This document shows, in pieces, positions 1 to 64,000 of a stretch of DNA of 64,000 nucleotides. The first letter of the stretch is position 1. The number at the start of each line of letters is the position of its first letter. The stretch is from positions 1,170,757-1,234,756 of the forward strand of contig NZ_BMQY01000001.1 of the NCBI RefSeq assembly GCF_014648355.1, given 5' to 3'. A program made the position numbers and the translations under genes. This stretch comes from Couchioplanes azureus (GTDB taxonomy: Bacteria > Actinomycetota > Actinomycetes > Mycobacteriales > Micromonosporaceae). The notes below the pieces were generated by a model, which made no database searches, was not told the origin of the DNA, and saw only the letters and a list, made by a program, of their open reading frames with translations.

Positions 1-20
1 AGGAAGGTCGTGATTCCTCG

Positions 21-497
21 ATGAGACATTCGGCCGACTCCGACAACCCGGACTTCCCGGCGGCTCCCGGGGTCCGGCCTTTCCTGCGCAGCATGGGGTC
101 CGGCGCGCGGTGGGAGCCGTCGCCGGACCCGGCTCCCGGGCCCCCGCCCGCGGAGCTGCCCGACGAGCACGCCACGTCGTTGCGGCCGTTCGTCATCACC
201 TCCGGCCGGGTCAGCGGCCAGGATGCCGACATCGGGCTCGAGACGCAGGTCAGCGCGCTTCCCGGCGCGTCGGCCGCGCGGCTCTCCCCCGAGCGGCGGG
301 CCATCGTCCAGCTCTGTGGGGAGCCGCTGTCGGTAGCCGAGATCTCGGCCCGGCTCCGGATGCACTTCGGCGTCATCCGGATCCTGGTCGACGACCTGCG
401 CGCCGCCGGGCACCTCGATGTCCAGGTGATGACCAGCGACTTCCCCGACCCCGACACCATCATGCGAGTGATCCGTGGACTTCGATCCATCTCTTGA
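21..497 (+). CDS. cvnC: DUF742 family protein, conservon component CvnC
   Basis: This 158-residue protein has the DUF742 signature in its C-terminal two thirds. It carries RPFVITSGR around residue 53 and a winged-helix-like block with LSVAEISARLRMHFG and VRILVDDL near residues 109-128. DUF742 proteins are the third member of actinobacterial conservons, which are membrane-associated signalling complexes made of a sensor kinase (CvnA), a roadblock protein (CvnB), CvnC and a GTPase (CvnD). The next gene is CvnD and overlaps it by 23 bp, which supports the assignment; cvnA and cvnB should lie just left of the window. An AGGAAGG at 1-7 is the only ribosome-site candidate, and the ATG overlaps a possible upstream TGA. 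The first 45 residues are Pro-rich and disordered. Confidence 0.85.
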   Translation: MRHSADSDNPDFPAAPGVRPFLRSMGSGARWEPSPDPAPGPPPAELPDEHATSLRPFVITSGRVSGQDADIGLETQVSALPGASAARLSPERRAIVQLCGEPLSVAEISARLRMHFGVIRILVDDLRAAGHLDVQVMTSDFPDPDTIMRVIRGLRSIS

Positions 498-1107
498 CCG
501 CCGCGTCGTCGGCACCGCGCGCGTACCCGGCGCGCCGCAGAAGACCGCATCCCCGGTGCCGGTCAAGATCATCGTGGCCGGCGGCTTCGGCGTCGGCAAG
601 ACGACGACCGTCGGCGCCATCTCGGAGATCTCGCCGCTGACCACCGAGGCCGAGATGACGATGGAGTCGGTCGGCGTCGACAACCCCAACGAGTCGACCG
701 CCAAGGCCACCACCACCGTCGCGATGGACTTCGGCTGCGTCACCATCGACCAGACGCTGAAGCTCTACCTCTTCGGCACGCCCGGCCAGACCCGCTTCTC
801 CTTCATGTGGGACGACCTGGTCCGGGGCGCACTGGGCGCGCTGGTCGTGGTCGACACCTCCCGGATCGACGACTGCTTCCCCGCCATCGACTACTTCGAG
901 CGCGCCGGCCTTCCGTTCGTGGTGGGCGTCAACACCTTCAACGGACAACTCGGCTACAGCCTGGACGAAGTGCGCTGGGCCCTCGCAATCCGCGACGAGG
1001 TGCCGATTGTGCAGTACGACGCCCGGTTCCGCGGATCCGTACGCGACGCCTTACTCGTGGTGCTCGACCGAGCCCTTGACAAGGCGATGCGGATGCGCTC
1101 GTCGTAA
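475..1107 (+). CDS. cvnD: Conservon GTP-binding protein CvnD
   Basis: This is a small Ras-like GTPase of 210 residues. It has a P-loop GGFGVGKTT at residues 36-44, a switch II/G3-like region LFGTPGQ in place of the usual DxxG, and an N-terminal extension of about 28 residues. CvnD proteins bind GTP and partner with the CvnA kinase and CvnB roadblock protein at the membrane in signal relay. The GTG start lies inside the end of cvnC, and this 23-bp overlap implies translational coupling. The Walker A and overall length match the family, so the call is firm. The signal sensed and the output are not visible from sequence. Confidence 0.9.
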   Translation: MDFDPSLDRRVVGTARVPGAPQKTASPVPVKIIVAGGFGVGKTTTVGAISEISPLTTEAEMTMESVGVDNPNESTAKATTTVAMDFGCVTIDQTLKLYLFGTPGQTRFSFMWDDLVRGALGALVVVDTSRIDDCFPAIDYFERAGLPFVVGVNTFNGQLGYSLDEVRWALAIRDEVPIVQYDARFRGSVRDALLVVLDRALDKAMRMRSS

Positions 1108-1198
1108 GGTGTGCGCCGAGTCGCTCCGGTTCGGTTCCCAATTCGGCGTCCGAGCGGGCACAGTTGTACGAGCGACAGCGTGACGGGAGGACGGTGAC

Positions 1199-1699
1199 GT
1201 GCGAGGACTGGACGACGCCCTCGACCGGCTGGCACGCCGTGACGAGCTTCGCCGCCGCGCCGCCGGGGAGGCCACGGGCACCCCGCCGGCCGTGACGGAG
1301 CTGGTCGAGGCGATCGCCGCGGTCGTGGGCCGCAACCCCGAGCTCGCCGTGACGGTCGGTGTCGAGGGCGCCGGCGACCCGGTGCTGCTGCACTTCGCCC
1401 TCGAGGACGGCATCGTGCAGGTCAGCGCCGACAACTCGGTCGTGCAGCGGGCGAGCCAGGCGCAGTACGGCGAGATCATCGACGCGGAGGTGGCGCCGCC
1501 GGTCGCCGAGCCGGCACCGCAGCGGGAGACCGTCCACCACCGCCACGAGGAGCCCGCCCCCGAGCCCCAGCAACCCATGCCTTCCCCGCTGCCCGAGCCG
1601 GTCCCGCTGCGCGTCGACGAGAAGGAGACCGAGCTGGCGGCCCGGCGGCTCGCCGCCATGCTCCGCGAGGACCCGTCACTGCTGCACGCCCAGGACTGA
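1199..1699 (+). CDS. Hypothetical protein downstream of conservon
   Basis: This 166-residue protein was not recognised. It has two visible parts: a compact N-terminal domain (about residues 1-100) with alternating hydrophobic strands such as VTVGVEGAG and VLLHFALEDG, and a Pro/Glu-rich low-complexity stretch (about 105-140) before a final acidic helix. No signal peptide or membrane segment is seen. The GTG start has a good GGGAGG ribosome site at about 1184-1189. It lies 91 bp after cvnD on the same strand, so it may be an accessory of that conservon, but a separate promoter in the gap is possible. Confidence 0.65.
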   Translation: MRGLDDALDRLARRDELRRRAAGEATGTPPAVTELVEAIAAVVGRNPELAVTVGVEGAGDPVLLHFALEDGIVQVSADNSVVQRASQAQYGEIIDAEVAPPVAEPAPQRETVHHRHEEPAPEPQQPMPSPLPEPVPLRVDEKETELAARRLAAMLREDPSLLHAQD

Positions 1700-1751
1700 C
1701 CCGCGGCGCAAGCTCGCCGGCTCAGCCGCCGCCGGCCGGGCCGGGAAGCGC

Positions 1752-4700
1752 TTACGACTGACCGCGGCGCAGGATCGCCTGCTCCACCGCGCCGACCCGG
1801 TCGGCGAGCAGGCCCACCGCGCCGACCGCCCGGGTCATCGGATCGTCCCCGGCGCCCCCGAGCGCCCGCTCCCGCAGGAACGCGGCCTTGACCTCGCCCC
1901 ATCGCGCGGCCTGCTCCGCGGTGAGGCGCCCGCGCAGCTCCGCCAGCTTGAGCAGGTTGGCCTCCGCGCCGGAGGTCAGCGTCTGCGCCTCGCCGAGATA
2001 GTGGTCGTCGACCACTGCGTCGAGCTCGGCGTCGTTCATCGCCGGCACGATGCGCTCGGCGAGCTTGTTCATGTTGCGGTACGACCCCTGCAACTTGAAC
2101 GGCGGCTCGGTGCGCGACGCGTCCGCCTGAGCGGCCGAGGCGATGTACGCCTGGTTGATGCGCAGCACGATCCGCTGCACCCGCCGCATCTTCCGCAACA
2201 CCGACAACACCTGCTCGAGCTCGGTGGCCGAGTACGCGTGGCTGAGCCGGTCCGGCCGCACCGCGTCGTCGCCCTCGGCGAGCCGCACGAGCAGCGGCAG
2301 GTCCGCGCGGTCCCGGGCGGACAGCGGCGCGAGCACCGGGTTCGAGGTGAGCGCGTTCTCCAGGTACGACATCTCGAACGCCTCCTCCCGGCCGGCGAGC
2401 ACGTCGCCGAGGTTCCAGACGTCGGCCCGGTTGGCGAGCATGTCCGGGATCCGGAACCGCCGGCCCGTCTCCGTGTACGGGTTACCGGCCATGCACACCG
2501 CGAACCGCTTGCCCCGCAGGTCGTAGGTGCGGGTGCGGCCCTCCCACACGCCCTCCATCCGGCGCTGGGCGTCACAGAGGGAGATGAACTTCTGCAGCAG
2601 CTCGGGCGAGGTGTGCTGGATGTCGTCCAGGTAGAGCAGGACGTTGTTGCCCATCTCGAGCGCGAAGGAGATCTTCTCGACCTCCTGCCGGGCAGTGGCG
2701 TCCGGCGCCTCGGCCGGATCCAGCGAGGTCACCTCGTGCCCGAGCGCCGGGCCGTTGACCTTGACGAAGACCAGGCCGAGCCGGTTGGCGACGTACTCCA
2801 TGAGGGTCGTCTTGCCGTAGCCGGGCGGTGAGATCAACAGCAGCAGACCGGACTGGTCGGTGCGCCGGCCGGCGCCGGTCGCGCCCAGCTGGCGGGCCAG
2901 GTTGTCGCCGATCAGCGGCAGGTACACCTCGTCGAGCAGCCGGTTGCGCACGAACGCCGACATCACCCCGGGCCGGTACTCGTCCAGGCGCAGCCGCTCC
3001 CGCTCCGCGGCGGCCAGGGCGGTCCGCTGCTTCTGGTACGCCCGGTACGCCGGCATCCGCTCCTCCCGGAACCGCCGCGTGACCTCGAGGAACTCGTCCA
3101 GCCGTACGGTCAGCCGGCCGTCGGTGATGCGCGGGTGCGCCGACAGCAGCCCGGACACGGTCTCGCTCACCGCCGCGGCGGTGTCGTACCGGGTCAGCGC
3201 GGTGCCGGTGAGCTCGATCGCGACCGCCTCGGCCACGTCGCTCGCATCCCCCGCGGCGGGGTGCGCCCGGTGGAAGGCCGACAGCCAGGCGTGCACGAGC
3301 TGCCGCCGGGCGGCCGGGTCGGCGTCGAGCGCACGCAGGTCCTCCGCGTAACTGCGGGCCGGCTCCGCGGTCAGCGCCCGGTGGAAGCGGTCGAGGAAGG
3401 TCCGGGCGGTCGCGCTCGTCACGAAGCCGGCCGGGGTGGCGGCCAGCTCCTCCACCAGATACTCGCCCACCACCCGCTCCGCGCCCGCCTCGGCGGCGAG
3501 CGCGGCGCAGAGGTCGGCGAGGTCCTGCCCGGCGCCGAACAGCTCCCGGGCCCGGACCAGCGAAGCCGCCCGTACGGACCAGGACGTCTGTGCGGCCGCG
3601 GGCAGTGCGGCCCAGAAGAGCTGCGCGGTGGCGCGGACCGGCGCCGGATAGCGCAGCAGTCCCGCGGCGGCGTGCAGCCGGATCAGCGCGCCGAGGATCA
3701 GCGTCGCGTCGCTGTCGTGCACGCCCCGCTCGTAGCCCTCGTCGTAGCGGGCCTCGGCGCCCCGGCGTACCAGAGCGTCGAGGGTGCCGTCCGCCAGGGC
3801 CGCCGCCGCACCGGCGGGGTCCTCGGCGAACAGGGCCGCGGCGAGGTGCTCGGCGCGGGACAGCTCCGGCGACTCCGACACCAGCGGCTGCTCCCAGAAC
3901 GGGCGGGTCGCCACGAAACCCTGGTCGCGGACCGGCGCGCGGTAGTCGGTGCCGGTGATCGCGAACGCCAGCTCCGGCCCGTCCGGCACCAGCGTCAGGT
4001 CGATCGTCTGGGTGTTCACCGCGAAGGTGTGCCGGCCCAGGGTGAGGGTGGTGCCGTCGGCGCCGTACAGGTCCAGCCGGTCGCGCAGGGACCGCCCGGC
4101 CTCCTGCCGCGCGGCCTTGACCCGGCCCTCGAGCTCCTCGGCCCGGACCGCGTCGCCGAGCGTACGCAGGTCGTCCGCGACCTGCCGCAGCTTGCCGACC
4201 ATCGGATCGGTGGCGAAGTACGTGTTGACCTCGTCGAGGTCGCCGAGCCCGGCCACCCGGCGCTGGACGCTGGCGAGGGTCCGCTGCGCCGAATCGAAGA
4301 GCCGGTCGGCGCGCCGGGACCGTTCGTCCAGCAGCGCCTGCCGCCGCGCCGCGAAGGCCTCGTAGACCTCGGTGCGCTTGGCGGCGAGCTGGTCGGTGAA
4401 GTCGTCGAAGTCGCCGAACCGCGACTCCAGCGCCTCCACCTGGAGCATCAGCGTGGCGAGCTGCTCGTCGCAGCGCTCCGGAGTGTCGGCGGCGGCCAGT
4501 CCCGCCGTCACCGACTGGGTGAGCAGGGCGAACTCGGCGGCGAAGGCGGCCCGGCCCTCGGCCGCGGCCAGGTCGCGGCGGCGGGCGTCCAGCGTCGCCC
4601 GGGCCCGGTTGACCCCGCCGAGCACCTCGCCGATCCGTTCGAGGATGCCCACCCGCACGGTCGCGTCGGCGATGTCCAGACCGCCGACCACCTCGGTCAC

Positions 4701-6575
4701 CACCTGGAGCCCGTCGGCCTGCTCGGTGAGCCGCTCGGCGACGGGCGCGGCCTCCGCCACGGTGGCGATCGCGGCGGCGTCGGCGACGAGCTGGTCGACC
4801 GACGTCTGGTAGCCGGCGAAGGCGTCGGCGCGCTGGAGGAAGTCGACGGCCCGGCGCGCGGTCGAGTCGAGTTCGGTGGACAGCTCGGCGGCGAGCTCGT
4901 CCAGCCGGGCCGTGTCGGCGTACCGGAGCTCGCGCAGCGTCACGACCCGGCCCTGCGCCTGGCGCAACGCGGCGAGCTGACGGATCCAGGCGTCGGTGGT
5001 GGCCGGCACCTCGCCTCGCGCCCGGCGGATCAGCGACGTCGTCGCCGCGCCGGCCTCGTCGACCGCGGCGGCGGCCTGGGCGGTCAGCGCCTGCACCGAC
5101 TCGAACTCGTCGAGCACCTGCTCGGCGGTCGCCCGCACCTCGGCCAGCGGTGTGCCGAGGTCCTCCAGCTCGGCCTCGGCGAGCCAGTGGTACTGGTCGA
5201 AGAGCCGGGTGCAGGCCGCGATGATCGCCTCGAAGACCGCGGCGGACGGCGTCATCTCCTCGACCATGCGCGACACGGAAAGCGCGTCGGCGATGCCGCG
5301 GACCAGGTCGGCGTTGCCCACCCGGTCCAGCGGGCCGGTGCCGACCGGCTGGGCGGCGGCGAACGTGTCCGAGACGTACGGGGTCTGCCAGATCTGCATC
5401 GGATGCACCCGGGCCGGCTCGTCGGAGCCCGCCCGGAACGCCACGAGCGTGCCGTCGTCGAACAGCGAGTAGCCGTGGCACGGGATCGGGGTGGCGACCT
5501 CCTTGCGGATCACGTTGTACGGCAGCAGCAGATACCGTCCGGCGACCCGCGCATGGAAGACGTAGAGCACGTCCTCGCCGTTGACCGAGCGCACGACCCG
5601 CTCGAACTCCAGGTCGGCCACGTCGGCGTCGAACGTCTTGGCCAGGCCCGTGGCCAGGTAGTAGCCGCCGGGGAAGATGACGCCCTGGTCCTCCGGCAGA
5701 CGCTGGCACGCCTGGCCGATCCCGTCGAGGCGGACCACGTCGCGGGTACGGGTGTTGAACACCAGATACCGGTGCGTGGTCTCCTTGTACGGCAGCACGC
5801 GCAGCAGGATCAGCGGGCCGATCCGGGCGTACGCGATCTCCGCGTCGGCGAGGCTCTGCAGCGGCTCGTCGACGGGCTCGGAGAAGATGCCCTCGCCGTC
5901 CTCGGTGTTGTTCTCCACCTTCACGGTCAGCGTGCCGCCGACCGTCTCGACGAAGACCTCGTCCTCGATGGACACGTGCGGGTGCCGGCCGAGCACGTGG
6001 TGTTCGCGGGTGGTGAGGGTCCACTCGAAGTCGTGCGCGGGCGGGAAGACGTGGTCGCGTTCGCCGCGGTTGTCGGCGTACGCGACCGAGCCGTCGTCGC
6101 CGACCCGCCAGCGCAGCACCTTGAGGTCGTCGGCGCGGGCGCCGGTCTGGAAGACCGCGAGCAGCAGCCCTTCCCGGCGGCGCAGTTGCAGCAGGTGCGT
6201 CTCGCGGTAGTACCGGTACAGCTCGGCGAAGTCGCGCAGGAACCGCGGGTCGTCGAGCAGGCCGGGCACCGCCGCCGGGTGGAACGTGCCCTCGGCGAAG
6301 CCGTGCACGGCGAACACGTCGCCGACCGCCGTCTCGGTGCGCAGCCCGATGAAGACGTTGTAGCCGAACAGCATGGCGCCGCCGACCTGCACGAGGTCCC
6401 GCGGGACGCAGTTGTTCGCGGTGCGCACCCGCTCCGCGCCGAGCAGCCGCATCTGCTGCCCGCCGAACGTCTCCGTCCGGCGGGCGTTGAGTGCCTCCGC
6501 GCGCCCGGCCAGCTCCTTGGCCTGCGCGCCGAGCCGGGCACGCAGGACCTCGTACGTTCCCGCGTCGAGCGTCAC
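1752..6575 (-). CDS. Giant AAA ATPase of the 'DNA repair ATPase' (DUF3686) type
   Basis: This 1607-residue protein has a family-typical architecture. The N-terminal 450 residues match the DUF3686 region (conserved RTANNCVPRDL near residue 50) and are rich in beta strands. A long Ala/Glu/Arg-rich helical and coiled-coil middle follows (about 460-850), then a mixed region. The C-terminal AAA module has Walker A SPPGYGKTT at about 1247-1255, Walker B VLLYLDDIQ at about 1309-1317, and a sensor/arginine-finger region AGNPYTETGRRFRIPD near 1357. The usual database name includes 'DNA repair', but that is by annotation history and no repair motif is visible. The GTG start overlaps the stop of the flotillin gene (GTGA at 6572-6575), so the two are co-translated. 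This suggests an ATPase working with a flotillin membrane scaffold. Confidence 0.85.
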   Translation of the reverse strand: MTLDAGTYEVLRARLGAQAKELAGRAEALNARRTETFGGQQMRLLGAERVRTANNCVPRDLVQVGGAMLFGYNVFIGLRTETAVGDVFAVHGFAEGTFHPAAVPGLLDDPRFLRDFAELYRYYRETHLLQLRRREGLLLAVFQTGARADDLKVLRWRVGDDGSVAYADNRGERDHVFPPAHDFEWTLTTREHHVLGRHPHVSIEDEVFVETVGGTLTVKVENNTEDGEGIFSEPVDEPLQSLADAEIAYARIGPLILLRVLPYKETTHRYLVFNTRTRDVVRLDGIGQACQRLPEDQGVIFPGGYYLATGLAKTFDADVADLEFERVVRSVNGEDVLYVFHARVAGRYLLLPYNVIRKEVATPIPCHGYSLFDDGTLVAFRAGSDEPARVHPMQIWQTPYVSDTFAAAQPVGTGPLDRVGNADLVRGIADALSVSRMVEEMTPSAAVFEAIIAACTRLFDQYHWLAEAELEDLGTPLAEVRATAEQVLDEFESVQALTAQAAAAVDEAGAATTSLIRRARGEVPATTDAWIRQLAALRQAQGRVVTLRELRYADTARLDELAAELSTELDSTARRAVDFLQRADAFAGYQTSVDQLVADAAAIATVAEAAPVAERLTEQADGLQVVTEVVGGLDIADATVRVGILERIGEVLGGVNRARATLDARRRDLAAAEGRAAFAAEFALLTQSVTAGLAAADTPERCDEQLATLMLQVEALESRFGDFDDFTDQLAAKRTEVYEAFAARRQALLDERSRRADRLFDSAQRTLASVQRRVAGLGDLDEVNTYFATDPMVGKLRQVADDLRTLGDAVRAEELEGRVKAARQEAGRSLRDRLDLYGADGTTLTLGRHTFAVNTQTIDLTLVPDGPELAFAITGTDYRAPVRDQGFVATRPFWEQPLVSESPELSRAEHLAAALFAEDPAGAAAALADGTLDALVRRGAEARYDEGYERGVHDSDATLILGALIRLHAAAGLLRYPAPVRATAQLFWAALPAAAQTSWSVRAASLVRARELFGAGQDLADLCAALAAEAGAERVVGEYLVEELAATPAGFVTSATARTFLDRFHRALTAEPARSYAEDLRALDADPAARRQLVHAWLSAFHRAHPAAGDASDVAEAVAIELTGTALTRYDTAAAVSETVSGLLSAHPRITDGRLTVRLDEFLEVTRRFREERMPAYRAYQKQRTALAAAERERLRLDEYRPGVMSAFVRNRLLDEVYLPLIGDNLARQLGATGAGRRTDQSGLLLLISPPGYGKTTLMEYVANRLGLVFVKVNGPALGHEVTSLDPAEAPDATARQEVEKISFALEMGNNVLLYLDDIQHTSPELLQKFISLCDAQRRMEGVWEGRTRTYDLRGKRFAVCMAGNPYTETGRRFRIPDMLANRADVWNLGDVLAGREEAFEMSYLENALTSNPVLAPLSARDRADLPLLVRLAEGDDAVRPDRLSHAYSATELEQVLSVLRKMRRVQRIVLRINQAYIASAAQADASRTEPPFKLQGSYRNMNKLAERIVPAMNDAELDAVVDDHYLGEAQTLTSGAEANLLKLAELRGRLTAEQAARWGEVKAAFLRERALGGAGDDPMTRAVGAVGLLADRVGAVEQAILRRGQS

Positions 6576-8569
6576 CGGGCCGCCGGAACCTTGGCGTCGG
6601 CGAGCCCCATCTCCTTGGCGGCGGCCAGCAGCTCACGAAGTTTGCCGGAGTCCTGCCCGCCCGCCTTGATCTGCTGGGTGAGGAAGGCCGACAGGGTCAG
6701 GTTGGCCACGTCGCCGGTGCTCACCGAGCCGAGCACCCGGCCCAGGTCGTCGGCGAAGTTCGCGGAACCGTTCAGGTAGCGCGCGCCGAGCCCCTGCACG
6801 ACGTTCGAGTGCTCGACGAAGCCGTCGACGGCCTTGCCCATGGTGATCGAGCCGACCAGCTTGTCGAAGAAGACCGAGTCACCCCCGACGATGTCGATGT
6901 CGGCCTTCTCCAGGCCGGTGGCGATGAGCGTGGCCTGCGCCTCGGCGATCTCCTTGTGGACGTTGATGCCGGCCAGGCGGATCTCCTTCTCCGTCTCGAG
7001 CCGCAGCCGGTACTCCTCGTGCTCGCGGGTCGCGTCGTCCAGCGCGGCCATCGCGCCGGCCTTCTCCTGCAGACCCTCGGCCTCGCCCTTGAGCTTCTCG
7101 CGGATCGCCTCGGCGGCGACCAGCGCCTTCTCCCGCTCGACGGCGGCCTCGGCGCGGCCGGTCTTCTCGACCACCTCGGCGTTGCGCTCGCGCACCTGCA
7201 CGTCGGCGAGGCCGGTGGCGGCCGCCTCGGCCTGCGTACCCTCGGCCAGGCGGATCTTCGCCCGGGCGTCCAGCTCGGCGGCCTGCTGGCGGGCCTCCGC
7301 CAGCACCAGTTCCTCGCGGGCCTTGAACTTCGCGGCCGCCTCGGCCGCCTCCGCGGCCTTGATGTCCTTGACCAGGGCCTCCTGCGCCTCCGCCTCGGCC
7401 TGGATGATGAGCGCCTGACGGGTACGCTCCGCCTCCTCGACGACGCGCAGCCGCTTGATGTTCTCCTCCTGCTCGGCGACCGTCTTCTCCACCGCGATGC
7501 GCTCGCGGATCACCTCGGCGATCGAGCGCTTCTCCGCCTCGACCTCCTTGTCCTTGGCGATGGTGGACAGCTCGGTCTCCCGCTGGCGGCCGATGACCTC
7601 GAGCATCCGGTCCTTCTCGATGCGCTCGGTCTCGATCGCGATGACCCGCTCGCGGTTCTTCTCCGCGACGGCGATCTCCCGGGCCTTGTTCTCCTGCTGC
7701 ACACCGAGCTGCTGCTCCGTCCGCAGGGCGGCACCCTCGGCGCGGAGGCGCTCCTCGGCGTGCGCGAGGGCGATCTCGGCCTCCTCGCGGGCCCGCATGG
7801 TCTCGATCTCCCGGCGCTGCTTGATCTCCGCGTCCGCCTGCCGGCGCTCCAGCTCGAGGATCGCCTCCTTGGCGTCCACGTTCTGCCGGGTGATCTCCTT
7901 CTCCTCGTTGCGCCGGTAGTCGTTGGTGCGCACCGACTCGATGGCGGTCAGCTCGGTGATCTTCCGGATGCCCTGCGCGTCCAGGATGTTCTTCGGGTCC
8001 AGCGAGCTCATCGGCGTCTGCTCGAGGAAGTCGATGGCCGCGTCCTCGAGGCTGTACCCGTTGAGGTCGGTGCCGATCACCTCGATGATCTGGTCCCGGA
8101 ACTCGTTGCGCTTGGTGTAGAGGTCGACGAAGTCCAGCTGCTTGCCCACGGTCTTCAACGCCTCGGAGAACTTGGCGTTGAAGAGCTCCTGGAGCGTCTG
8201 CTCACTGCTGGCCCGCGTGGTGCCGATCGCCTGCGCCACCTTGATGACGTCCTCGGTGGTCTTGTTGACCCGCACGAAGAACGTGATCCGGATGTCGGCC
8301 CGGATGTTGTCGCGGCAGATGAGCCCCTCGCGACCCGTACGCGAAATCTCGATCGTCTTCACCGAGATGTCCATGATCTCGGCCTTGTGCAGCACAGGAA
8401 GGACGACGGCGCCGGTGAACGTGACATCCACCCGCCGCACCTTGGAGACGATGAGCGCCTTGCCCTGCTCCACCTTGCGGAACATCCGGCTGAGAAAGAA
8501 CACGACGCCGAGCGCGACAAGCAGCACCACGGCGACAAGCACACCGAAACCGGTGGAGATCACGTCCAT
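6572..8569 (-). CDS. Flotillin / SPFH-domain protein (YqiK-like)
   Basis: This 665-residue membrane scaffold protein has one N-terminal transmembrane helix (about residues 7-28), an SPFH/band-7 domain (about 30-215), and a very long Glu/Ala/Arg coiled coil (about 215-560) typical of flotillins. A C-terminal region follows. Flotillins oligomerise through the coiled coil and organise functional membrane microdomains. The upstream gene encodes a YqiJ/OB-fold membrane protein 11 bp away; in E. coli the yqiJ-yqiK pair has the same order. The ribosome site is AAGGAA, 7 bp before the ATG. The 3' end overlaps the AAA ATPase start by 4 bp. The family call is strong; the cargo of the raft is unknown. 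Confidence 0.92.
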   Translation of the reverse strand: MDVISTGFGVLVAVVLLVALGVVFFLSRMFRKVEQGKALIVSKVRRVDVTFTGAVVLPVLHKAEIMDISVKTIEISRTGREGLICRDNIRADIRITFFVRVNKTTEDVIKVAQAIGTTRASSEQTLQELFNAKFSEALKTVGKQLDFVDLYTKRNEFRDQIIEVIGTDLNGYSLEDAAIDFLEQTPMSSLDPKNILDAQGIRKITELTAIESVRTNDYRRNEEKEITRQNVDAKEAILELERRQADAEIKQRREIETMRAREEAEIALAHAEERLRAEGAALRTEQQLGVQQENKAREIAVAEKNRERVIAIETERIEKDRMLEVIGRQRETELSTIAKDKEVEAEKRSIAEVIRERIAVEKTVAEQEENIKRLRVVEEAERTRQALIIQAEAEAQEALVKDIKAAEAAEAAAKFKAREELVLAEARQQAAELDARAKIRLAEGTQAEAAATGLADVQVRERNAEVVEKTGRAEAAVEREKALVAAEAIREKLKGEAEGLQEKAGAMAALDDATREHEEYRLRLETEKEIRLAGINVHKEIAEAQATLIATGLEKADIDIVGGDSVFFDKLVGSITMGKAVDGFVEHSNVVQGLGARYLNGSANFADDLGRVLGSVSTGDVANLTLSAFLTQQIKAGGQDSGKLRELLAAAKEMGLADAKVPAAR

Positions 8570-8580
8570 GCGGGTTCCTT

Positions 8581-9159
8581 TTAGGTAGTGGCGATGTCGG
8601 CGGGGACGATCCAGAAGAATTCGCCGTCGGGATCCACGTCGTAGAGCAGGGCGACGGTGCCCGCCCGCAGTTCGTCGTCCCCGGCCTGACGAACCTGCAC
8701 GATCGCGGAGGACCCGTCGGGGGCACGCACCTCGGCCTGCCCGAAGGTCCGCGTCACCCGCCCGGTCCGGACGATGCAGGTCAGACCGACGAAATCGGCC
8801 CGCGACGGCTCGGTGCCGGCGGGCAGAAAACGCTTGATGAGAAGCACGGAAAGGCGCGTCACGAGCCAGGCGACCACGACAGCGGCGACGAGAACGAGCG
8901 CGGCGGGTATGGCGCCGAAAAGCTCCGCACCGGCCAGGGTGACAAACCAGGCGAAGACGATGAGCAGGGAAAGAACCACGGAAGCGGGCACACCGCTCAG
9001 CCCGAGAAAGCCGAGAAAACCGGCGTCCTCACCGCCGCCATCGCCCTCGGGATCGGCACCGCCCACGATGACGACAAGCCAATATCCGATGACGACGACA
9101 AGGAGAGGAGTGAGAACGACGGTGGGGAAGCTGAGCACAGCCTCGAAGAACCCACCCAT
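8581..9159 (-). CDS. YqiJ-like membrane protein with C-terminal OB-fold
   Basis: This 192-residue protein has three or four hydrophobic segments (about residues 8-32, 55-78 and 82-112). A soluble C-terminal beta-rich domain (about 120-190) resembles the NfeD/YqiJ OB-fold. The core has FVGLTCIVRTGRVT and a terminal aromatic strand. NfeD/YqiJ-type proteins pair with SPFH proteins and are thought to help assemble or regulate flotillin rafts, which fits the flotillin gene 11 bp downstream. The glycine/aspartate-rich loop at residues 35-45 is the only unusual feature. The ATG is preceded by a purine-rich GGGGGCAGG. This is the first gene of the three-gene operon. Confidence 0.8.
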   Translation of the reverse strand: MGGFFEAVLSFPTVVLTPLLVVVIGYWLVVIVGGADPEGDGGGEDAGFLGFLGLSGVPASVVLSLLIVFAWFVTLAGAELFGAIPAALVLVAAVVVAWLVTRLSVLLIKRFLPAGTEPSRADFVGLTCIVRTGRVTRTFGQAEVRAPDGSSAIVQVRQAGDDELRAGTVALLYDVDPDGEFFWIVPADIATT

Positions 9160-9459
9160 GTATCGACCTGCCCCCGTGCCCTACCGCAGCCCGTCGCCCA
9201 CTGTGGCGTCTCAACCCCCCTGCGGTGACACCGATCATGACAGGCCCGGTCAATATCCGCGGCCCCGCTTCGGCCGCAGTTGATCACCCCTTCGGCCGAT
9301 CACCAGGACACCTCGCCGGTGCTCGCGGGCCGGGTCGGCCGAGAGCTGCCGACCCGCACAGGGTCGCAGAATGCCGTCAGACCCTGGGTAGTGGAGCTGC
9401 CAGGTCCAGGAGTCGAGAGCCGCCGCAAGGACATTCAGCGACTCTGGCCCGGCATCCCG
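9160..9459. other. Intergenic stretch between two minus-strand units
   Basis: No confident gene is seen. It should hold the promoter of the YqiJ-flotillin-ATPase operon near its left end. A plus-strand open frame (9280-9546, TTG start) runs through it and 87 bp into the 3' end of the next gene. Its base use is less biased than neighbouring genes and it has no clear ribosome site, so it is more likely chance or a decayed remnant next to the toxin/immunity locus. Confidence 0.4.
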
Positions 9460-9921
9460 CTAGAGGTCTTCGTAATAGCCCGGACGTGCGACTACGACGG
9501 ATTCGAAGAAGCCGGACTCCGAGTCATCACCATAGACGGAAGTTGACTTTCCCAGGGCCATGAAGGTCTCCGGCGCAACGACGGTCAGCCCGTCGTCGAT
9601 GACCTGGAGAGGAAGCCGGCCCGCCAGCCGCCCTTCGACGATCTCAGCGGGTTCCTCGAAGATCGATATGTCTCCGTAGAGAACTCGCACTCCAGGTTCC
9701 GTCGGCCGATAGATCTCGACGGCTTCCACCCGGCCGGCGTCGTCACCGTGGGCCTGGATCGTCATCCCCGTCGAGAAATGCGCAGTTCCACGGCTACCCT
9801 TCGCGCGCCCCGGGCCCACATAGCCCGGAAGACTCGCCAGAACCTGCTCGGCGGCCTCCATCGTCATGCCAATCTCGACGCCCGCGGCTCCGCGCGGAGG
9901 ATCCAGTTTCACCTCAAGCAT
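9460..9921 (-). CDS. Putative immunity protein for the RHS toxin
   Basis: This cytoplasmic protein of 153 residues has no signal peptide. It begins 45 bp after the toxin stop codon on the same strand, the standard position for the cognate immunity gene of a polymorphic toxin. The N-terminal motif GVEIGMTMEAAEQVLASL is followed by mixed beta strands and an acidic C-terminus. No named immunity family was recognised, so the call rests on position, size and acidity. Codon and base use are distinctly less GC-biased than the main body of the toxin gene, and match the toxin tip. This fits transfer of tip and immunity gene as one cassette. Purine-rich GGTGGGG precedes the ATG. Confidence 0.65.
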   Translation of the reverse strand: MLEVKLDPPRGAAGVEIGMTMEAAEQVLASLPGYVGPGRAKGSRGTAHFSTGMTIQAHGDDAGRVEAVEIYRPTEPGVRVLYGDISIFEEPAEIVEGRLAGRLPLQVIDDGLTVVAPETFMALGKSTSVYGDDSESGFFESVVVARPGYYEDL

Positions 9922-9966
9922 TTCAGCCCCACCACATCATCCGGAAGAACTGGCCGCATTCAAGCG

Positions 9967-12900
9967 TCACCACAGAGTCAATTGTACATGGACGGATCCC
10001 TTGACTTTCCGAGCGCCCTGATACTGGGCGTTGTTCGGCAAGCCCCCGATCATATCTCCGATGGCATTGTTGTATTCGCCGGGGAACTTGGTGACGACAT
10101 CATCGATGTCCCGCTGCATGGCCTGGTCGATACGGCCTGAAGAAACCAAGCTGCGCTGCTCGTTCAGCCACTGCCGAGCCGGACCGCTGCGACCGGTCGA
10201 GTTCAGTTCCCGATGGTCTTCCTTACGCATCCGGATGGCCGGGCCACTGTACTCGGTGATGAAATCCTTGGTGGCGGCCTTCTGCGGCATGTGGTTGATC
10301 TCGTGACCATCCGTCGCAGGCTGCATCCGGCCATAGATGCCGCCGTCATGCGGTGCACCGCTGACCCCACAGTTGTGTACGAGAACCGGCTCGCCGCCGG
10401 CGAACACGTAGTACGTGTGGATCTCGTCGACCGTGAGGTCGCGCATCTCCTTGGTGCCGGTGTAGCTGTGGACGTTGGTGACGACGACCTTGCCCTCGCC
10501 GGCGACCTTGAGCTTGTCGCCCGCCTTCAGGTCCCTCGCGTCCGACCACTTCTTGTCGATCTCGTTCCAGAACGGGTGGTTCTGCGTCGTGTTCAACACC
10601 GACGTCTTGCCGTTCTGGTCCTTGACCGTGACGTCCGAGAACTCCCGGTCCGTGTTGCGGTGCAACTCGGTGACCTGCTCACCCGACGACTTACCCGTCT
10701 TCGGGTCCGTCGCCAGCACCGTGTCACCGACGTTCACGTCCTTGATCGGACGCGAAGACCCGTCCGCCATCAGAACCTTGGTGTCGGGCTCGAAGCTGTG
10801 GCAAGCGGGCCCGCCTCCGCGGACGCTCACCAGGTTGCGACCCGCGACCGACGGCATGCCGCCGCCACCGCCACCCTTGGTCTTGCGGCTCACCGCGCCC
10901 AGGCCCGGGACCACGCCCAGCACCGCGGACTTCACGTCCACCCGGCCGGTCGTGACCGCCTGGTTGATGACCTCGTCGACGCCGTTCTCCGCCGCCTCCG
11001 TGGCGAGGCGGCCCACCAGGCCCGTGCCCGCCTTGCTGGCGATGGCCGTGCCGACCTTGCTGGCTATCATGCCGCCCGCGCCGCCGGCCAGGCCCGAGAG
11101 GGCGCCCGTGCCCATCGAGCCGAGGGCGTCGCCGATGTCGTGGATGTCGCCCTGGGCGGCGTCCTTGGCCAGGTTGATGAGCGCGCCGGCGCCCACCATG
11201 CAGGCCACCGCGCCGGCGCCGGCCGTGACGGCGGTGCAGGCCACGCCGGCCAGGATCGCGCCGCCGATGGCGGCTACCTCGAGGATGGCGTCCTTGTGTT
11301 CGACGATGAACTTGCCGGTGGCTTTTGCCGCGTCCTTGACGACGCTGACCGTCTTTTTGACCACCCGGGTCGCCTTGGCCACGATGGCCTTGCCGGCCTG
11401 CTTGACCTTCTTGACGATCTTCTTCTTGATTTCCTTCGCCTTGTGGTAGGCCTTCTTCAGCCACTTCGGCGTGTGCTTCTTGATCTTCGCGACGGCCTTG
11501 TGCCAGCCACGCTTGACCTTCGAGACGGCCTTGTTCCAGGTCCTCTTCACGGCCCGCTTGAAGGACTGAACCTTCTTCTTGACCTTCTTGACCTGCTTCT
11601 TCACATAGCTCTTCGTCGTGTTCCACGCGTAGGAGGTGTACGACGAGACCCGGTTGTACGTCGACGACACGAACGAGGTCGTCGAGTTCCACGCCGAGGA
11701 GACCGTCGATGTCACCGAGCTGACCGCCGACTTCGCCCACGACGGGAGTCCCCAGTGGCCGGTCGGGTCCGTGACCGTCAGCGGGTTGGCGTCGCCGTAC
11801 TGGTAGCGGTTGGCGTTGACCGAGTCGGGTGCCGGGTTGTTCGAGACCGTGTCACGGGTGTCGAACTGGCCGGTGTCGGTGTTGTACCAGCGGGCCATCA
11901 TGTTGACGCGGCTGGTCGAGGAGTCGGTCCACTCCGACTGGTAGCCGAGGGGTCCGGGCGCGCCGGTCGTGGCGATCACCTTGCCCAGCGGGTCGTAGAC
12001 CGTTGACGACGCCAGCGTCGTACCCGTGGCGGTGAACTGGCCGACCACGTCGTCGTGCAGGTCGGTCCAGGTCTGGGTGGTCGCACCGGCGGTGCTCTCC
12101 GCGATCACCTCGTTGGAGACGCCGCGGACGAACGTCGCCGTGCCGTCGCCGGCCAGGTCGTTGTCCAGGCCGGTGTACGCGAACCCGTCGCGGACGACGC
12201 GGCCGAGGCCGTCGTACCTGTAGGTCTGCTCGCCGCCGCCGACCACGCCCTGCGTGATCACCTGGCCGAACGCGTCTGCCATGGTCTGCTGCGGTCCGGA
12301 CGAGCGCAGCGTGCCGCGGGCCGTGTAGTTGTACATGGCGCCGTCGCCGGTGAGCAGGCGGTTGCGGGCGTCGTACGTGAACAGCTTGCTGCCGTTCTGC
12401 AGCCGGTTGCCGGACTTGTCGTAGGCGTACGCCGTGGTCGTGGTGCCGTTGTTCCACGACGTGAGCCGGTCCGCGAGGTCGTAGTCGTACGTGTTGGTGA
12501 TCGTCTTGCCGCCGAAGTTGGTGGTCTTCTTCGACGTCAGGTCGTCGTTGGCGTTCCAGCCGTACTCGATCTTCGCGACCGAGGCGCCGGCGGCCGTCTT
12601 CAGCTCGTCGCCGGTGAGCCGGTGCAGGTCGTCGTACGTGAAGGTGCGGGTGTTGCCGGCGTTGTAGGTGATCCTGTCGACCAGGGACAGCGAGTTGTAC
12701 GCGTAGGTCTGGTCGACGCCCTTGCCGGAGTTGACCAGCTTGCTCAGCCGGCCCGCGGCGTCGTACTGGTACGCGGTGGTGCCGGCGGCGTCGGTGCGGC
12801 TGGTGAGCGCGCCGTCGCCGTTGTACCGGAACTCCGAGTTGCCGGACGGCCCGGTGATGCTGCGCGGCTGGTCCCGGTCGTCGTAGGTGATCTCGTTGAC

Positions 12901-15900
12901 GCCCGCCGCGCCGGCGAACTTCGTCATGCGGCCCCCGAGGTCGTACTCGAAGGTGCGGTCCGCGGTCTCGGCCTCGGCGCCCGTGCCCGACTGCTTGGTG
13001 AGCTGACCCATCGGGTCGTAGGTGTTGGTGATGCTCACCCCGCCGGGCAGGAGCTGCTTCGCGACCCGGCCGGCCTTGTCGTAGGCGACCGTGAAGGTCC
13101 GGTCGGCCGCCTGCGGGTGGGCCGCCGTGGACGGCTCGATCTGCGACTCGGGCAGGCCCCAGCTGTTGTACGTGGTCCAGAACGCGTTGCCGCGCCCGTC
13201 GGTGAACCGCGTCCGGTTGCCCTCGAGGTCGTAGCCGAAGCTCGTCTCGATGGCGTCGGAGCCGCTGATCGGCTGCCGCTCCTTGACCAGCATGCCGGTG
13301 GCGTCGTACTCGAAGGTGGTCCGGGTCTTGCGGCCGTCGACGGTGGCGACCACGTTGCCCGCCGCGTCGTACTCCGTCGCCTCGCTGCGCAGCAGTACGC
13401 CCGCCGCGCTGTAGGAGGCCGTGCTGAGCGCCTGGCCGCCGAAGTCGTACTCGGTCGTGCTGTAGGTGTTGTCCGGCAGCGTCGTCTTCACCGCGCGGCC
13501 GGCGCCGTCGTAGGTCGTCCTGGTCAGGTTGCCGGCACCGTCCTGGATGGTGATCGGCTCGCCGAGGTCGTTGTACGTGGTGCTGGTCTTGACCTTGGCC
13601 GCCGAGAGCACCTCGGCGAGCCAGCCGCCGCGGCCGTACGTGAAGGTGGTGGTCGCCGCCGTCGCGTCCTGCCGGACCACGTCGGTCGAGGTGACCCGCC
13701 GGCCGAGGAAGTCCCAGGTGGCCTGCGAGACCGCGCCGGTCGGGTCGGTCACGGAGAGCACGTCGCCGGTCATGTTGTAGGCGTACGTGGTGACGCCGCC
13801 GTCCGCCGTGGTGGTCTTGGTGAGCCGGTCCAGCTGGTCGTACTCGTAGCTGGTGACGTTGCCGTCCGGGTCGGTGACCGTGGCGAGCTCGCCGCCCGGG
13901 TGGTAGGTGCGGATGACCTCCGGGGAGACCGCGGCCGACGCGCCCGGCGCCGTGTAGGCCGGCATCCGCTGCAGGGTGGGGCGGCCGTCCGCGTCGTAGT
14001 ACGTGACCGACCAGTTGCCCAGCGCGTCCTTGCTGTCGGTGGGCTCGCCGAAGGTGTTGTAGCCGGTCCAGCTGACCGCGTTGGCCAGCGCGGGCGCGGA
14101 CGAGGCGGTCTCCGCCTTGGCCGCGGGCGCCGTCGACTTCACCGGGTTGCCGTCCTCGTCGTACGAGACGTACGAGGTGTTGCCGTTCGGGTCGGTCGCC
14201 GAGATGACGTTGTCGTCCTGGTCGTACGCGTAGCTGGTACGGCTGATCTTCGCGCTCGCCGTGGGCAGCGCACCGGCCTGCAGGTCGGCGGCCTCGGTCG
14301 CGCTGAGCGCCTCCGAGTACACCTGGACGTCGCTGACCGAGCCGTTGAAGTGGTTGCCGAGGTAGGAGTTCCACATGCCGGCGCCGATCACCATGGGGCC
14401 GGTGCCGCGGAACGCCTTGGCGGACTCGTGGGTGCCCTCGAGCCGGCCGTCGACGTACAGCTTGTTGACGCCGGCCGCGGCGTCGTACGTGCCGACCAGG
14501 TGGGTCCACCTGCCGGCCTCGGGGACGGACGTGGAGAGGGCCTCGACACCGGAGCCGGTGTTGGCCTCGTCCACGCCGATGACCATGAAGCGCCAGCGGT
14601 CGCTGTCCTTGTCGTACGACAGGTCGAACGGGGACTGCTCCTCGCTGCTGGACGAGACCACCCGGTAGAGCCGGTCCTTGTCGGCCAGCTTGATCCAGGC
14701 CGAGACGGTGAAGCTGCGCGAGGTGTCGACGACCGGCCCGGCCGTCTGGAGCGCGTGGGCACCGTCGAAGACCGCGGAACCCCCGCGCTCGTCGCTGTGG
14801 GTGACCCCACCCGGCGAGGTGGCCGGGCTGTTGCCGCCGGTGTCGGCGGCCGGCGAGGCGGATCCGTCGCCGAAGCGCCACCGGCCGACGGGGGCCGGCT
14901 TGCCGGACAGGTACGTGGTCTGCGCCAGCGTCCGCCCGGCCCGGTCGACGAGGGCCTCCATCTTGGCCACGACGGAGCCGGAGCCGTCCTTCATCGTGGT
15001 GCCGACGACCTGGTCGTCGGAGTTGTAGCTGGTGAGGGTGGTGCGCTTGGCGCCCGCCGGGTCGGACACCGAGGAGGTCTCCCGGCCGGCGGCGTCGTAG
15101 TCGTGGGTGACCGTGGTGACGCCGTTGTTGGCGGTCTCCTCGATCACGTTGCCGGCCGCGTCGTACTTCTTGGTGGCCAGGACGAACGTCTGGGTGCCGT
15201 CGGTGCGGCTGACCTCGGCCTCGAGGCCGTTGTCCGTGTACTTGTGGGTGGTGGTCCAGCACATCGCGTCGGTCTCGGTGGCGAGGCGGCCGGCGGGGTC
15301 GTACGAGTTGCGGGCCACCACCAGGCCGCCGTCCGGCTCCGGATCCATGCCCGGGCAGGTCGAGGCGTCGCCCTTCCAGCCGACGAGGATCGAGCGGACC
15401 AGGTTGCCCCTGGCGTCGTACTTGCTGCGGGTGACCTGCCCGTCGGGCCCGGTCTGGTCGATCATCCGGCCCGCGGTGTCGTACGTGAACGTGGTCGTCG
15501 CGCCGCCCGGGGTCGTGTAGCTGACCTCCTGGCCGTACTCGTTGTAGCCGTGCTTCTCCACCCGCGCGGCGTCGCCGCCGGTGGCGTCGGAGGTGATGAC
15601 CTCGACCGGGTTGCCGTCGACGTCGTAGCGGGTGGTGGCGACCGCGGTGTGCACCGCGCCGGTGACCCGGTTGGTGGACGGCGGGTCGGTCTGGGTCACC
15701 TCGCGGCCCATCCGGTCGTAGGTGTGCGAGGTGACCGCACCGGCCGGGTTGCCGCTCGTGACCTCGGTCTCGGTGAGCACCTGGCCGAGGGCGTCGTACG
15801 TGAACTTGGTGATCTTGCCGTTGGGCTCGGTCACCTGCGCGATGTCACCGGACCGGTAGTAGGTGACGGTCTGTTCCGCACCACCCGGGGTGACGACCTT

Positions 15901-18900
15901 CGTCGGCAGGCCCGGCGGCGGGGTGCCGCCGTCGGCCGCGACGGTGGAGGCGTCCGTGTACGAGGTCCGGGTGACCCGCTTGAGCGGATCCGTGACCGCG
16001 GTCAGGTTCCCCTTGTCGTCGTAGGTGTTGCTGGTCAGGTACGTGTCGTCGGTCGCCGAGGCGGACCGGCCGTCACGGGCGGTGAGCAGCAGATCGTTCT
16101 TCGGGTTCGGGGCCAGCGTGGTGCTGGTCGCATCCGGGAAGTAGGTGAAGTACACCGACGAGCACTTGTTGGCGCTCTGGTCCTGGCAGGTGATCGACTG
16201 CTTGGTGTTGCCGCGGGCGTCCTGCAGCGTCTGGGTCAGCACGCCGTTCGGGTCGTACACCATGCTGGCGTAACCACCGACGTCGTAGCCGTAGCGCGTG
16301 GTGTTGCCGAGCTCGTCGGTCTGCGCCACGATCCGGTTGCCGTTGACCAGGTCGTAGCTGGAGACCTGCTTGTCGCCGGTGGGCGTGGTGACGGTGACCT
16401 GGGAGACCGGCATCGGGATGGCCTGGGCGACCCCGGAGATCATGGTCATGGCGACCGGCGCGGTCCGCTTGACCGTCGCCACGTGGTCGGCGACCTGGGC
16501 GCCGGTCAGCGCCGACTGGTAGTACGCGAACTCCGCGATGGCGCCGGGGAAGTAGCCGTTGTCGACGGTGCCGTGGGCGGGCCAGCCGCCCGCCCACCGG
16601 CCCGCGCCGAGGTAGGCGCGGTTGGCACCGGTGGCGCCGAGCGTCGCGGACTTGACGGCCGCGACCGCGCCGTCGAGGTAGATCGCCTGGGCGTTGGTGG
16701 TCGCGGTCAGCGCCACGTGGTGCCACTTGCCGTCGTTCACCGCGGCCGGGGTCACCATCGGGTTCACCCCGGTGCTGTCCCAGAACTGGCCGCGCAGCTT
16801 GCCGTCGGTGCCCACGTACAGGGCGGGGATCCACTCCGAGCCGGCCGGCTCGTCGATCGCGGAGGACTGGTAGCCGAACAGCACGCCGCCCTTGGTGTTG
16901 CCGGCCGGCATCTTGAACCACATCTCGACGGAGTGCGGGCCGGTCGTCGGGACGTCCTCGGCGGGCAGCTCGACATAGGACGACACCCCGTCGAACTGCG
17001 CCGCGGTGGTGTCGGCGAACGGGCCGGCGGTGTCGTTCAGCTTCACGTTGCTGTACGTGGCGGTGCCGCCGGCGACCTCGTTGACGGCGTCGGTGACGGC
17101 GTTGTCGCCCAGGCGCCAGTAGTCCTGCGGGCGGGCGCCCAGCACCGCGGCCGCGTACACCCGGCTGCTGCCCGCCACGGCCGGCGGGTCCAGCTTCCAC
17201 GTGCCGCCGTTCTCGTCGATGACGGCGTCGGTACGGCCGGTGGTCTTGTTGTAGCCGACGCGCGCGGTGACTCCGCCGCTGGGCCGGATCACGGCGTCGA
17301 GCACGGGCTGCTCGGTGCGGCCGGCCTTGTTCAGCAGGGCCGCCCGGCCGGCATCGAGGGTCTGGTTGAAGAACGCGACGTCGGAGATGGAGCCCTTGAA
17401 GAAGGTCGCCTTCGCGGGGGACGCGCCGGTGTTGAGGTGGTCCGGCCAGCCGCCGCCGACGTAACCGGCGCCGATGTTGATGTTCGCGCCGCTGGCGGAC
17501 GTGGCGAGGTAGATGGTGCCGTTCAGCGAGCCCTTCGCCACCCCGTCCAGGTAGAGGGTCTGGGTGTTACCCGCACCGGCCAGCACCACGTGGTGCCACT
17601 TGTCGTCGGTGACGACGGTGTTCGAGTTCAGCGCGGCGGCCGACGAGCCGGTCCAGAACTCCGACCGCAGCTTGCCGTACTTGTCGATGTAGAGCGCGGG
17701 CGTGTAGTCGCCGGTGGTGGTGCCCTTGCTCATCGGGTCGCCGTTGTAGCTGAACAGCACGCCGCCCGGGGTCGCCGTCTTGAACCACATGCTGACCGAC
17801 TGGTACTGACCGCCCGCGAGCAGGTTGCTGGGCAGCTGGACGTACGAGCTGGTGCCGTTGAAGCCGGCCGCGGGCGCCGCGCTGCCGGGCAGGCCGCCGG
17901 GCTGGCCGAGCGTCACGGCGTTGTAGCGGGCGGTGTCGATCCCGGCGTTCGCCAGGACCGCGCTGGTGGCGGCGGTACCGGCGGTGTCACCGAGCGGCCA
18001 GTACGACTCGGGGTCGAGGTTGAGCACGGCGTTGCGGTACTGCGAGGTGGTCGTGTAGCCGTACTGCCAGCACTGCTCCCAGTTGTCCGGCTGGCACACC
18101 CGGGTCAGCCGGTCCTCGACGTACGCGTACGACCACGTGTTGGCGGTGTCCCAGTCGCCCGGCGTGGCCGGATCCGTGGCAACCCACGACACGTGCGGCG
18201 CCGACGCGCCCGCCGGCGTCTCCCAGCCCACCTTCAGCGTCCGGCCCGACGCGCTCGTGAGCGTGGCCGGGTTGCCGTCCGCGCCGTACTCGATCGAGAG
18301 CTTGCGGCCGTTCGCGTCGGTGATCGCGGTCAGCCGGAACACGCCGTTGCCCGCGCTACGGCCGAACGTGTAGACGGTCGCCTGCTTGTCGGTGAGGGTG
18401 TAGCCGGTGAGCGTGGTGCCGCTCCTGGTCTCCGCGAAGGTGGCGAAGCGACCGGACGGCGGCACGAAGGTGCCGTTCCCGGCCCGGCCGAAGGCCACCT
18501 CCTCACCGGTCGGATAGGTCACCCGCACGGACTGGACCACGCCGGCGGTGTCGGGAACCTGGGTGGCCCGGGTGTCGAGGATGCTCGACCAGCCGGCGCC
18601 GAACGCCGTGTCGCGGCGGGCGTCCAGGCTGTTGTAGTTACGGATGATCGACAGCGACGGGCCGACCGTGGCGACGGACGCGTCGGTGGCCGAGGTCGTG
18701 TAGTTGCCGGTGCTCGCGTCGAAGCCCTTGCCGCCGTTCTGGGCGAGGCCGCTGGTGAGCATCGGCTGCGGGACCGCGGTGGTGAATGCGTACGAGGCGG
18801 TGGCCGAGCTGTACGAGACCGTGTCGTACGCCTTGACCGTGTAGAGGTAGGTGGTGTTCCAGTTCAGCTTGCCGGCCGGCACGGTCCACGCCGAGCTCAC

Positions 18901-20748
18901 CGCGGGCGACGTGGCGATGACGGTCTTACCGTCCGCGCTGGTCACGGTGTACGTGTAGGTCAGGCCCTTGGCCGGCCAGTTGTCCGCGTCGTGGCCCTTG
19001 ACCAGGAGCTGCGGGGTGAGCGTGGGAATGACCGCGTTGTTCGCCGGGTAGCGCACGTCGACCTGCGGCGCGACGTTGTCGGAGTAGGTCAGCTCCAGCA
19101 CCGGCTTGTACTGGCCGCTGAGGTAGTTGGCCGAGGTGAACCGCTTCCAGGCGTTGGAGTCGGTCTCCGAGGCGGTCAGCGCCAGGCCGTAGTTGGGCTC
19201 GCCCTTGGCCCACTTGTCGAACGTGGCGACGTTCAGCGGCACCGTGACCCACTTGCCCTTGGACCGGTCGCCGCCGGTGTTGGTGCAGGCCGCGCCGGGG
19301 TCGGTGACGGTCAGCGAGCCGATCGGGGCGGAGTACGTCGGGCCCGGCCAGCCACCGGTCGTCAGGTCGGCCACGGCCCACTTCTGGGTGGCCGCGCGCA
19401 CGTCGAACGCCCGGTCGACGGTGCAGCTGTAGGTCCAGCTCAGGAAGAGCTTGAGCTGCGCCTTGGTGATCCGCTTGCCCTTGAAGCCGTTGTCGTCGAA
19501 CTCGTCCAGGTGGATGAACGAGCGGGCCTTGTGGGCGCCGGCGTCGTAGGTACCGATGGGCAGGTTGTCGCCGTTGTGGCTGCCGGAGTTGGGGCTGTCG
19601 ACGAAGACGTCGCCGGTGGTACCGGTGGTCGCGGTGGGGTCGACCTTGACCGGGTAGACCCGGGCGGGGTCGTCGAGCCAGGCCCGGTCCGCCTCGACCC
19701 GCAGCGCCGGGGTGCCGTTGCGGTCGATGATCCGGTAGGTGACGGCGCTGGACTCCGCCGCGGCGCCGGAGCGCGGGTCGACCTTGGAGTCCTGCATGAA
19801 GCCCTTGGGCAGCCAGGCGACGGCCTTGCCCGCGGCGTTGCGCAGCTCGATGCTGCCGGTCTTGTCCACGCGCGGGGTGAGCCCGTTCAGCGCGAGGGGG
19901 AAGGTCCAGGTGGACGCCGCGGAGCGCGACTTGAGGATCAGCGTCTCCTTGATGCCCGCGTCGAAGGTCTGCAGCTCGAGGTCCGTCTCCGGCAGGATCC
20001 CGGGGTACGTGGCGGTGCTGCCGTCGACGACCGGGACGACCGCCCGGGCGCCGTCGAGCCAGTAGCCGACGCTCTCGCCGGTCGGCAGCTCGAGCTCGGC
20101 GAGCTTCGCACCGGCGGGCTTCGCCGCCGTGGCCGGGTCCGGGGCCGCGCCGGGGGTGGCGGGCGCGGTCGCGGGGGCCTTCGCCTCGGTGACCGCGGCG
20201 GCCACCGAGGCGTCCAGGCTGTTGGCGGTGACGTGCAGCCGGCCGTCGGCGCGCTTCTCCAGGTCGGAGTCGATCGGCTGCCAGCTGCCGTCCGGGGCCT
20301 TGAAGTTGACCGGCCGGGGGTAGGTCTTCTCGGTGAGCGAGCCGTCCTCGTTCTCGAAGACGTCCGAGCGGGCGTCCGAGCGGCCCGCGTCCCGGTCGCT
20401 GGTCTTCTCGTCGAAGCCCTGCGGGATCTCCTCGGTGACCTCCCGCTTGCCGCCGGGAACGTGCGGCTGGTACGCCTCGAGGGTGCCGGCCGCCGGCTTC
20501 GGCGCCCGCCCGGCGCCGCCGTCCGCGTCGGTCACGTCGGCGGAGACCTGGCCTTCCCGGCCGCTCTTGCCCCGCTTCTGCTCGGGTACGGCCGGTGCGG
20601 GCTTGGCCCAGGACGGACGCTGGCCGACCCAGTCCCACAACCAGGAGATCGGCAGTTCGGGGTCGCGGACCGCGCCCACCGGAGCGGCGACGGACAGCCC
20701 GACCACGACGGCCGTGACGACCGCGATCCGTTTCGAGACACGGCGCAT
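9967..20748 (-). CDS. Giant secreted RHS/YD-repeat polymorphic toxin with Hint domain and HNH-like nuclease tip
   Basis: This 3593-residue protein starts at ATG 20748, chosen for its GGGGGAGG ribosome site and the signal peptide that follows (MRRVSKRIAVV, hydrophobic to about residue 28). In order it has: a disordered region; a DNRLRE-like domain (about 375-555); an FnIII-like segment; a LamG domain (about 905-1130); a second LamG (about 1200-1420); YD repeats; a third LamG (about 1950-2155); more YD repeats to about 2900; an RHS core ending near 3000; a very Lys-rich stretch (about 3035-3150); a hydrophobic pretoxin segment; and a Hint autoprocessing domain (about 3316-3460) ending VLVHNCG. 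The final 130 residues contain HEINHMPQKA and MRKEDHREL, matching HNH/endonuclease-type tips. The shell delivers the tip, Hint probably releases it, and the next gene is the likely antidote. Confidence 0.9.
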   Translation of the reverse strand: MRRVSKRIAVVTAVVVGLSVAAPVGAVRDPELPISWLWDWVGQRPSWAKPAPAVPEQKRGKSGREGQVSADVTDADGGAGRAPKPAAGTLEAYQPHVPGGKREVTEEIPQGFDEKTSDRDAGRSDARSDVFENEDGSLTEKTYPRPVNFKAPDGSWQPIDSDLEKRADGRLHVTANSLDASVAAAVTEAKAPATAPATPGAAPDPATAAKPAGAKLAELELPTGESVGYWLDGARAVVPVVDGSTATYPGILPETDLELQTFDAGIKETLILKSRSAASTWTFPLALNGLTPRVDKTGSIELRNAAGKAVAWLPKGFMQDSKVDPRSGAAAESSAVTYRIIDRNGTPALRVEADRAWLDDPARVYPVKVDPTATTGTTGDVFVDSPNSGSHNGDNLPIGTYDAGAHKARSFIHLDEFDDNGFKGKRITKAQLKLFLSWTYSCTVDRAFDVRAATQKWAVADLTTGGWPGPTYSAPIGSLTVTDPGAACTNTGGDRSKGKWVTVPLNVATFDKWAKGEPNYGLALTASETDSNAWKRFTSANYLSGQYKPVLELTYSDNVAPQVDVRYPANNAVIPTLTPQLLVKGHDADNWPAKGLTYTYTVTSADGKTVIATSPAVSSAWTVPAGKLNWNTTYLYTVKAYDTVSYSSATASYAFTTAVPQPMLTSGLAQNGGKGFDASTGNYTTSATDASVATVGPSLSIIRNYNSLDARRDTAFGAGWSSILDTRATQVPDTAGVVQSVRVTYPTGEEVAFGRAGNGTFVPPSGRFATFAETRSGTTLTGYTLTDKQATVYTFGRSAGNGVFRLTAITDANGRKLSIEYGADGNPATLTSASGRTLKVGWETPAGASAPHVSWVATDPATPGDWDTANTWSYAYVEDRLTRVCQPDNWEQCWQYGYTTTSQYRNAVLNLDPESYWPLGDTAGTAATSAVLANAGIDTARYNAVTLGQPGGLPGSAAPAAGFNGTSSYVQLPSNLLAGGQYQSVSMWFKTATPGGVLFSYNGDPMSKGTTTGDYTPALYIDKYGKLRSEFWTGSSAAALNSNTVVTDDKWHHVVLAGAGNTQTLYLDGVAKGSLNGTIYLATSASGANINIGAGYVGGGWPDHLNTGASPAKATFFKGSISDVAFFNQTLDAGRAALLNKAGRTEQPVLDAVIRPSGGVTARVGYNKTTGRTDAVIDENGGTWKLDPPAVAGSSRVYAAAVLGARPQDYWRLGDNAVTDAVNEVAGGTATYSNVKLNDTAGPFADTTAAQFDGVSSYVELPAEDVPTTGPHSVEMWFKMPAGNTKGGVLFGYQSSAIDEPAGSEWIPALYVGTDGKLRGQFWDSTGVNPMVTPAAVNDGKWHHVALTATTNAQAIYLDGAVAAVKSATLGATGANRAYLGAGRWAGGWPAHGTVDNGYFPGAIAEFAYYQSALTGAQVADHVATVKRTAPVAMTMISGVAQAIPMPVSQVTVTTPTGDKQVSSYDLVNGNRIVAQTDELGNTTRYGYDVGGYASMVYDPNGVLTQTLQDARGNTKQSITCQDQSANKCSSVYFTYFPDATSTTLAPNPKNDLLLTARDGRSASATDDTYLTSNTYDDKGNLTAVTDPLKRVTRTSYTDASTVAADGGTPPPGLPTKVVTPGGAEQTVTYYRSGDIAQVTEPNGKITKFTYDALGQVLTETEVTSGNPAGAVTSHTYDRMGREVTQTDPPSTNRVTGAVHTAVATTRYDVDGNPVEVITSDATGGDAARVEKHGYNEYGQEVSYTTPGGATTTFTYDTAGRMIDQTGPDGQVTRSKYDARGNLVRSILVGWKGDASTCPGMDPEPDGGLVVARNSYDPAGRLATETDAMCWTTTHKYTDNGLEAEVSRTDGTQTFVLATKKYDAAGNVIEETANNGVTTVTHDYDAAGRETSSVSDPAGAKRTTLTSYNSDDQVVGTTMKDGSGSVVAKMEALVDRAGRTLAQTTYLSGKPAPVGRWRFGDGSASPAADTGGNSPATSPGGVTHSDERGGSAVFDGAHALQTAGPVVDTSRSFTVSAWIKLADKDRLYRVVSSSSEEQSPFDLSYDKDSDRWRFMVIGVDEANTGSGVEALSTSVPEAGRWTHLVGTYDAAAGVNKLYVDGRLEGTHESAKAFRGTGPMVIGAGMWNSYLGNHFNGSVSDVQVYSEALSATEAADLQAGALPTASAKISRTSYAYDQDDNVISATDPNGNTSYVSYDEDGNPVKSTAPAAKAETASSAPALANAVSWTGYNTFGEPTDSKDALGNWSVTYYDADGRPTLQRMPAYTAPGASAAVSPEVIRTYHPGGELATVTDPDGNVTSYEYDQLDRLTKTTTADGGVTTYAYNMTGDVLSVTDPTGAVSQATWDFLGRRVTSTDVVRQDATAATTTFTYGRGGWLAEVLSAAKVKTSTTYNDLGEPITIQDGAGNLTRTTYDGAGRAVKTTLPDNTYSTTEYDFGGQALSTASYSAAGVLLRSEATEYDAAGNVVATVDGRKTRTTFEYDATGMLVKERQPISGSDAIETSFGYDLEGNRTRFTDGRGNAFWTTYNSWGLPESQIEPSTAAHPQAADRTFTVAYDKAGRVAKQLLPGGVSITNTYDPMGQLTKQSGTGAEAETADRTFEYDLGGRMTKFAGAAGVNEITYDDRDQPRSITGPSGNSEFRYNGDGALTSRTDAAGTTAYQYDAAGRLSKLVNSGKGVDQTYAYNSLSLVDRITYNAGNTRTFTYDDLHRLTGDELKTAAGASVAKIEYGWNANDDLTSKKTTNFGGKTITNTYDYDLADRLTSWNNGTTTTAYAYDKSGNRLQNGSKLFTYDARNRLLTGDGAMYNYTARGTLRSSGPQQTMADAFGQVITQGVVGGGEQTYRYDGLGRVVRDGFAYTGLDNDLAGDGTATFVRGVSNEVIAESTAGATTQTWTDLHDDVVGQFTATGTTLASSTVYDPLGKVIATTGAPGPLGYQSEWTDSSTSRVNMMARWYNTDTGQFDTRDTVSNNPAPDSVNANRYQYGDANPLTVTDPTGHWGLPSWAKSAVSSVTSTVSSAWNSTTSFVSSTYNRVSSYTSYAWNTTKSYVKKQVKKVKKKVQSFKRAVKRTWNKAVSKVKRGWHKAVAKIKKHTPKWLKKAYHKAKEIKKKIVKKVKQAGKAIVAKATRVVKKTVSVVKDAAKATGKFIVEHKDAILEVAAIGGAILAGVACTAVTAGAGAVACMVGAGALINLAKDAAQGDIHDIGDALGSMGTGALSGLAGGAGGMIASKVGTAIASKAGTGLVGRLATEAAENGVDEVINQAVTTGRVDVKSAVLGVVPGLGAVSRKTKGGGGGGMPSVAGRNLVSVRGGGPACHSFEPDTKVLMADGSSRPIKDVNVGDTVLATDPKTGKSSGEQVTELHRNTDREFSDVTVKDQNGKTSVLNTTQNHPFWNEIDKKWSDARDLKAGDKLKVAGEGKVVVTNVHSYTGTKEMRDLTVDEIHTYYVFAGGEPVLVHNCGVSGAPHDGGIYGRMQPATDGHEINHMPQKAATKDFITEYSGPAIRMRKEDHRELNSTGRSGPARQWLNEQRSLVSSGRIDQAMQRDIDDVVTKFPGEYNNAIGDMIGGLPNNAQYQGARKVKGSVHVQLTLW

Positions 20749-20848
20749 GAGCCGGTTCCTCCCCCTCATTGCCTGAGACGCGGGAGGATCTTGCGGTATC
20801 AGAGAAACTTCAGGCAAACCTAAGGTTCAGATCTGACCGTTCGGCTGA

Positions 20849-21433
20849 TCAGTCCCCGGCCGCGGCGTTCAGGACGGCGGTGACCCGCTGCTCTACCTGC
20901 GCAGACACCTGATCCGGACGTTGCGCATCCACAACGGACACATTGCCCTGCGGCGATCCCTTGCCCACCAGCACGAAACGGGCATTCGGGTAAGTGGCGG
21001 CCGCGGCGGCGAGCGCCGCGTTGGGCGCCGCGCCCGCCGTGAGAACGAGATCACACCGGCCGGCCGCGAGGGTGGCCAGGAAGGTCTTCGCGTTCTCGCC
21101 GGTCTGCGGGCCGTCGACCTCCAGGAACTGCACCTTGCCCAGGGTGGCGAGCGAGGCCCGCTGCATCCCGGCCCAGACCGGCGCGGCCTGCGCGTCGGTG
21201 ACGCCGCCGGCGGGGGTGAGCAGGCACGCGGTCGCCTCGGTGTAGACCCGCGAGCGCGGATCCGGTCCGGATTCCGGCCACCAGAGCCAGGCCAGCAGGC
21301 CGCCCACGAGAAGCGCCGCGGCACCGCCGACGGCCAGCCGGGTGCGGCGCCCGCCGGGCAGCCGGAACCGGGGCGCCGAGGGTCGTACCCGCGCCGCGCC
21401 CCGGAGTCGTCGATCCACTCGTCCGCCAAGCAT
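20849..21433 (-). CDS. Membrane-anchored BMP-like substrate-binding protein, short form
   Basis: This 194-residue protein has a basic N-terminus, a single transmembrane helix (about residues 35-52, ending LLAWLWWPES) and an extracellular domain. That domain has the fold markers of one half of a BMP/TmpC-type periplasmic-binding protein: TACLLTP, then RCDLVLTAGAAPNAAL and NARFVLVG. Full-length BMP proteins are about 330-350 residues, so this version lacks a second lobe. It may bind a ligand weakly or act as a sensor or partner. The ATG has no ribosome site; a -10-like TACTCT lies 8 bp upstream, so the mRNA is probably leaderless. It sits 100 bp left of the toxin gene start and points the same way. 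Confidence 0.55.
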   Translation of the reverse strand: MLGGRVDRRLRGAARVRPSAPRFRLPGGRRTRLAVGGAAALLVGGLLAWLWWPESGPDPRSRVYTEATACLLTPAGGVTDAQAAPVWAGMQRASLATLGKVQFLEVDGPQTGENAKTFLATLAAGRCDLVLTAGAAPNAALAAAAATYPNARFVLVGKGSPQGNVSVVDAQRPDQVSAQVEQRVTAVLNAAAGD

Positions 21434-21654
21434 GGCTGGGGAGAGTACGTACGCGGAAACGCAACGTCAACAGGCCCCATTACACACTGTGACCCTCGCA
21501 TCGCCGGAGGCGAGCCGCGGTCGACACTACGGACAGTGGTCGAGCGGCTGCCTGGCGCACCAGTCTGGCCTGTTCTGAGCGATTTGCCCTGACGATGAGT
21601 GACTCTGCGTCCGATCCCGTTTGGCCCTTTTTGCGCTGCCTGAGATGTCTGACA

Positions 21655-21726
21655 TGGCCCAAATGGCCAGTCCCGCCCACCGGTTGGATCGCGGCCCTTG
21701 ATGCACTCTCAGTAGCCGCCTAATGT
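21655..21726 (+). promoter_or_regulatory. Promoter of the exopolysaccharide operon with upstream inverted repeat
   Basis: A -35-like TTGATG (21698-21703) and a -10-like TAATGT (21721-21726) are separated by 17 bp. Transcription would start near 21733, leaving an approximately 69-nt leader before the GT2 start. Just upstream is a perfect inverted repeat TGGCC-CAAAT-GGCCA (21655-21669), a candidate regulator site. Confidence 0.5.
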
Positions 21727-21801
21727 CCTGATACGTCCAGCGACACGGCAAGAGTCGCCCGGGCGACAACACATTCGGTGACGGAATCGGGGAGGTGGGC
21801 A

Positions 21802-23148
21802 ATGACGGCAGCCGACAGCTGGTTCATCGTGGTCATCGGCTACGCGATCCTGCTCGCCTGGCCCGTCTCCACCCTCGGGCTCGTCAGCTTCGCGGTGCGT
21901 TACGTGGCGTCCCACCGCAAGTCGCTGGTCGTGAAGTCCCTCGCGCACGGCGACGCCACCCCGGAGCACTTCTGGATCATCGTGCCGGCGCTGAACGAAG
22001 AGGTCGTCGTCGGCAACACCGTCAAGGCCGCGCTCGGGCTGGGCGGTCCCGGCGGCACGCTCGCCCGGGTCCTCGTGGTCGACGACGGCTCCGACGACCG
22101 CACCCCCGAGGTGCTCGCCGCGATCGATCACCCGCGGCTGGTGGTCCTGCGCCGCGAGCTGCCGGAAGCCCGCCAGGGCAAGGGCGAGGCACTCAACGCG
22201 GCCTACCGCTACATCGCCGAGCGCACCGCCGAGGCCGGCGTCAGCCCGGAACGGGTCGTCATCGGCATCATCGACGGCGACGGCCAGGGCAGCCGCAACA
22301 TCCTGCTCGAAGTCTCCCGGATGATGCGCGACCCGAGCATCGGCGCGGTGCAGGTGCAGGTGCGCATCCGCAACCGGGACAAGCTGCTCGGCGCGGTGCA
22401 GGACCTCGAATTCGCGGCGATCGTCAACGCCTGCCAGAGCCTGCGCGACACCATCGACACGGTCGGCCTCGGCGGCAACGGGCAGTTCACCCGGCTCTCG
22501 GCGCTGCTGGCCCTCGGTGGCTCGCCCTGGTCGGCCTGCCTGGTCGAGGATCTCGAGCTCGGCCTGCGCATGCACCTCGACGGGGTCGGCATCCGCTACA
22601 CCTCCCGGGCGGCCGTCACCCAGCAGGCCGTCGTCGACCTGCGCCGGCTCACCCGCCAGCGCACCCGCTGGGCGCAGGGCAACCTGCAGTGCGCCCGCTA
22701 CCTGCGCCCGCTGGTCGCCTCGCCGCGGATCGGGCTCACCTCCCTGCTCGAGATGCTGCACTACCTGATCTCGCCCTGGCTCAACGCGCTGGTGACCGTG
22801 GTCCTGATCGCCGGCGTCTCGGTCGCCGCGACCGGCCTGGCGGTCGGCCACCCCATGCCGTACCTGCCGACCTGGCGGCAACTGGCGTACAGCGGCGAGG
22901 TGTGGTTCGCGGTCACCTTGTTCCCCGGCTTCGTCTGGGCCCTGGTGCACCGTCACCGACTGCGCGACGAGAGCCTCCCCAGGCTCTTCACCGCGGCCCT
23001 CGCGTACCCGGTCTTCCTGCTCCTCGGCCTGGTCGCGACCTACCGGGCGCTGTTCCGCCAGGCCAGCGGCCGGCAGACCTGGGCCAAGACCGAACGGCTC
23101 GCCGAAGAGCCGATCGACGCACCACTGCACGTCCCCGTCCCCGCCTGA
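21802..23148 (+). CDS. Family 2 processive glycosyltransferase (exopolysaccharide synthase type)
   Basis: This 448-residue membrane enzyme makes a sugar polymer from a nucleotide sugar. It has an N-terminal transmembrane helix, then a GT-A catalytic domain with IIVPALNEE, a donor-binding VVDDGSDD, a DGDGQGS metal-site region, the acceptor-site VEDLELG and the processivity motif QRTRW. Two or three C-terminal membrane spans follow (about residues 320-430). This is the layout of hyaluronan, cellulose and poly-GlcNAc synthases. The ATG at 21802 is preferred over an upstream GTG (21778) because GGGGAGG lies just ahead of it. It is the first gene of an operon with a UDP-GlcNAc 2-epimerase and a DUF2334 protein. 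The donor is not determined, but UDP-GlcNAc or UDP-ManNAc is plausible. Confidence 0.88.
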   Translation: MTAADSWFIVVIGYAILLAWPVSTLGLVSFAVRYVASHRKSLVVKSLAHGDATPEHFWIIVPALNEEVVVGNTVKAALGLGGPGGTLARVLVVDDGSDDRTPEVLAAIDHPRLVVLRRELPEARQGKGEALNAAYRYIAERTAEAGVSPERVVIGIIDGDGQGSRNILLEVSRMMRDPSIGAVQVQVRIRNRDKLLGAVQDLEFAAIVNACQSLRDTIDTVGLGGNGQFTRLSALLALGGSPWSACLVEDLELGLRMHLDGVGIRYTSRAAVTQQAVVDLRRLTRQRTRWAQGNLQCARYLRPLVASPRIGLTSLLEMLHYLISPWLNALVTVVLIAGVSVAATGLAVGHPMPYLPTWRQLAYSGEVWFAVTLFPGFVWALVHRHRLRDESLPRLFTAALAYPVFLLLGLVATYRALFRQASGRQTWAKTERLAEEPIDAPLHVPVPA

Positions 23149-23180
23149 GGCTCCCCCTCCTCGAAGTAAGGGCTCCCCCC

Positions 23181-24374
23181 ATGTCACTGCCCGAAGTGCA
23201 CCTGATCGGCGGCACCCGCCCCGAAGCCGTCAAGCTCGCCCCGGTCGTGCTCGCCATGCGCGAGGCCGGGCTGCTCGCCCCCGTCCTGGTCGCCAGCGGC
23301 CAGCACCCGGCGATGGTCGGCCAGGCGCTCGCCGCCTTCGACCTCACCCCGGACGTCACCCTCCAGGTCGAGCGCGGCACCGGCAGCCAGGCCGAGCTGC
23401 TCACCGAGATGATCCGGCAGCTGGACGAGCTGTGGACCGCCCGCACCCCGGCCGCGGTGATCGTGCAGGGCGACACCACCACCAGCCTGGCCGGCGCGCT
23501 CGCCGCCTTCTGGCGCCGGATCCCGGTGGTGCACCTGGAGGCCGGCCTGCGCTCCGGCGACCTCGACTCGCCGTTCCCCGAGGAGGCCAACCGCCGCCTG
23601 GTCGCCCAGGTCGCCGCGCTGCACCTGGCGCCCACCCCGCTGGCCGCGATGAACCTGCTGGACGAGAACATCGCCACCGCGGACGTGCTGATCGCCGGCA
23701 ACACCGTCGTGGACGCCACGCTCGCCGTCGCCGCTCGCCGGATGCCCTTCGAGAACGCCCAGGTCGCGGCCGCCCGGGCCGCCGCCGGCGACCGCCGGCT
23801 GGTGCTCGTCACCGCGCACCGGCGCGAGTCCTGGGGCGCTCCCCTGGACCGCATCCTGGCCGCGGTCCGCGAGCTGGTCAGCCGGTACGCCGACATCGAC
23901 GTGATCCTGCCCAGCCACCCCAATCCGGCGGTCCGCGCCCAGGTCGAGGCCGGTCTCGCCGGCATCGAGCGGGTCACGGTCACCGACCCGCTGCCGTACC
24001 CGGACCTGTCGCGCCTGCTGTCCGAGGCGTACCTCGTGCTCACCGACTCGGGCGGCATCCAGGAGGAGGCGCCGTCGTTCGGCGTACCCGCCCTGGTCCT
24101 GCGCGACGTCACCGAGCGCGTCGAGTCGCTGCACGCCGGCTGCGCGAGGCTCGTCGGCTCGGACACCGACCTGATCGTCAAGGAGGCGGCCGAGCTGCTC
24201 GACAGCCGGGTCCGCCGCGACGCGATGACCGCCGGCGGAAACCCGTACGGCGACGGCCTCGCGGCCCGGCGTACCGCCCAGGCCACCGCCGCCGTGCTCG
24301 GCCTCACCGAGGCCCCCGACGCCATGCCCGCCCTCGACTCCCCCGCCACTGCCACGTACGGAGCGTCCCTCTGA
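23181..24374 (+). CDS. wecB: UDP-N-acetylglucosamine 2-epimerase (non-hydrolysing)
   Basis: This 397-residue cytoplasmic enzyme interconverts UDP-GlcNAc and UDP-ManNAc. Family motifs are clear: GTRPEAVKLAP at residues 11-21, QGDTTTSL, VHLEAGLRSGD, the catalytic-region TAHRRESWG, and the UDP-binding TDSGGIQEEAPSFGVP. The length is usual for WecB/MnaA. It lies 32 bp after the glycosyltransferase and its stop overlaps the next start (TGATG), so it is in the same operon. It probably supplies ManNAc-type precursor for the polymer made by the upstream synthase. The ribosome site is weak (AAGGG), consistent with coupled translation. Confidence 0.93.
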   Translation: MSLPEVHLIGGTRPEAVKLAPVVLAMREAGLLAPVLVASGQHPAMVGQALAAFDLTPDVTLQVERGTGSQAELLTEMIRQLDELWTARTPAAVIVQGDTTTSLAGALAAFWRRIPVVHLEAGLRSGDLDSPFPEEANRRLVAQVAALHLAPTPLAAMNLLDENIATADVLIAGNTVVDATLAVAARRMPFENAQVAAARAAAGDRRLVLVTAHRRESWGAPLDRILAAVRELVSRYADIDVILPSHPNPAVRAQVEAGLAGIERVTVTDPLPYPDLSRLLSEAYLVLTDSGGIQEEAPSFGVPALVLRDVTERVESLHAGCARLVGSDTDLIVKEAAELLDSRVRRDAMTAGGNPYGDGLAARRTAQATAAVLGLTEAPDAMPALDSPATATYGASL

Positions 24375-26008
24375 TGCGCATCTTCAAGTTGAGCCGTCGT
24401 GCCCTGGTCGGCGTGGGTGCCGCCCTCACCGCCACCGCCATGCTCGGCATGGGCGTCGTCACCGCCGACGCCGCGGAGGTTCCCGCTCCGGCGCCGATCG
24501 CCGCGAAGTCCGGCAAGGCCGCGCCCGGCGGCGGCACGGCGAAGACCCTGGTGCTCTACGACACCACCGGCGACTACGGCTGGATGGGCGAGGTCTACGC
24601 CACCCAGACCGCGAACCTCGCCTCGCACTTCGGCTCGTGGACCGCCGCGCCGGTGACCAGCTACAAGGCGCGCGACCTGGACGCGTACACCGCGGTCGTC
24701 TACCTCGGGTCCACCTACGACGAGCCGCTGCCGGCCGCGTTCCTCGACGACGTCGCCGCGACGAAGAAGCCGGTCACCTGGCTCTTCGACAACATCTGGC
24801 AGCTCACCTCGCGGGACGCGTCGTTCGCCGCGGAGCACGGCTTCACCAGCGGCTCGTTCGACGTCACCGACGTGGCCACGGTGGACTACAAGGGCCGCAA
24901 GCTGACCCGCGACACGGCGAACAAGTCCGGGATCATGAACCTGTCGATCAGCGACGCAACGAAGATCAAGACCCTGGCTTCCGCCGTACGCCCGGACGGC
25001 TCCTCCTTCCCGTGGGCGGTGCAGTCCGGCAACTTCACCTACGTCGGCGAGATCCCGTTCGCGTACGTGACCCACGACGACCGCTACCTGGCCTTCGCCG
25101 ACCTGCTCTTCGACTCGCTCGGCAACACCGGGGTCTCCCGCGAGCGCCACCGCGCCCTGGCCCGCATCGAGGACGTCGGCCCGGACTCGGACCCCGCCGA
25201 GCTGCGCGCGATCGCCGACTACCTGTACTCCCAGAAGGTTCCGTTCAGCGTCGCCGTCTACCCCCGCTTCCGCAACCCCAAGGGCGTGGACAACGACGGC
25301 AAGGCCGAGGACTACACGCTGCTGCAGCGGCCGCAGGTCGTCTCGGCGCTGCGCTACATGCAGCAGCGCGGCGGCACGCTGCTCATGCACGGCTACACGC
25401 ACCAGAACGGCAACACGGCCAACCCGTACGACGGCATGAGCGCCAACGACTTCGAGTTCTACCGCGCCCACGTCGACGAGAAGGACAGCGTGATCTACGA
25501 CGGCCCGGTCGCCGGCGACTCCGCCGCGTTCATGGCCACCCGGATCGCCGCCTCGGGCCTGACCTTCGCCCTCGCCGGCCTGGGCGTGCCCACCACCTTC
25601 GAGTTCCCGCACTACGCCGGCAGCGCCGTCGACTACCAGACGGTCACCTCGATCGTCGGCAAGCGCTACGACCGGGGCCTGTACTTCCCGGGCGTCCTCA
25701 CCGGACGCAAGTTCGACTACACCCGCCACTTCGGCCAGTTCTTCCCGTACGCCGTCCGCGACGTCTACGGTTCGGTGGTCATCCCGGAGAACATCGGCAA
25801 CGTCGAGCCGAGCGCGTTCAACAACCACCCGGCCCGGCTCCCCTCGGACCTGGTGGCCTCGGCCGAGCGCAACCTCGTCGTCCGCGACGGTGTGGCCAGC
25901 TTCTTCTACCACCCCTACCTGGGCACGGACTACCTGAAGCAGGTCGTACCCGGGATCAAGGCGCAGGGTTACACCTTCGTGACCGGTGACTCGATGGTCG
26001 CCAGCTGA
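24374..26008 (+). CDS. Secreted DUF2334 (polysaccharide deacetylase-like) protein
   Basis: This 544-residue exported protein has a signal peptide (basic MRIFKLSRRALVG, then a hydrophobic stretch ending near ADAAE, residue 36). The rest matches DUF2334: RIEDVGPDSDP with the conserved D, LLMHGYTHQNG with the metal-binding H-x-x-x-H pattern, FEFPHYAGS, and a late HPYLG. DUF2334 proteins have the NodB/polysaccharide deacetylase barrel fold. A deacetylase acting on a GlcNAc/ManNAc-type polymer would complete the operon, but catalysis is inferred only from the fold and the D/H/H positions. The start codon overlaps the wecB stop by one base. A strong terminator follows. Confidence 0.85.
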   Translation: MRIFKLSRRALVGVGAALTATAMLGMGVVTADAAEVPAPAPIAAKSGKAAPGGGTAKTLVLYDTTGDYGWMGEVYATQTANLASHFGSWTAAPVTSYKARDLDAYTAVVYLGSTYDEPLPAAFLDDVAATKKPVTWLFDNIWQLTSRDASFAAEHGFTSGSFDVTDVATVDYKGRKLTRDTANKSGIMNLSISDATKIKTLASAVRPDGSSFPWAVQSGNFTYVGEIPFAYVTHDDRYLAFADLLFDSLGNTGVSRERHRALARIEDVGPDSDPAELRAIADYLYSQKVPFSVAVYPRFRNPKGVDNDGKAEDYTLLQRPQVVSALRYMQQRGGTLLMHGYTHQNGNTANPYDGMSANDFEFYRAHVDEKDSVIYDGPVAGDSAAFMATRIAASGLTFALAGLGVPTTFEFPHYAGSAVDYQTVTSIVGKRYDRGLYFPGVLTGRKFDYTRHFGQFFPYAVRDVYGSVVIPENIGNVEPSAFNNHPARLPSDLVASAERNLVVRDGVASFFYHPYLGTDYLKQVVPGIKAQGYTFVTGDSMVAS

Positions 26009-26023
26009 TCGCATCCGCCGGCC

Positions 26024-26054
26024 GCGGCCGCCGTCCCACCGGGACGGCGGCCGC
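26024..26054 (+). terminator. Hairpin terminator after the exopolysaccharide operon
   Basis: A perfect 14-bp stem GCGGCCGCCGTCCC pairs with 26041-26054 across a 3-nt loop. There is no T-tract, as is usual in high-GC actinobacteria. Confidence 0.75.
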
Positions 26055-26075
26055 TGTCACGACCGAGGAGTCGCC

Positions 26076-26435
26076 ATGGAAACCACCGAGGTGGTCGCCT
26101 TCTATTCCGCATCCTGGATCACCGGGGACCGCGGGGCGGTGCGCCGGGTCATCGCGCCGGACGTCGAGGTGGAGTGGAACCTGGAGCTCCCGGTGGACGA
26201 CGAGGAGCTCGTTCAGACCCTGCACCGCATCGCCGCCTTCGCCGACTCGATCTCGATCGTCTCGACGGTCTGCACCGGCGACCGGGCGTCGCTGATCTAC
26301 GACTGCGCCGCACCCTTCGGCACGGTCCGCCTGGCCGAGTTCCTCACCGTCGCCGGCGGCAAGCTGACCGAGATCCGGCAGGTGTACGACGTGGTCTCGC
26401 TGCGCCGGTTCTTCCCCGGTCTGCTCGACGACTGA
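26076..26435 (+). CDS. NTF2-like / SnoaL-like small protein
   Basis: This 119-residue protein has the alpha+beta cone pattern of the NTF2/SnoaL superfamily: an N-terminal helix EVVAFYSASWITGD, the block VRRVIAPDVEVEWN, and C-terminal strands ending GKLTEIRQVYDVV. Members bind or convert small molecules or act as accessory domains, and no catalytic set can be assigned here. The ATG at 26076 has a GAGGAG ribosome site with 6-bp spacing. It stands alone between the terminator and the VOC gene 34 bp downstream, which has its own promoter. Confidence 0.7.
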   Translation: METTEVVAFYSASWITGDRGAVRRVIAPDVEVEWNLELPVDDEELVQTLHRIAAFADSISIVSTVCTGDRASLIYDCAAPFGTVRLAEFLTVAGGKLTEIRQVYDVVSLRRFFPGLLDD

Positions 26436-26456
26436 TTTTTTGTCGGAGGTCGGCCC

Positions 26457-26462
26457 TAGTCT
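26457..26462 (+). promoter_or_regulatory. -10 box of a leaderless promoter (VOC gene)
   Basis: TAGTCT lies exactly 7 bp before the ATG at 26470 and no ribosome site is present, so transcription likely starts at the A of the start codon. Confidence 0.5.
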
Positions 26463-26469
26463 CCCCGGC

Positions 26470-26907
26470 ATGGCATATGACTTCCAGGTGACCGTCGACA
26501 GCACCGACCCGCACACCCAGGCCGAGTGGTGGGCCGAGACGCTGGGCTGGCAGGTCGAGCCGCAGGACGAGGACTTCATCCGGGACATGGTCGCCAAGGG
26601 CTTCGCGACCGAGGACGAGACCCTGGTCTTCCGAGGCCGCCTGGTCTGGAAGACCGGCGCGGCCATCGTCCACCCGGAGAAGCTGCCGAGCGGGAAGCCG
26701 CGCAGGATGCTCTTCAACCACGTGCCGGAGCCCAAGATCGTCAAGGACCGCATCCACGTCGACGTCTGGGTCGGCGACGAGCACCGCGAGCGGGTCCGTG
26801 ACGAGCTGGTCGCCCGCGGCGCGACCTTCGTCCAGGACGGCCGCCAGGGGCCGTTCACGTGGTGCGTCATGCGCGATCCCGAGGGCAACGAGTTCTGCAT
26901 CAGCTGA
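26470..26907 (+). CDS. VOC (glyoxalase-like) family protein
   Basis: This 145-residue cytoplasmic protein has two beta-alpha-beta-beta-beta modules, as in the vicinal oxygen chelate superfamily. The first begins DFQVTVDSTDPHTQAEWWAETLGW and the second has RIHVDVWVGDEHRERVRDEL and ends MRDPEGNEFCI, the usual final metal-site strand. Related actinobacterial proteins are annotated glyoxalase or bleomycin-resistance-like, but the substrate cannot be read from sequence. The ATG at 26470 is preferred because a -10 box sits 7 bp upstream (leaderless). Confidence 0.8.
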   Translation: MAYDFQVTVDSTDPHTQAEWWAETLGWQVEPQDEDFIRDMVAKGFATEDETLVFRGRLVWKTGAAIVHPEKLPSGKPRRMLFNHVPEPKIVKDRIHVDVWVGDEHRERVRDELVARGATFVQDGRQGPFTWCVMRDPEGNEFCIS

Positions 26908-26932
26908 CGCCGGCGGCGGACTTCAAAAACTC

Positions 26933-26953
26933 TTAAGGAAATTGGCAGAACGC
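26933..26953 (+). promoter_or_regulatory. Possible shared control motif upstream of chitinase
   Basis: TTAAGG (26933-26938), 9 bp, GAACGC (26948-26953), lying about 60 bp before the chitinase ATG. A similar TTAAGG-10 bp-GAACGC occurs about 53 bp upstream of the LPMO gene on the minus strand (43230-43251). An AT-rich TTTAAG follows immediately here. This may be a regulator site common to chitin-degrading genes, but chance is not excluded. Confidence 0.35.
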
Positions 26954-27012
26954 TTTAAGCCCCCTTGCCCCACGATCGACTCCGTTCGTAGCCACCGCGA
27001 TCGGAGTCCTCC

Positions 27013-28473
27013 ATGTCACGCAAACGTCTACGCGTATCCATCTACGTGGGAGCCGCGCTGCTCGCCGTCGGCGGGGGCGCGGTTGCCGCGATGGCGGCGA
27101 CGGCCCCCAGCACCAAGGCGGCCGGCGGACTGACCGCGACGTTCGCCAAGGACTCCGACTGGGGCTCGGGTTACCAGGCCCGGTACGTCATCAAGAACAC
27201 CGGTGACAGCGCCGTCACGGGCTGGCAGCTCGCCTTCGGCCTGCCCGCGACCGCGAAGCTCGGCAGCTTCTGGGACGCGGCCGTGACCACCTCGGGTGCC
27301 ACCTCGACGGCGGCGAACAAGGGCTACAACGCGACGATCCCGGCCGGCGCCACCGCCGAGTTCGGCTTCATCGTGGCCGGCAGCGGCGAGCCCACCAGCT
27401 GCACGATCAACGGCGCGTCCTGCACCGGCGGCGGCTCGGCCCCGACCACCGCACCGACGACTCCGACCACGGCGCCGACCACCGCTCCCAGCACGGCGCC
27501 GACGACCAAGCCGACCGCCACCGCGCCGACGAAGCCGGCCGAGCCGACCGAGCCGCCGGCGACCACCACGCCGCCGCCCACCGGCGGTGGCAAGAACGTG
27601 CGCGTGGCCCCGTACGTGGACATGGGCCTGCTCTCCAACGGCAGCACGACCCTCGCCCAGCTGGCCGCCAGCGGGAACGTCAAGTCCTACTCGCTGGCCT
27701 TCGTGACCGGCGCGGGCTGCAAGGCCAGCTGGTTCGGCGCCTTCGACCCGCGTAGCGGCAAGTTCCGCGACCAGATCGACGCGCTGCGGGCGGCCGGCGG
27801 CGACGTGAAGGTGTCCTTCGGCGGCGCCACCGGCGTCGAGCTCGCCCAGGCCTGCACCGACGTCAAGGCGCTCCAGGCCGAGTACCAGGCGGTCGTGTCG
27901 GCGTACGACCTGCGCTACATCGACCTGGACATCGAGGGCGCGGCCTCGTCCGACGCCGCGTCGATCGACCGCCGCTCGACCGCGCTGGCCGCTCTGCAGA
28001 AGGCCAACCCGGGCCTGAAGATCTCCCTGACCCTGCCGGTGCTGCCCGAGGGCCTCACCAACGACGGCCTGAACGTGGTGCGCTCGGCCAAGAACGCCGG
28101 CGTGGACCTGGACCTGGTGAACATCATGGCGATGGACTACGGCCGCGCCGGCCAGGACTACGGCGACCTGGCGATCCAGGCCGTCAAGTCGACCAAGGAC
28201 CAGCTGAAGTCGGTCCTCGGCATCGGCGACGCGGCCGCCTTCGCCAAGGTCGGCGTCACCCCGATGCTGGGCAAGAACGACGACAACGGCACCTTCAGCC
28301 AGAGCGACGCCCGCGACGTCGTCGCGGCGGCCAACCGCGACAACATCGGCTTCGTCTCCTTCTGGGAGGTGAACCGGGACCGCAACGCCTGCAACGGCGC
28401 GCTGTTCCAGTGCACGAACGTGCCGCAGACGCCGTTCGAGTTCAGCAAGATCTTCGCCGGCTTCACCGGCTGA
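27013..28473 (+). CDS. Secreted chitinase: CBM2 domain plus GH18 catalytic domain
   Basis: This 486-residue exported enzyme has a signal peptide (MSRKRLRVS then a hydrophobic core, cut near ATAAP at residue 30). A family 2 carbohydrate-binding module follows (about 38-143), with conserved Trp residues and a closing Cys pair TSCTINGASC. A Thr/Pro linker (about 145-195) leads to a GH18 barrel (about 196-486). The catalytic signature reads IDLDIEG with D304, D306 and the acid/base E308. GH18 enzymes cleave beta-1,4 GlcNAc linkages in chitin by substrate-assisted catalysis. It acts outside the cell and probably works with the AA10 LPMO 14 kb away. Short ribosome site GGAG; strong terminator after it. 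Confidence 0.88.
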   Translation: MSRKRLRVSIYVGAALLAVGGGAVAAMAATAPSTKAAGGLTATFAKDSDWGSGYQARYVIKNTGDSAVTGWQLAFGLPATAKLGSFWDAAVTTSGATSTAANKGYNATIPAGATAEFGFIVAGSGEPTSCTINGASCTGGGSAPTTAPTTPTTAPTTAPSTAPTTKPTATAPTKPAEPTEPPATTTPPPTGGGKNVRVAPYVDMGLLSNGSTTLAQLAASGNVKSYSLAFVTGAGCKASWFGAFDPRSGKFRDQIDALRAAGGDVKVSFGGATGVELAQACTDVKALQAEYQAVVSAYDLRYIDLDIEGAASSDAASIDRRSTALAALQKANPGLKISLTLPVLPEGLTNDGLNVVRSAKNAGVDLDLVNIMAMDYGRAGQDYGDLAIQAVKSTKDQLKSVLGIGDAAAFAKVGVTPMLGKNDDNGTFSQSDARDVVAAANRDNIGFVSFWEVNRDRNACNGALFQCTNVPQTPFEFSKIFAGFTG

Positions 28474-28494
28474 GGTACCACCCTCCCCCCCTTC

Positions 28495-28531
28495 AGCGCG
28501 GCGCCGGGAAGTCGCCTCCCGGCGCCGCGCT
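28495..28531. terminator. Bidirectional hairpin terminator between chitinase and tetR
   Basis: A perfect 15-bp stem AGCGCGGCGCCGGGA pairs with 28517-28531 around a 7-nt loop. It lies between two convergent genes and can serve both. Confidence 0.8.
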
Positions 28532-28557
28532 GCTTTCCGTTGTCGCCGTCGCCCGGG

Positions 28558-29169
28558 TCAGCGCGCGAAGCCGCGACCGGCCGCCGCCAGGCAGTGCTGC
28601 ACCAGCTCCGGCAGGGAGATCTCGTCCGGCGCCTCCAGCCAGGCGTGCAGCGAGACCCGCATCGCCGTCATGAAGGTGGCGGCCATCAACCGGTCCCGGA
28701 CCCCGCTGGGGTCCGGCTCCGTGCCGCGCGCCGCCACCGCCGCGGCCAGCTCGCGTTCCAGCGCGGCGAAGGTGCTCGCCTGCTGCGCGGCCAGCGCCGG
28801 CTGGGTGCGCAGCAGCCGGGTCTGCGCCGCCCACTGCGGGTCCAGCTCGCCGAACTGCTCGTAGAACTGCCGCGCCGCCCGGGTCAGCGCGGTCCACGGC
28901 CCCTCGCCGGCCGGGCGCGAGCGCACGATGCCGACCAGTGCGCTCATCCGCTGCCGGGTGCCGTGCAGCAGGGCCTCCTCCTTGTTGGCGAAGTAGTTGG
29001 AGAACGTCCGCCGGGAGACGCCCGCCTCGTCCGCCACGGCCTCGACGGTGATCCGGTCCGCACCGTGCGCGATCGCGAGCCGCACCGCGGCCTCGTGCAG
29101 CGCCTGCCGAGTCGCTGCCTTCTTGCGCTCCCGCAGACCGGGTTCGGGTACGCCGACGTCGGAGGTCAT
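28558..29169 (-). CDS. TetR-family transcriptional repressor
   Basis: This 203-residue regulator has an N-terminal HTH: RKKAATRQALHEAAVRLA, then ITVEAVADEAGVSRRTFSNYF with the diagnostic YFANKE. A helical ligand-binding domain follows. It is divergent from a 14-TM MFS exporter, with 105 bp between the start codons. Two tandem palindromes occupy the middle of that gap (29188-29219). This is the usual layout for a drug-responsive repressor that controls the pump and itself; ligand binding would release repression. The ATG at 29167-29169 is chosen because translation from it gives the complete HTH. Confidence 0.92.
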   Translation of the reverse strand: MTSDVGVPEPGLRERKKAATRQALHEAAVRLAIAHGADRITVEAVADEAGVSRRTFSNYFANKEEALLHGTRQRMSALVGIVRSRPAGEGPWTALTRAARQFYEQFGELDPQWAAQTRLLRTQPALAAQQASTFAALERELAAAVAARGTEPDPSGVRDRLMAATFMTAMRVSLHAWLEAPDEISLPELVQHCLAAAGRGFAR

Positions 29170-29187
29170 GTCGTCGACCCTACATAC

Positions 29188-29219
29188 TTTCCCACTGGGA
29201 AATCTTGCGCACTGGGCAA
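29188..29219. promoter_or_regulatory. Tandem TetR operators in divergent promoter
   Basis: TTTCCCACTGGGAAA (29188-29202) is a perfect 15-bp palindrome around a central C. TTGCGCACTGGGCAA (29205-29219) is a near-palindrome with one mismatched pair, and 12 of its 15 bases match the first. Centres are 17 bp apart, suiting two TetR dimers on the same DNA region. Both lie between tetR and the pump gene. Confidence 0.8.
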
Positions 29220-29274
29220 GTAATGTGAAGAGTGGTACGCGGCATCCTTCCCGCCGATCGCTGGAGGCCGCACG

Positions 29275-30879
29275 ATGAGCGCACCCACCACCCCGCGCCC
29301 CGCACCGCCCGCGATGAGCCACCGCGAGATCATGAAGGCGCTGAGCGGCCTGCTTCTCGTGCTGTTCGTCGCGATGTCCAGCGCCACGGTGGTCGCCACC
29401 GCCCTGCCGAAGATCATGGGAGCGCTGAACGGCAGCCAGACGCAGTACACGTGGGTCGTGACCGCCACGCTGCTCACCGCGACCGCCACCACGCCGATCT
29501 GGGGCAAGCTGGCCGACCTCTACCGCAAGAAGATGCTGCTGCAACTCGCCATCGTGGTGTTCGTCCTGGGCTCGATCGTCGCCGGCTTCGCCCAGAGCGC
29601 CGGCCAGCTCATCGCCGCCCGCGCGTTCCAGGGCATCGGCATGGGTGGCGTCCAGGCGCTCGTGCAGGTCACCATCGCCGCGATGATCGCGCCGCGGGAG
29701 CGCGGCCGGTACAACGGCTACCTCGGTGGCGTGCTGGCCCTGGCCACGGTGGGCGGACCGCTGATCGGCGGGCTCATCGTCGACACACCCTGGCTCGGCT
29801 GGCGCTGGTGCTTCTTCATCGGCGCCCCGATCGCCGTGGTCGCCCTGGTCGTGCTCCAGCGCACCCTGCACCTGCCGGTCCTGCGCCGGGAGAACGTGAG
29901 GATCGACTACGCCGGCGCCACGCTGATCGCGGCCGGCGTCAGCATCCTGCTGATCTGGGTGTCGTTCGTCGACCACTCCTTCGGCTGGGCGTCCTGGCAG
30001 ACCTCGGCCATGGTCGTCGCGGGCCTCGCGCTGCTCGCCCTCGCCGTACGGGTCGAGTCCCGCGCCGCCGAGCCGGTGGTCCCGCTGAAGATCGTCACGC
30101 AGCGCACCACGACGCTGGCCATCCTCGCGAGCCTCGCCGTCGGCATGGCGATCTACGGCGGCTCCGTGTTTCTGGGCCAGTACTTCCAGGTCGGCCGCGG
30201 CTACAGCCCGACCGAGGCCGGACTGCTGACCATCCCCCTGATGGCGGGCGTGCTGGTCTCGTCGACGATCTCCGGACGGCTGATCACCCGCAGCGGGCGG
30301 GTCAAGCCGTTCATCGTGGCGGGCACGGTCCTGATGGTGGCGGGCTTCGCCATGCTGTCGACGATGGACCACCTGACCCCGTTGCCGTACATCGGCACCG
30401 GCATGGCCCTGGTCGGCATCGGCGTCGGCATGTCGATGCAGAACCTGGTGCTGGCGGTGCAGAACTCCGTGGCGCTCAAGGACATCGGGGCGGCCAGCGC
30501 CACGGTGGCGTTCTTCCGCTCCCTCGGCGGCACGATCGGCGTCTCGGTGCTCGGCGCGGTGCTCGCCCACCGGGTCACCGGCTCGATCACCTCCGAGCTG
30601 GCGGCCGCGGGCGTGCCGGCCGGCGCGGGCGGCGGGGAGCGGACCAGCAGCCTCAACCTGGCCGAGCTGCCGGGCACGGTCCAGCACGTCGTCCGGGCGG
30701 CGTACGGCGACGCCACCGGCCACGTCTTCCTGCTCGCGGCGGCCATCGCGGTGGTGGGCGTCGTCGCGGCACTGCTGCTCGAGCGGATCACCCTGCGCTC
30801 GACGGTCGACCTGGCCAAGGCGGCACGCGCCGCCCAGGCCGCCTCCGCCCGGCCGACCCCGGGACCGGTCCGCAAGTAA
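29275..30879 (+). CDS. MFS drug exporter, DHA2 (14-TM, EmrB/QacA) family
   Basis: This 534-residue inner-membrane proton antiporter has about 14 hydrophobic helices. It has the motif-A loop GKLADLYRKK after the second span, AFQGIGMGG with the motif-B/C region, and the GGPLIGGLI antiporter motif C. It belongs to the family that exports drugs and other lipophilic compounds. Divergent tetR and two operator palindromes imply induction by a substrate. The 30 C-terminal residues are soluble and Ala/Pro-rich. Substrate is unknown. Confidence 0.9.
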   Translation: MSAPTTPRPAPPAMSHREIMKALSGLLLVLFVAMSSATVVATALPKIMGALNGSQTQYTWVVTATLLTATATTPIWGKLADLYRKKMLLQLAIVVFVLGSIVAGFAQSAGQLIAARAFQGIGMGGVQALVQVTIAAMIAPRERGRYNGYLGGVLALATVGGPLIGGLIVDTPWLGWRWCFFIGAPIAVVALVVLQRTLHLPVLRRENVRIDYAGATLIAAGVSILLIWVSFVDHSFGWASWQTSAMVVAGLALLALAVRVESRAAEPVVPLKIVTQRTTTLAILASLAVGMAIYGGSVFLGQYFQVGRGYSPTEAGLLTIPLMAGVLVSSTISGRLITRSGRVKPFIVAGTVLMVAGFAMLSTMDHLTPLPYIGTGMALVGIGVGMSMQNLVLAVQNSVALKDIGAASATVAFFRSLGGTIGVSVLGAVLAHRVTGSITSELAAAGVPAGAGGGERTSSLNLAELPGTVQHVVRAAYGDATGHVFLLAAAIAVVGVVAALLLERITLRSTVDLAKAARAAQAASARPTPGPVRK

Positions 30880-31062
30880 GGACGACCGGCGCCCCGGCGA
30901 CGTACAGGCTGTGCGATCTCCGACGGCGGCGAGCGCGATCCCCGCGCGCGAGGCTGGGCTCGGATGTTCACTCACCGCTAACCTTCGGGAACGGAGCGCA
31001 TTTGTCCTTGAGTAAGGCCGGACGGTGTCGATGACTGCGGGGAAGAGGAAGGGGTGAGCTCG

Positions 31063-32667
31063 ATGGAAGCGCGCGTTCGCGACGCCGAACGACTCTCGGC
31101 CGCCCTGACCGAGCTCGAGGATCAATACCGCTGGGACGCCGACGCCACGTACGACGCCGCGACCGCGATCGAGCAGGAGGCGGCCCGCCTCGACGACGAC
31201 CGGCTGGTCATGCGGGCCCGCCTCGTGCAGGCGAACATGCTCATGCGCAAGGGCGAGGTCGCCGGCGCCGCCCGGCGCATCTGGAAGATCCACCAGTGGG
31301 CCACCGAGCACGGCGACCACACCGTGCAGGCCCGTACGCACGTGGTCTGGGCCAACGTCCACCGCTACCTCGGCGACGCCGCCCAGTCGCTGGAGCACTC
31401 GGTGCTCGCCGTCGAGCTGCTCGACGAGACGGCCACCCTGCACATGCAGGTCTGGCACCGCGCGAAGCTCGCCGACGCCCTCGGCGCCTCCGGCTCCATC
31501 GAGGCCGCCCGGCTGCGCTACGCCCAGGCCGAGGAACTCGCGATCGAGTACGACCTGCCCAACCTGCACATGGGCCTGCTCAACAACTACGCCTACACCG
31601 AGTGGGCCGCCGGCGAGCACGCCCGCGCGGGTGCCGTCGCGCGGCGGCTGAAGGACGTCGCCGACCAGCACGGCTTCACCCTGGACCCGGCGACCCTCGA
31701 CACCATCGGCGCCATCGAGATCGAGAACGGCAGGTACGCGGAGGCCGAGGAGACGCTGCGCGAGGCCGTACGCCGCTACCACCAGGGCGGCTTCGAGGAC
31801 GCCGACGCGCTTCCCGAGTTCATGCTCACCCTCGCGCGCGCCCAGCGTTTCCTGGGCGCCACCGCGCGCGCCCAGGTGAGCCTGGACGAGTCGCGCACGC
31901 TCTGCGTCGAGCGCGGTCTCGGCGACGTCCTCGTGCGGGTGCACCAGGAACAGGCCGAGCTGCACGCCGCGCGCGGGGAGTTCGCCGAGGCCTTCGCCGT
32001 ACACAAGATCTTCTTCGCCGCCCACAACGCGCTGCACTCGTCGCAGCGTGAGGCACAGGCCCGCACCCGGCAGGCGATGTTCGAGACGACCGAGGCCCGG
32101 CAGGAAGCGGAGCACTTCCGCGAGCAGGCCCGGCGCGACCCGCTGACCGGCCTGCACAACCGCCGGTACCTCGACGAGCAGCTGCCGGCGCTGGTGAACG
32201 CCGGCGGCGACCTGACCGTGGCGATCGTCGACCTGGACCACTTCAAGCGGGTGAACGACCAGCTGTCCCACGACGTCGGCGACCAGGTGCTCATCCAGGT
32301 CGCCAAGCTGCTGGAGACCGAGCTGGCCGCGGTCGCCCCGGACGGCTTCGTCGCCCGGATGGGCGGCGAGGAGTTCCTCATCGCCATGCCCGGCTTCACC
32401 GCACCGCGCGCCACGGTCCATCTCGACGCCGTCCGGCACACGATCCGGGCGTACGACTGGACCGCCCTCACCGACGGCCTGCCCGTCACGGTCAGCATCG
32501 GCGTCGCCGGCCTGGGCGACCCCGCGGTGCCCACCCAGGCGGCCCTGCTGTCCACAGCGGACCGCAACCTGTACGTCGCCAAGCACGCCGGACGCGACCG
32601 GGTCGTGTCGGGCAAGCCGCGCGACGCCCGCACCAGGTCCTACCGCGACAGTGCCACGGCCGCCTGA
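31063..32667 (+). CDS. TPR-repeat diguanylate cyclase (GGDEF)
   Basis: This 534-residue cytoplasmic protein makes cyclic di-GMP from two GTP. The first 330 residues are helical TPR-type repeats, for example ARLRYAQAEELAIEYDLPNL and GRYAEAEETLREAVRRY. A short coiled coil follows, then the GGDEF domain: RRDPLTGLHNRRYLDEQ, IVDLDHFKRVND with its metal-binding Asp, and MGGEEF with GGEEF at residues 434-438, an active-type signature. No RxxD inhibitory site is present at the expected position upstream of GGEEF, so product inhibition may be absent. The ATG at 31063 is chosen over the GTG at 31054 because AGGAAGGGG gives normal spacing. Signals probably arrive through protein contacts at the TPRs. 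Confidence 0.92.
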   Translation: MEARVRDAERLSAALTELEDQYRWDADATYDAATAIEQEAARLDDDRLVMRARLVQANMLMRKGEVAGAARRIWKIHQWATEHGDHTVQARTHVVWANVHRYLGDAAQSLEHSVLAVELLDETATLHMQVWHRAKLADALGASGSIEAARLRYAQAEELAIEYDLPNLHMGLLNNYAYTEWAAGEHARAGAVARRLKDVADQHGFTLDPATLDTIGAIEIENGRYAEAEETLREAVRRYHQGGFEDADALPEFMLTLARAQRFLGATARAQVSLDESRTLCVERGLGDVLVRVHQEQAELHAARGEFAEAFAVHKIFFAAHNALHSSQREAQARTRQAMFETTEARQEAEHFREQARRDPLTGLHNRRYLDEQLPALVNAGGDLTVAIVDLDHFKRVNDQLSHDVGDQVLIQVAKLLETELAAVAPDGFVARMGGEEFLIAMPGFTAPRATVHLDAVRHTIRAYDWTALTDGLPVTVSIGVAGLGDPAVPTQAALLSTADRNLYVAKHAGRDRVVSGKPRDARTRSYRDSATAA

Positions 32668-32784
32668 CGGTCCACTGCGCTGCGTGACAATCCCCTTCCC
32701 GATGCACGTCCCTTCGAGCGACAGGGCTGAATTCGATCGGCTCCTGGCGCTAGGCTGACCATTGCGGATCTCGTCCCGCGGACG

Positions 32785-32861
32785 GGATCCCCCCGGCCCT
32801 GCCGTGGCCGGGATCCCCCGGCCCTACCGTGGCCGGGATCGGTCCGGCCCCGCAACGGCCG
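32785..32861 (+). repeat. Three tandem 25-26 bp repeats in the leader of the methyltransferase gene
   Basis: Units begin at 32785, 32811 and 32836. The first two share GGATC, a C-run, GGCCCT, one variable base, CCGTGGCCG. The third is diverged (GGATCGGTCCGGCC...). Each unit contains self-complementary GGCC blocks, so the transcript can fold into alternative hairpins. A -10-like TAGGCT at about 32748 places them inside the 5' leader of the 32902 gene. Confidence 0.6.
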
Positions 32862-32901
32862 GAAGACCGGCCAGGGGTGGCCTGATCAGGAGGCGGTCGA
32901 C

Positions 32902-33729
32902 GTGACGCAGGACGGCGAGGCACCGACACCGGCCGAGGTGGCGCCGCCGGGGGTCAACCCCAACGTGCCGCACTCGGCCCGCATCTACGACTACTGGCTG
33001 GGCGGCAAGGACAACTTCGCGGTCGACCGGGCGGTCGGCGAGGCGATGATGAAGGCCATCCCCGGCATGCGCTACATGGCCGGCGAGAACCGCAAGTTCG
33101 TCCACCGCGCGGCCCGCGACCTGGTCGCCAAGGAAGGCATCCGGCAGTTCCTCGACATCGGCACCGGCATTCCGACCCGGCCCAACCTGCACGAGATCGC
33201 CCAGCAGATCGCCCCGGAGACCCGGGTGGTCTACGTGGACAACGACCCGATCGTGCTGGTCCACGCCCGGGCCCTGATGATCAGCAGCGAGGAGGGCCGC
33301 TCCGAGTACATCTCGGCGGACATCCACCAGCCGCAGGACATCCTCACCGACCCGGTCCTGCTGGAGACCCTCGACCTGACCCGGCCGGTGGGCCTCACCC
33401 TGATCGCCATCCTGATGCTGCTGGCGGACGAGGACGACCCGTGGTCGCTGGTGGCGCAGCTCCGCGACGCCATGCCGTCGGGCAGCATTCTGGCCCTCAC
33501 CCACCCGACCGCCGACTTCAACCCGGCCGAGGTCGACCAGGCGGTGGCGGCCGCGACGGGCGCGGGCATGACGCTCGTGCCCCGCACGAAGGAGCAGGTC
33601 GCCCGCTTCTTCGGCGACTGGGAGCTGCTGGAGCCGGGCCTGGTGCCGGTGTCGGGATGGCGGCCCGACAGCCCGGTGGAGAACCCTGAGGCGGCCTACT
33701 ACTGGGCGGGCGTGGCCCGCAAGCCCTGA
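32902..33729 (+). CDS. SAV2177-family S-adenosylmethionine methyltransferase (PF04672)
   Basis: This 275-residue cytoplasmic protein has the family hallmarks. The N-terminal PHSARIYDYWLGGKDNF is followed by RFVHRAARDL-type helices and an SAM-binding loop FLDIGTGIPT. VVYVDNDP supplies the adenosine-site Asp, and the C-terminal block ends AAYYWAGVARK. These proteins are many-copy in Streptomyces and Actinoplanes, and their substrates are unknown. The start is GTG with AGGAGG-like purines (GATCAGGAGG) 9 bp ahead. The long leader with tandem repeats suggests post-initiation control. It is followed by a strong hairpin. Confidence 0.9.
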   Translation: MTQDGEAPTPAEVAPPGVNPNVPHSARIYDYWLGGKDNFAVDRAVGEAMMKAIPGMRYMAGENRKFVHRAARDLVAKEGIRQFLDIGTGIPTRPNLHEIAQQIAPETRVVYVDNDPIVLVHARALMISSEEGRSEYISADIHQPQDILTDPVLLETLDLTRPVGLTLIAILMLLADEDDPWSLVAQLRDAMPSGSILALTHPTADFNPAEVDQAVAAATGAGMTLVPRTKEQVARFFGDWELLEPGLVPVSGWRPDSPVENPEAAYYWAGVARKP

Positions 33730-33748
33730 CAAGTCCGACACTTCGCCG

Positions 33749-33774
33749 GCCCCCGCCGCTCCGGCCGCGGGGGC
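33749..33774 (+). terminator. Hairpin terminator after the methyltransferase
   Basis: GCCCCCGC (33749-33756) pairs perfectly with GCGGGGGC (33767-33774) across a 10-nt loop, starting 20 bp after the stop codon. Confidence 0.65.
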
Positions 33775-34233
33775 GACCGGCTTCCGCTTCCGGCCGGCCC
33801 GGGGCAGCACCCGCTCATGCTCCGGGCACCTCGCGTTCACGGCCGGGCCCCGGGGGCAACACTTCCCGCCCAACGCCGGAATTCATCGCCGGTGCCATCC
33901 GATCCGGTTCGGTTCGGATGCCGGGGCGTTTGCGCCAGCCCGCGTGCGGCTGGCGCCCGAGTCCCTTGAAGACTCGACACACTCCCTGTGGCCAGACCAT
34001 CTTTGCCGGGCATGGGCCGGCTGTGGCCGTCGCTCCCCATTGCCCAGACCGGCCGCTTCAGGTGGAACAGTTCGGCGCGGGCCGCGGAGACATCCGGCCG
34101 GCCGAGCGATCCAGCACGGGGGGACCGGACCGCCCGGCCGGGATCCGGGCAGCGCGCCCCGCATCGGAGCGCGCGACGAGCGGGGCGGCAAAGCCCGCTC
34201 TATCCATATGACGTGGTGAACTGCCGCCGCGGA
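33775..34233. other. Gene-free stretch of about 460 bp
   Basis: No reading frame with ribosome site and actinobacterial codon bias was seen on either strand, and no RNA gene or repeat was recognised. It separates the methyltransferase from the DUF397/XRE cluster. Confidence 0.5.
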
Positions 34234-34467
34234 TCAGCGGGAGTCGTCGCCGGGGCCGGACGGCGGGCTCCCGTCCCTGCGGATCAGCGCGTAGCGGACC
34301 CCGCCGAACCGGTGGCTCACCGTCGTGGCTCGTGTCGTCGCGGCCGCCATGCAGTCCGGGGGCCGTTCGTCGCGGTAGACGAGGGCCGGATTGCCACGGC
34401 GCGGGAGGTCCGCGCCGTCCGGGTCGACGGGGTCGAAGGGCTCGGGGCCGATGTTCGGTACCGCCAT
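34234..34467 (-). CDS. Small hypothetical protein divergent from DUF397 gene
   Basis: This 77-residue protein was not recognised. It starts MAVPNIGPEPFDP, has an acidic Asp/Pro-rich first third and a basic second half with VSHRFGGVRYALIRRDGSPP, and has no membrane segment. The ATG has a clear GGGAGGG ribosome site 7 bp ahead, which is the main evidence that it is real. It is divergent from the DUF397 gene, and the shared gap contains the 53-bp operator-like element. It is therefore probably controlled with that pair. Small acidic partners are common next to XRE/DUF397 genes. Confidence 0.5.
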   Translation of the reverse strand: MAVPNIGPEPFDPVDPDGADLPRRGNPALVYRDERPPDCMAAATTRATTVSHRFGGVRYALIRRDGSPPSGPGDDSR

Positions 34468-34592
34468 GGGATTTCCCTCCCGCTCGGACGCTCCCGCCAG
34501 AGAGCCTTGCGCCGTGGGCCCTGACGGCATTTCCGCCACCGGCCCCGTAGGTGTCACCCTCCGTAACCCGAACTGCTGTGGGGTACGTGCGT

Positions 34593-34645
34593 TATCATGC
34601 TCACAATCACGTGAGAACGCAAGGCCGAATGCACGTGCATCTGCA
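34593..34645 (+). promoter_or_regulatory. 53-bp promoter/operator element, copy 1 (DUF397 side)
   Basis: It contains a -10-like TATCAT (34593-34598) and, further down, a perfect palindrome ATGCACGTGCAT inside a 17-bp block CCGAATGCACGTGCATC. The same element, 45 of 53 bases identical and ungapped, lies on the other strand at 36031-36083 upstream of the XRE gene. The palindrome would sit about 20-30 bp downstream of the transcription start, where a bound repressor blocks RNA polymerase. Confidence 0.75.
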
Positions 34646-34711
34646 CAGCAGGTAGCCGGCGTGACACACACTGCCGGTCCCGTACCGGTCTCACCGTTAG
34701 GGAGCAGGACA

Positions 34712-34948
34712 ATGACGCGCATTTTCAACGGTATGCCCGCCGGGCAGCTGCAGGGCGTGACCTGGCGAAAGAGCGGCCGCAGCAACCCCAGCGGCAACTG
34801 CGTGGAGTGCGCCACGCTGCCGGACGGGAGCATCGCGATGCGAAACTCCCGCGACCCCGAGGGCCCCGCCCTCATCTACACGCCGGCCGAGATCGAGGCG
34901 TTCCTCGGCGGCGTCCGCGACGGAGACTTCGACCACCTGCTCGGGTGA
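34712..34948 (+). CDS. DUF397 domain protein
   Basis: This 78-residue cytoplasmic protein has the full DUF397 pattern: GVTWRKSGRSNPSGNCVECATL, then IAMRNSRDPEGPALIYT and a final EIEAFLGGVRDGDFDHLL. DUF397 proteins are small partners of XRE/DUF5753 regulators in actinobacteria, including those controlling differentiation (WhiJ/AbaA-like loci). Here the partner regulator is convergent, 68 bp away. The ATG has GGGAGCAGGA as ribosome site. Its promoter carries the same palindrome element as that of the regulator, so the two are probably co-regulated. Confidence 0.92.
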   Translation: MTRIFNGMPAGQLQGVTWRKSGRSNPSGNCVECATLPDGSIAMRNSRDPEGPALIYTPAEIEAFLGGVRDGDFDHLLG

Positions 34949-35016
34949 ATCGTTTCCGCCTTCCGGGTGACGCCCGGAAGAACTAGCTACACAGAGTGAA
35001 GAACCGGACCCGCAGC

Positions 35017-35907
35017 TCAGCCGAGCCGGCCGACCTCGTGCAACAGCTTGCCGAGGATGTCCGGGGTGTGGTTCGGCGGCTCGGCGTCGATGCACACGCG
35101 CTCCATGGCGATCGCGTAGTGGTCGACGTCGTCCCGCTTGTCCAGGTAGATGGCGCTGGTGAGCTGCTCGACGAAGACCACGTCGGGCAGCTCCGGCTCC
35201 GGGAACCGCAGGATCGCGAACGGTCCGCCCGCCGCGGCGTGCCCGCCCGCGTGGAACGGGATGATCTGCAGCCGTACGTTGGGCCGCTTCGACGCCTCGA
35301 TGAGCGCCTCGATCTGCCCGCGCATGACGTCCACCCCGCCGATCGGCCGGCGCAGCACCGCCTCGTCGATGACCGCCCACAGCTGCGGCGGGTCGGCGCG
35401 GTCGAGCACCTGCTGGCGCTGGCGGCGCAGCTCCACCCGGCGGTCGATCTCGGCGGGCGTGGCGCCCGCGTGCCCGAGCATGATCACGGCTCGTGCGTAC
35501 TCCGGCGTCTGGAGCAGGCCCGGGACGAACTGGATCTCGTACGTCCGGATCAGCGTCGCGGCCGCCTCGAGGCCGAGGTACGACTGGAACCACGACGGCA
35601 TGATGTCCCCGTAGTGGTGCCACCAGCCGGGGTTGTTCGCCTGCCGGGCCAGGCCGAGCAGCGCCTCGCGCTCCGCGGGGTCGTCCACGCCGTAGAGGCT
35701 GAGCAGGTCGGCGACGTCGCGCTCCTTGAAGCTCACCCGGCCGAGCTCCATGCGGCTGATCTTCGAGCCGGAAGCGCGGATCTCGTAGCCGGCGTCCTCG
35801 CGGGTGATGCCCTTGGTCTCGCGGAGCCGGCGGAGCTGGGCGCCGAGCAAGATGCGCAGCACGGTGGGGCCGCTGTTCGGCGCCTCCTCCTGCGAACCCG
35901 TGCTCAC
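35017..35907 (-). CDS. XRE-family regulator with DUF5753 domain
   Basis: This 296-residue DNA-binding regulator has a helix-turn-helix in residues about 15-75: LRRLRETKGITREDAGYEIRAS, then SKISRMELGRVSFK. The C-terminal DUF5753 domain (about 100-290) includes the typical YEIQFVPGLLQTPEYARAV and VRLQIIPFHAGGHAA blocks. This type typically works with a DUF397 protein, found next door in convergent orientation. The start is placed at GTG 35905-35907 because AGGAG lies just upstream; an in-frame TTG further out lacks support. It probably binds the palindrome ATGCACGTGCAT present in its own promoter region and that of DUF397. Confidence 0.92.
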   Translation of the reverse strand: MSTGSQEEAPNSGPTVLRILLGAQLRRLRETKGITREDAGYEIRASGSKISRMELGRVSFKERDVADLLSLYGVDDPAEREALLGLARQANNPGWWHHYGDIMPSWFQSYLGLEAAATLIRTYEIQFVPGLLQTPEYARAVIMLGHAGATPAEIDRRVELRRQRQQVLDRADPPQLWAVIDEAVLRRPIGGVDVMRGQIEALIEASKRPNVRLQIIPFHAGGHAAAGGPFAILRFPEPELPDVVFVEQLTSAIYLDKRDDVDHYAIAMERVCIDAEPPNHTPDILGKLLHEVGRLG

Positions 35908-35937
35908 GTCACTCCTGTCCCGATTCGTTCCGGAAAT

Positions 35938-35950
35938 CTGCAAGTTGCAG
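35938..35950. promoter_or_regulatory. Perfect 13-bp palindrome in the XRE leader
   Basis: CTGCAA-G-TTGCAG lies about 30 bp upstream of the XRE start codon and downstream of the 53-bp element. It could be a second operator or a small RNA hairpin in the leader. It has no copy on the DUF397 side. Confidence 0.4.
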
Positions 35951-36030
35951 ATTCATCGCCATGCGCATCCTACGGGCGAGGTCGCCGCGCCGAAAACCGC
36001 ACGTTCGGCCCCGCGGGCCGAGACGCACGT

Positions 36031-36083
36031 TGCGGATGCACGTGCATTCGGCCTTGCGAACGCACTTGATCCCGAGCATGATA
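36031..36083 (-). promoter_or_regulatory. 53-bp promoter/operator element, copy 2 (XRE side)
   Basis: Read on the minus strand, it starts with TATCAT (-10-like) and contains the identical 17-bp CCGAATGCACGTGCATC block. It matches the copy at 34593-34645 at 45 of 53 positions. It lies about 125 bp upstream of the XRE start and in the divergent gap shared with the radical-SAM operon (first gene at 36213). Confidence 0.75.
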
Positions 36084-36212
36084 TCTGACAGGCGGTCGCT
36101 TCGCCGCTGACACAGCGTGTTGAAAAGTATGTCCTTTTCGACTGTCAGGGGCAGGGCGACGCCGAGGGACGCCCCGACGATCGAGTCATTTCCGGGACCC
36201 AGGAGGCTCTCG

Positions 36213-36539
36213 ATGTCGACTCCGACCATCGCGCCACCGCACCGAGACCCGGCGGACGTGGCCCCCGCCGACAGCTACCACAAGGCCGACCCGGTCTGGG
36301 TCTACCGCGACGGGTGGCGCGCGGGCGTCATCGAGGCCGCGTCGCCGCTGGCGGTCACCGTCACCTACCGGCCGGGCACCCACGTCGGGACCGGCGTGGA
36401 CACCTTCACCGCCTCGTACGTGACGTACCGCGCCGACGCGGATCCCGCCCTGGACAACCGCCAGGAGAACGCCCTCGCCCACCGCCGCCCCCGCCCCAGC
36501 GGAGACGGCGCGACCGTGCCGAGCGGCCCGCCCCGATGA
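36213..36539 (+). CDS. Small SH3-like hypothetical protein, first gene of radical-SAM operon
   Basis: This 108-residue cytoplasmic protein has a central strand-rich core: DPVWVYRDGWRAGVIEAA, then AVTVTYRP and DTFTASYVTYR (about residues 27-72). It resembles a small SH3/Tudor-like barrel. The N- and C-terminal tails are Pro/Arg-rich. No precise family name can be given. The start is decided by a perfect AGGAGG (36201-36206) 6 bp before the ATG. Its stop overlaps the next start (ATGA), so it is co-translated with the zinc-ribbon protein. A divergent promoter region with an operator element lies upstream. Confidence 0.7.
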   Translation: MSTPTIAPPHRDPADVAPADSYHKADPVWVYRDGWRAGVIEAASPLAVTVTYRPGTHVGTGVDTFTASYVTYRADADPALDNRQENALAHRRPRPSGDGATVPSGPPR

Positions 36540-36739
36540 CCGGGGCGATAACCCTCTCCGCGCTCGTGGGACTCGCCAGCCTGCTCGCCGGGGTGGCACT
36601 GGGCTGGTATCTGCGCCGTACCAACGACTGGTGTCCACACTGCGGCGAGCAGCTCGCCTGCGACGCCTGCGGCAGCAAGGCCGCCTGGCCCCGCCGCCGC
36701 GAACCCGAGCTCAGCCTCGACAGAAGCTGGGGTCCGTAG
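36536..36739 (+). CDS. Small membrane protein with zinc-ribbon-like CxxC pairs
   Basis: This 67-residue protein has one N-terminal transmembrane helix (about residues 4-25, ALVGLASLLAGVALGWYL). It is followed by a cytoplasmic WCPHCGEQLACDACGSK with two CxxC pairs that can bind one zinc. The tail is basic then acidic. It overlaps the preceding gene by 4 bp and precedes the radical-SAM gene by 30 bp. The Cys pairs could equally be modification targets in a radical-SAM context, but there is no direct evidence. No family was recognised. Confidence 0.6.
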   Translation: MTGAITLSALVGLASLLAGVALGWYLRRTNDWCPHCGEQLACDACGSKAAWPRRREPELSLDRSWGP

Positions 36740-36769
36740 GCAGTTCGCGAGGTAGGGCAGACTTGACGG

Positions 36770-37903
36770 GTGCAGGCCTTCCGCGAGTTCGTCCTGAAGG
36801 TGCACCAGCGGTGCAATCTCGCCTGCGACTACTGCTACGTCTACGAGCTCGCCGACCAGAGCTGGCGTGACCGACCCGCAGCGATGGACCGTACCGTATG
36901 GCAGGCGGCCGCTCGCCGCATCGCGGCACACGCGCGCGCCCACGATCTGCCGGCCGTCGACATCGTCCTGCACGGCGGCGAACCGCTGCTGGCCGGACAG
37001 TCCGCCCTGGTCACCCTGATCACCGACGTCCGGGCCGCGGTGCCGGGCGCCCGGTTCAGCACGCAGACCAACGGTGCCCTGCTCGACGCGCCGATGCTGG
37101 CCGCGCTCGGCGCCCACGGAGTGCGCATCGGCGTCAGCCTCGACGGCCCGCCCGAGCACCACGACCGGCACCGCAGGCACCGCGACGGCCGGGGCAGTCA
37201 CCTGCTCGCCGCCCGGGCGCTGCGACTGCTCGCCGGGCATCCGTCGTACGCGGGAATCCTCTGCACGATCGATCCCGCGACCGACCCGGTGGCCGTCTAC
37301 GAGTCCCTGCTGACCTACCACCCGCCCGCGATCGACCTGCTGCTGCCGCACGCCAACTGGGCGAATCCGCCCGGCCCCGGCTACGCGCAATGGCTGATCG
37401 CCGTCTTCGACCGCTGGTACGACGCCCCGCGGCGGGAGACCGGCATCCGCCTCTTCGAGGAGCTGATCAGCCTCGTGCTCGGCGGCCCGAGCCGCTCCGA
37501 CCAGGTCGGCCTGAGCCCGGTGGGGGTCGCGGTGATCGAGTCCGACGGCACGATCGAACAGGGCGACTCGCTGAAGTCCGCGTACCCGGGCGCGGCGGCC
37601 ACCGGCCTCACCGTCTTCGACCACGACCTCGACGCGGCCGCCCGCCACCCGGGCATCGTCGCGCGCCAGTCGGGACGGGCCGCGCTGGCCGAATCCTGCC
37701 TGGCGTGCCCGGTCCACGACATCTGCGGCGGCGGGCACTACGCCCATCGCTGGCGGCCGGGCGGCGGCTTCCGCAACCCGTCGGTCTACTGCGCGCAGCT
37801 GCGCCGGCTCATCGACCACATCGGCGCCCGGGTGGCCGCGGACCTCGCCACCCGCTCCGCCGGGCGGGCGACCGCGGACCTCGCAGGGGGTGTTCGGCCA
37901 TGA
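36770..37903 (+). CDS. FxsB-type radical SAM/SPASM protein
   Basis: This 377-residue iron-sulfur enzyme is likely to modify a peptide. The N-terminal FREFVLKVHQRCNLACDYCY holds the CxxxCxxC cluster at C15, C19 and C22. The next part, VLHGGEPLLAG, and the C-terminal SPASM region CLACPVHDICGGG with a later NPSVYC (auxiliary cluster) match FxsB, the maturase of FxSxx-COOH peptides. The distinctive FxsB stretch LLLPHANWANPP and the SLDGPPEHHDRHRR block are also present. No peptide ending in F-x-S-x-x is found nearby, so the substrate is unclear. The GTG start has only a weak GAGG site. Its stop overlaps the start of the EVE-like gene (ATGA). Confidence 0.88.
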   Translation: MQAFREFVLKVHQRCNLACDYCYVYELADQSWRDRPAAMDRTVWQAAARRIAAHARAHDLPAVDIVLHGGEPLLAGQSALVTLITDVRAAVPGARFSTQTNGALLDAPMLAALGAHGVRIGVSLDGPPEHHDRHRRHRDGRGSHLLAARALRLLAGHPSYAGILCTIDPATDPVAVYESLLTYHPPAIDLLLPHANWANPPGPGYAQWLIAVFDRWYDAPRRETGIRLFEELISLVLGGPSRSDQVGLSPVGVAVIESDGTIEQGDSLKSAYPGAAATGLTVFDHDLDAAARHPGIVARQSGRAALAESCLACPVHDICGGGHYAHRWRPGGGFRNPSVYCAQLRRLIDHIGARVAADLATRSAGRATADLAGGVRP

Positions 37904-38373
37904 CCACGTTCGTACTGATCTGGGACGGAAGCGACACCGGATATCCGCCGGCCAACCACCGGGCCGACATAGCGGCCACGGCCGCGGGCGAGACGGTCCG
38001 GGGCCGGTGGAGCTCCGGCTCCCGCAGATCGGGTACGGCGCCCGGCGACCGCGTCTACCTGCTGCGCCAGCGGACGAGCCGGGGCATCGTCGCCAGCGGG
38101 CGCCTCACCGACGGCATCATCGTCCCGGGCCCGCACTGGACCGGCGACCCCAGGCGGGCCACCCACTACCTCGAGGTGTGCTGGGACCGCGTCCTGCCGG
38201 TCGCCGACCGCCTGCCGCTCGACGACCTGCGCCACGAGGTGCCGGGGCACGACTGGAACCACATCTTCGCCTCCGGCCAGCGGGTGCGGCCGCCCTCCGA
38301 CGCGGCGCTGGACCGGGTGTGGGCCCGCCACCTGCGCGACGTCGACGACCTCAGCGCCAGCGGTCGCCGGTGA
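37900..38373 (+). CDS. EVE/PUA-like domain protein
   Basis: This 157-residue protein resembles the N-terminal EVE/PUA-like domain found in many actinobacterial HNH endonucleases: VLIWDGSDTGYPPA, RWSSGSRRSGTAPGDRVYLLRQ, then GIVASGRLTDG and a final helix. EVE-type domains bind modified bases in DNA or RNA. There is no HNH part here, so it is a stand-alone reader. It is translationally coupled to the radical-SAM gene (4-bp overlap), an unusual pairing. Its last 23 bp overlap the convergent purC. Modified-base binding is inferred from the fold only. Confidence 0.6.
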   Translation: MTTFVLIWDGSDTGYPPANHRADIAATAAGETVRGRWSSGSRRSGTAPGDRVYLLRQRTSRGIVASGRLTDGIIVPGPHWTGDPRRATHYLEVCWDRVLPVADRLPLDDLRHEVPGHDWNHIFASGQRVRPPSDAALDRVWARHLRDVDDLSASGRR

Positions 38374-39208
38374 GGCGCTCGTACACCTCGACGTAGCGGT
38401 TGCGGGTGGCCTCGACGACGTCGGCGGGGATCTCCGGTCCCGGTGCCGTCCGGTCCCAGTCGGACTTCGCCGACCAGTCCCGCAGGAACTGCTTGTCGAG
38501 ATACCGCTGCGTGCCGCCGGGCCGCCACTCGTCGGCCGCCCAGAACCGCGACGAGTCCGGCGTCAGCAGCTCGTCCCCGAGCTTCAGCACGCCGCCCGAG
38601 AACCCGAGCTCGATCTTGGTGTCCGCGATGAGAATCCCGTTCCGCGCCGCGATCTCCGACCCCCGCCGGTACACCTCCAGCGTGATCCGCCGCAGCTCGG
38701 CGGCGACGTCGGCGCCGACGGCCCGCTCGACGTCCTGGTACGTCATGGGCTCGTCGTGCCCCGCACCCGGCGCCACCTTCGTGCTCGGCGTGAAGATCGG
38801 CTCAGGCAGCCGCGACCCCTCGATCAGCCCGGGCGGCAGCGCCACACCCGACACGGCGCCGTCCCGCCCGTAGTCCTTGAGCCCGGAGCCGGCCAGATAG
38901 CCGCGAGCGATGCACTCCACCATGACCATCTCGAGCCGCTCGCACCGCACCGCGCGCCCGGCCCACTCGGCCGGCACGTCGGTCGCCGACACGATGTGGT
39001 TCGGCACAAGGTCGGCAAGCTGCTCGAACCACCACAGCGACAGCTGCGTGAGGATCTTGCCCTTGTCGGGGATGGCGGTGGGCAGCACCACGTCATAGAT
39101 GGAGACGCGATCCGAGGCGACGAGCAGGATGTCGTCCCCGTCGGCGTAGACGTCCCTGACCTTGCCCGAGTGCAACAGCTCCACGTGTTCCCCCAGCACC
39201 GAGTCCAC
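38351..39208 (-). CDS. purC: Phosphoribosylaminoimidazole-succinocarboxamide synthase
   Basis: This 285-residue cytosolic enzyme of purine synthesis joins aspartate to CAIR with ATP to give SAICAR. Family motifs are clear: HSGKVRDVY at about residues 13-21, LLVASDRVSIYDVVLP, ECIARGYLAGSG, IADTKIELGF, and a C-terminal LTPDSSRFW. Length fits bacterial PurC. The start is placed at the GTG at 39206-39208. Upstream in-frame ATG/TTG codons would add a basic, Gly/Arg-rich tail with no homology, and a -10-like TACCGT lies 11 bp before this GTG. It is followed by the convergent EVE-like gene with a 23-bp 3' overlap. Confidence 0.95.
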   Translation of the reverse strand: MDSVLGEHVELLHSGKVRDVYADGDDILLVASDRVSIYDVVLPTAIPDKGKILTQLSLWWFEQLADLVPNHIVSATDVPAEWAGRAVRCERLEMVMVECIARGYLAGSGLKDYGRDGAVSGVALPPGLIEGSRLPEPIFTPSTKVAPGAGHDEPMTYQDVERAVGADVAAELRRITLEVYRRGSEIAARNGILIADTKIELGFSGGVLKLGDELLTPDSSRFWAADEWRPGGTQRYLDKQFLRDWSAKSDWDRTAPGPEIPADVVEATRNRYVEVYERLTGDRWR

Positions 39209-39344
39209 CGAACGCGCCCACGGTATCCGACGCCCGCGGGCCCGCCCCGGACCGGGCCGCATGGACCCGGACCGGCGCAAGGAGCCGGTCCGGGAGCTGC
39301 GGTCCCGGCGGGACGGGCCCGTCCGAGCTGGCCGGGCCGGTCGC

Positions 39345-40601
39345 TCAGGCGAGCTGGTCGGCCGTGCGGCGGCCGATCATCGGCATGGCCGCGACCAACG
39401 TACGGACCGACACCGACCGCCCCTTGAGCCGGGCGAGCGCATACCCGCCCGCGACCGCCGCCACCGAGGTGACCACGCCGGCCAGGACCAGCGCGCCCCG
39501 GGCGCCCAGTGCGTCGCACAGCCAGCCGATCATCGGCGCGCCGACGATGCCGGAGAGGGAGGAGACCACGCCGAGGGTGGCCAGCATGCGGCCGCGCATG
39601 TCCTCGCGGGTGTCGAGCTGGACGCGGGTCGAGATCACCGTGTCGAAGATGACCGCGCCGGCGGCGATCGGGAGGATGAGGGCCGCGAAGCCGAGCACGT
39701 TGGGGGCCAGGCCCGCGCAGAGCTGGAGCAGGCTGATCGTCAGGCCCGAGGCGAGCAGGACGCGCAGCGTGGAGCGGCCGCTGCCGGCGAGCAGCAGACC
39801 GCCGGCGACCGCGCCCACCGCGAAGATCGTCGACAGCAGGCCGTACGACGCCGAGCCGCCGTGCAGCGGGCCGGCCACCATCGCGGCCATGGTGACCTGG
39901 TAGTTGCGGCCCAGGGAGCCGAGGACGAAGGACAGCGCCAGGATCACCAGCACGACCGGTTGGCCGGCCAGGTAGCGCAGGCCCGCCCGGACGCCGCCCT
40001 CTCCCGGGGGCGAGGCGGCCAGGACGCGCATCGATCCGGTACGCATGACGGCGAGCGCCGCGATGACCACCAGGTAGGTGGCCGCGTTGATCGCGAAGAG
40101 CGAGGCGGCGCCGGTGACGCCGACCAGGATGCCGCCGAGGGACATGCCCAGGATGCGACCGGCCGAGCTGAGCACGGAGCCCAGCGCCAGCGCGGAGCCC
40201 AGCGCCGACGGCGGCACCAGGGCCGAGCCGAAGCGGCCCAGGCAGGGGCCCTCGACCGAGCTGATCATGCCGGAGGCGAGGGCCACCGCGTAGATGGGCC
40301 AGAGCCGGCCGGGCTCGGCCACGAGGGCCAGGGCGAGCAGCGCGCGTACGGCCTGGAAGACGATCAGCGCCGGCCGGGCCGGGAGGCGGTCGGCCAGGGC
40401 ACCGCCCCAGCCGCCCAGCAGCAGGACGGGCAGCGCCTGCAGCATGACGACGACGCCCATGGTGGCGGCCGAGCCGGTCGCCGAGAGAACCAGCCAGTTG
40501 AGCCCCAGCACCTGCATCCACGTGCCGGCCACCGAGACCAGGTCGGCGGCGGCCCAGAGCCGGTAGTTGCGCTCTCGGAGCGGTGCGAACATCGGAGCCA
40601 C
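39345..40601 (-). CDS. MFS transporter (DHA3 / EntS-like type)
   Basis: This 418-residue membrane protein has about 12 transmembrane helices. The N-terminus LRERNYRLWAAADLVSVAGTWMQVLGLNWLV is typical of the DHA3/EntS subfamily, which exports siderophores, macrolides and other products. A weak motif-A ADRLPAR follows the second span, and REDMRGRMLA marks the central loop between halves. No regulator or biosynthetic gene adjoins it, so the substrate cannot be guessed. The start may be GTG 40601 or ATG 40592. Confidence 0.85.
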   Translation of the reverse strand: MAPMFAPLRERNYRLWAAADLVSVAGTWMQVLGLNWLVLSATGSAATMGVVVMLQALPVLLLGGWGGALADRLPARPALIVFQAVRALLALALVAEPGRLWPIYAVALASGMISSVEGPCLGRFGSALVPPSALGSALALGSVLSSAGRILGMSLGGILVGVTGAASLFAINAATYLVVIAALAVMRTGSMRVLAASPPGEGGVRAGLRYLAGQPVVLVILALSFVLGSLGRNYQVTMAAMVAGPLHGGSASYGLLSTIFAVGAVAGGLLLAGSGRSTLRVLLASGLTISLLQLCAGLAPNVLGFAALILPIAAGAVIFDTVISTRVQLDTREDMRGRMLATLGVVSSLSGIVGAPMIGWLCDALGARGALVLAGVVTSVAAVAGGYALARLKGRSVSVRTLVAAMPMIGRRTADQLA

Positions 40602-40627
40602 GGTGGCGGCACCCCCAGACAGGAAAA

Positions 40628-40650
40628 GTGGCGCCGTATCTCGGCGCCAC
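40628..40650 (-). other. Hairpin in the gap before the MFS gene
   Basis: GTGGCGCCG (40628-40636) pairs perfectly with CGGCGCCAC (40642-40650) over a 5-nt loop, in the MFS gene leader. It could be a second terminator for the chemoreceptor transcript or a leader hairpin. Confidence 0.5.
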
Positions 40651-40710
40651 TCGCCCTATCGGGAACCGCTTCCGACCTGCTTCGAGAGATCGATCCGGAA
40701 CACCTCAACC

Positions 40711-40727
40711 GCAACCGGGACGGTTGC
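40711..40727 (-). terminator. Short hairpin at the chemoreceptor stop
   Basis: GCAACCG-GGA-CGGTTGC is a perfect 7-bp stem with a 3-nt loop, just after the stop of the chemoreceptor gene. It probably ends the LPMO-DUF305-chemoreceptor transcript. Confidence 0.5.
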
Positions 40728-40730
40728 CGC

Positions 40731-41768
40731 TCACACCTTGAGCGAGCGGAGGACCGTCGCCAGCTCGGTGCCGGCCGTACGCAGCTCGCGGGTGACCTCG
40801 TCGGCCTGGTCGACGGCGTACCTGGCGTGCTCGCGGGTCTCGTTGACCCGGGTCATCGTCTCGGCGATCTGGGCCGCCTGGGCACCGGCCGCGGAGATGC
40901 TGCGGGTCATCATGTCGGCCGTCGCGTGCTGCTCCTCGACCGCGGAAGCGATCGTGGTCTGGTAGCCGTTGACCTTGCCGATGACCTCGCCGATCTGGGT
41001 GATCGAGTCGACCACGCCCGAGGTGTCGGCCTGGATCGTGCCGACCTGGGTGGTGATCGAGTCGGTCGCCTTGGCGGTCTCCTGGGCGAGGTCCTTGACC
41101 TCGCTGGCGACCACGGCGAAGCCCTTGCCCATCTCGCCGGCCCGGGCCGCCTCGATGGTGGCGTTGAGCGCGAGCAGGTTGGTCTGCTCCGCGATCGCCG
41201 TGATCACCCGGACCACGTCGCCGATCTGCGCGGACGAGTCGCCGAGCTTGGTCATCGTGCGGCTGGCGTCGGAGGAGGCCTCCATCGCGTTGTTCGCGAC
41301 GGTGACCGCCTCGGTGGCGCTGCGGGAGATCTCCTGGATGCTCGCGCCCATCTGCTGAGCGCCGGCGGCCAGCGTGGCGATGTACTCGGAGACCTCCTGC
41401 GAGGCGCGCAGCACGTCGGTGGACGCCTGCACCGAGCTCTGCGCCCCCGCGGCCATCTCCGCGACCAGCTTGCCGAGCTGGTCGGTGGTCCCGGCCAGCT
41501 TGGCGTTGGTGTCGTTCGAGAGGCGGACGACCTCGGCGAACCGGTCGAGCAGGCGGTTCAGGGACTCACCGGCGGGGGTGAGGTCGTTCGACTCCACCCG
41601 TACGGTGAGATCACCCGAAGCCGCCCGCTCGAGCACTGCGATCATGGGGTCGGGGCGCCGCCGGCGACCGACCACGAATCCGACGACAATTCCTACCAGC
41701 GCGGCGACGACGCCAACGACCATGATGACTCCCCCGAGGGTTTCCGACGTGGCCCCTTTGATCGGCAT
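40731..41768 (-). CDS. Methyl-accepting chemotaxis protein without a ligand domain
   Basis: This 345-residue receptor has one transmembrane helix (about residues 12-35), a short HAMP-like segment [24 protein letters not shown], and a cytoplasmic signalling domain. The hairpin tip reads [34 protein letters not shown], the CheA/CheW contact region. There is no extracytoplasmic sensor domain, so input must come from the membrane segment or a partner protein. AGGAGG lies 9 bp before the ATG. The gene starts only 33 bp after the DUF305 lipoprotein, on the same strand and without a terminator between. It therefore appears to be the third gene of the LPMO operon. Confidence 0.92.
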
Positions 41769-41801
41769 CTCGGGAGCCTCCTTGAGGAAGCCTTGACCGC
41801 C

Positions 41802-42383
41802 TCAGGCGTTCATCAGGGTGAGCATCTGCTTGATCTGGTCGGTACGGCTGTCCCGTACCCGATCGGCGAAGGCCTTGGCCTCGGGGTTCACGCCGTCCTT
41901 GCGCTCCAGCTGCGCCATCTCGACGGCGTTGTGCTGGTGCGCGACGAACAGGTGGAGAAACGCCTTCTCGAACGCCTCGCCCTTCGCCTTCCGCAGCGCC
42001 TTGATCTCCTTCTCGCTGGTGGCCGGCAGGCCGCCGTGGTCGGCGTGCGCGCTGGGCGCGTGGTCGACCGTGGCCGGCTGCTTCCAGTCGGCCAGCCAGG
42101 ACTTCATCAGCGCGACCTCGTCCGACTGGGTGGCGTCGACCGCCTGGGCGAGGATCTTGATGTCGTCGCGCTGCGCGGACGTCGCCGCGAGGCGGACCAT
42201 CTCGAGGCCCTGCTCGTGGTGCGCCACCATCATCTGCAGGTACATGACGTCGGTGTCGTTGTGCTTGCCCTCCGCCTTGACCACCGCCTTGGCGTCGGTG
42301 GACACCTGCACCGGGGCGTCCGGCGCGGTGCCGCACGCGCCGAGCAGCAGGGCCGCGGAGAGGATGAGGACGGCGCGCCTCAC
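41802..42383 (-). CDS. DUF305 lipoprotein, likely copper-binding
   Basis: This 193-residue exported lipoprotein has a signal sequence VRRAVLILSAALLLGACG with lipobox LGAC, so it is anchored to the outer face of the membrane. The DUF305 domain has two His/Met-rich helices: MYLQMMVAHHEQGLEM (about residues 46-61) and HLFVAHQHNAVEM near 140. DUF305 relatives such as cyanobacterial CopM bind copper through these residues. The start codon GTG overlaps the LPMO stop (GTGA at 42380-42383), so the two are made together. Since AA10 LPMOs need copper, a role in copper delivery or storage for that enzyme is a natural inference. Confidence 0.88.
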   Translation of the reverse strand: MRRAVLILSAALLLGACGTAPDAPVQVSTDAKAVVKAEGKHNDTDVMYLQMMVAHHEQGLEMVRLAATSAQRDDIKILAQAVDATQSDEVALMKSWLADWKQPATVDHAPSAHADHGGLPATSEKEIKALRKAKGEAFEKAFLHLFVAHQHNAVEMAQLERKDGVNPEAKAFADRVRDSRTDQIKQMLTLMNA

Positions 42384-43177
42384 AGCGGCAGCCAGAGGGC
42401 CTGGGTGAACACCGACGGCTCCCAGCTGCGGATCGAGGAGTGCGCCTGGCGGCACTTGTACTTCTTGCCGTCGAACGTCACCTCGTCGCCGATCTTGTAC
42501 GCCACCCCGGCCGCCCAGGCGCCCTGCGCCCCGCCCGGCGCCGAGCTGGTCGGCGCGGTGGTGGCCGGGGCGCCCGTGGTGGGCGCGGTGGTCGGCGGGG
42601 TCGTGGGCGTGGTGGACGGCGGGGCCGGCGGCGTCGTGGGAGTCGGCTTCGGCGTGTCCGACGCGCCGCCGCCCACGTTCAGGTCGACGCAGTTGTAGAA
42701 GGCGTTGCCGGTGTCGCCGATGTTCCAGACGGCGAGGACCGTCTGCCGGCCCTGGAAGTTGCTGAGGTCGACGTTGTGCGTCACGACCGCGTCCGGCTGC
42801 TGGTTGCCCCCGTCGACGGTGGCGACCTTCTTGCCACCGACGAAATACTCCCAGTTGCTGGTGCGGTGTCGCGCCGTCATGACCCAGCTGAAGCTGACGG
42901 TCTTGCCCACGGCCTTGGCGGGCCAGTTGCGGCTCTCGTCGGCGAGGACGGAGAACTGCGAGAGTCCGCCGTCGCAGGAACGCAGGCCCTTGGGTCCCTC
43001 GACGCTCTGCGGCTCGAACTGGATCGGCCCGCAGTCCTTCACCGCACCCGAGGCGCACAGCGCCTGGCGGCTCGGCGGCTCGGAGACGTATCCGTGCGCG
43101 AGCGCCGGCGAGGTGACGGCCAGTGTCGACCCCACCGCTCCCAGTGCCACCAGCGGATATGCAATGGACCTACGCAT
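42380..43177 (-). CDS. AA10 lytic polysaccharide monooxygenase with C-terminal CBM5/12
   Basis: This 265-residue secreted copper enzyme cuts crystalline chitin (or cellulose) oxidatively. The signal peptide ends ...SPALA at residue 27, so mature H28 becomes the N-terminal ligand of the histidine brace. The second ligand is H104 in MTARHRTSNWEYF, and the axial Phe is in GNAFYNCVDLNV. A Thr/Pro linker (about 177-215) leads to a small CBM5/12 chitin-binding module (about 220-265) with Trp/Tyr residues. The ribosome site is GGGGAG. It lies 89 bp downstream of a histidine kinase gene on the same strand and is coupled to a DUF305 lipoprotein. Confidence 0.95.
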   Translation of the reverse strand: MRRSIAYPLVALGAVGSTLAVTSPALAHGYVSEPPSRQALCASGAVKDCGPIQFEPQSVEGPKGLRSCDGGLSQFSVLADESRNWPAKAVGKTVSFSWVMTARHRTSNWEYFVGGKKVATVDGGNQQPDAVVTHNVDLSNFQGRQTVLAVWNIGDTGNAFYNCVDLNVGGGASDTPKPTPTTPPAPPSTTPTTPPTTAPTTGAPATTAPTSSAPGGAQGAWAAGVAYKIGDEVTFDGKKYKCRQAHSSIRSWEPSVFTQALWLPL

Positions 43178-43229
43178 GTCGGGCTCCCCACGTGTCGTCT
43201 GAGCTGATTACGGCGAGGACCGTAACGAC

Positions 43230-43251
43230 GCGTTCCATAACGGAGCCTTAA
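43230..43251 (-). promoter_or_regulatory. Possible shared control motif upstream of the LPMO
   Basis: On the minus strand this reads TTAAGG, 10 bp, GAACGC, ending about 52 bp before the LPMO ATG. The chitinase gene has the same two blocks with 9-bp spacing at a similar distance. A -10-like TACGGT follows. Confidence 0.35.
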
Positions 43252-43266
43252 AGACGCCGGAAAGGC

Positions 43267-44541
43267 TCATGAAGGCCGTGGGGGCAGCCGCATCCCGATC
43301 CGCGCCCCGCCCAGCGGGCCCCGCGAGATCTCCAGCCGGCCGCCCGCGGCCTCGGCCACCCGCCGCACGATGTCCAGGCCGAGGCCCGTGGAGCCGGCGC
43401 CGCTCACCCCGCGCCGCACGGCGGCCTCCGGGTCGGCGATGCCCGGCCCGGCGTCGTCGACGAGCAGGCCCGCCGGCGACACGGTCACCCGGAACGCGGT
43501 CCCCTCGGGGGTGTGCGCGAAGACGTTGCCCAGCAGCGAGTCCACCGCGAGGATCAGCTCGCTGCGCGGCAACGGCACGGGTACGGGATGGGCCCCGCCG
43601 ATCACCTCCCACGGCCGGGACTGGTCCTCGGCGAGCGCCGACCAGAAGGCCAGCCGGTCGGCGAGCACCTCCACCAGGTCGGACTGCTCACTGCCACGGG
43701 CCTCGACGCCGAGCCGGGCGCCCGCGATGATCGCCTCCAGCTCCTCGTCGAGCATGTCGCAGGTCTGCCGCATCCGTTCGGCGACCGGGCCGGGCGGCAT
43801 GGTCTCGGCGTCCAGCCGCAGCGCGGTCAGCGGGGTCCTCAGCCGGTGCGACAGGTCGGCGGCGAGCTCGCGCTCGGCGTCGAGCAGGCTGCGCAGGTCG
43901 GCGGCCATCCCGTTGAAGGCGGTGGCCGCGTCGCGCAGCTCGGGCGGTCCGGACGGCTCCACCCGGGCGGTCAGGTCGCCGGCGCCGAGGCGGCGGCTGG
44001 AGCCGGCGAGCTCGCGGGTCGCCCGGACCAGCCGCCCGGCGAGCCGGTCGGCGAAGAGCACGGAGCCCGCGACCAGCACCAGGGCGAGCGCGCCCAGGGC
44101 CAGCCAGGCCGGCCACACCCCCTCGGTCAGGTCCTCCTCCGGCACGAAGACCTCGATGACCACCGCCCGCCCGTCGCTGAGCACGCTGGGCTGCAGATAG
44201 ACGAGCCCGCCCGCCGCGTCCGCGGTGACCGGCCGCCGGTACTCGCCGGCCTGCGCGACCTCGGCGCCGGTCGTGTGGCTGGTGCCGACCGGCGCGATGC
44301 CGGGCAGGTGCACCGCGAGCCGCCCCGCCCCGCCGGCGACCGTGCTGGCGACCGCGCTGGTCAGCAGCTGGGGATCGGCGTCGACGGCCAGGGCCGCCAC
44401 CATCGCCGCCGCCTGCTGCCGGGCGTCGCCGATGGCCCGGTCGTGCGCGATCTTCTGAGTGGCGTAGATCAGCGGCACCAGGAAGGCCAGGGCCACCATC
44501 GAGGTGATGGCCAGCGCGAGGCGGTTCAGCTGCCATCTCAC
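43267..44541 (-). CDS. Sensor histidine kinase
   Basis: This 424-residue membrane kinase has two transmembrane helices (about residues 10-28 and 143-165) that flank an extracellular domain of about 110 residues. A HAMP linker (GDLTARVEPSG) follows, then the phosphoacceptor box DLSHRLRTPL and an HATPase_c domain with LLGNVFAHTPEG, DDAGPGIAD and STGLGLDIV. It senses an outside signal and phosphorylates the response regulator, whose stop it overlaps by 4 bp. The chitin/copper LPMO operon starts 89 bp downstream, so that operon is a candidate target or input source. Confidence 0.93.
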   Translation of the reverse strand: MRWQLNRLALAITSMVALAFLVPLIYATQKIAHDRAIGDARQQAAAMVAALAVDADPQLLTSAVASTVAGGAGRLAVHLPGIAPVGTSHTTGAEVAQAGEYRRPVTADAAGGLVYLQPSVLSDGRAVVIEVFVPEEDLTEGVWPAWLALGALALVLVAGSVLFADRLAGRLVRATRELAGSSRRLGAGDLTARVEPSGPPELRDAATAFNGMAADLRSLLDAERELAADLSHRLRTPLTALRLDAETMPPGPVAERMRQTCDMLDEELEAIIAGARLGVEARGSEQSDLVEVLADRLAFWSALAEDQSRPWEVIGGAHPVPVPLPRSELILAVDSLLGNVFAHTPEGTAFRVTVSPAGLLVDDAGPGIADPEAAVRRGVSGAGSTGLGLDIVRRVAEAAGGRLEISRGPLGGARIGMRLPPRPS

Positions 44542-45224
44542 CGCGGATCGACCATCATCACGCCGACGCCGCGTACGGTGTGCAGGAAGCGCGGCGCCGC
44601 CGCCGTCTCCCCGAGCTTGCGCCGCAGCCAGGAGATGTGCACGTCGATGGTCTGCTCCTCGCCGATCCGCGTCTGGTTCCAGACCTCGGTCAGCAGCTCG
44701 CGCCGGCTGACCACCTGCCCGACCCGCTCGGCCAGGTAGGTGAGCACGTCGAACTCGCGGCGGGTGAGCTGCAGCGGCTCCCCGCGCAGCTCGGCCCGGC
44801 GCTGCCGCGGATCGATCTCCAGCTCCCCGACGGTGATCACGCTGGGTCCGGTGTCGACCGCGGCCTGCGTACGCCGGAGCACGGCGGCGATGCGCGCCAG
44901 GATGTGCCCGCTGGAGAACGGCTTCGTCACGTAGTCGTCGGCACCGGCGCCGAGCAGGGCGATGATGTCGGCCTCGGAGCGCCGCGCGGTGGCGACGATG
45001 ACCGGCACCGCGGAGACGGTCCGCATCATCCGCAGCGCGTCGGTGCCGTCGATGTCGGGCAGCCCGAGGTCGAGGATCACGAGGTCCGGCCGGTCCTCGG
45101 TGAGGATCTTGAGCGCCTCGGTGGCCTGTCCCACCGGGCGCACGACGTGCCCGGCGTCGCTCAGTGCCCGGGTCAGCGCCGCGGTGATGTTGCGGTCGTC
45201 CTCGACCAGCAGGATCAACGCCAT
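44538..45224 (-). CDS. OmpR-family response regulator
   Basis: This 228-residue regulator has a receiver domain with acidic pocket E8/D9/D10, phosphoacceptor D52 in LVILDLGLPD, and K in the VTKPF motif. The C-terminal winged helix (about 130-225) has LTRREFDVLTYLAERVGQVVSRREL and VDVHISWLRRKLGE-type recognition helices. It pairs with the adjacent histidine kinase. The ATG at 45222-45224 is chosen because a -10-like TATGGT (45232-45237) lies exactly 7 bp upstream with no ribosome site, suggesting a leaderless mRNA. Confidence 0.94.
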   Translation of the reverse strand: MALILLVEDDRNITAALTRALSDAGHVVRPVGQATEALKILTEDRPDLVILDLGLPDIDGTDALRMMRTVSAVPVIVATARRSEADIIALLGAGADDYVTKPFSSGHILARIAAVLRRTQAAVDTGPSVITVGELEIDPRQRRAELRGEPLQLTRREFDVLTYLAERVGQVVSRRELLTEVWNQTRIGEEQTIDVHISWLRRKLGETAAAPRFLHTVRGVGVMMVDPR

Positions 45225-45231
45225 GGGCACA

Positions 45232-45237
45232 ACCATA
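45232..45237 (-). promoter_or_regulatory. -10 box of a leaderless promoter (response regulator)
   Basis: TATGGT on the minus strand, then TGTGCCC (7 bp), then the ATG. It matches the spacing seen at three other genes in this window. Confidence 0.5.
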
Positions 45238-45260
45238 GGTGCAGGTGAGACTATGGCCAC

Positions 45261-45851
45261 GTGCGATCGCCCCGAAGCTGGATGCCGCTGCTCGGCTGGT
45301 GCGCGGCCACGCTGACCAGCGTGGCGCTCGCCTCCGTGGCGATGCTGCCGGTGCTGCGCACGGCGACCGCGGACGAGGGCGCGCTCGTCTCGGTCGATCA
45401 GCTCCGCGACGCGGGGCAGCTCTCCACGCCCTCGCCCCCGGCGTCGCTCATCCCGCCGACCACCGCGCCCACCTCCCCGTCCGCCGGCCCCAGCCCGTCC
45501 CGCACCAGCCCGCCGGCACCGACCCGGACCTCCTCCCCGCCGGCGCCGCCGGCCGCGGCCGCCACGACGACCACCAACAAGGACGGCTGGACGGTCACCA
45601 CCGCCGGGGACGGCGCCCCCAGGTACGTGCGGTCGTTCCGGGTCGAGGGCGGTCAGACCGTGATCCGCGCGAGCGAGGGCGTCATCAAGCTGGTCACGGC
45701 GACGCCCAGCGACGGATTCTCGGTGGCGACGGTGCAGAACACCCCGGACAACCTCGCGGTCTACTTCAACGAGGTCAACCACAGTTTCATCGTGCACGTG
45801 GTGTGGCGCGACGACGAACCCTTCGCCGAGGTGAGCGAGATCGGCTCGTGA
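45261..45851 (+). CDS. Secreted or membrane-anchored hypothetical protein
   Basis: This 196-residue protein has an N-terminal hydrophobic helix (about residues 10-33, signal anchor), a long Pro/Ser/Thr-rich linker (about 55-105) and a small beta-rich extracellular domain (about 105-196). The domain contains YVRSFRVEGGQTVIRAS and VHVVWRDDEPFAEV. No family was recognised. It is divergent from the response regulator with 36 bp between starts, and its stop overlaps the CPBP gene start by 4 bp. A link to the two-component system or to CPBP processing is possible but unproven. Confidence 0.65.
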   Translation: MRSPRSWMPLLGWCAATLTSVALASVAMLPVLRTATADEGALVSVDQLRDAGQLSTPSPPASLIPPTTAPTSPSAGPSPSRTSPPAPTRTSSPPAPPAAAATTTTNKDGWTVTTAGDGAPRYVRSFRVEGGQTVIRASEGVIKLVTATPSDGFSVATVQNTPDNLAVYFNEVNHSFIVHVVWRDDEPFAEVSEIGS

Positions 45852-46621
45852 CGGTGACCGTCGACCGCCCGCCCGCGACCCGGCGTGAGCTGCGCTTCGA
45901 GATCGGGCTGGTGCTGCTGGTCTCGCTCGGCCAGTCGGCGGTGTACGCGGTCGTGTCCCTCGTCGCGAAGCTGACCGCCGGCAAGCCGCTGTCGCAGCAG
46001 ACCGCCACGCTCAACCCGTCGCAGTCGCCGCGGCCGTACCTCGATCTCACGTACCAGCTGCTCGGGATCTTCTTCGCCCTGGTGCCCGTCGTGCTGGCGC
46101 TGTATCTGCTGCACCGGGACCGCCGGTCGCCGGTCCGCACGCTCGGCCTGGACCTGCGGCGGCCCGGCCCGGACCTCGGCTGGGGTACGGCGCTGGCCGC
46201 CTGCATCGGGCTCCCCGGCCTGCTGCTGGTCTTCGTGGCGGCCCAGCTCGGCCTGAACGCGCGGATCGTCCCGGCGGCGCTGCAACCGGTGTGGTGGGCC
46301 GTGCCGGTGCTGATCATGGCGGCCGTGCAGAACGCGGTCCTCGAGGAAGTCGTCGTCGTCGGCTACCTGATGACCCGGCTCCGGGAGTACGGCGCCCAGC
46401 TGTGGTGGATCGTCGGGACCAGCGCGGTGCTGCGCGGGTCGTACCACCTCTACCAGGGCTTCGGGGCGTTCGTCGGCAACGCGGTGATGGGCGTGGTCTT
46501 CTCGCTGTTCTTCCTGCGCCGGGGCCGGGTGATGCCGCTGATCGTGGCGCACGCCCTGCTCGACATCGCGGCGTTCGTCGGTTACACGCTGTTGCCGAGG
46601 GAATGGCTCGACTGGCTCTGA
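45848..46621 (+). CDS. CPBP-family intramembrane metalloprotease
   Basis: This 257-residue membrane protein has about seven helices and the CPBP/ABI motifs in the C-terminal half. These are the glutamate pair in [11 protein letters not shown], the metal-site His in SYHLYQGF, and AHALLD. The family cleaves or processes membrane proteins (CAAX proteases, bacteriocin self-immunity). The first motif has Y/L where EExxxR usually has an Arg, a slight variation. The GTG start overlaps the preceding gene's stop (GTGA), so the secreted protein upstream could be a substrate or partner. Confidence 0.82.
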
Positions 46622-46658
46622 CGCTCAATTTTTTCCGGATCGGGTCGATCGGTACGTC

Positions 46659-48278
46659 GTGGCCTTGCTCAAGCGCTTCCGGACCGTTCTGTCCCAGATG
46701 ACCATCGCCCGGGCCCTGCGTACCGGCTTCACCGTCATCATGGTGGTGCTGGTCGTGTCGGCGGTCGTCTCGGCGATCTTCCTGCTCCAGGCGACCAACC
46801 GGGTCGGCGACCTGGCGAAGGCCGGCATGCCCGCGATGCGGATCACCGGCGAGATCGACGGCCTGATGAACAAGTACCGCAAGGAGCAGTGGGAGTACCT
46901 GGCCCTGCCCGCCGACGACGAGGAGACGCGCAAGGACACCGTCGACGGGATGGCCGAGGAGGACGCCGAGATCAAGGCCCTGATCGCGGAGTTCCGCACC
47001 CTGTCGACGAGCGGCGACACCCGCGCCGCCCTCGACTCGTTCGACACGCACTGGACGTCGTACGTCAACGCCACCTCGGGCGAGGTGACGCTCGTCGACG
47101 CCGGGAAGCTCGCCGAGGCCCGCCAGAGCTTCGACTCCGGGGCGGGCGACGAGCACTGGGACGGCCTCAAGGAGAGCCTGGCGGCGCTGCGCGACCAGCA
47201 GACCGCCGAGTCGGCCGCATCGAGCAAGGATGCCGACCGGCAGGCGGTGATCGCCTTCGCGGTCTCCGCGCTCCTGCTCGTCGCGGCCGTGGCCATGTCG
47301 CTGGCCGTGCGGCGCATGCTGACCCGGCGCATCTCCGACGGGCTCGAACAGGTCTCCGTCGCCGCCCGGGGCATCGCCCGGGGCGAGCTCGACCAGCGGA
47401 TCCGGGTCGAGGCCGACGACGAGGTGGCCGAGGTCGCCGCCGCGTTCGACGACATGGTCGCGTACCTGACCGCCAAGGCGGAGGTCTCGCAGCGGATGGC
47501 GGCCGGGGACCTCGCGGTGTCGGCCCCGCCGGCGTCGGCCGGCGACCGGCTCGGCAACGCCTTCACCGCGATGATCGACAGCCTGAACAGCTCCGTACGG
47601 CAGGTGCACCGGGCGATCACCGACCTCGACCAGGCCTCGGCCGAGCTGGGTGGCACCTCCGACGACATCCGGGCGGCCGCCATGGACGTGGTGAACAACG
47701 CCGAGCGGCAGGTCGAGCTCCTCGGCGCGGCCCAGCGCGCGGCGCACCAGACGTCCGGCTACGTCGACGAGGGCGTGGACACGGTCACGAACCTCACCCG
47801 GGTCATGCGCGACCTGGACGACAAGGCCGCCCGCATCGGCGGCATCGTGGACGCCATCACCCGCATCGCCGGCCAGACCAACCTGCTGGCGCTGAACGCC
47901 TCGATCGAGGCGGCCCGGGCGGGCACGCACGGCGCGGGTTTCGCGGTCGTCGCGAACGAGGTGCGCAACCTGGCCGAGGAGAGCGGCGAGGCGGCCAAGA
48001 CGATCGCGGCACTGGTCGGCGAGATCCAGCAGACCAGCGCGGAGGCGGTCACCGTGGTCGACGCCGAGGCGCGGGGCGCGTTCGAGCGCATCGCCGGCGG
48101 CACCGCGGAGCTGCACTCGGCGCTGGAGGCGGTCGGCTCGTTCGCGGGCGCGAACCGGGGCTCCACCGAGCGGATGGCGGCCGCGACCACGACCGCCGCG
48201 CAGTCGGTGCAGCAGCTGACGGCGACGGCGTCCGACCTGCGCGAGGTGGCGGGCCAGTTCACCGTACGCGAGGGCTGA
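46659..48278 (+). CDS. Methyl-accepting chemotaxis protein with 4HB sensor domain
   Basis: This 539-residue receptor has two transmembrane helices (about residues 22-44 and 197-217). They flank a four-helix-bundle sensor domain of about 150 residues. A HAMP domain ([19 protein letters not shown]) and a cytoplasmic signalling coiled coil follow, with tip [33 protein letters not shown]. It senses an external ligand and signals through CheA. No che genes are in the window. The GTG start lies 37 bp after the CPBP gene. Confidence 0.93.
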
Positions 48279-48334
48279 CGTCCCGCTAGCCTGGCAAAGA
48301 GGGCAATTCTCCGGGCTCGGCGGAGAGGCGTGCG

Positions 48335-48979
48335 ATGACCAACTTCCGGCCCGCGCTGGTCCACGCGCAGTCGTGGTGGTTCTCCGCCCTGCTCGCCCGG
48401 CGCCATCCCGAGCTCATGCTGCGGGAGACGCATCCCCGCGACGGCGCGTACGACTGCCTGGAGCTGCACGACGTCGCCACACCCGGCGACCGGACGGCGT
48501 ACGTCAGCCTCAACCGGGCGGGCAACCTGCAGTTCCCGCGCACCGGGGCGAACCCGTGGCCGCTGGACCGGCTGTTCACCGAGCAGCCGGAGGGACTGGT
48601 CGAGCAGGCGGAGACCGCCGCCGGGCTGCCCGCGCCGGACGGCACGCCGGAACCGACGCCCCGCACGCTGGTGTACCGGGCGATCGCGGCGCTGACCGGG
48701 ATCACGGCCAACGACCGCAAGCCGTGGGAGGTACGCGACCCGTCGCTGATCTCGAGCAGCAGGGACGACCTCTACGCCCAGTTCCCGCTGGCCGCGGAAC
48801 GGGCGCGCGAGCACCTGCTCTACGTCGTCCGGCGGGACGGCGAGACGATGGGCGCGGTGGACACCGACGGATACGCGTACGTCGGCCGGGGCTGCCACTA
48901 CCTGCCCGAGGTCTACCAACTGCACGCCCGCCACGTGTACCGCACGGTCACGGCGGTGTTCGGCGGCCTGCTCCAGTAA
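48335..48979 (+). CDS. Hypothetical protein
   Basis: This 214-residue cytoplasmic protein was not recognised. It has an N-terminal helical part (ALVHAQSWWFSALLARRHPELML), a mid region with RTAYVSLNRAGNLQFP, and a C-terminal YLPEVYQLHARHVYRTVTAVFGGLL. No signal peptide or membrane span. GGAGAGG lies about 9 bp before the ATG and a -10-like TAGCCT is near 48287, so it is a separate unit downstream of the chemoreceptor. Confidence 0.6.
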   Translation: MTNFRPALVHAQSWWFSALLARRHPELMLRETHPRDGAYDCLELHDVATPGDRTAYVSLNRAGNLQFPRTGANPWPLDRLFTEQPEGLVEQAETAAGLPAPDGTPEPTPRTLVYRAIAALTGITANDRKPWEVRDPSLISSSRDDLYAQFPLAAERAREHLLYVVRRDGETMGAVDTDGYAYVGRGCHYLPEVYQLHARHVYRTVTAVFGGLLQ

Positions 48980-49113
48980 CCGCTCGCGGCCGACCCTGAG
49001 GCGTCTCAGGGTCGGCGGTATCCGGGGCGAGCGCGGGTCGAACCCCGATGTTCGCCGCCGCCGCACTGCCTAGGTTCAGGTTCGACCCAGGAATCGAGCG
49101 GGGGGAACCGACA

Positions 49114-51354
49114 ATGAACAGGCGACCGGTCACAGTACGGCTGGCACGGTGGAGCGCCGAGCATCCCTGGCGCGCGGTGGCGCTGTGGGTGGTGTTCGTC
49201 GCGGTGTGCTTCTTCGGGGGCAACGCCGCCGGATTGCAGGAAGCCACGGCGAAGGACATGGCCGTGGGCGAGTCCGGGCGGGCCGGCGTCATCGTCGAGG
49301 AGGGCCGGTTCGCCGACGAGCCCGCCGTCGACAATGTCCTGATCACCGCCCGTTCCGGCGCGCTCGACCAGCGGGCCGCCGGCGACGCGGCCAAGGCCGC
49401 CGCGGAACGGTTGCGCACGGTGCCCGGGGTGGCGAGCGTGGGCGAGGCGATCCCCGCCCGTGACGGCTCCGCGCTGCTGGTGCCGATCACCATGGGCGGT
49501 GATCCCGAAACCGCGGCCGACCGGGTGGAGCCGCTGCGCGCGGCCACCGCGAAGGTCCAGGAGCAGTTCCCGGGCCTGCGGGTCGAGGAGGTCGGCGGGC
49601 CGTCGATCAGCAAGGCGCTCGACGACACGCTCGGCAAGGACTTCAAGCGGGCCGAGCTGCTCAGCCTGCCGGTGACCCTGGCCATCCTGATCATCGCGTT
49701 CGGCGCGCTCATCGCCGCCGGCATCCCGGTGCTGCTGGCCCTCTCCTCGGTGGCCGCCGCGATCGGCCTGTCGACGCTGGCATCGCACCTGGTGCCGGCC
49801 AACGACTCCACCTCCAGCGTCATCCTGCTGATCGGCATGGCGGTCGGCGTCGACTACTCGCTCTTCTACGTACGCCGGGAGCGGGAGGAACGCGCCAAGG
49901 GCCGGGGCCACGTGGACGCCGTGGAGATCGCCGCCGAGACCTCCGGGCATGCGGTCGTGGTCTCCGGTACGGCGGTCGTCATCGCCATGGCCGGGCTGTT
50001 CCTGGCCCAGGACGCGATCTTCTCCTCGCTGGCCGTGGGCTCCATCCTGGTCGTCGCCGTCGCGGTGATCGGCTCGCTGACCGTGCTCCCCGCCCTGCTG
50101 GCCAAGCTGGGCCGCTGGGTGGACCGGCCGCGGGTGCCGCTGCTGTGGCGCCTCGCCGCCCGGCGTACCTCGGCGGACGGCCAGGTGAAGCCCAGCCGGT
50201 TCTGGTCGCTCGTGCTGCGCCCCGCCCTGCGCTTCCCGCTGCCGACCCTGGTGGTCAGCGTCGGCGTGCTGCTCGCCCTGGCCGCGCCCGCGGTGGGGAT
50301 GCAGCTCAAGTTCCCGGGCACCGAGGACCTCCCGCGGACGACGCCCGCCATGCAGGCCTACGACCGGCTGACGGCGGCGTACCCGAGCAACGGCACCAAC
50401 CACATCGTGGCCGTGCAGGCGCCCGCCGAGCAGGCGGCCGCGGTGAAGGAGGCCCTGACCCGGCTGGCCACGAGCACCTCGGGCGACCGGCTGTTCGCCG
50501 CGCCGGAGCAGGACGGCCCGGACATCGAGGTCTCCCCGGACCGGCGCGTGACGGTGCTGTCGCTGGCCACGCCCTTCAGCTCGCGCAGCGACGAGGCGGT
50601 CGACTCGCTGCACCGGCTTCGCGACGACCTGGCTCCGGCCGCGCTGGGGACGCTCGGTGCGGACGCGGAGTACGCGGTCGGCGGCGCCGTCGCGGAGAGC
50701 GAGGACTACGCCGCCCACGTGTGGCGCAAGCTGCCCATCGTCGTGGGTTTCGTCCTGCTGCTCACCTTCCTCGTGATGGCGTGGACGTTCCGCTCGGTGG
50801 TGGTGGCCCTCACCTCGATCGTGCTGAACCTGCTCTCGGCCGGCGCGGCGTACGGCCTGCTGGTCCTGGTCTTCCAGAACACCTGGGCCGAGGGCGTCCT
50901 GGGCTTCACCTCGATGGGCGCCATCGTGACCTGGCTGCCGCTGTTCCTGTTCGTGGTGCTGTTCGGGCTGTCCATGGACTACCACGTCTTCGTGGTGAGC
51001 CGGATCCGCGAGGCGGTCCTGCGCGGCGTGCCGAACCGGGAGGCGGTCGCGGAGGGCATCACCGGCTCGGCGGGGGTGGTCACCAGCGCCGCCATCGTGA
51101 TGGTCGCGGTCTTCTCGATCTTCGCCACGCTGTCCACGATCGACATGAAGCAGCTCGGCGTGGGTCTGGCCGCGGCGATCCTGCTGGACGCGACGCTCAT
51201 CCGGGCGGTCGTGCTGCCGTCGCTGATGACGCTGCTCGGCCCGGCGAACTGGTGGGCGCCCCGCCTGCTGCGGGGACGCGGCCGGCATGTGGCGCAGGGA
51301 ACGCCGGTGGCCCGCACGGACGACCCGGAGCCGGAGCTGATCGGCGCCAAGTGA
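49114..51354 (+). CDS. MMPL-family RND transporter
   Basis: This 746-residue protein has two repeated halves, each with one helix, a large extracytoplasmic loop and five further helices. The first half has the RND/MMPL motif GVDYSLFYVRREREE and the second GLSMDYHVFVVSRIREAVLRG. MMPL pumps use the proton gradient to export lipids, polyketides or drugs. The ATG at 49114 is favoured by GGGGGGAA 6 bp before it and a -10-like TAGGTT at about 49070. No nearby lipid or drug gene indicates the substrate. Confidence 0.92.
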   Translation: MNRRPVTVRLARWSAEHPWRAVALWVVFVAVCFFGGNAAGLQEATAKDMAVGESGRAGVIVEEGRFADEPAVDNVLITARSGALDQRAAGDAAKAAAERLRTVPGVASVGEAIPARDGSALLVPITMGGDPETAADRVEPLRAATAKVQEQFPGLRVEEVGGPSISKALDDTLGKDFKRAELLSLPVTLAILIIAFGALIAAGIPVLLALSSVAAAIGLSTLASHLVPANDSTSSVILLIGMAVGVDYSLFYVRREREERAKGRGHVDAVEIAAETSGHAVVVSGTAVVIAMAGLFLAQDAIFSSLAVGSILVVAVAVIGSLTVLPALLAKLGRWVDRPRVPLLWRLAARRTSADGQVKPSRFWSLVLRPALRFPLPTLVVSVGVLLALAAPAVGMQLKFPGTEDLPRTTPAMQAYDRLTAAYPSNGTNHIVAVQAPAEQAAAVKEALTRLATSTSGDRLFAAPEQDGPDIEVSPDRRVTVLSLATPFSSRSDEAVDSLHRLRDDLAPAALGTLGADAEYAVGGAVAESEDYAAHVWRKLPIVVGFVLLLTFLVMAWTFRSVVVALTSIVLNLLSAGAAYGLLVLVFQNTWAEGVLGFTSMGAIVTWLPLFLFVVLFGLSMDYHVFVVSRIREAVLRGVPNREAVAEGITGSAGVVTSAAIVMVAVFSIFATLSTIDMKQLGVGLAAAILLDATLIRAVVLPSLMTLLGPANWWAPRLLRGRGRHVAQGTPVARTDDPEPELIGAK

Positions 51355-51363
51355 AACGGTAGC

Positions 51364-51398
51364 GAAACGGCCGGGTCCCCGCGGGGCCCGGCCGTTTC
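51364..51398. terminator. Strong terminator after the MMPL gene
   Basis: GAAACGGCCGGG (51364-51375) pairs with CCCGGCCGTTTC (51387-51398), and the inner CCCCGCGGGG extends the stem. Confidence 0.8.
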
Positions 51399-51435
51399 AC
51401 ATAACGTCACCCTGTCGTGACGCAACAACAGCGGT

Positions 51436-51441
51436 TAGCGT
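51436..51441 (+). promoter_or_regulatory. -10 box of a leaderless promoter (PycTM-like gene)
   Basis: TAGCGT lies exactly 7 bp before the ATG at 51449 and no ribosome site is present. Confidence 0.5.
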
Positions 51442-51448
51442 CGACGGC

Positions 51449-51952
51449 ATGGCACTGGACGATTCGTGGAAGCTGCTGCAGCAGGTCAACGAGATCGTTC
51501 GGTACGCCGACGCGAAGGCCGGGCTGGTGCTCACCCTCAACAGTGTCCTGATCGGCCTCGTCGCCGTCCGGGTCCAGAGCGACGGATTCTTCGCAGATCA
51601 TCCGGTGCCCGCCGCCGCGCTGCTGCTGGCCGCCGCCTTCCTGGTGCTGAGCATCGCCTTCGACATCGCCGCGATCATGCCGAGGCTCTCCACCCCCGGC
51701 GAGTCGCCGTCGCTGCTGCACTTCCACCACATCGGCGGGCGGTACGGCGGCGAGCGGGCGGAATACGTCGAGGACTTCGAGAAGCTGGTCGGGGACCCGC
51801 CCCGGCTGCAGCGGGAGATCGGCGCCCAGGTGTGGGCCAACAGCATGGTCGCCCGCCGCAAGCACATCTGCGTCCGATGGAGCCTGAAACTGCTCGGCGG
51901 CGCCCTCGCCGCGACGGTCCTGGCCGCCGTCGTGGCCGCATTCGGCGGATGA
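51449..51952 (+). CDS. PycTM / DUF5706-like membrane protein
   Basis: This 167-residue membrane protein begins with a helix WKLLQQVNEIVRYADAKAGLVLTLNSVLIG. It resembles the AD-x-KA signature at the start of the transmembrane effector of Pycsar anti-phage systems. It has a second hydrophobic helix (about residues 52-75), a soluble loop and a C-terminal helix (about 148-167). In Pycsar, such effectors damage the membrane on binding cCMP/cUMP. No cyclase gene is adjacent, so this copy is an orphan or relies on another signal. The next gene is an nSTAND/WD40 protein. Assignment rests on a short motif and topology, hence moderate confidence. Confidence 0.5.
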   Translation: MALDDSWKLLQQVNEIVRYADAKAGLVLTLNSVLIGLVAVRVQSDGFFADHPVPAAALLLAAAFLVLSIAFDIAAIMPRLSTPGESPSLLHFHHIGGRYGGERAEYVEDFEKLVGDPPRLQREIGAQVWANSMVARRKHICVRWSLKLLGGALAATVLAAVVAAFGG

Positions 51953-52290
51953 GCGGCACTGCCCGCCAGAGATAGGGCTCTATCCTCGGTCTCTCCCCGG
52001 GCTGACCGCGGCCCCGCCGTAGTCGCCCGGGGTTCGGCTCCCGCGTGCGGGCCGGTCACCCCCGTCATCCATTGACCGCCCCACACGCCGGGCGCCCCTC
52101 CTCCTATGCCGACCAGGCTAAGATCGCTGCCGATTGTTCGGTCCGGCACGGCGGCCGAACAAACAAAACAGAACAACCCTGCCCGGGGTACGAGGCCGGC
52201 GAACCGGACATCGCCGGCGCGGGCCGGGTCTCGCCGGCAGTCCGGGCGACGGCGTCCCTGAGGCGGGGCGCGACCAGGGGAGAGACCGCA
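51953..52290. other. Intergenic region before the nSTAND gene
   Basis: About 340 bp with no supported gene. It contains an unusually A-rich run (AACAAACAAAACAGAACAA, near 52158) inside otherwise GC-rich DNA and a purine-rich ribosome site (AGGGGAGAG) just before 52291. Confidence 0.5.
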
Positions 52291-55200
52291 GTGCCACGGC
52301 CTGAGCGAGCGTTGGATCCCACCGGTGGCCCCATCGAACAATTCGCGGCGGGCCTGCGGGAGCTGCGGGAGAACGCCGGCCGGCCCAGCTACCGGGACCT
52401 GGCTCGGCGGGCACACTTCTCGGTCACCACGCTGTCCGTGGCGGCCGCCGGTCGCCAGCTACCCAGCCTCGCGGTGACACTGGCCTACGTCGAGGCGTGC
52501 GGCGGTGACCGGGCGGCGTGGGAGCAACGGTGGAAAGAGACCGCCGCCGCACTCGCCGACGACGCCGACGCCGACGCGACCGCTGCCGCCGAGCCGCCGT
52601 ACCGGGGCCTCGCCTCCTACGAACCCGACGACGCCGAATGGTTCTTCGGCCGCGAGCGCCTGGTGCGCGAACTGCTCGACAGCCTGGCGTCGCGCCGGGT
52701 GGTGGCGGTCTTCGGCGCCTCGGGCAGCGGCAAGTCGTCGGTGCTGCGCGCCGGGGTGCTGTCCGAGGTGGCCCGGGGCGCCCTGGGCTCCGGCTGGCCG
52801 ACGGCGCTCATGACACCGGGGGACGACCCGCTCGCCGAGCTGACCCGCACGTTGACCCGGACCCTGCCGAAGCTGGCGCCGGACCCGGCCACCTGGGACA
52901 CGGCCATCGGTACGGCGCTGGCCGGCGAGCCGGACGGCGTCGAGCTGCTGCTGGTGGTGGACCAGTTCGAGGAAGTGTTCACCCTGTGCGCCGACGATGC
53001 CCGGCGCCGGGCGTTCTTCGCCGCGATGCTGGGCGCCGCGCACACGCCGGGCAGCCGCGTCCGGGTGATATTGGGGATACGGGCGGATTTCTACGCTCGG
53101 TGTGCCCAGTACCCGGAACTCGTCACCGCGTTCCGCGACGCGCAGGCGATGGTCGGGCCGATGAACGCGGCGGAGCTGCGGGATGCGCTGGTCCGCCCGG
53201 CCGAGCGGGCCGGCCTGCGGGTCGAGGGCACGCTGGTGTCCACCGTGGTGGCCCAGCTGGCGAACCGCCCGGGCGCCCTGCCGCTGGCCTCGCACGCCAT
53301 GGTCCAGGCGTGGCAGCGGCGGCGCGGCACGACGATGACGCTGGCCGGATACGAGGCAGCCGGCGGGGTGGACGGTGCCATCGCGCAGAGCGCCGAGGCG
53401 GTCTACACCGCGCTCGGACCGCAACGGCAGCGCACCACCCGACGGGTCCTGCTGCGGCTGGTGGACAGCGGAGACGACGCCCCGGTCACCCGGCGCCGGG
53501 TGGCACGCGCGGAGTTCGGCGACGATCCGGACATCGCGACGGTGATCGACCGCCTGGCCACCGCGCGGCTGCTCACCGTCACCCGGGACACCGTCGAGAT
53601 CACCCACGAGGCGCTGGTGCAGGCCTGGCCGCGGCTCCGCGGCTGGATCGACGACGATCACGAGGGCCTGCGGCTGCACCGGCTGCTGACCCACGCCGCC
53701 GCGGACTGGGAGTCGCTCGGCCGCGAGGACAGCGCCCTGTACCGGGGAACCCGCCTCGCCCGCGCCAGCGAATGGCGGGCCGAGAACCCCGACGCGGTCA
53801 CGGCCCGTGAGGCGGACTTCCTGGACCGCAGCCTCGCGGTGCAGAGCCGGGCCCAGGCGACGAGCCGCCGCCGGCGGCGCGCGTTGCTGGCCGGCCTCGT
53901 CTCGGTTGTCGTCCTGGTCAGCGCCCTGGCGGTCGCCGCCTGGGCCCAGGCGGCGCGGGCCCAGCGCCAACACGATCTGGCCCTGTCCCGTCAGCTCGCC
54001 GCGCAGAGCCAGAGCCTCAACGCCACCCGGCCCGCCACCGCCCGGCGGCTCGCCACCGCGGCCTGGCTGACGGAGCCCACCGAGGAGGCACGCGACGCCC
54101 TGACGTTCATGCTGGCGCAGCAGCGCGAGGCCCTCGTCGGCCACACCGACGACGTGGGGGCCGTGGCGTTCAGCCCCGACGGCACCTTGCTCGCCACCGG
54201 CGGCCACGACCGGACGGTCCGGCTGTGGGATCCCGCCACCGACCAGCCGGTCGGAGACCCGTTCACCGGCCACACCGCGGCCGTGACGGGCGTGGCGTTC
54301 AGCCCGGACGGCTCGTCGCTCGCCACGGCGAGCTCCGACGCCACGGTCCGGCTGTGGAATCCGCGTACCGGCGAACAGACCGGAAATCCCCTCACCGGCC
54401 ACACCGAAGCGGTGACGGGCCTGGCCTTCAGCCCGGACGGCACACTGCTGGCCACGTCGAGTGACGACGACACGGGCCGGCTGTGGAACGCCCGTACCGG
54501 CAAACCCGTCGGGAAACCGCTCACCGGTCACATCGACGACGTGTGGGGCGTGGCGTTCAGCCCCGACGGCTCACTGCTCGCCACCACCAGCTCCGACGCC
54601 ACCGTCCGGCTGTGGAATCCCCGTACCGGCGAAGCCGTGGGGAAACCGCTCACCGGCCACACCGACGACGTGCTGGGTGTGGCGTTCAGCCCGGACGGCA
54701 AGCTGCTCGCCACGGTCAGCTCGCACTCCGTGGTCCGGTTGTGGGACCCCCGCACCGGCGAACCCGTGGGAGACCCGCTCACCGGCCACACCGGGCCGGT
54801 CACCAGCGCGGCCTTCAGCCCCGACGGCACGCTGCTCGCCACCGGCAGCTCCGACGCCACGGCCCGGCTCTGGAACCCCCGCACCGGCGAACTCGTCGGA
54901 AAGCCACTCACCGGCCACACCGAGGACGTGGCACACGTGGCGTTCAGCCCGGACGGCAAGCTGCTCGCCACCGCGAGCGAAGACGACACGGCCCGGCTGT
55001 GGGATCCCCGCACCGGCCGATCCGTCGGCGGCCCGATCACCGGCCACGCCGGCCCCGTGACGGACGTGGCGTTCCGCCCCGACGGCGGGCTGTTCGCCAC
55101 CACCAGCACGGACGACACGGCCCGGCTCTGGAACGCCCGCACCCGCGAACCCGCCGGCCGCCCGTTCGCCGGCCACACCGACGCCGTCCTGGGCGTGGCG

Positions 55201-56019
55201 TTCAGCCCCGACGGCACGCTGCTCGCCACCGCCGCCGTCGACGACACGGCCCGGCTGTGGAACGCCCGTACCGGCGAACCCGTCGGCGACCCGCTCGACC
55301 TGCACGCCGCCGACGTGCTGAGCGTGGCGTTCAGCCCCGACGGCACGCTGCTCGCCACCACCAGCGCCGACGGCACGGCCCGACTCTGGAACGCCGCCAC
55401 CGGCAGACCCGCCGGCGGCCCCCTCACCGGCCACACCGACGAGGTGTACGGCGTGGCGTTCAGCCCGGACGGCAGACTGCTCGCCACCACCAGCGCCGAC
55501 CGCACCATCCGGCTGTGGAACCCCACCACCGGTCAACCGGTCGGAAGCCCCCTCACCGGCCACAACGCCCTGGTGATGGACGTGGCGTTCAGCCCCGACG
55601 GCAAGCTCTTCGCCACCACCGGTTACGACCGGACCGTCCGGCTGTGGAACCCCGCCACCGGCGAACCGGTCGGAGAGCCCCTGACCGGCCACACCGAGGA
55701 CGTGTGGAGCGTCGCGTTCAGCCCGGACGGCAGACTGCTCGCCACCACCAGTGCCGACCGCACCATCCGGCTGTGGAACCCCACCACCGGCGAACCGGTC
55801 GGAGGCCCCCTCATCGGTCACACCGAAGTGGTGACGGACGTCGCGTTCAGCCCGGACGGCACCCGGCTCGTCAGCAGCAGCACCGACGGAACGATCCGGC
55901 TGTGGGACGTGGCGACGTACGAGAACCCGCTGCGGGCGCTCTGCACCCGCTTCGGCCTGCCGACGAACGAGGAATGGTCCACGTACGCACCCCAGGAGCG
56001 GCGCCCGCGCTCCTGCTGA
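52291..56019 (+). CDS. HTH-nSTAND ATPase with 14 WD40 repeats
   Basis: This 1242-residue signalling ATPase starts at GTG 52291. An N-terminal XRE-like HTH (about 12-80, LRELRENAGRPSYRDLARRAHFS) is followed by an nSTAND1 NTPase: YRGLASYEPDDAEWFFGRE, Walker A FGASGSGKSS at 141-150, and Walker B LLLVVDQFEEVF near 225. A winged-helix region ends at about 500. A transmembrane helix (about 529-552) separates a basic linker from 14 WD40 repeats (about 613-1215) of 43 residues each, which form two seven-bladed propellers. STAND proteins oligomerise on sensing a trigger through their repeats. The HTH and TM suggest membrane-tethered, DNA-linked signalling. The DNA repeats are so similar that they must be recent or homogenised. 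Confidence 0.9.
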   Translation: MPRPERALDPTGGPIEQFAAGLRELRENAGRPSYRDLARRAHFSVTTLSVAAAGRQLPSLAVTLAYVEACGGDRAAWEQRWKETAAALADDADADATAAAEPPYRGLASYEPDDAEWFFGRERLVRELLDSLASRRVVAVFGASGSGKSSVLRAGVLSEVARGALGSGWPTALMTPGDDPLAELTRTLTRTLPKLAPDPATWDTAIGTALAGEPDGVELLLVVDQFEEVFTLCADDARRRAFFAAMLGAAHTPGSRVRVILGIRADFYARCAQYPELVTAFRDAQAMVGPMNAAELRDALVRPAERAGLRVEGTLVSTVVAQLANRPGALPLASHAMVQAWQRRRGTTMTLAGYEAAGGVDGAIAQSAEAVYTALGPQRQRTTRRVLLRLVDSGDDAPVTRRRVARAEFGDDPDIATVIDRLATARLLTVTRDTVEITHEALVQAWPRLRGWIDDDHEGLRLHRLLTHAAADWESLGREDSALYRGTRLARASEWRAENPDAVTAREADFLDRSLAVQSRAQATSRRRRRALLAGLVSVVVLVSALAVAAWAQAARAQRQHDLALSRQLAAQSQSLNATRPATARRLATAAWLTEPTEEARDALTFMLAQQREALVGHTDDVGAVAFSPDGTLLATGGHDRTVRLWDPATDQPVGDPFTGHTAAVTGVAFSPDGSSLATASSDATVRLWNPRTGEQTGNPLTGHTEAVTGLAFSPDGTLLATSSDDDTGRLWNARTGKPVGKPLTGHIDDVWGVAFSPDGSLLATTSSDATVRLWNPRTGEAVGKPLTGHTDDVLGVAFSPDGKLLATVSSHSVVRLWDPRTGEPVGDPLTGHTGPVTSAAFSPDGTLLATGSSDATARLWNPRTGELVGKPLTGHTEDVAHVAFSPDGKLLATASEDDTARLWDPRTGRSVGGPITGHAGPVTDVAFRPDGGLFATTSTDDTARLWNARTREPAGRPFAGHTDAVLGVAFSPDGTLLATAAVDDTARLWNARTGEPVGDPLDLHAADVLSVAFSPDGTLLATTSADGTARLWNAATGRPAGGPLTGHTDEVYGVAFSPDGRLLATTSADRTIRLWNPTTGQPVGSPLTGHNALVMDVAFSPDGKLFATTGYDRTVRLWNPATGEPVGEPLTGHTEDVWSVAFSPDGRLLATTSADRTIRLWNPTTGEPVGGPLIGHTEVVTDVAFSPDGTRLVSSSTDGTIRLWDVATYENPLRALCTRFGLPTNEEWSTYAPQERRPRSC
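54130..55930 (+). repeat. 14 tandem 129-bp WD40-coding repeats
   Basis: Each 129-bp unit carries the frame for GH-T...VAFSPDG..LAT...RLWN. Units 11 and 13 are nearly identical over about 110 bp and lie 258 bp apart, pointing to recent pairwise duplication. These are not CRISPR or noncoding repeats. Confidence 0.9.
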
Positions 56020-56088
56020 CAACCGGCCCGAAAGACCACCGAAAGTCCGCCGCCGATCATCTCCGTACATCCACCAAGGAGGAAGATC

Positions 56089-56277
56089 ATGCAACGACGG
56101 ACCACCGCCCTGACCCGCGCCCTGCTCGTCCCGGCCGCCATCGTCCTCGGCGCCCTGGCCGTGACCGCGACAACCCACACCGGCCAGGAATCCACGGCAG
56201 CAGACCGCACCACCGTGGCACTGATGCCGATGATCGGATCCGGAACCCACCCGGTCGCGGAGACGGTCGAGGCCTGA
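56089..56277 (+). CDS. Small exported peptide after the nSTAND gene
   Basis: This 62-residue product has a basic start, a hydrophobic signal-like helix (about residues 10-28, LLVPAAIVLGALAVTA) and a roughly 33-residue mature tail with MPMIGSGTHP and an acidic end. The ribosome site AAGGAGGAA is one of the strongest in the window. It lies 69 bp after the nSTAND/WD40 stop with no terminator between, so both are probably on one transcript. It could be a secreted signal, a guard partner or a leader peptide; no family was recognised. Confidence 0.6.
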   Translation: MQRRTTALTRALLVPAAIVLGALAVTATTHTGQESTAADRTTVALMPMIGSGTHPVAETVEA

Positions 56278-56289
56278 ACTCCGGGGCGA

Positions 56290-56322
56290 GAACGGCCTCT
56301 CACCACAGGTGGGAGGCCGTTC
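56290..56322 (+). terminator. Hairpin terminator after the small peptide gene
   Basis: GAACGGCCTCTCACC pairs with 56308-56322 (one G-T pair) across a 3-nt loop. Confidence 0.75.
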
Positions 56323-56498
56323 CGATCCGTAGTCGGCGTCAGCACTGCCGTCTTGGTGCCCACCGACCACCTCTCCGTCAAAGTGCCGGGCGATCCGGTG
56401 TCCTCCGGTCCGCCGACGGGACGCACCGCTGGTCGACACCGGCCCGATCCGGTTACGGTCGCCGTGCGGTTGTCGGTCTTGTGACGGGGGGTCGATGC

Positions 56499-56684
56499 GT
56501 GTTGGGCCGAGATATGAAGGCGGCGCAGGAGTCGGTGCGCTCGTGGACGGGGCAGGTGCCGGTGCGGGCCCAGACGACCGCCAAGCTCTCCGATCGGGCC
56601 GCCGGGATCACTCCGTCGGTAACCGGCGCCGGCGGGGCGATGCGGGTGACGGTCACCGCTTCCGGGGGCTGCCGTGGCTGGTGA
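56499..56684 (+). CDS. Small YbaB/EbfC-like protein of a T7SS cluster
   Basis: This 61-residue protein starts at GTG 56499 after GACGGGGGG. The sequence LGRDMKAAQESVRSWTGQVPVRAQTTAKLS is followed by AMRVTVTASG, resembling a short YbaB-type protein (helix, then VxVT beta strand). Normal YbaB proteins in ESX-linked loci are longer, so this may be trimmed at the C-terminus. It overlaps the EspC-like gene by 11 bp. The family call is tentative; it is included because it is coupled to the T7SS genes. Confidence 0.45.
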   Translation: MLGRDMKAAQESVRSWTGQVPVRAQTTAKLSDRAAGITPSVTGAGGAMRVTVTASGGCRGW

Positions 56685-57003
56685 CGAGACCCGGATGCCG
56701 GTCGCCGCGGTGCGGCGGCACGCCGGCGCGGTCGACGAGGCGGCGGACGGGATGGAAACCGGCCGCGGCGCGGCGGCGTACGTGCAGCTGGGCGCGGAAG
56801 CGTACGGGCAGATCTGCGCCTTCCTGCCCGGGTTGATCGATCCGGTGGCGGACCGGGCGGTGACGGCGCTGGGCGAGTCGGCGTCGGCGCTGCGGGAGGC
56901 CGCGGCAGGCCTGCGCTCGGTGGCGGCCGCCGCGGAGTCCACCGATGCGGCAAACGCGCGGCGGGTCGCCGACGCCGGGGGCCGGCTGGAGCTACCGCTG
57001 TGA
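56674..57003 (+). CDS. EspC-like T7SS-associated protein
   Basis: This 109-residue helical protein has RRHAGAVDEAADGMETG, then VQLGAEAYGQICAFLPGLIDPVADRAVTALG, and a C-terminal coiled coil ending in a DAANARRV pattern. This fits the EspC/DUF2580 family of ESX-secretion-associated partners, which pair with a WXG/PPE-like toxin for export. The start may be GTG 56674 (overlap with the previous gene) or ATG 56695. It overlaps the next start by 4 bp (GTGA), so the toxin is co-translated with it. Confidence 0.75.
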   Translation: MAGDETRMPVAAVRRHAGAVDEAADGMETGRGAAAYVQLGAEAYGQICAFLPGLIDPVADRAVTALGESASALREAAAGLRSVAAAAESTDAANARRVADAGGRLELPL

Positions 57004-58634
57004 CCGACACGGCGGCGCCCAACCCGCTGATCGCCGCGAGGCAGGACTCCACGCAGTGGTACTCCGGCCTGGGACTGGTGGAGAGCGTCGCCGACACGGT
57101 GAACGGGATCGAGTCGGGCAGCTGGATCGATTCCACGATCGGCGGAGTGGCCACCGGCCTGGACGCGCTGGCCACCGTGCTCGACCCGCTCGGTTCGCTG
57201 GTGAGCTGGGGCGTGGGCTGGCTGCTGGAACACGTCAAGCCGCTGTCCGACGCCCTCGACTGGCTGGCCGGCGACCCGGACCAGATCACCGCGTACGCCC
57301 AGACCTGGCGCAACGTCGCCGCCAACACCACCGAGGTCGCGGCGACCCTGCAGACGGCAGTGACCGCACAGCTCGGCGAATGGGCAGGCGCTTCGGCGCG
57401 GGCCTACCGCGCCCACATCACTGAGCAGCTGACCGCGATGGACGGCATCGCCCGCGCCACCGCAGGCATCGCCGCGCTGGTCGAGGGCGCCGGGCTGCTC
57501 GTCGCCCTGGTCCGGGAACTGGTCCGGGACCTGATCGCCGACTTCGTCTCCGTGCTGGCGGTCCGGCTGCCGATGTGGCTGGCCGAGGAGGGCGCCACCC
57601 TCGGGCTGGCGACCCCGCTGGTGGTCTCCCAGGTCGGCAGCCTGGTCGCCAAGTGGGCGGCACGGATCGGCAAACTGATCAGCGCGCTGATCAGTAGCTT
57701 GCGCCGGCTCACCCCGCTACTCAAACGCCTCGGCGACCTGATCGACGAACTCAGCGACCTGCTACGCCGACTGGCACGTACCGGCGAAGCTCGTACCCCG
57801 ACGGCGGGAACCGCGGGCAGGCCGGGTGCCGGGTCAGAGCCGGCCGGTGGGGACATGCCCACGCGCCCGACACCACAAGGCGGAACTCCAGCGCCATCGG
57901 CGGGGCTCCCATCCGACGGACCGGCTCTCGCCGGGGCTGCCGACCAGCCCCGGCTCGCAGAGCCCGACGCGCCGGCACAACGCAGCCCGACCGGCGCCGA
58001 ACAGCCGGGCGGAGCGATCCCGGTAGGCGGCCCGTCCGGCCCGGACGCGGCCGGGAACACGCGGCGGTTCCCGAGCGGAGCAGGCTGGGTCGAGGACGCC
58101 GACAGCCCCCGCGCCGCGGAGGTGTATCGACGGGCCCGGGACAGCACTGATGCCGCACCGCGCATCGCCGGCAACACAGGAATCCGCAGCGACGTCATCG
58201 GCCGTGTGCAACAGCACCTCTTCCGTACCGAGCATGACGTCCAACTCGGCCCCAACCAAACCGCCCGGGGTTATTTCACCCCGCTCGACGAGATCGCCGA
58301 CCTGTGGACCGCGGCGGAGAACGGCACCCTGGACGCCGACGGACTGCACAGGTTCCGCCGACTCGTGGCACACGAGTACGTCGAGAGCAGACTGATGGAG
58401 GCCGGATTGCCGTACCGCTCAGCGAATCCGGACGCCTACGCCGACGATTACTACTGGCCCTCACCCGAACATCATGGAGCACACGACCTCGCCCCCATCG
58501 CCGGCGCTGCCGGCGGTCCATTCGACCACTGGCCACGCCGGCTCGGGCGAGACGTCCCAGACGTGGAGATCGCCGACGACTTGTCGAACCTGGACGATAT
58601 TGTCGAGCTGGCACTGCGAGACTGGAACAGATGA
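57000..58634 (+). CDS. T7SS-exported polymorphic toxin (WXG-like N-terminus, novel C-terminal tip)
   Basis: This 544-residue protein has an N-terminal helical WXG100/PPE-like region (about 1-215). It contains LGEWAGASARAYRAH, the W-x-G-type turn that T7SS substrates share, and two hydrophobic stretches. A Pro/Gly/Ala-rich linker (about 265-365) leads to a C-terminal tip (about 385-544) with RTEHDVQLG, LVAHEYVESRLMEAGLPY (HExxE) and SPEHHGAHDL. The last third resembles toxin tips found at the ends of actinobacterial WXG and RHS proteins, but its activity is unknown. The tip DNA is less GC-biased than the N-terminal part. The downstream gene, overlapping by 4 bp, is the likely immunity gene. 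Confidence 0.82.
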   Translation: MTDTAAPNPLIAARQDSTQWYSGLGLVESVADTVNGIESGSWIDSTIGGVATGLDALATVLDPLGSLVSWGVGWLLEHVKPLSDALDWLAGDPDQITAYAQTWRNVAANTTEVAATLQTAVTAQLGEWAGASARAYRAHITEQLTAMDGIARATAGIAALVEGAGLLVALVRELVRDLIADFVSVLAVRLPMWLAEEGATLGLATPLVVSQVGSLVAKWAARIGKLISALISSLRRLTPLLKRLGDLIDELSDLLRRLARTGEARTPTAGTAGRPGAGSEPAGGDMPTRPTPQGGTPAPSAGLPSDGPALAGAADQPRLAEPDAPAQRSPTGAEQPGGAIPVGGPSGPDAAGNTRRFPSGAGWVEDADSPRAAEVYRRARDSTDAAPRIAGNTGIRSDVIGRVQQHLFRTEHDVQLGPNQTARGYFTPLDEIADLWTAAENGTLDADGLHRFRRLVAHEYVESRLMEAGLPYRSANPDAYADDYYWPSPEHHGAHDLAPIAGAAGGPFDHWPRRLGRDVPDVEIADDLSNLDDIVELALRDWNR

Positions 58635-59155
58635 CACCTGACGAATCTGCGCGGCGGATGGCGGACCGCTTGGCGGCCGTCGACTGGACGCTACGGTACG
58701 ACCGCACGTACTCCCGGCTGCTGTTGATGAGCGAATACCTACGCCGCGCGGCATGGTGGGCGCAGCACCTGCAATGTGAAGACGACTGGCCGTTCTTCGA
58801 CATCGCGGCCCGGGTCTGCCCCGGGATCCGCGCGAACGAGACGGTCGTCGCGGCACTTGGCGAGCAACTCCAGCAGGCAAGGCTGCCGAACCTCGTGCGG
58901 GACACCTGCGCCTGGGCAGTGCACTGGGCGTACGCCCGGGTGACCGCCGATGGACCGTCCGCGCTCGACGACCCGTTCGAGCCGTTGGTCATGCTCTACG
59001 AACGCGGCGGCCCGTTCACTCTGAGCACCGGGTTCGTCGACATCGACGGTGCCGGGGTCCCCCGCAAGACGTGGCGCGACCACCTGAAGGCGGAACCCGT
59101 CGTGGCTCTGGACCATGCGCGTTTGGACCAGAAGGACGCTGCCAGAAGGGCCTGA
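58631..59155 (+). CDS. Putative immunity protein for the T7SS toxin
   Basis: This 174-residue cytoplasmic protein overlaps the toxin stop (ATGA at 58631-58634), the usual place of an immunity gene. It is rich in Trp/Asp/Glu with LRRAAWWAQHLQCEDDWPFFD and RDTCAWAVHWAYARV, and ends in a basic tail. No named family was recognised, so the call depends on position and coupling. Its base use resembles the toxin tip. Confidence 0.65.
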   Translation: MTPDESARRMADRLAAVDWTLRYDRTYSRLLLMSEYLRRAAWWAQHLQCEDDWPFFDIAARVCPGIRANETVVAALGEQLQQARLPNLVRDTCAWAVHWAYARVTADGPSALDDPFEPLVMLYERGGPFTLSTGFVDIDGAGVPRKTWRDHLKAEPVVALDHARLDQKDAARRA

Positions 59156-59165
59156 CAGTTACCAG

Positions 59166-59171
59166 TAATGT
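59166..59171 (+). promoter_or_regulatory. -10 box of a leaderless promoter
   Basis: TAATGT lies exactly 7 bp before the GTG at 59179; no ribosome site is seen. Confidence 0.5.
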
Positions 59172-59178
59172 CACGAGC

Positions 59179-59559
59179 GTGACCACCGCCCTGCCGGACC
59201 TCCTGATCCCAGTGCTGCAGGATGTGAGCGCCACCTATCCGCTCCGGGTGACGTGCGAGGCCGTGAAGTCCAGGCGCAAGCGTGAGTCGATCGTCCGGAT
59301 CGTGGCCGCGGATGCCGTCACTGTGGAGATCAGCGTTCCCAACGGGGAGAACTCCGCCCGCGCTCTTGCAGACGTGGCAGATCGGATAGCAGACGAGCTG
59401 GTCGAAGCTCTACCTGCCGCCGGATACCCGGCGGTATGGCCCGAATGCCCTCTCCACCCAGGCAGCCATCCGCTGGAGGCCCGAACTGCGGGGCACGAAG
59501 CCATGTGGACCTGCCCATCAGCCGACGCCGGCATCGCCGCCATCGGCTCGTTGACGTGA
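59179..59559 (+). CDS. Hypothetical protein next to the T7SS module
   Basis: This 126-residue cytoplasmic protein was not recognised. The N-terminal half has strand-rich YPLRVTCEAVKS and VRIVAADAVTVEISV; the C-terminal half has CPLHPGSHPLEARTAGHEAMWTC, with Cys and His spaced as a possible zinc site. It lies just after the immunity gene. A leaderless -10 box fixes the start at GTG 59179, so it is independently transcribed. A role as a second immunity protein or an unrelated enzyme cannot be told apart. Confidence 0.6.
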   Translation: MTTALPDLLIPVLQDVSATYPLRVTCEAVKSRRKRESIVRIVAADAVTVEISVPNGENSARALADVADRIADELVEALPAAGYPAVWPECPLHPGSHPLEARTAGHEAMWTCPSADAGIAAIGSLT

Positions 59560-59807
59560 GCGTCGCGCACGTCGCCTGACCGTCATGCGCGCGGAGAACG
59601 CGCCGGCATGGCGCCGGAGCGAGTAACGCGCCACCCGTCGTCGGCCGGCGTCCCACCCACCGTCCCATCCGGAGCATGTCGCTGCTGCTCGGCGCCGGTC
59701 CGCCGTCCCCCCGTCCCGATGATCCGGTCTGGCCTTGTCCCGCCCTCGCCGCGGGCGGAACCTGCGTTTCGGCCGCCGCCCGGCGAGCCGGAAGCGAGGA
59801 GTGGGGC

Positions 59808-60260
59808 ATGAAGAGAACAGGGACGGCGCGGCGGTTCAGGGCTCTGGCCGGCGCGGTGGCAGGCACGTTGCTCGGCGCGGCGCTGGCGGCCATGCCGGGC
59901 ACCGCGGCACAGGCGGCGAGCTGCTACGGCGGCGCCGTCGGCTGGAACTCGTCGGCCTCGCACGACAACGTCATGCTGCCCAACGCGATCGGCGGGCCGA
60001 CCCGGTGGACGACGACGTCGCGCTGCGGTGACATCAACTTCTGGGTCGACGAAGGCACCGGCACGTTCCACGCGGACGTGCGGGTCTGCTTCGACCGGAC
60101 CGGGTGCCAGGGAAGCTGGAAGCAGTTCGGCCCGGGCGACGCCGAGAAGTGGAAGGTCATCGCCACCGATGTCCGCGACGGCACCAAGTTCCGGATCGAG
60201 ATCAACTACCGGTTCGTGCCGCAGGGCGGGCGGCGCTACGGCGGCAAGGTCGCTTTCTGA
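59808..60260 (+). CDS. Small secreted hypothetical protein
   Basis: This 150-residue protein has a Sec signal peptide (basic MKRTGTARRF, hydrophobic core, cut near AQAAS at residue 36). The roughly 115-residue mature domain has four Cys residues: ASCYGG, SRCGDINFW, RVCFDRTGC. The pattern suggests two disulfide bonds and a beta-rich fold with several Trp/Tyr. No family was recognised. AGGAG 10 bp before the ATG fixes the start. A strong terminator follows. Confidence 0.7.
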   Translation: MKRTGTARRFRALAGAVAGTLLGAALAAMPGTAAQAASCYGGAVGWNSSASHDNVMLPNAIGGPTRWTTTSRCGDINFWVDEGTGTFHADVRVCFDRTGCQGSWKQFGPGDAEKWKVIATDVRDGTKFRIEINYRFVPQGGRRYGGKVAF

Positions 60261-60268
60261 CGGCCGGG

Positions 60269-60302
60269 GGTGCGGTGCCCCGGAGGACCGGGGCACCGCA
60301 CC
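60269..60302. terminator. Bidirectional terminator
   Basis: GGTGCGGTGCCCCGG (60269-60283) pairs perfectly with CCGGGGCACCGCACC (60288-60302) over a 4-nt loop, between convergent genes. Confidence 0.85.
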
Positions 60303-60321
60303 GGCGGGCGAGTAGCGGTCT

Positions 60322-63300
60322 CTAGTAGCGGACCATGATGTCGACGCGCCGGTTGCGGGCCCTTTCCGCGGCGGTGCTGTTGCTGGAGGTGGCACCGCCT
60401 CGGGTGATGGACGACGTTGTGACATCGAGGCGGGCGGCCAGGAGCCGGCAGACCGCAGCGGCGCGGCGCTTGCCGAGTACGCCGGTGTTTCCGCGGTTGT
60501 CGGTACGGCCGATGCAGGTCACCGCGCGTGCTCCGGCGAGTCTGGTGCCCAACGCGGCCAGGTAGCGTTGCTGGGCCGTACTGATGCGACTGGAGTCGGT
60601 GGCGAAGAACACCGCTCGCGGCACGGTGAACTGGTTCAGGATCAGGCGGGTCCTGCTGCTGGCCCGCAGGGTACGGCCGGAGGCGGGAACGGTCGTGGCG
60701 GCGACGGCGACCGGGTATCCGCCCGGTGTGGCGGCCATGGCGCGTCCTAGCGGGTTGAGAGTGACCATGACCGCGGCGCGGCGGCTGGCCGCTGCCATGG
60801 TGGCCCGGCCGGTGCCGAGAACGACGCGTTCGCCCGAGACGGTGCTCCACAGGACGACGGTGTTGTGCACCTTGACGGCTGCGGTGAAGGTGACGATGAC
60901 GGGAAGGGTGGCCCGCGTGGGCGCGCCTCGGGTCACCGAGCGTCTCCCGACGGCGACTTTCGTGACCACCCGCGTCGTCGTCGTCGGAGGTGTCGTCGTC
61001 GGTGTCGTCGTCGGCGGCGCCGTCGGCGTCGTGGTCGGGGGTGTCGTCGCCGGTGGTGGCGCCACCGGTACGGTGCGTGCGACCGTCACGTCGAGCCTCA
61101 TCGCCCGCACGTTGCCCTGCGGGTCGGCGCCCACCGTGGCGATGCTGTGGTTTCCGACGGGCAGCGTCGGGGGCACGACGACGTCGACGGAGAACTCGCC
61201 GTTGTCGTCGGTGACGACCGTGCCGAGCGAGATCGGCGCGGAGTACATGACGAGCTCCACCGTCGAGTTGGGCGCGTAGCCGCTGCCCTTGATGGTGATC
61301 GTCGCTCCGGGCGCGGTCTTGTTGTCCTGCTGCTCGGGTGTCTCCAGCACGGGGCTGTCGACCGGCGGCGGGGACTGTGGGATGACCGGCGAGGCCGCCG
61401 TCACGCTCTCCGACGGCTCCGACGCGTCCGAGTCGCCGCTGGCCGAGTGGGCCACCACCGTGATCGTGTACGGCTTGTCCGCCTGCACGCCCATGATGCA
61501 GCTCGTCGGGTTGGTCGGTGTGCTGTCGCAGGTTGCCGGGCCGGGCGAGGCGATCGCGGTGTACCCGGTGACCGGCGCGCCGCCGGGCGCCGAGGCGTTC
61601 CACGACACGCTGATCGTCGCGGTCTGCGCCGTCGCCACCACTCCGGTCGGCGCGGCCGGCGGTGCGAGCGGGGTCATGGCCACCGCATCGGAGGCCGTGC
61701 CGGGACCGATGTCGTTGGCCGCCCGCAGCCGCAGCTGGTACGTGACGCCGTTGGTCAGCCGGTCGACGCCGCCGCCGCTGGACACGTGCGTGATCGTGGC
61801 GCGGTGGGTCATCTCGTCGAGCGGGGTGACGCCGCTCAGCGTCCGCCAGGTGGTGCCGCCGTCGGTGGAGTATTCGACGCTGGTCAGCTCGCGGCCGCCG
61901 GAGTCCACGGTGAACGTGACCGTCACCTGCTGGTTGCCCGCCACCGGGGTGACGCCGGTCGGCTGGCTCGGCTCGCTCGGCGGCAGGCTGATCTCGGTCG
62001 GCTCACTGGGCACGCCGGCTCCCTGCGCGTTGACCGCGCGCACCCGGATCCAGTAGCGGTTGTCGCGCCCGAGCGGCAGGCCACTGTCACTCTCCACGGT
62101 GATCTCGAGGTGCCGCGTGGTGGTGCCGGTCGTGCCGATGTCACGCCAGCTGTTTCCGCTGTCGGTCGAGTACTGGTACTTGCTGATCGCGCTGTCACCC
62201 GGGCTGGGTGCGGTGAAGTCGACGCCGATCCGGTCGTCGAGCGGCGACAGGAGGAGGTCGGTCGGGCGGCCGGGCGAGCCGGGCAGGGGCAGCGCCACGG
62301 TGATCGGCTCGCTGGCCGGTCCGGTGCCGAGCTCGTTGGTCGCCTTGATCCGTACCTGGTAGCTCTGTCCGTTCTGCAGCGGGGTGGTGCCGTCGCCGGT
62401 GGAGGCGTAGTGGATCGTCGCGCTGGTGGTCCAGTCGTCGTTGAAGGTCAACGGTCCCAGCGGCTTCCAGTCGGTCCCGTCGTTGGTGGAATAGGAGTAC
62501 GCCGTGATCTGGCTGCCGTTGTCCGATGATCTCCAGGTCAGCGTCACCTGGCCGTCGCCGGGGTCGTCGTACACGTCGAACGGGGCGCCGGGTGCGGTCG
62601 GCGGGAGGTTGACCTCCTCCGTTGCGCTGGGCAGGCCGGCGCCTTGGGCGTTCACGGCGCGGATCCGGACCCGGTACATCTGGCCGGGGTAGAGCGGGAA
62701 CTCGGTGCCGCTCTCCGCGGTGATCTCGATGTGCAGCGTGCCGGCGCCGGTCGTCGTGGTGTCCGACCAGCTGTTGCCGCCGTTGGTGGAGTACTGGTAC
62801 TTGATGATCGGGCTGTCACCCTGGGCGGGTGCGGTGAAGTCCACGCTGATCTTGCCGTTGGCGAAGCTGCCGTGGACGTCGCCGGGTCGGGCAGGTGAGC
62901 CGGGGTTGGGCAGCTCGACGGAGATGGTCTCGCTGTCCTCGCCGGGGCCCAGCTCGTTGATCGCGCGGATGCGGATCTGGTAGGTCACCCCGCTGGCCAG
63001 CGGCGTGGTGCCCGCGCCGGTGGACTCGTCGGTGATGGTGACGCTGCTGTGCCAGTCGCCGGTGACCCCGTGGAGCGGCTGCCAGTGCGCGCCGTTGTCG
63101 GTGGTGTACTCCCAGCCGGTGATCGGGCTGCCATTGTCCGACGGTGCGTCGAAGGAGAGGGTGACCGACCCCATGCCGGGCTCGGCCCGCATGTCCCACG
63201 GCTGGCCGGGCGCGGCCGGTGGGCGGCTGAGCTCCACGGCGTCGCTGGGCATGCCGGGACCCTGGCTGTTCACGGCCCGGATCCGGATGCGGTACGGGTT

Positions 63301-64000
63301 GCCGTTCGCCAGCGGGAACCGCGAGTCGCTCTCCACGGTGAGGTTCGCGTGCAGCGGTCCCTCGCCGGTGGTCGGGGTGTCCAGCCAGGTGTTGCCGTCG
63401 TCGGTGGAGTACTGGTACTTGATGATCGCGCTGTCACCCGGGCTGGGCGCGGTGAAGTCGACGCCGATGCCGTCTTCGGAGGGACCGCCGTGGACGTCGG
63501 TCGGTTTCGCCGGCGAGCCCGCATTGGGCAGCGACGCGGTGACGGTGTCGCTGTCCTCGCCGGGACCGATCTCATTGACCGCACGTACGCGGATCTGGTA
63601 GCTCTCTCCAGCCGCCAGCGGTGTGGTGCCGGTACCGGTGGACTGATTGGTGATGGCGGCGGTCTTCTGCCAGTCTCCGGCGACGCCGGTGAGCGGCTGC
63701 CAGTGCACGCCGTTGTCGGTGGTGTACTGGTAGCCGGTGATCGGGCTGCCGTTGTCCGGCGGCGAGTCGAAGGAGAGCGCGAAGCCGCCCTCGTCGGCGG
63801 GACTAACCGCCAGCCGGTACACCCGCCCGGGCGCGGACGTCGGCAGCGTGACCTCGTGGGCGTCGCTGGGCATGCCGGGGCCCTGGGTGTTCACGGCGCG
63901 GATGCGGATCCGGTACGGCTGGCCCGGGTAGAGCTGGAAGCCGCTGCCGCTCTCCACCTGAAGGTCGGCGTGCAGCGACGGCGCCTCGCCGGTGGTCGGG
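60322..64000 (-). CDS. Large surface protein with FnIII repeats and OmpA-like C-terminus (5' end outside window)
   Basis: The frame is open to the right edge, so the N-terminus lies beyond the window and no start is given. About eight complete and one partial fibronectin type III domains are visible, each near 110 residues. They alternate in two types, marked by YRIRIRAVNAQG and YQIRIRAINELG. Next come an Ig-like domain (TITIKGSGYAPNS), a Pro/Thr linker, a beta domain, and an OmpA/MotB-type peptidoglycan-binding domain. That domain has FFATDSSRISTAQQRYL, CIGRTDNRGNTG and RARNRRVDIMV. FnIII arrays bind polymers or partners; the OmpA end anchors to cell-wall peptidoglycan. OmpA domains are uncommon in actinobacteria outside surface proteins of this kind. 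Confidence 0.85.
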   Translation of the reverse strand, partial: PTTGEAPSLHADLQVESGSGFQLYPGQPYRIRIRAVNTQGPGMPSDAHEVTLPTSAPGRVYRLAVSPADEGGFALSFDSPPDNGSPITGYQYTTDNGVHWQPLTGVAGDWQKTAAITNQSTGTGTTPLAAGESYQIRVRAVNEIGPGEDSDTVTASLPNAGSPAKPTDVHGGPSEDGIGVDFTAPSPGDSAIIKYQYSTDDGNTWLDTPTTGEGPLHANLTVESDSRFPLANGNPYRIRIRAVNSQGPGMPSDAVELSRPPAAPGQPWDMRAEPGMGSVTLSFDAPSDNGSPITGWEYTTDNGAHWQPLHGVTGDWHSSVTITDESTGAGTTPLASGVTYQIRIRAINELGPGEDSETISVELPNPGSPARPGDVHGSFANGKISVDFTAPAQGDSPIIKYQYSTNGGNSWSDTTTTGAGTLHIEITAESGTEFPLYPGQMYRVRIRAVNAQGAGLPSATEEVNLPPTAPGAPFDVYDDPGDGQVTLTWRSSDNGSQITAYSYSTNDGTDWKPLGPLTFNDDWTTSATIHYASTGDGTTPLQNGQSYQVRIKATNELGTGPASEPITVALPLPGSPGRPTDLLLSPLDDRIGVDFTAPSPGDSAISKYQYSTDSGNSWRDIGTTGTTTRHLEITVESDSGLPLGRDNRYWIRVRAVNAQGAGVPSEPTEISLPPSEPSQPTGVTPVAGNQQVTVTFTVDSGGRELTSVEYSTDGGTTWRTLSGVTPLDEMTHRATITHVSSGGGVDRLTNGVTYQLRLRAANDIGPGTASDAVAMTPLAPPAAPTGVVATAQTATISVSWNASAPGGAPVTGYTAIASPGPATCDSTPTNPTSCIMGVQADKPYTITVVAHSASGDSDASEPSESVTAASPVIPQSPPPVDSPVLETPEQQDNKTAPGATITIKGSGYAPNSTVELVMYSAPISLGTVVTDDNGEFSVDVVVPPTLPVGNHSIATVGADPQGNVRAMRLDVTVARTVPVAPPPATTPPTTTPTAPPTTTPTTTPPTTTTRVVTKVAVGRRSVTRGAPTRATLPVIVTFTAAVKVHNTVVLWSTVSGERVVLGTGRATMAAASRRAAVMVTLNPLGRAMAATPGGYPVAVAATTVPASGRTLRASSRTRLILNQFTVPRAVFFATDSSRISTAQQRYLAALGTRLAGARAVTCIGRTDNRGNTGVLGKRRAAAVCRLLAARLDVTTSSITRGGATSSNSTAAERARNRRVDIMVRY

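Follow-up and report, generated by a model that had tools for sequence, protein, structure and literature searches.

In a 64,000-nt stretch of Couchioplanes azureus DNA (the window), an XRE/DUF397 pair lies in a cassette with two copies of an element in which a TGCA-rich palindrome, ATGCACGTGCAT, precedes a predicted promoter. This palindrome belongs to the window's XRE/DUF397 clade, the genes faced by the two copies are paralogues, and the radical-SAM gene found downstream of one of them is accessory to the cassette. We consider it probable that the whole is a local XRE/DUF397 cassette with two outputs, in which XRE at ATGCACGTGCAT would most likely stimulate the adjoining promoters. Filamentous actinobacteria carry many XRE/DUF397 pairs, and to our knowledge the DNA sites and direct targets of these pairs are mostly not known.

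A duplicated unit of predicted promoter and gene in the cassette

The cassette opens with a 77-aa gene (P77; 34234–34467, minus strand), followed by a 78-aa DUF397 (BldB-like) gene (34712–34948, plus strand; PF04149, E = 5.1e-21) and the XRE/DUF5753 regulator (35017–35907, minus strand; DUF5753, 206.6 bits, E = 3.1e-61; HTH_31, 61.5 bits). Four plus-strand genes come next, encoding a 108-aa protein (P108; 36213–36539), a 67-aa protein with a membrane-like segment and CxxC pairs (P67; 36536–36739), an FxsB-family radical SAM/SPASM enzyme (36770–37903; TIGR04269, 438.9 bits for a cut-off of 370), and a 157-aa protein without sequence match in Pfam, NCBIfam or PDB (37900–38373). These profile matches bear out the calls of DUF397, XRE/DUF5753, and FxsB-type radical SAM made in an earlier note on this DNA. 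With a 4-nt overlap, a 30-nt gap, and another 4-nt overlap, the last four genes plausibly form an operon starting with the 108-aa gene. For XRE, a GTG start at 35907 is preferred over an upstream TTG at 35943, and AGGAG plus GTG is kept in most of 14 loci. The regulator scores 431.8 bits (cut-off 350) against the NF058600 Sco1979 family model, which also takes in several paralogues per genome. The pair has the makeup of a WhiJ/BldB-type XRE-DUF397 module, i.e., a regulator with HTH and DUF5753 and an adjoining DUF397 gene. An AbaA-like HATPase gene is a common, not universal, neighbour of such modules, and none was found among the nine genes scanned from 31054 to 38373.

The two element copies, op1 (34593–34645) and op2 (36031–36083), neither with an assigned strand, are inverted relative to each other and identical at 45 of 53 positions in an ungapped pairwise comparison, exactly as the earlier note had it; the longest stretch without a mismatch measures 24 bp, not the 17 bp given there. 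Each contains ATGCACGTGCAT (34629–34640 in op1, where a third TGCA follows in 6-bp register, and 36036–36047 in op2), and each is more than a palindrome, with the architecture ATGCACGTGCAT, 6 bp, TTGCGW, 17 bp, CATGAT placing the palindrome immediately upstream of the predicted promoter that it would serve. The predicted promoter of the 77-aa gene (34594–34622, minus strand) has a -35 TTGCGT (34622–34617) and a -10 CATGAT (34599–34594) separated by 17 bp, and that of the operon (36054–36082, plus strand) a -35 TTGCGA (36054–36059) and a -10 CATGAT (36077–36082) with the same spacer. Across 14 aligned cassette loci, op1 has an exact palindrome, TTGCG, and CATGAT in 14/14, and op2 has TTGCG in 14/14, CATGAT in 12 and GATGAT in 2, and a palindrome that is exact in 9 and carries one mismatch in 5. 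The predicted -10 of the XRE gene (35967–35972, minus strand), ~65 bp from the op2 palindrome, reads TAGGAT in 13 of 14 loci and TAAGAT in 1. As a general observation, a palindrome upstream of a -35 can also serve a repressor.

P77 and P108 are paralogues (36–42% by tblastn, with an alignment running from the first residues), and the element is probably duplicated because this promoter-plus-gene unit is present twice. Neither this paralogy nor the promoter-like character of the element, directed towards the 77-aa gene and the operon, was noticed in the earlier note. P77 has no match in Pfam or NCBIfam. The AlphaFold2 model of P108 (mean pLDDT 68.9, pTM 0.55, block means of 73–91 over residues 21–70) predicts a five-strand fold, named by eye an SH3-like small barrel, for which Foldseek returned weak matches (ribosomal L21e-type chains and NdhS, best E = 0.016) and no function. 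P67 gave weak zinc-ribbon matches below the cut-off.

In the 7.61-Mb genome, exact ATGCACGTGCAT occurs in three places (none for the reversed control), which are op1, op2, and a site within a long open frame (L003). We rejected the latter as a regulon member given this location; similar sequence is present in L085, L097 and, reversed, L091. The composite pattern TGCACGTGCA-N5-9-TTGC has four matches, a count by itself unremarkable since the reversed control gives three; it is their location that is striking, at op1, op2, a paralogous XRE locus, and a coding-like frame. An XRE paralogue on C4 of the same genome is likewise accompanied by a site of this type, directed towards an 83-aa open frame. 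A literature search on TGCACGTGCA returned, among the matches listed, no work on XRE regulators by title. A second perfect palindrome of 19 bp, AATCTGCAAGTTGCAGATT (35935–35953, no strand assigned), precedes the XRE start. Of 18 cassette loci, three (the window, L004, and L005) have an exact copy of its 13-bp core, two (L302 and L303) have a copy with one mismatch, and the other 13 have no match, L304 among them being too short for a verdict; being confined to a sub-clade, it was discarded as a general XRE operator.

The palindrome among relatives of the XRE regulator

We determined how the palindrome is distributed using 156 of 161 loci (L113–L142 and L163–L293), kept because their XRE alignment was long and their XRE sequence distinct, in which a match with at most one mismatch was counted anywhere within the locus. 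The palindrome is present in 99/122 loci whose XRE is at least 60% identical to that of the window and in 0/24 below 55%, the frequency by identity being 15/15 at 80% or more, 28/31 at 70–80%, 56/76 at 60–70%, and 4/10 at 55–60%. In the same 122 loci, 179 composition-matched control palindromes averaged 0.64 matches, with a maximum of 8. When a match had to lie within the 320 bp preceding XRE or DUF397, the count at 55% or more fell from 103/132 to 95/132. At 60% or more, tool-picked loci have the palindrome in 58/63 cases and loci chosen by hand from the same lists of XRE hits in 41/59, the hand-picked L222–L293 including some genomes already known to have it. It is found in 63/69 loci with DUF397 upstream on the same strand, 19/21 with a convergent DUF397, and 12/30 in which no DUF397 was found. 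Since these loci are relatives of each other, their counts are not independent; on a quick tree, the site label requires 15 changes vs. 44.5 in shuffles, with 0/500 shuffles as low. The 23/122 loci lacking a site at 60% or more include a group of orphan XREs (8/8 without), whose HTH residues are the same as in members that have the site; the HTH comparison, which is weak, parts the XRE clade from SCO1979-type XREs and not from these orphans.

A scan of 150 genomes found the exact palindrome in 85 and the reversed control in 13, and among the matches listed, 29 family loci (L084–L112) comprise 20 with an XRE match and 9 with none. Among 63 sites, a promoter-like match lies on the side away from DUF397 in 36, with the exact 6- and 17-bp spacing in 33, as against 0 on the DUF397 side and 0.07 in shuffles. 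At the remaining 27 sites, nothing matched the promoter form tested; in L274, L275, L285, and L286 (family f20), a -10-like TATGAT lies on the DUF397 side instead. The gene faced by the promoter encodes a GGDEF protein in 27/63 related loci, a 108-aa-like protein in 12, and a HATPase or HATPase-like protein, as the first gene in the divergent direction, in 9. Secondary palindrome matches are enriched at offsets of 12, 18, 24, 36, 42, 48, and 54 bp, as they are at 32 and 38 bp (with related loci and two-site loci pooled in the z-scores), so a 6-bp register fits most offsets and not all; the many other enriched offsets led us to reject a strict 24-bp operator spacing. The earlier idea of one regulated unit holds up in that the element goes with the XRE/DUF397 pair, in what looks like a co-regulated unit, and XRE, DUF397, and the two paralogous small genes appear to be under one conserved control switch common to many actinobacteria.

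The radical-SAM gene and the cassette

The earlier note had the operator tie the XRE/DUF397 pair to radical SAM. This is not supported, since 13 of 17 two-operator cassettes are without FxsB and 4 have a radical SAM, the absence being less sure in L153, which extends only ~1.4 kb beyond the 67-aa gene (L304, which starts at the XRE gene, is outside the 17, and L145, which repeats L004, was counted once). Conversely, 3 of 80 FxsB loci (kept of 177 found) have an XRE/DUF397 cassette and 77 show none, three of the latter (L029, L039, and L053) having <1.4 kb upstream and thus not open to judgement. A search for the element in relatives, as proposed earlier, did find it beside XRE/DUF397 pairs, but in most cases these pairs have no FxsB close by. 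What is conserved as a target is the 77-aa gene together with the 108/67-aa genes, and the radical-SAM gene looks like a later passenger in a few genomes. P67 is kept in cassettes without radical SAM, and a radical-SAM-specific tail of this protein was dismissed because L302 and L303, which have no radical SAM, show similar KAAWP tails. The 157-aa protein, matched in 6/197 genomes including its own, is also encoded next to radical SAM in L005 (69%) and, as a partial match, in L004, and was not found in L014.

The FxsB of the window is the sole TIGR04269 match over the cut-off in its genome. A strict F.S..* frame on the same strand, between 1500 bp before and 200 bp after the maturase start, is absent in the window and present in 10/81 FxsB loci; this search is insensitive, since relaxed FxSxx forms were seen by eye in others among the first 32 loci, with none in the window. 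Searching the literature for FxsB with radical SAM and cyclophane gave no match. The earlier note knew of no description joining such pairs to a radical-SAM maturase. We found no link between DUF397 and radical SAM in the literature text available; for peptide maturases at large, the statement should be softened, as possible co-occurrence of such genes with graspetide clusters has been described (PMC13097080).

Regulatory logic and comparison with known systems

Comparative evidence leads us to infer that XRE at an intergenic site controls the divergent gene. In the reading we prefer, the XRE/DUF5753 protein would bind ATGCACGTGCAT in each of the two divergent gaps and, once bound, most likely stimulate the weak adjoining TTGCGW-17-CATGAT promoters, one predicted to serve the 77-aa gene and the other the 108-aa/67-aa genes, while limiting expression of itself or of DUF397. 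The DUF397 protein may modulate XRE via protein contact. The FxsB and 157-aa genes would have been added later, behind the conserved 108/67-aa unit, and are presumably co-transcribed with it.

XRE probably activates the divergent promoters rather than only repressing. The palindrome would track the XRE clade equally well were XRE a pure repressor, in line with the role proposed in the earlier note, silencing all four transcripts from op1 and op2 until a signal or DUF397 removes it. XRE regulators are mostly autoregulatory according to the available text of PMC12565409, and in L102–L107 a TAGGCT-like sequence directly follows the palindrome in the DUF397 direction, where binding would block a promoter. 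Pure repression nevertheless seems rather unlikely to us, because the palindrome lies upstream of the -35 and not over it, at exactly 6 bp in those 33/63 sites, because ~65 bp separate the op2 palindrome from the XRE -10, and because WhiJ9 activates its own divergent target in the account available (PMC10294661). That another regulator binds the palindrome, with XRE and DUF397 as mere targets, would suit the orphan XREs, which have the same HTH residues and no local site; yet site presence tracks both the XRE clade and DUF397 presence, and three of the four composite matches in the genome are at XRE loci, which makes this improbable. DUF397/HTH pairs have also been proposed, in the accessible portions of PMC7159879 and PMC10364602, to be type II toxin-antitoxin systems, in which case the operator would be autoregulatory and the other genes bystanders. 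We hold this very improbable, as the conserved promoter-like part points away from DUF397 and overexpressed Streptomyces coelicolor DUF397 proteins had no clear toxic effect, as far as the available part of PMC10364602 reports.

A broader extension of activation by XRE, which we regard as speculative and unlikely as a whole, is that a class-wide XRE/DUF397 clade acts as a two-way switch, much as lambda repressor does at the right operator. XRE dimers would sit on TGCA repeats in 6-bp register next to a weak divergent promoter, activating it and limiting the pair, with a GGDEF output in many relatives; here, the output would have been duplicated as SH3-barrel-like small proteins and FxsB then recruited, with one of these proteins rather than an FxSxx peptide as its substrate. 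If true, the GGDEF diguanylate cyclase output would tie WhiJ/BldB-like pairs to c-di-GMP. One XRE/DUF397 clade now has a sharply defined and conserved candidate operator with a fixed promoter geometry and a few recurring neighbours (GGDEF, SH3-like small proteins, and HATPase), and the regulated targets of such pairs are therefore directly testable; the radical-SAM tie is confined to a few genomes.

Among known systems, FxsA/FxsB cyclophane RiPP systems (TIGR04269) share with the window a radical SAM enzyme over the FxsB cut-off; unlike in those, no FxSxx-COOH frame was found here (by the strict search, positive in only 10/81 FxsB loci), and FxsB lies downstream of an XRE/DUF397-linked small-gene pair. 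Two groups of graspetide clusters, 11 and 13, may be accompanied by DUF397 and DUF5753 genes, which likewise places an XRE/DUF397 pair near peptide-maturation genes, but these are not FxsB, and the available text mentions no operator (PMC13097080). SCO1979/SCO1978 of S. coelicolor exceeds the cut-off of the same NF058600 model, and the SCO1979 regulator is said to bind its own upstream region (Zhu 2020, as cited in the available text of PMC12565409 and PMC10364602). In contrast to the window, DUF397 follows XRE on the same strand in SCO1979-type loci, and the top NF058600 loci less than 55% identical to the window XRE lack ATGCACGTGCAT in 24/24 cases, with ACACTTGGCAAGTGT in 10/24. The closest parallel in logic is WhiJ9-BldB9-iosA of Streptomyces venezuelae, where, in the text available (PMC10294661), a WhiJ-type XRE with a DUF397 partner binds repeats in the intergenic region preceding a small divergent gene of unknown function (binding is predicted in the window), activates this gene, iosA, and represses itself about two-fold, the DUF397 protein BldB being without DNA binding. 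Neither a second operator nor radical SAM is mentioned in that text, and WhiJ9 uses direct repeats of CGxxCTCAAC that lie 113 bp ahead of the start of iosA (PMC10294661). Since these repeats differ from those of the window, WhiJ9 is a precedent for the logic and not for the site.

Architecture of the duplicated element

In the window, a 77-aa gene (−), the first copy of a 53-bp element (34593-34645), DUF397 (+), the XRE/DUF5753 regulator gene (XRE, 35017..35907, −), the second copy (36031-36083) and 108-aa, 67-aa, FxsB and 157-aa genes (+) follow one another, with XRE and DUF397 convergent. The families matched were DUF397, HTH_31 plus DUF5753 (NF058600, Sco1979 family) and FxsB radical SAM. 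As the earlier note described, the two copies are inverted and 45/53 identical without gaps. Their longest common exact block is 24 bp. In the orientation in which copy 1 points at the 77-aa gene and copy 2 at the operon, each consists of ATGCACGTGCAT, 6 bases, TTGCGT or TTGCGA, 17 bases and CATGAT. This layout looks like a promoter preceded by a palindrome, promoters being called by inspection and hence predicted. In an alignment of 14 two-element cassette loci, the palindrome of copy 1 is exact in 14/14, as are its TTGCG and CATGAT; copy 2 keeps TTGCG in 14 and CATGAT in 12, its palindrome being exact in nine and having one mismatch in five. XRE has its own −10-like TAGGAT in 13/14 loci, ~65 bp from the palindrome. 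A perfect 19-bp palindrome (35935-35953) lies with the XRE −10 on one side and the start codon on the other; among the cassettes, only the three with a radical SAM gene of 81% identity or more preserve its core exactly.

The 77-aa and 108-aa genes, each faced by one copy, are paralogues. They give mutual tblastn matches in most examined loci (31-43% identity), their alignment begins at the first residues, and their joint profile recovers three sequences from the genome: both genes and, on a different contig, one weaker match (E 9.7e-9). The duplicated element therefore belongs to a duplicated unit of predicted promoter plus gene. Structure prediction gives the 108-aa protein, at modest confidence, a small barrel of five strands (mean pLDDT 68.9, pTM 0.55); fold comparison of this model gave weak matches that indicated no function.

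Distribution of the palindrome

At loci collected via similarity to the window's XRE protein, the palindrome (≤1 mismatch) was found in 15/15 with at least 80% XRE identity, 28/31 at 70-80%, 56/76 at 60-70%, 4/10 at 55-60% and 0/24 below 55%, the last all of family f20. At 60% identity or more this amounts to 99/122 (58/63 tool-picked loci and 41/59 picked by hand from hit lists), while 179 control palindromes made by half-site permutation occurred at a mean of 0.64 and a maximum of 8 of the 122 loci. As read from these sequences, palindrome occurrence tracks the XRE clade. At 55% identity or more, a strict position limit gives 95/132 vs 103/132 without it; by arrangement, the palindrome accompanies 63/69 same-strand upstream DUF397 genes, 19/21 convergent ones, 2/3 and 7/9 in rarer arrangements, and 12/30 loci where DUF397 was not found. 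Within the class, members that have the site belong to families f1, f3, f9, f18, f19, f20 and f21.

At 10 of the 24 loci below 55% (L115, L116, L118, L120, L122, L124, L126, L128, L129 and L130), the SCO1979-type XRE gene is preceded by a different palindrome, ACACTTGGCAAGTGT, a candidate operator of this sister clade. An orphan XRE group, including L222 of the host genome, has neither DUF397 nor site (8/8 loci), and its HTH residues are identical to those of site-bearing members at the compared positions, which either argues against a simple rule or means that orphan XREs act on sites in trans.

The host genome has four matches to the composite pattern (two in the window cassette, one beside an XRE paralogue and one within a coding-like frame) and three to its reversed control. 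By this pattern, which covers strong sites, the XRE/DUF397 switch looks local. Three XRE paralogues (L223 on host contig C4, L230 and L157) have near-identical palindromes on both sides; in L223, the host composite-pattern site, and L157 the downstream palindrome faces a small open frame of 83 and 107 aa, respectively. A coding-like stretch of about GTGGCTCICSGG contains the palindrome at L003:1483-1560, in L085 and L097 and, reversed, in L091; present in several genomes of the genus, it resembles by eye a cysteine/threonine-rich peptide.

The radical SAM gene and other neighbours

The tie to a four-gene radical-SAM operon proposed earlier is not general. An FxsB-type gene is present in 4/17 two-operator cassettes (the window, Pseudosporangium L004, Nucisporomicrobium L005 and Mangrovihabitans L014, the last just 62% identical) and absent in 13, one of which has a ~1.4 kb flank only. 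Conversely, among 80 FxsB loci kept from 177 found, three have the XRE/DUF397 cassette, and three of the other 77 are too short upstream to judge. In these cassettes the FxsB-type gene is a passenger. Because the gap between them is 30 nt, co-transcription of the 67-aa and FxsB genes is suggested. FxsB is the single match over the cut-off in the host genome; no FxSxx-COOH frame adjoins it in the window, but a strict test finds one in just 10/81 FxsB loci, so the lack of one here carries little weight. One flank of the cassette holds an S-adenosyl methyltransferase (PF04672) and a TPR-GGDEF protein, the other a gene that we take to be purC. Between the 67-aa and purC-like genes (36740-38373) gene content varies among genomes, with FxsB in four and, by eye, HxlR-like, nitroreductase-like and LysR-like genes in L144, L146, L154, L155 and L302.

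The 63 loci that have DUF397 upstream of XRE were tested for promoter-like matches on both sides of the palindrome. The side distal to DUF397 gave a match in 36 (33 with 6 + 17 bp spacing) and the DUF397 side in 0; shuffled flanks gave a mean of 0.07 and a maximum of 1. Relative to the palindrome's first TGCA, TGCA occurs at −18 in 37, −12 in 26, +12 in 4 and +18 in 16. A GGDEF-like gene comes first on the divergent side in 27, a 108-aa-like gene in 12 and a HATPase-like gene in nine; in four this first gene belongs to an unnamed family, and in 11 it matched none of the queries used. Pfam confirmed one GGDEF and one HATPase example. The GGDEF protein faced by the palindrome-promoter (27/63; L208, L209, L211 and others) is small with a membrane-like N terminus. 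XRE/DUF397 pairs beside a GGDEF gene raise a possible link to c-di-GMP. Our literature search, outside which most subscription journals lie, returned no account of the palindrome operator or of a DUF397-GGDEF or DUF397-FxsB link.

Direction of control

The earlier note took XRE for the natural repressor. With moderate confidence, we prefer a model in which XRE would activate the divergent promoters and limit its own expression, since the palindrome centre lies near −47 of a predicted promoter with a poor −35, which fits activation better than blocking. Comparison of this switch with lambda repressor is an analogy only. The closest experimental case is the WhiJ9 locus of Streptomyces venezuelae. 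In that work (PMC10294661), the repeats that WhiJ9 binds lie in the gap leading to a divergent small gene, whose strong activation requires WhiJ9. Transcription of WhiJ9 itself rises about two-fold when it is lost, and the DUF397 protein BldB does not bind DNA, although its loss switches the target on.
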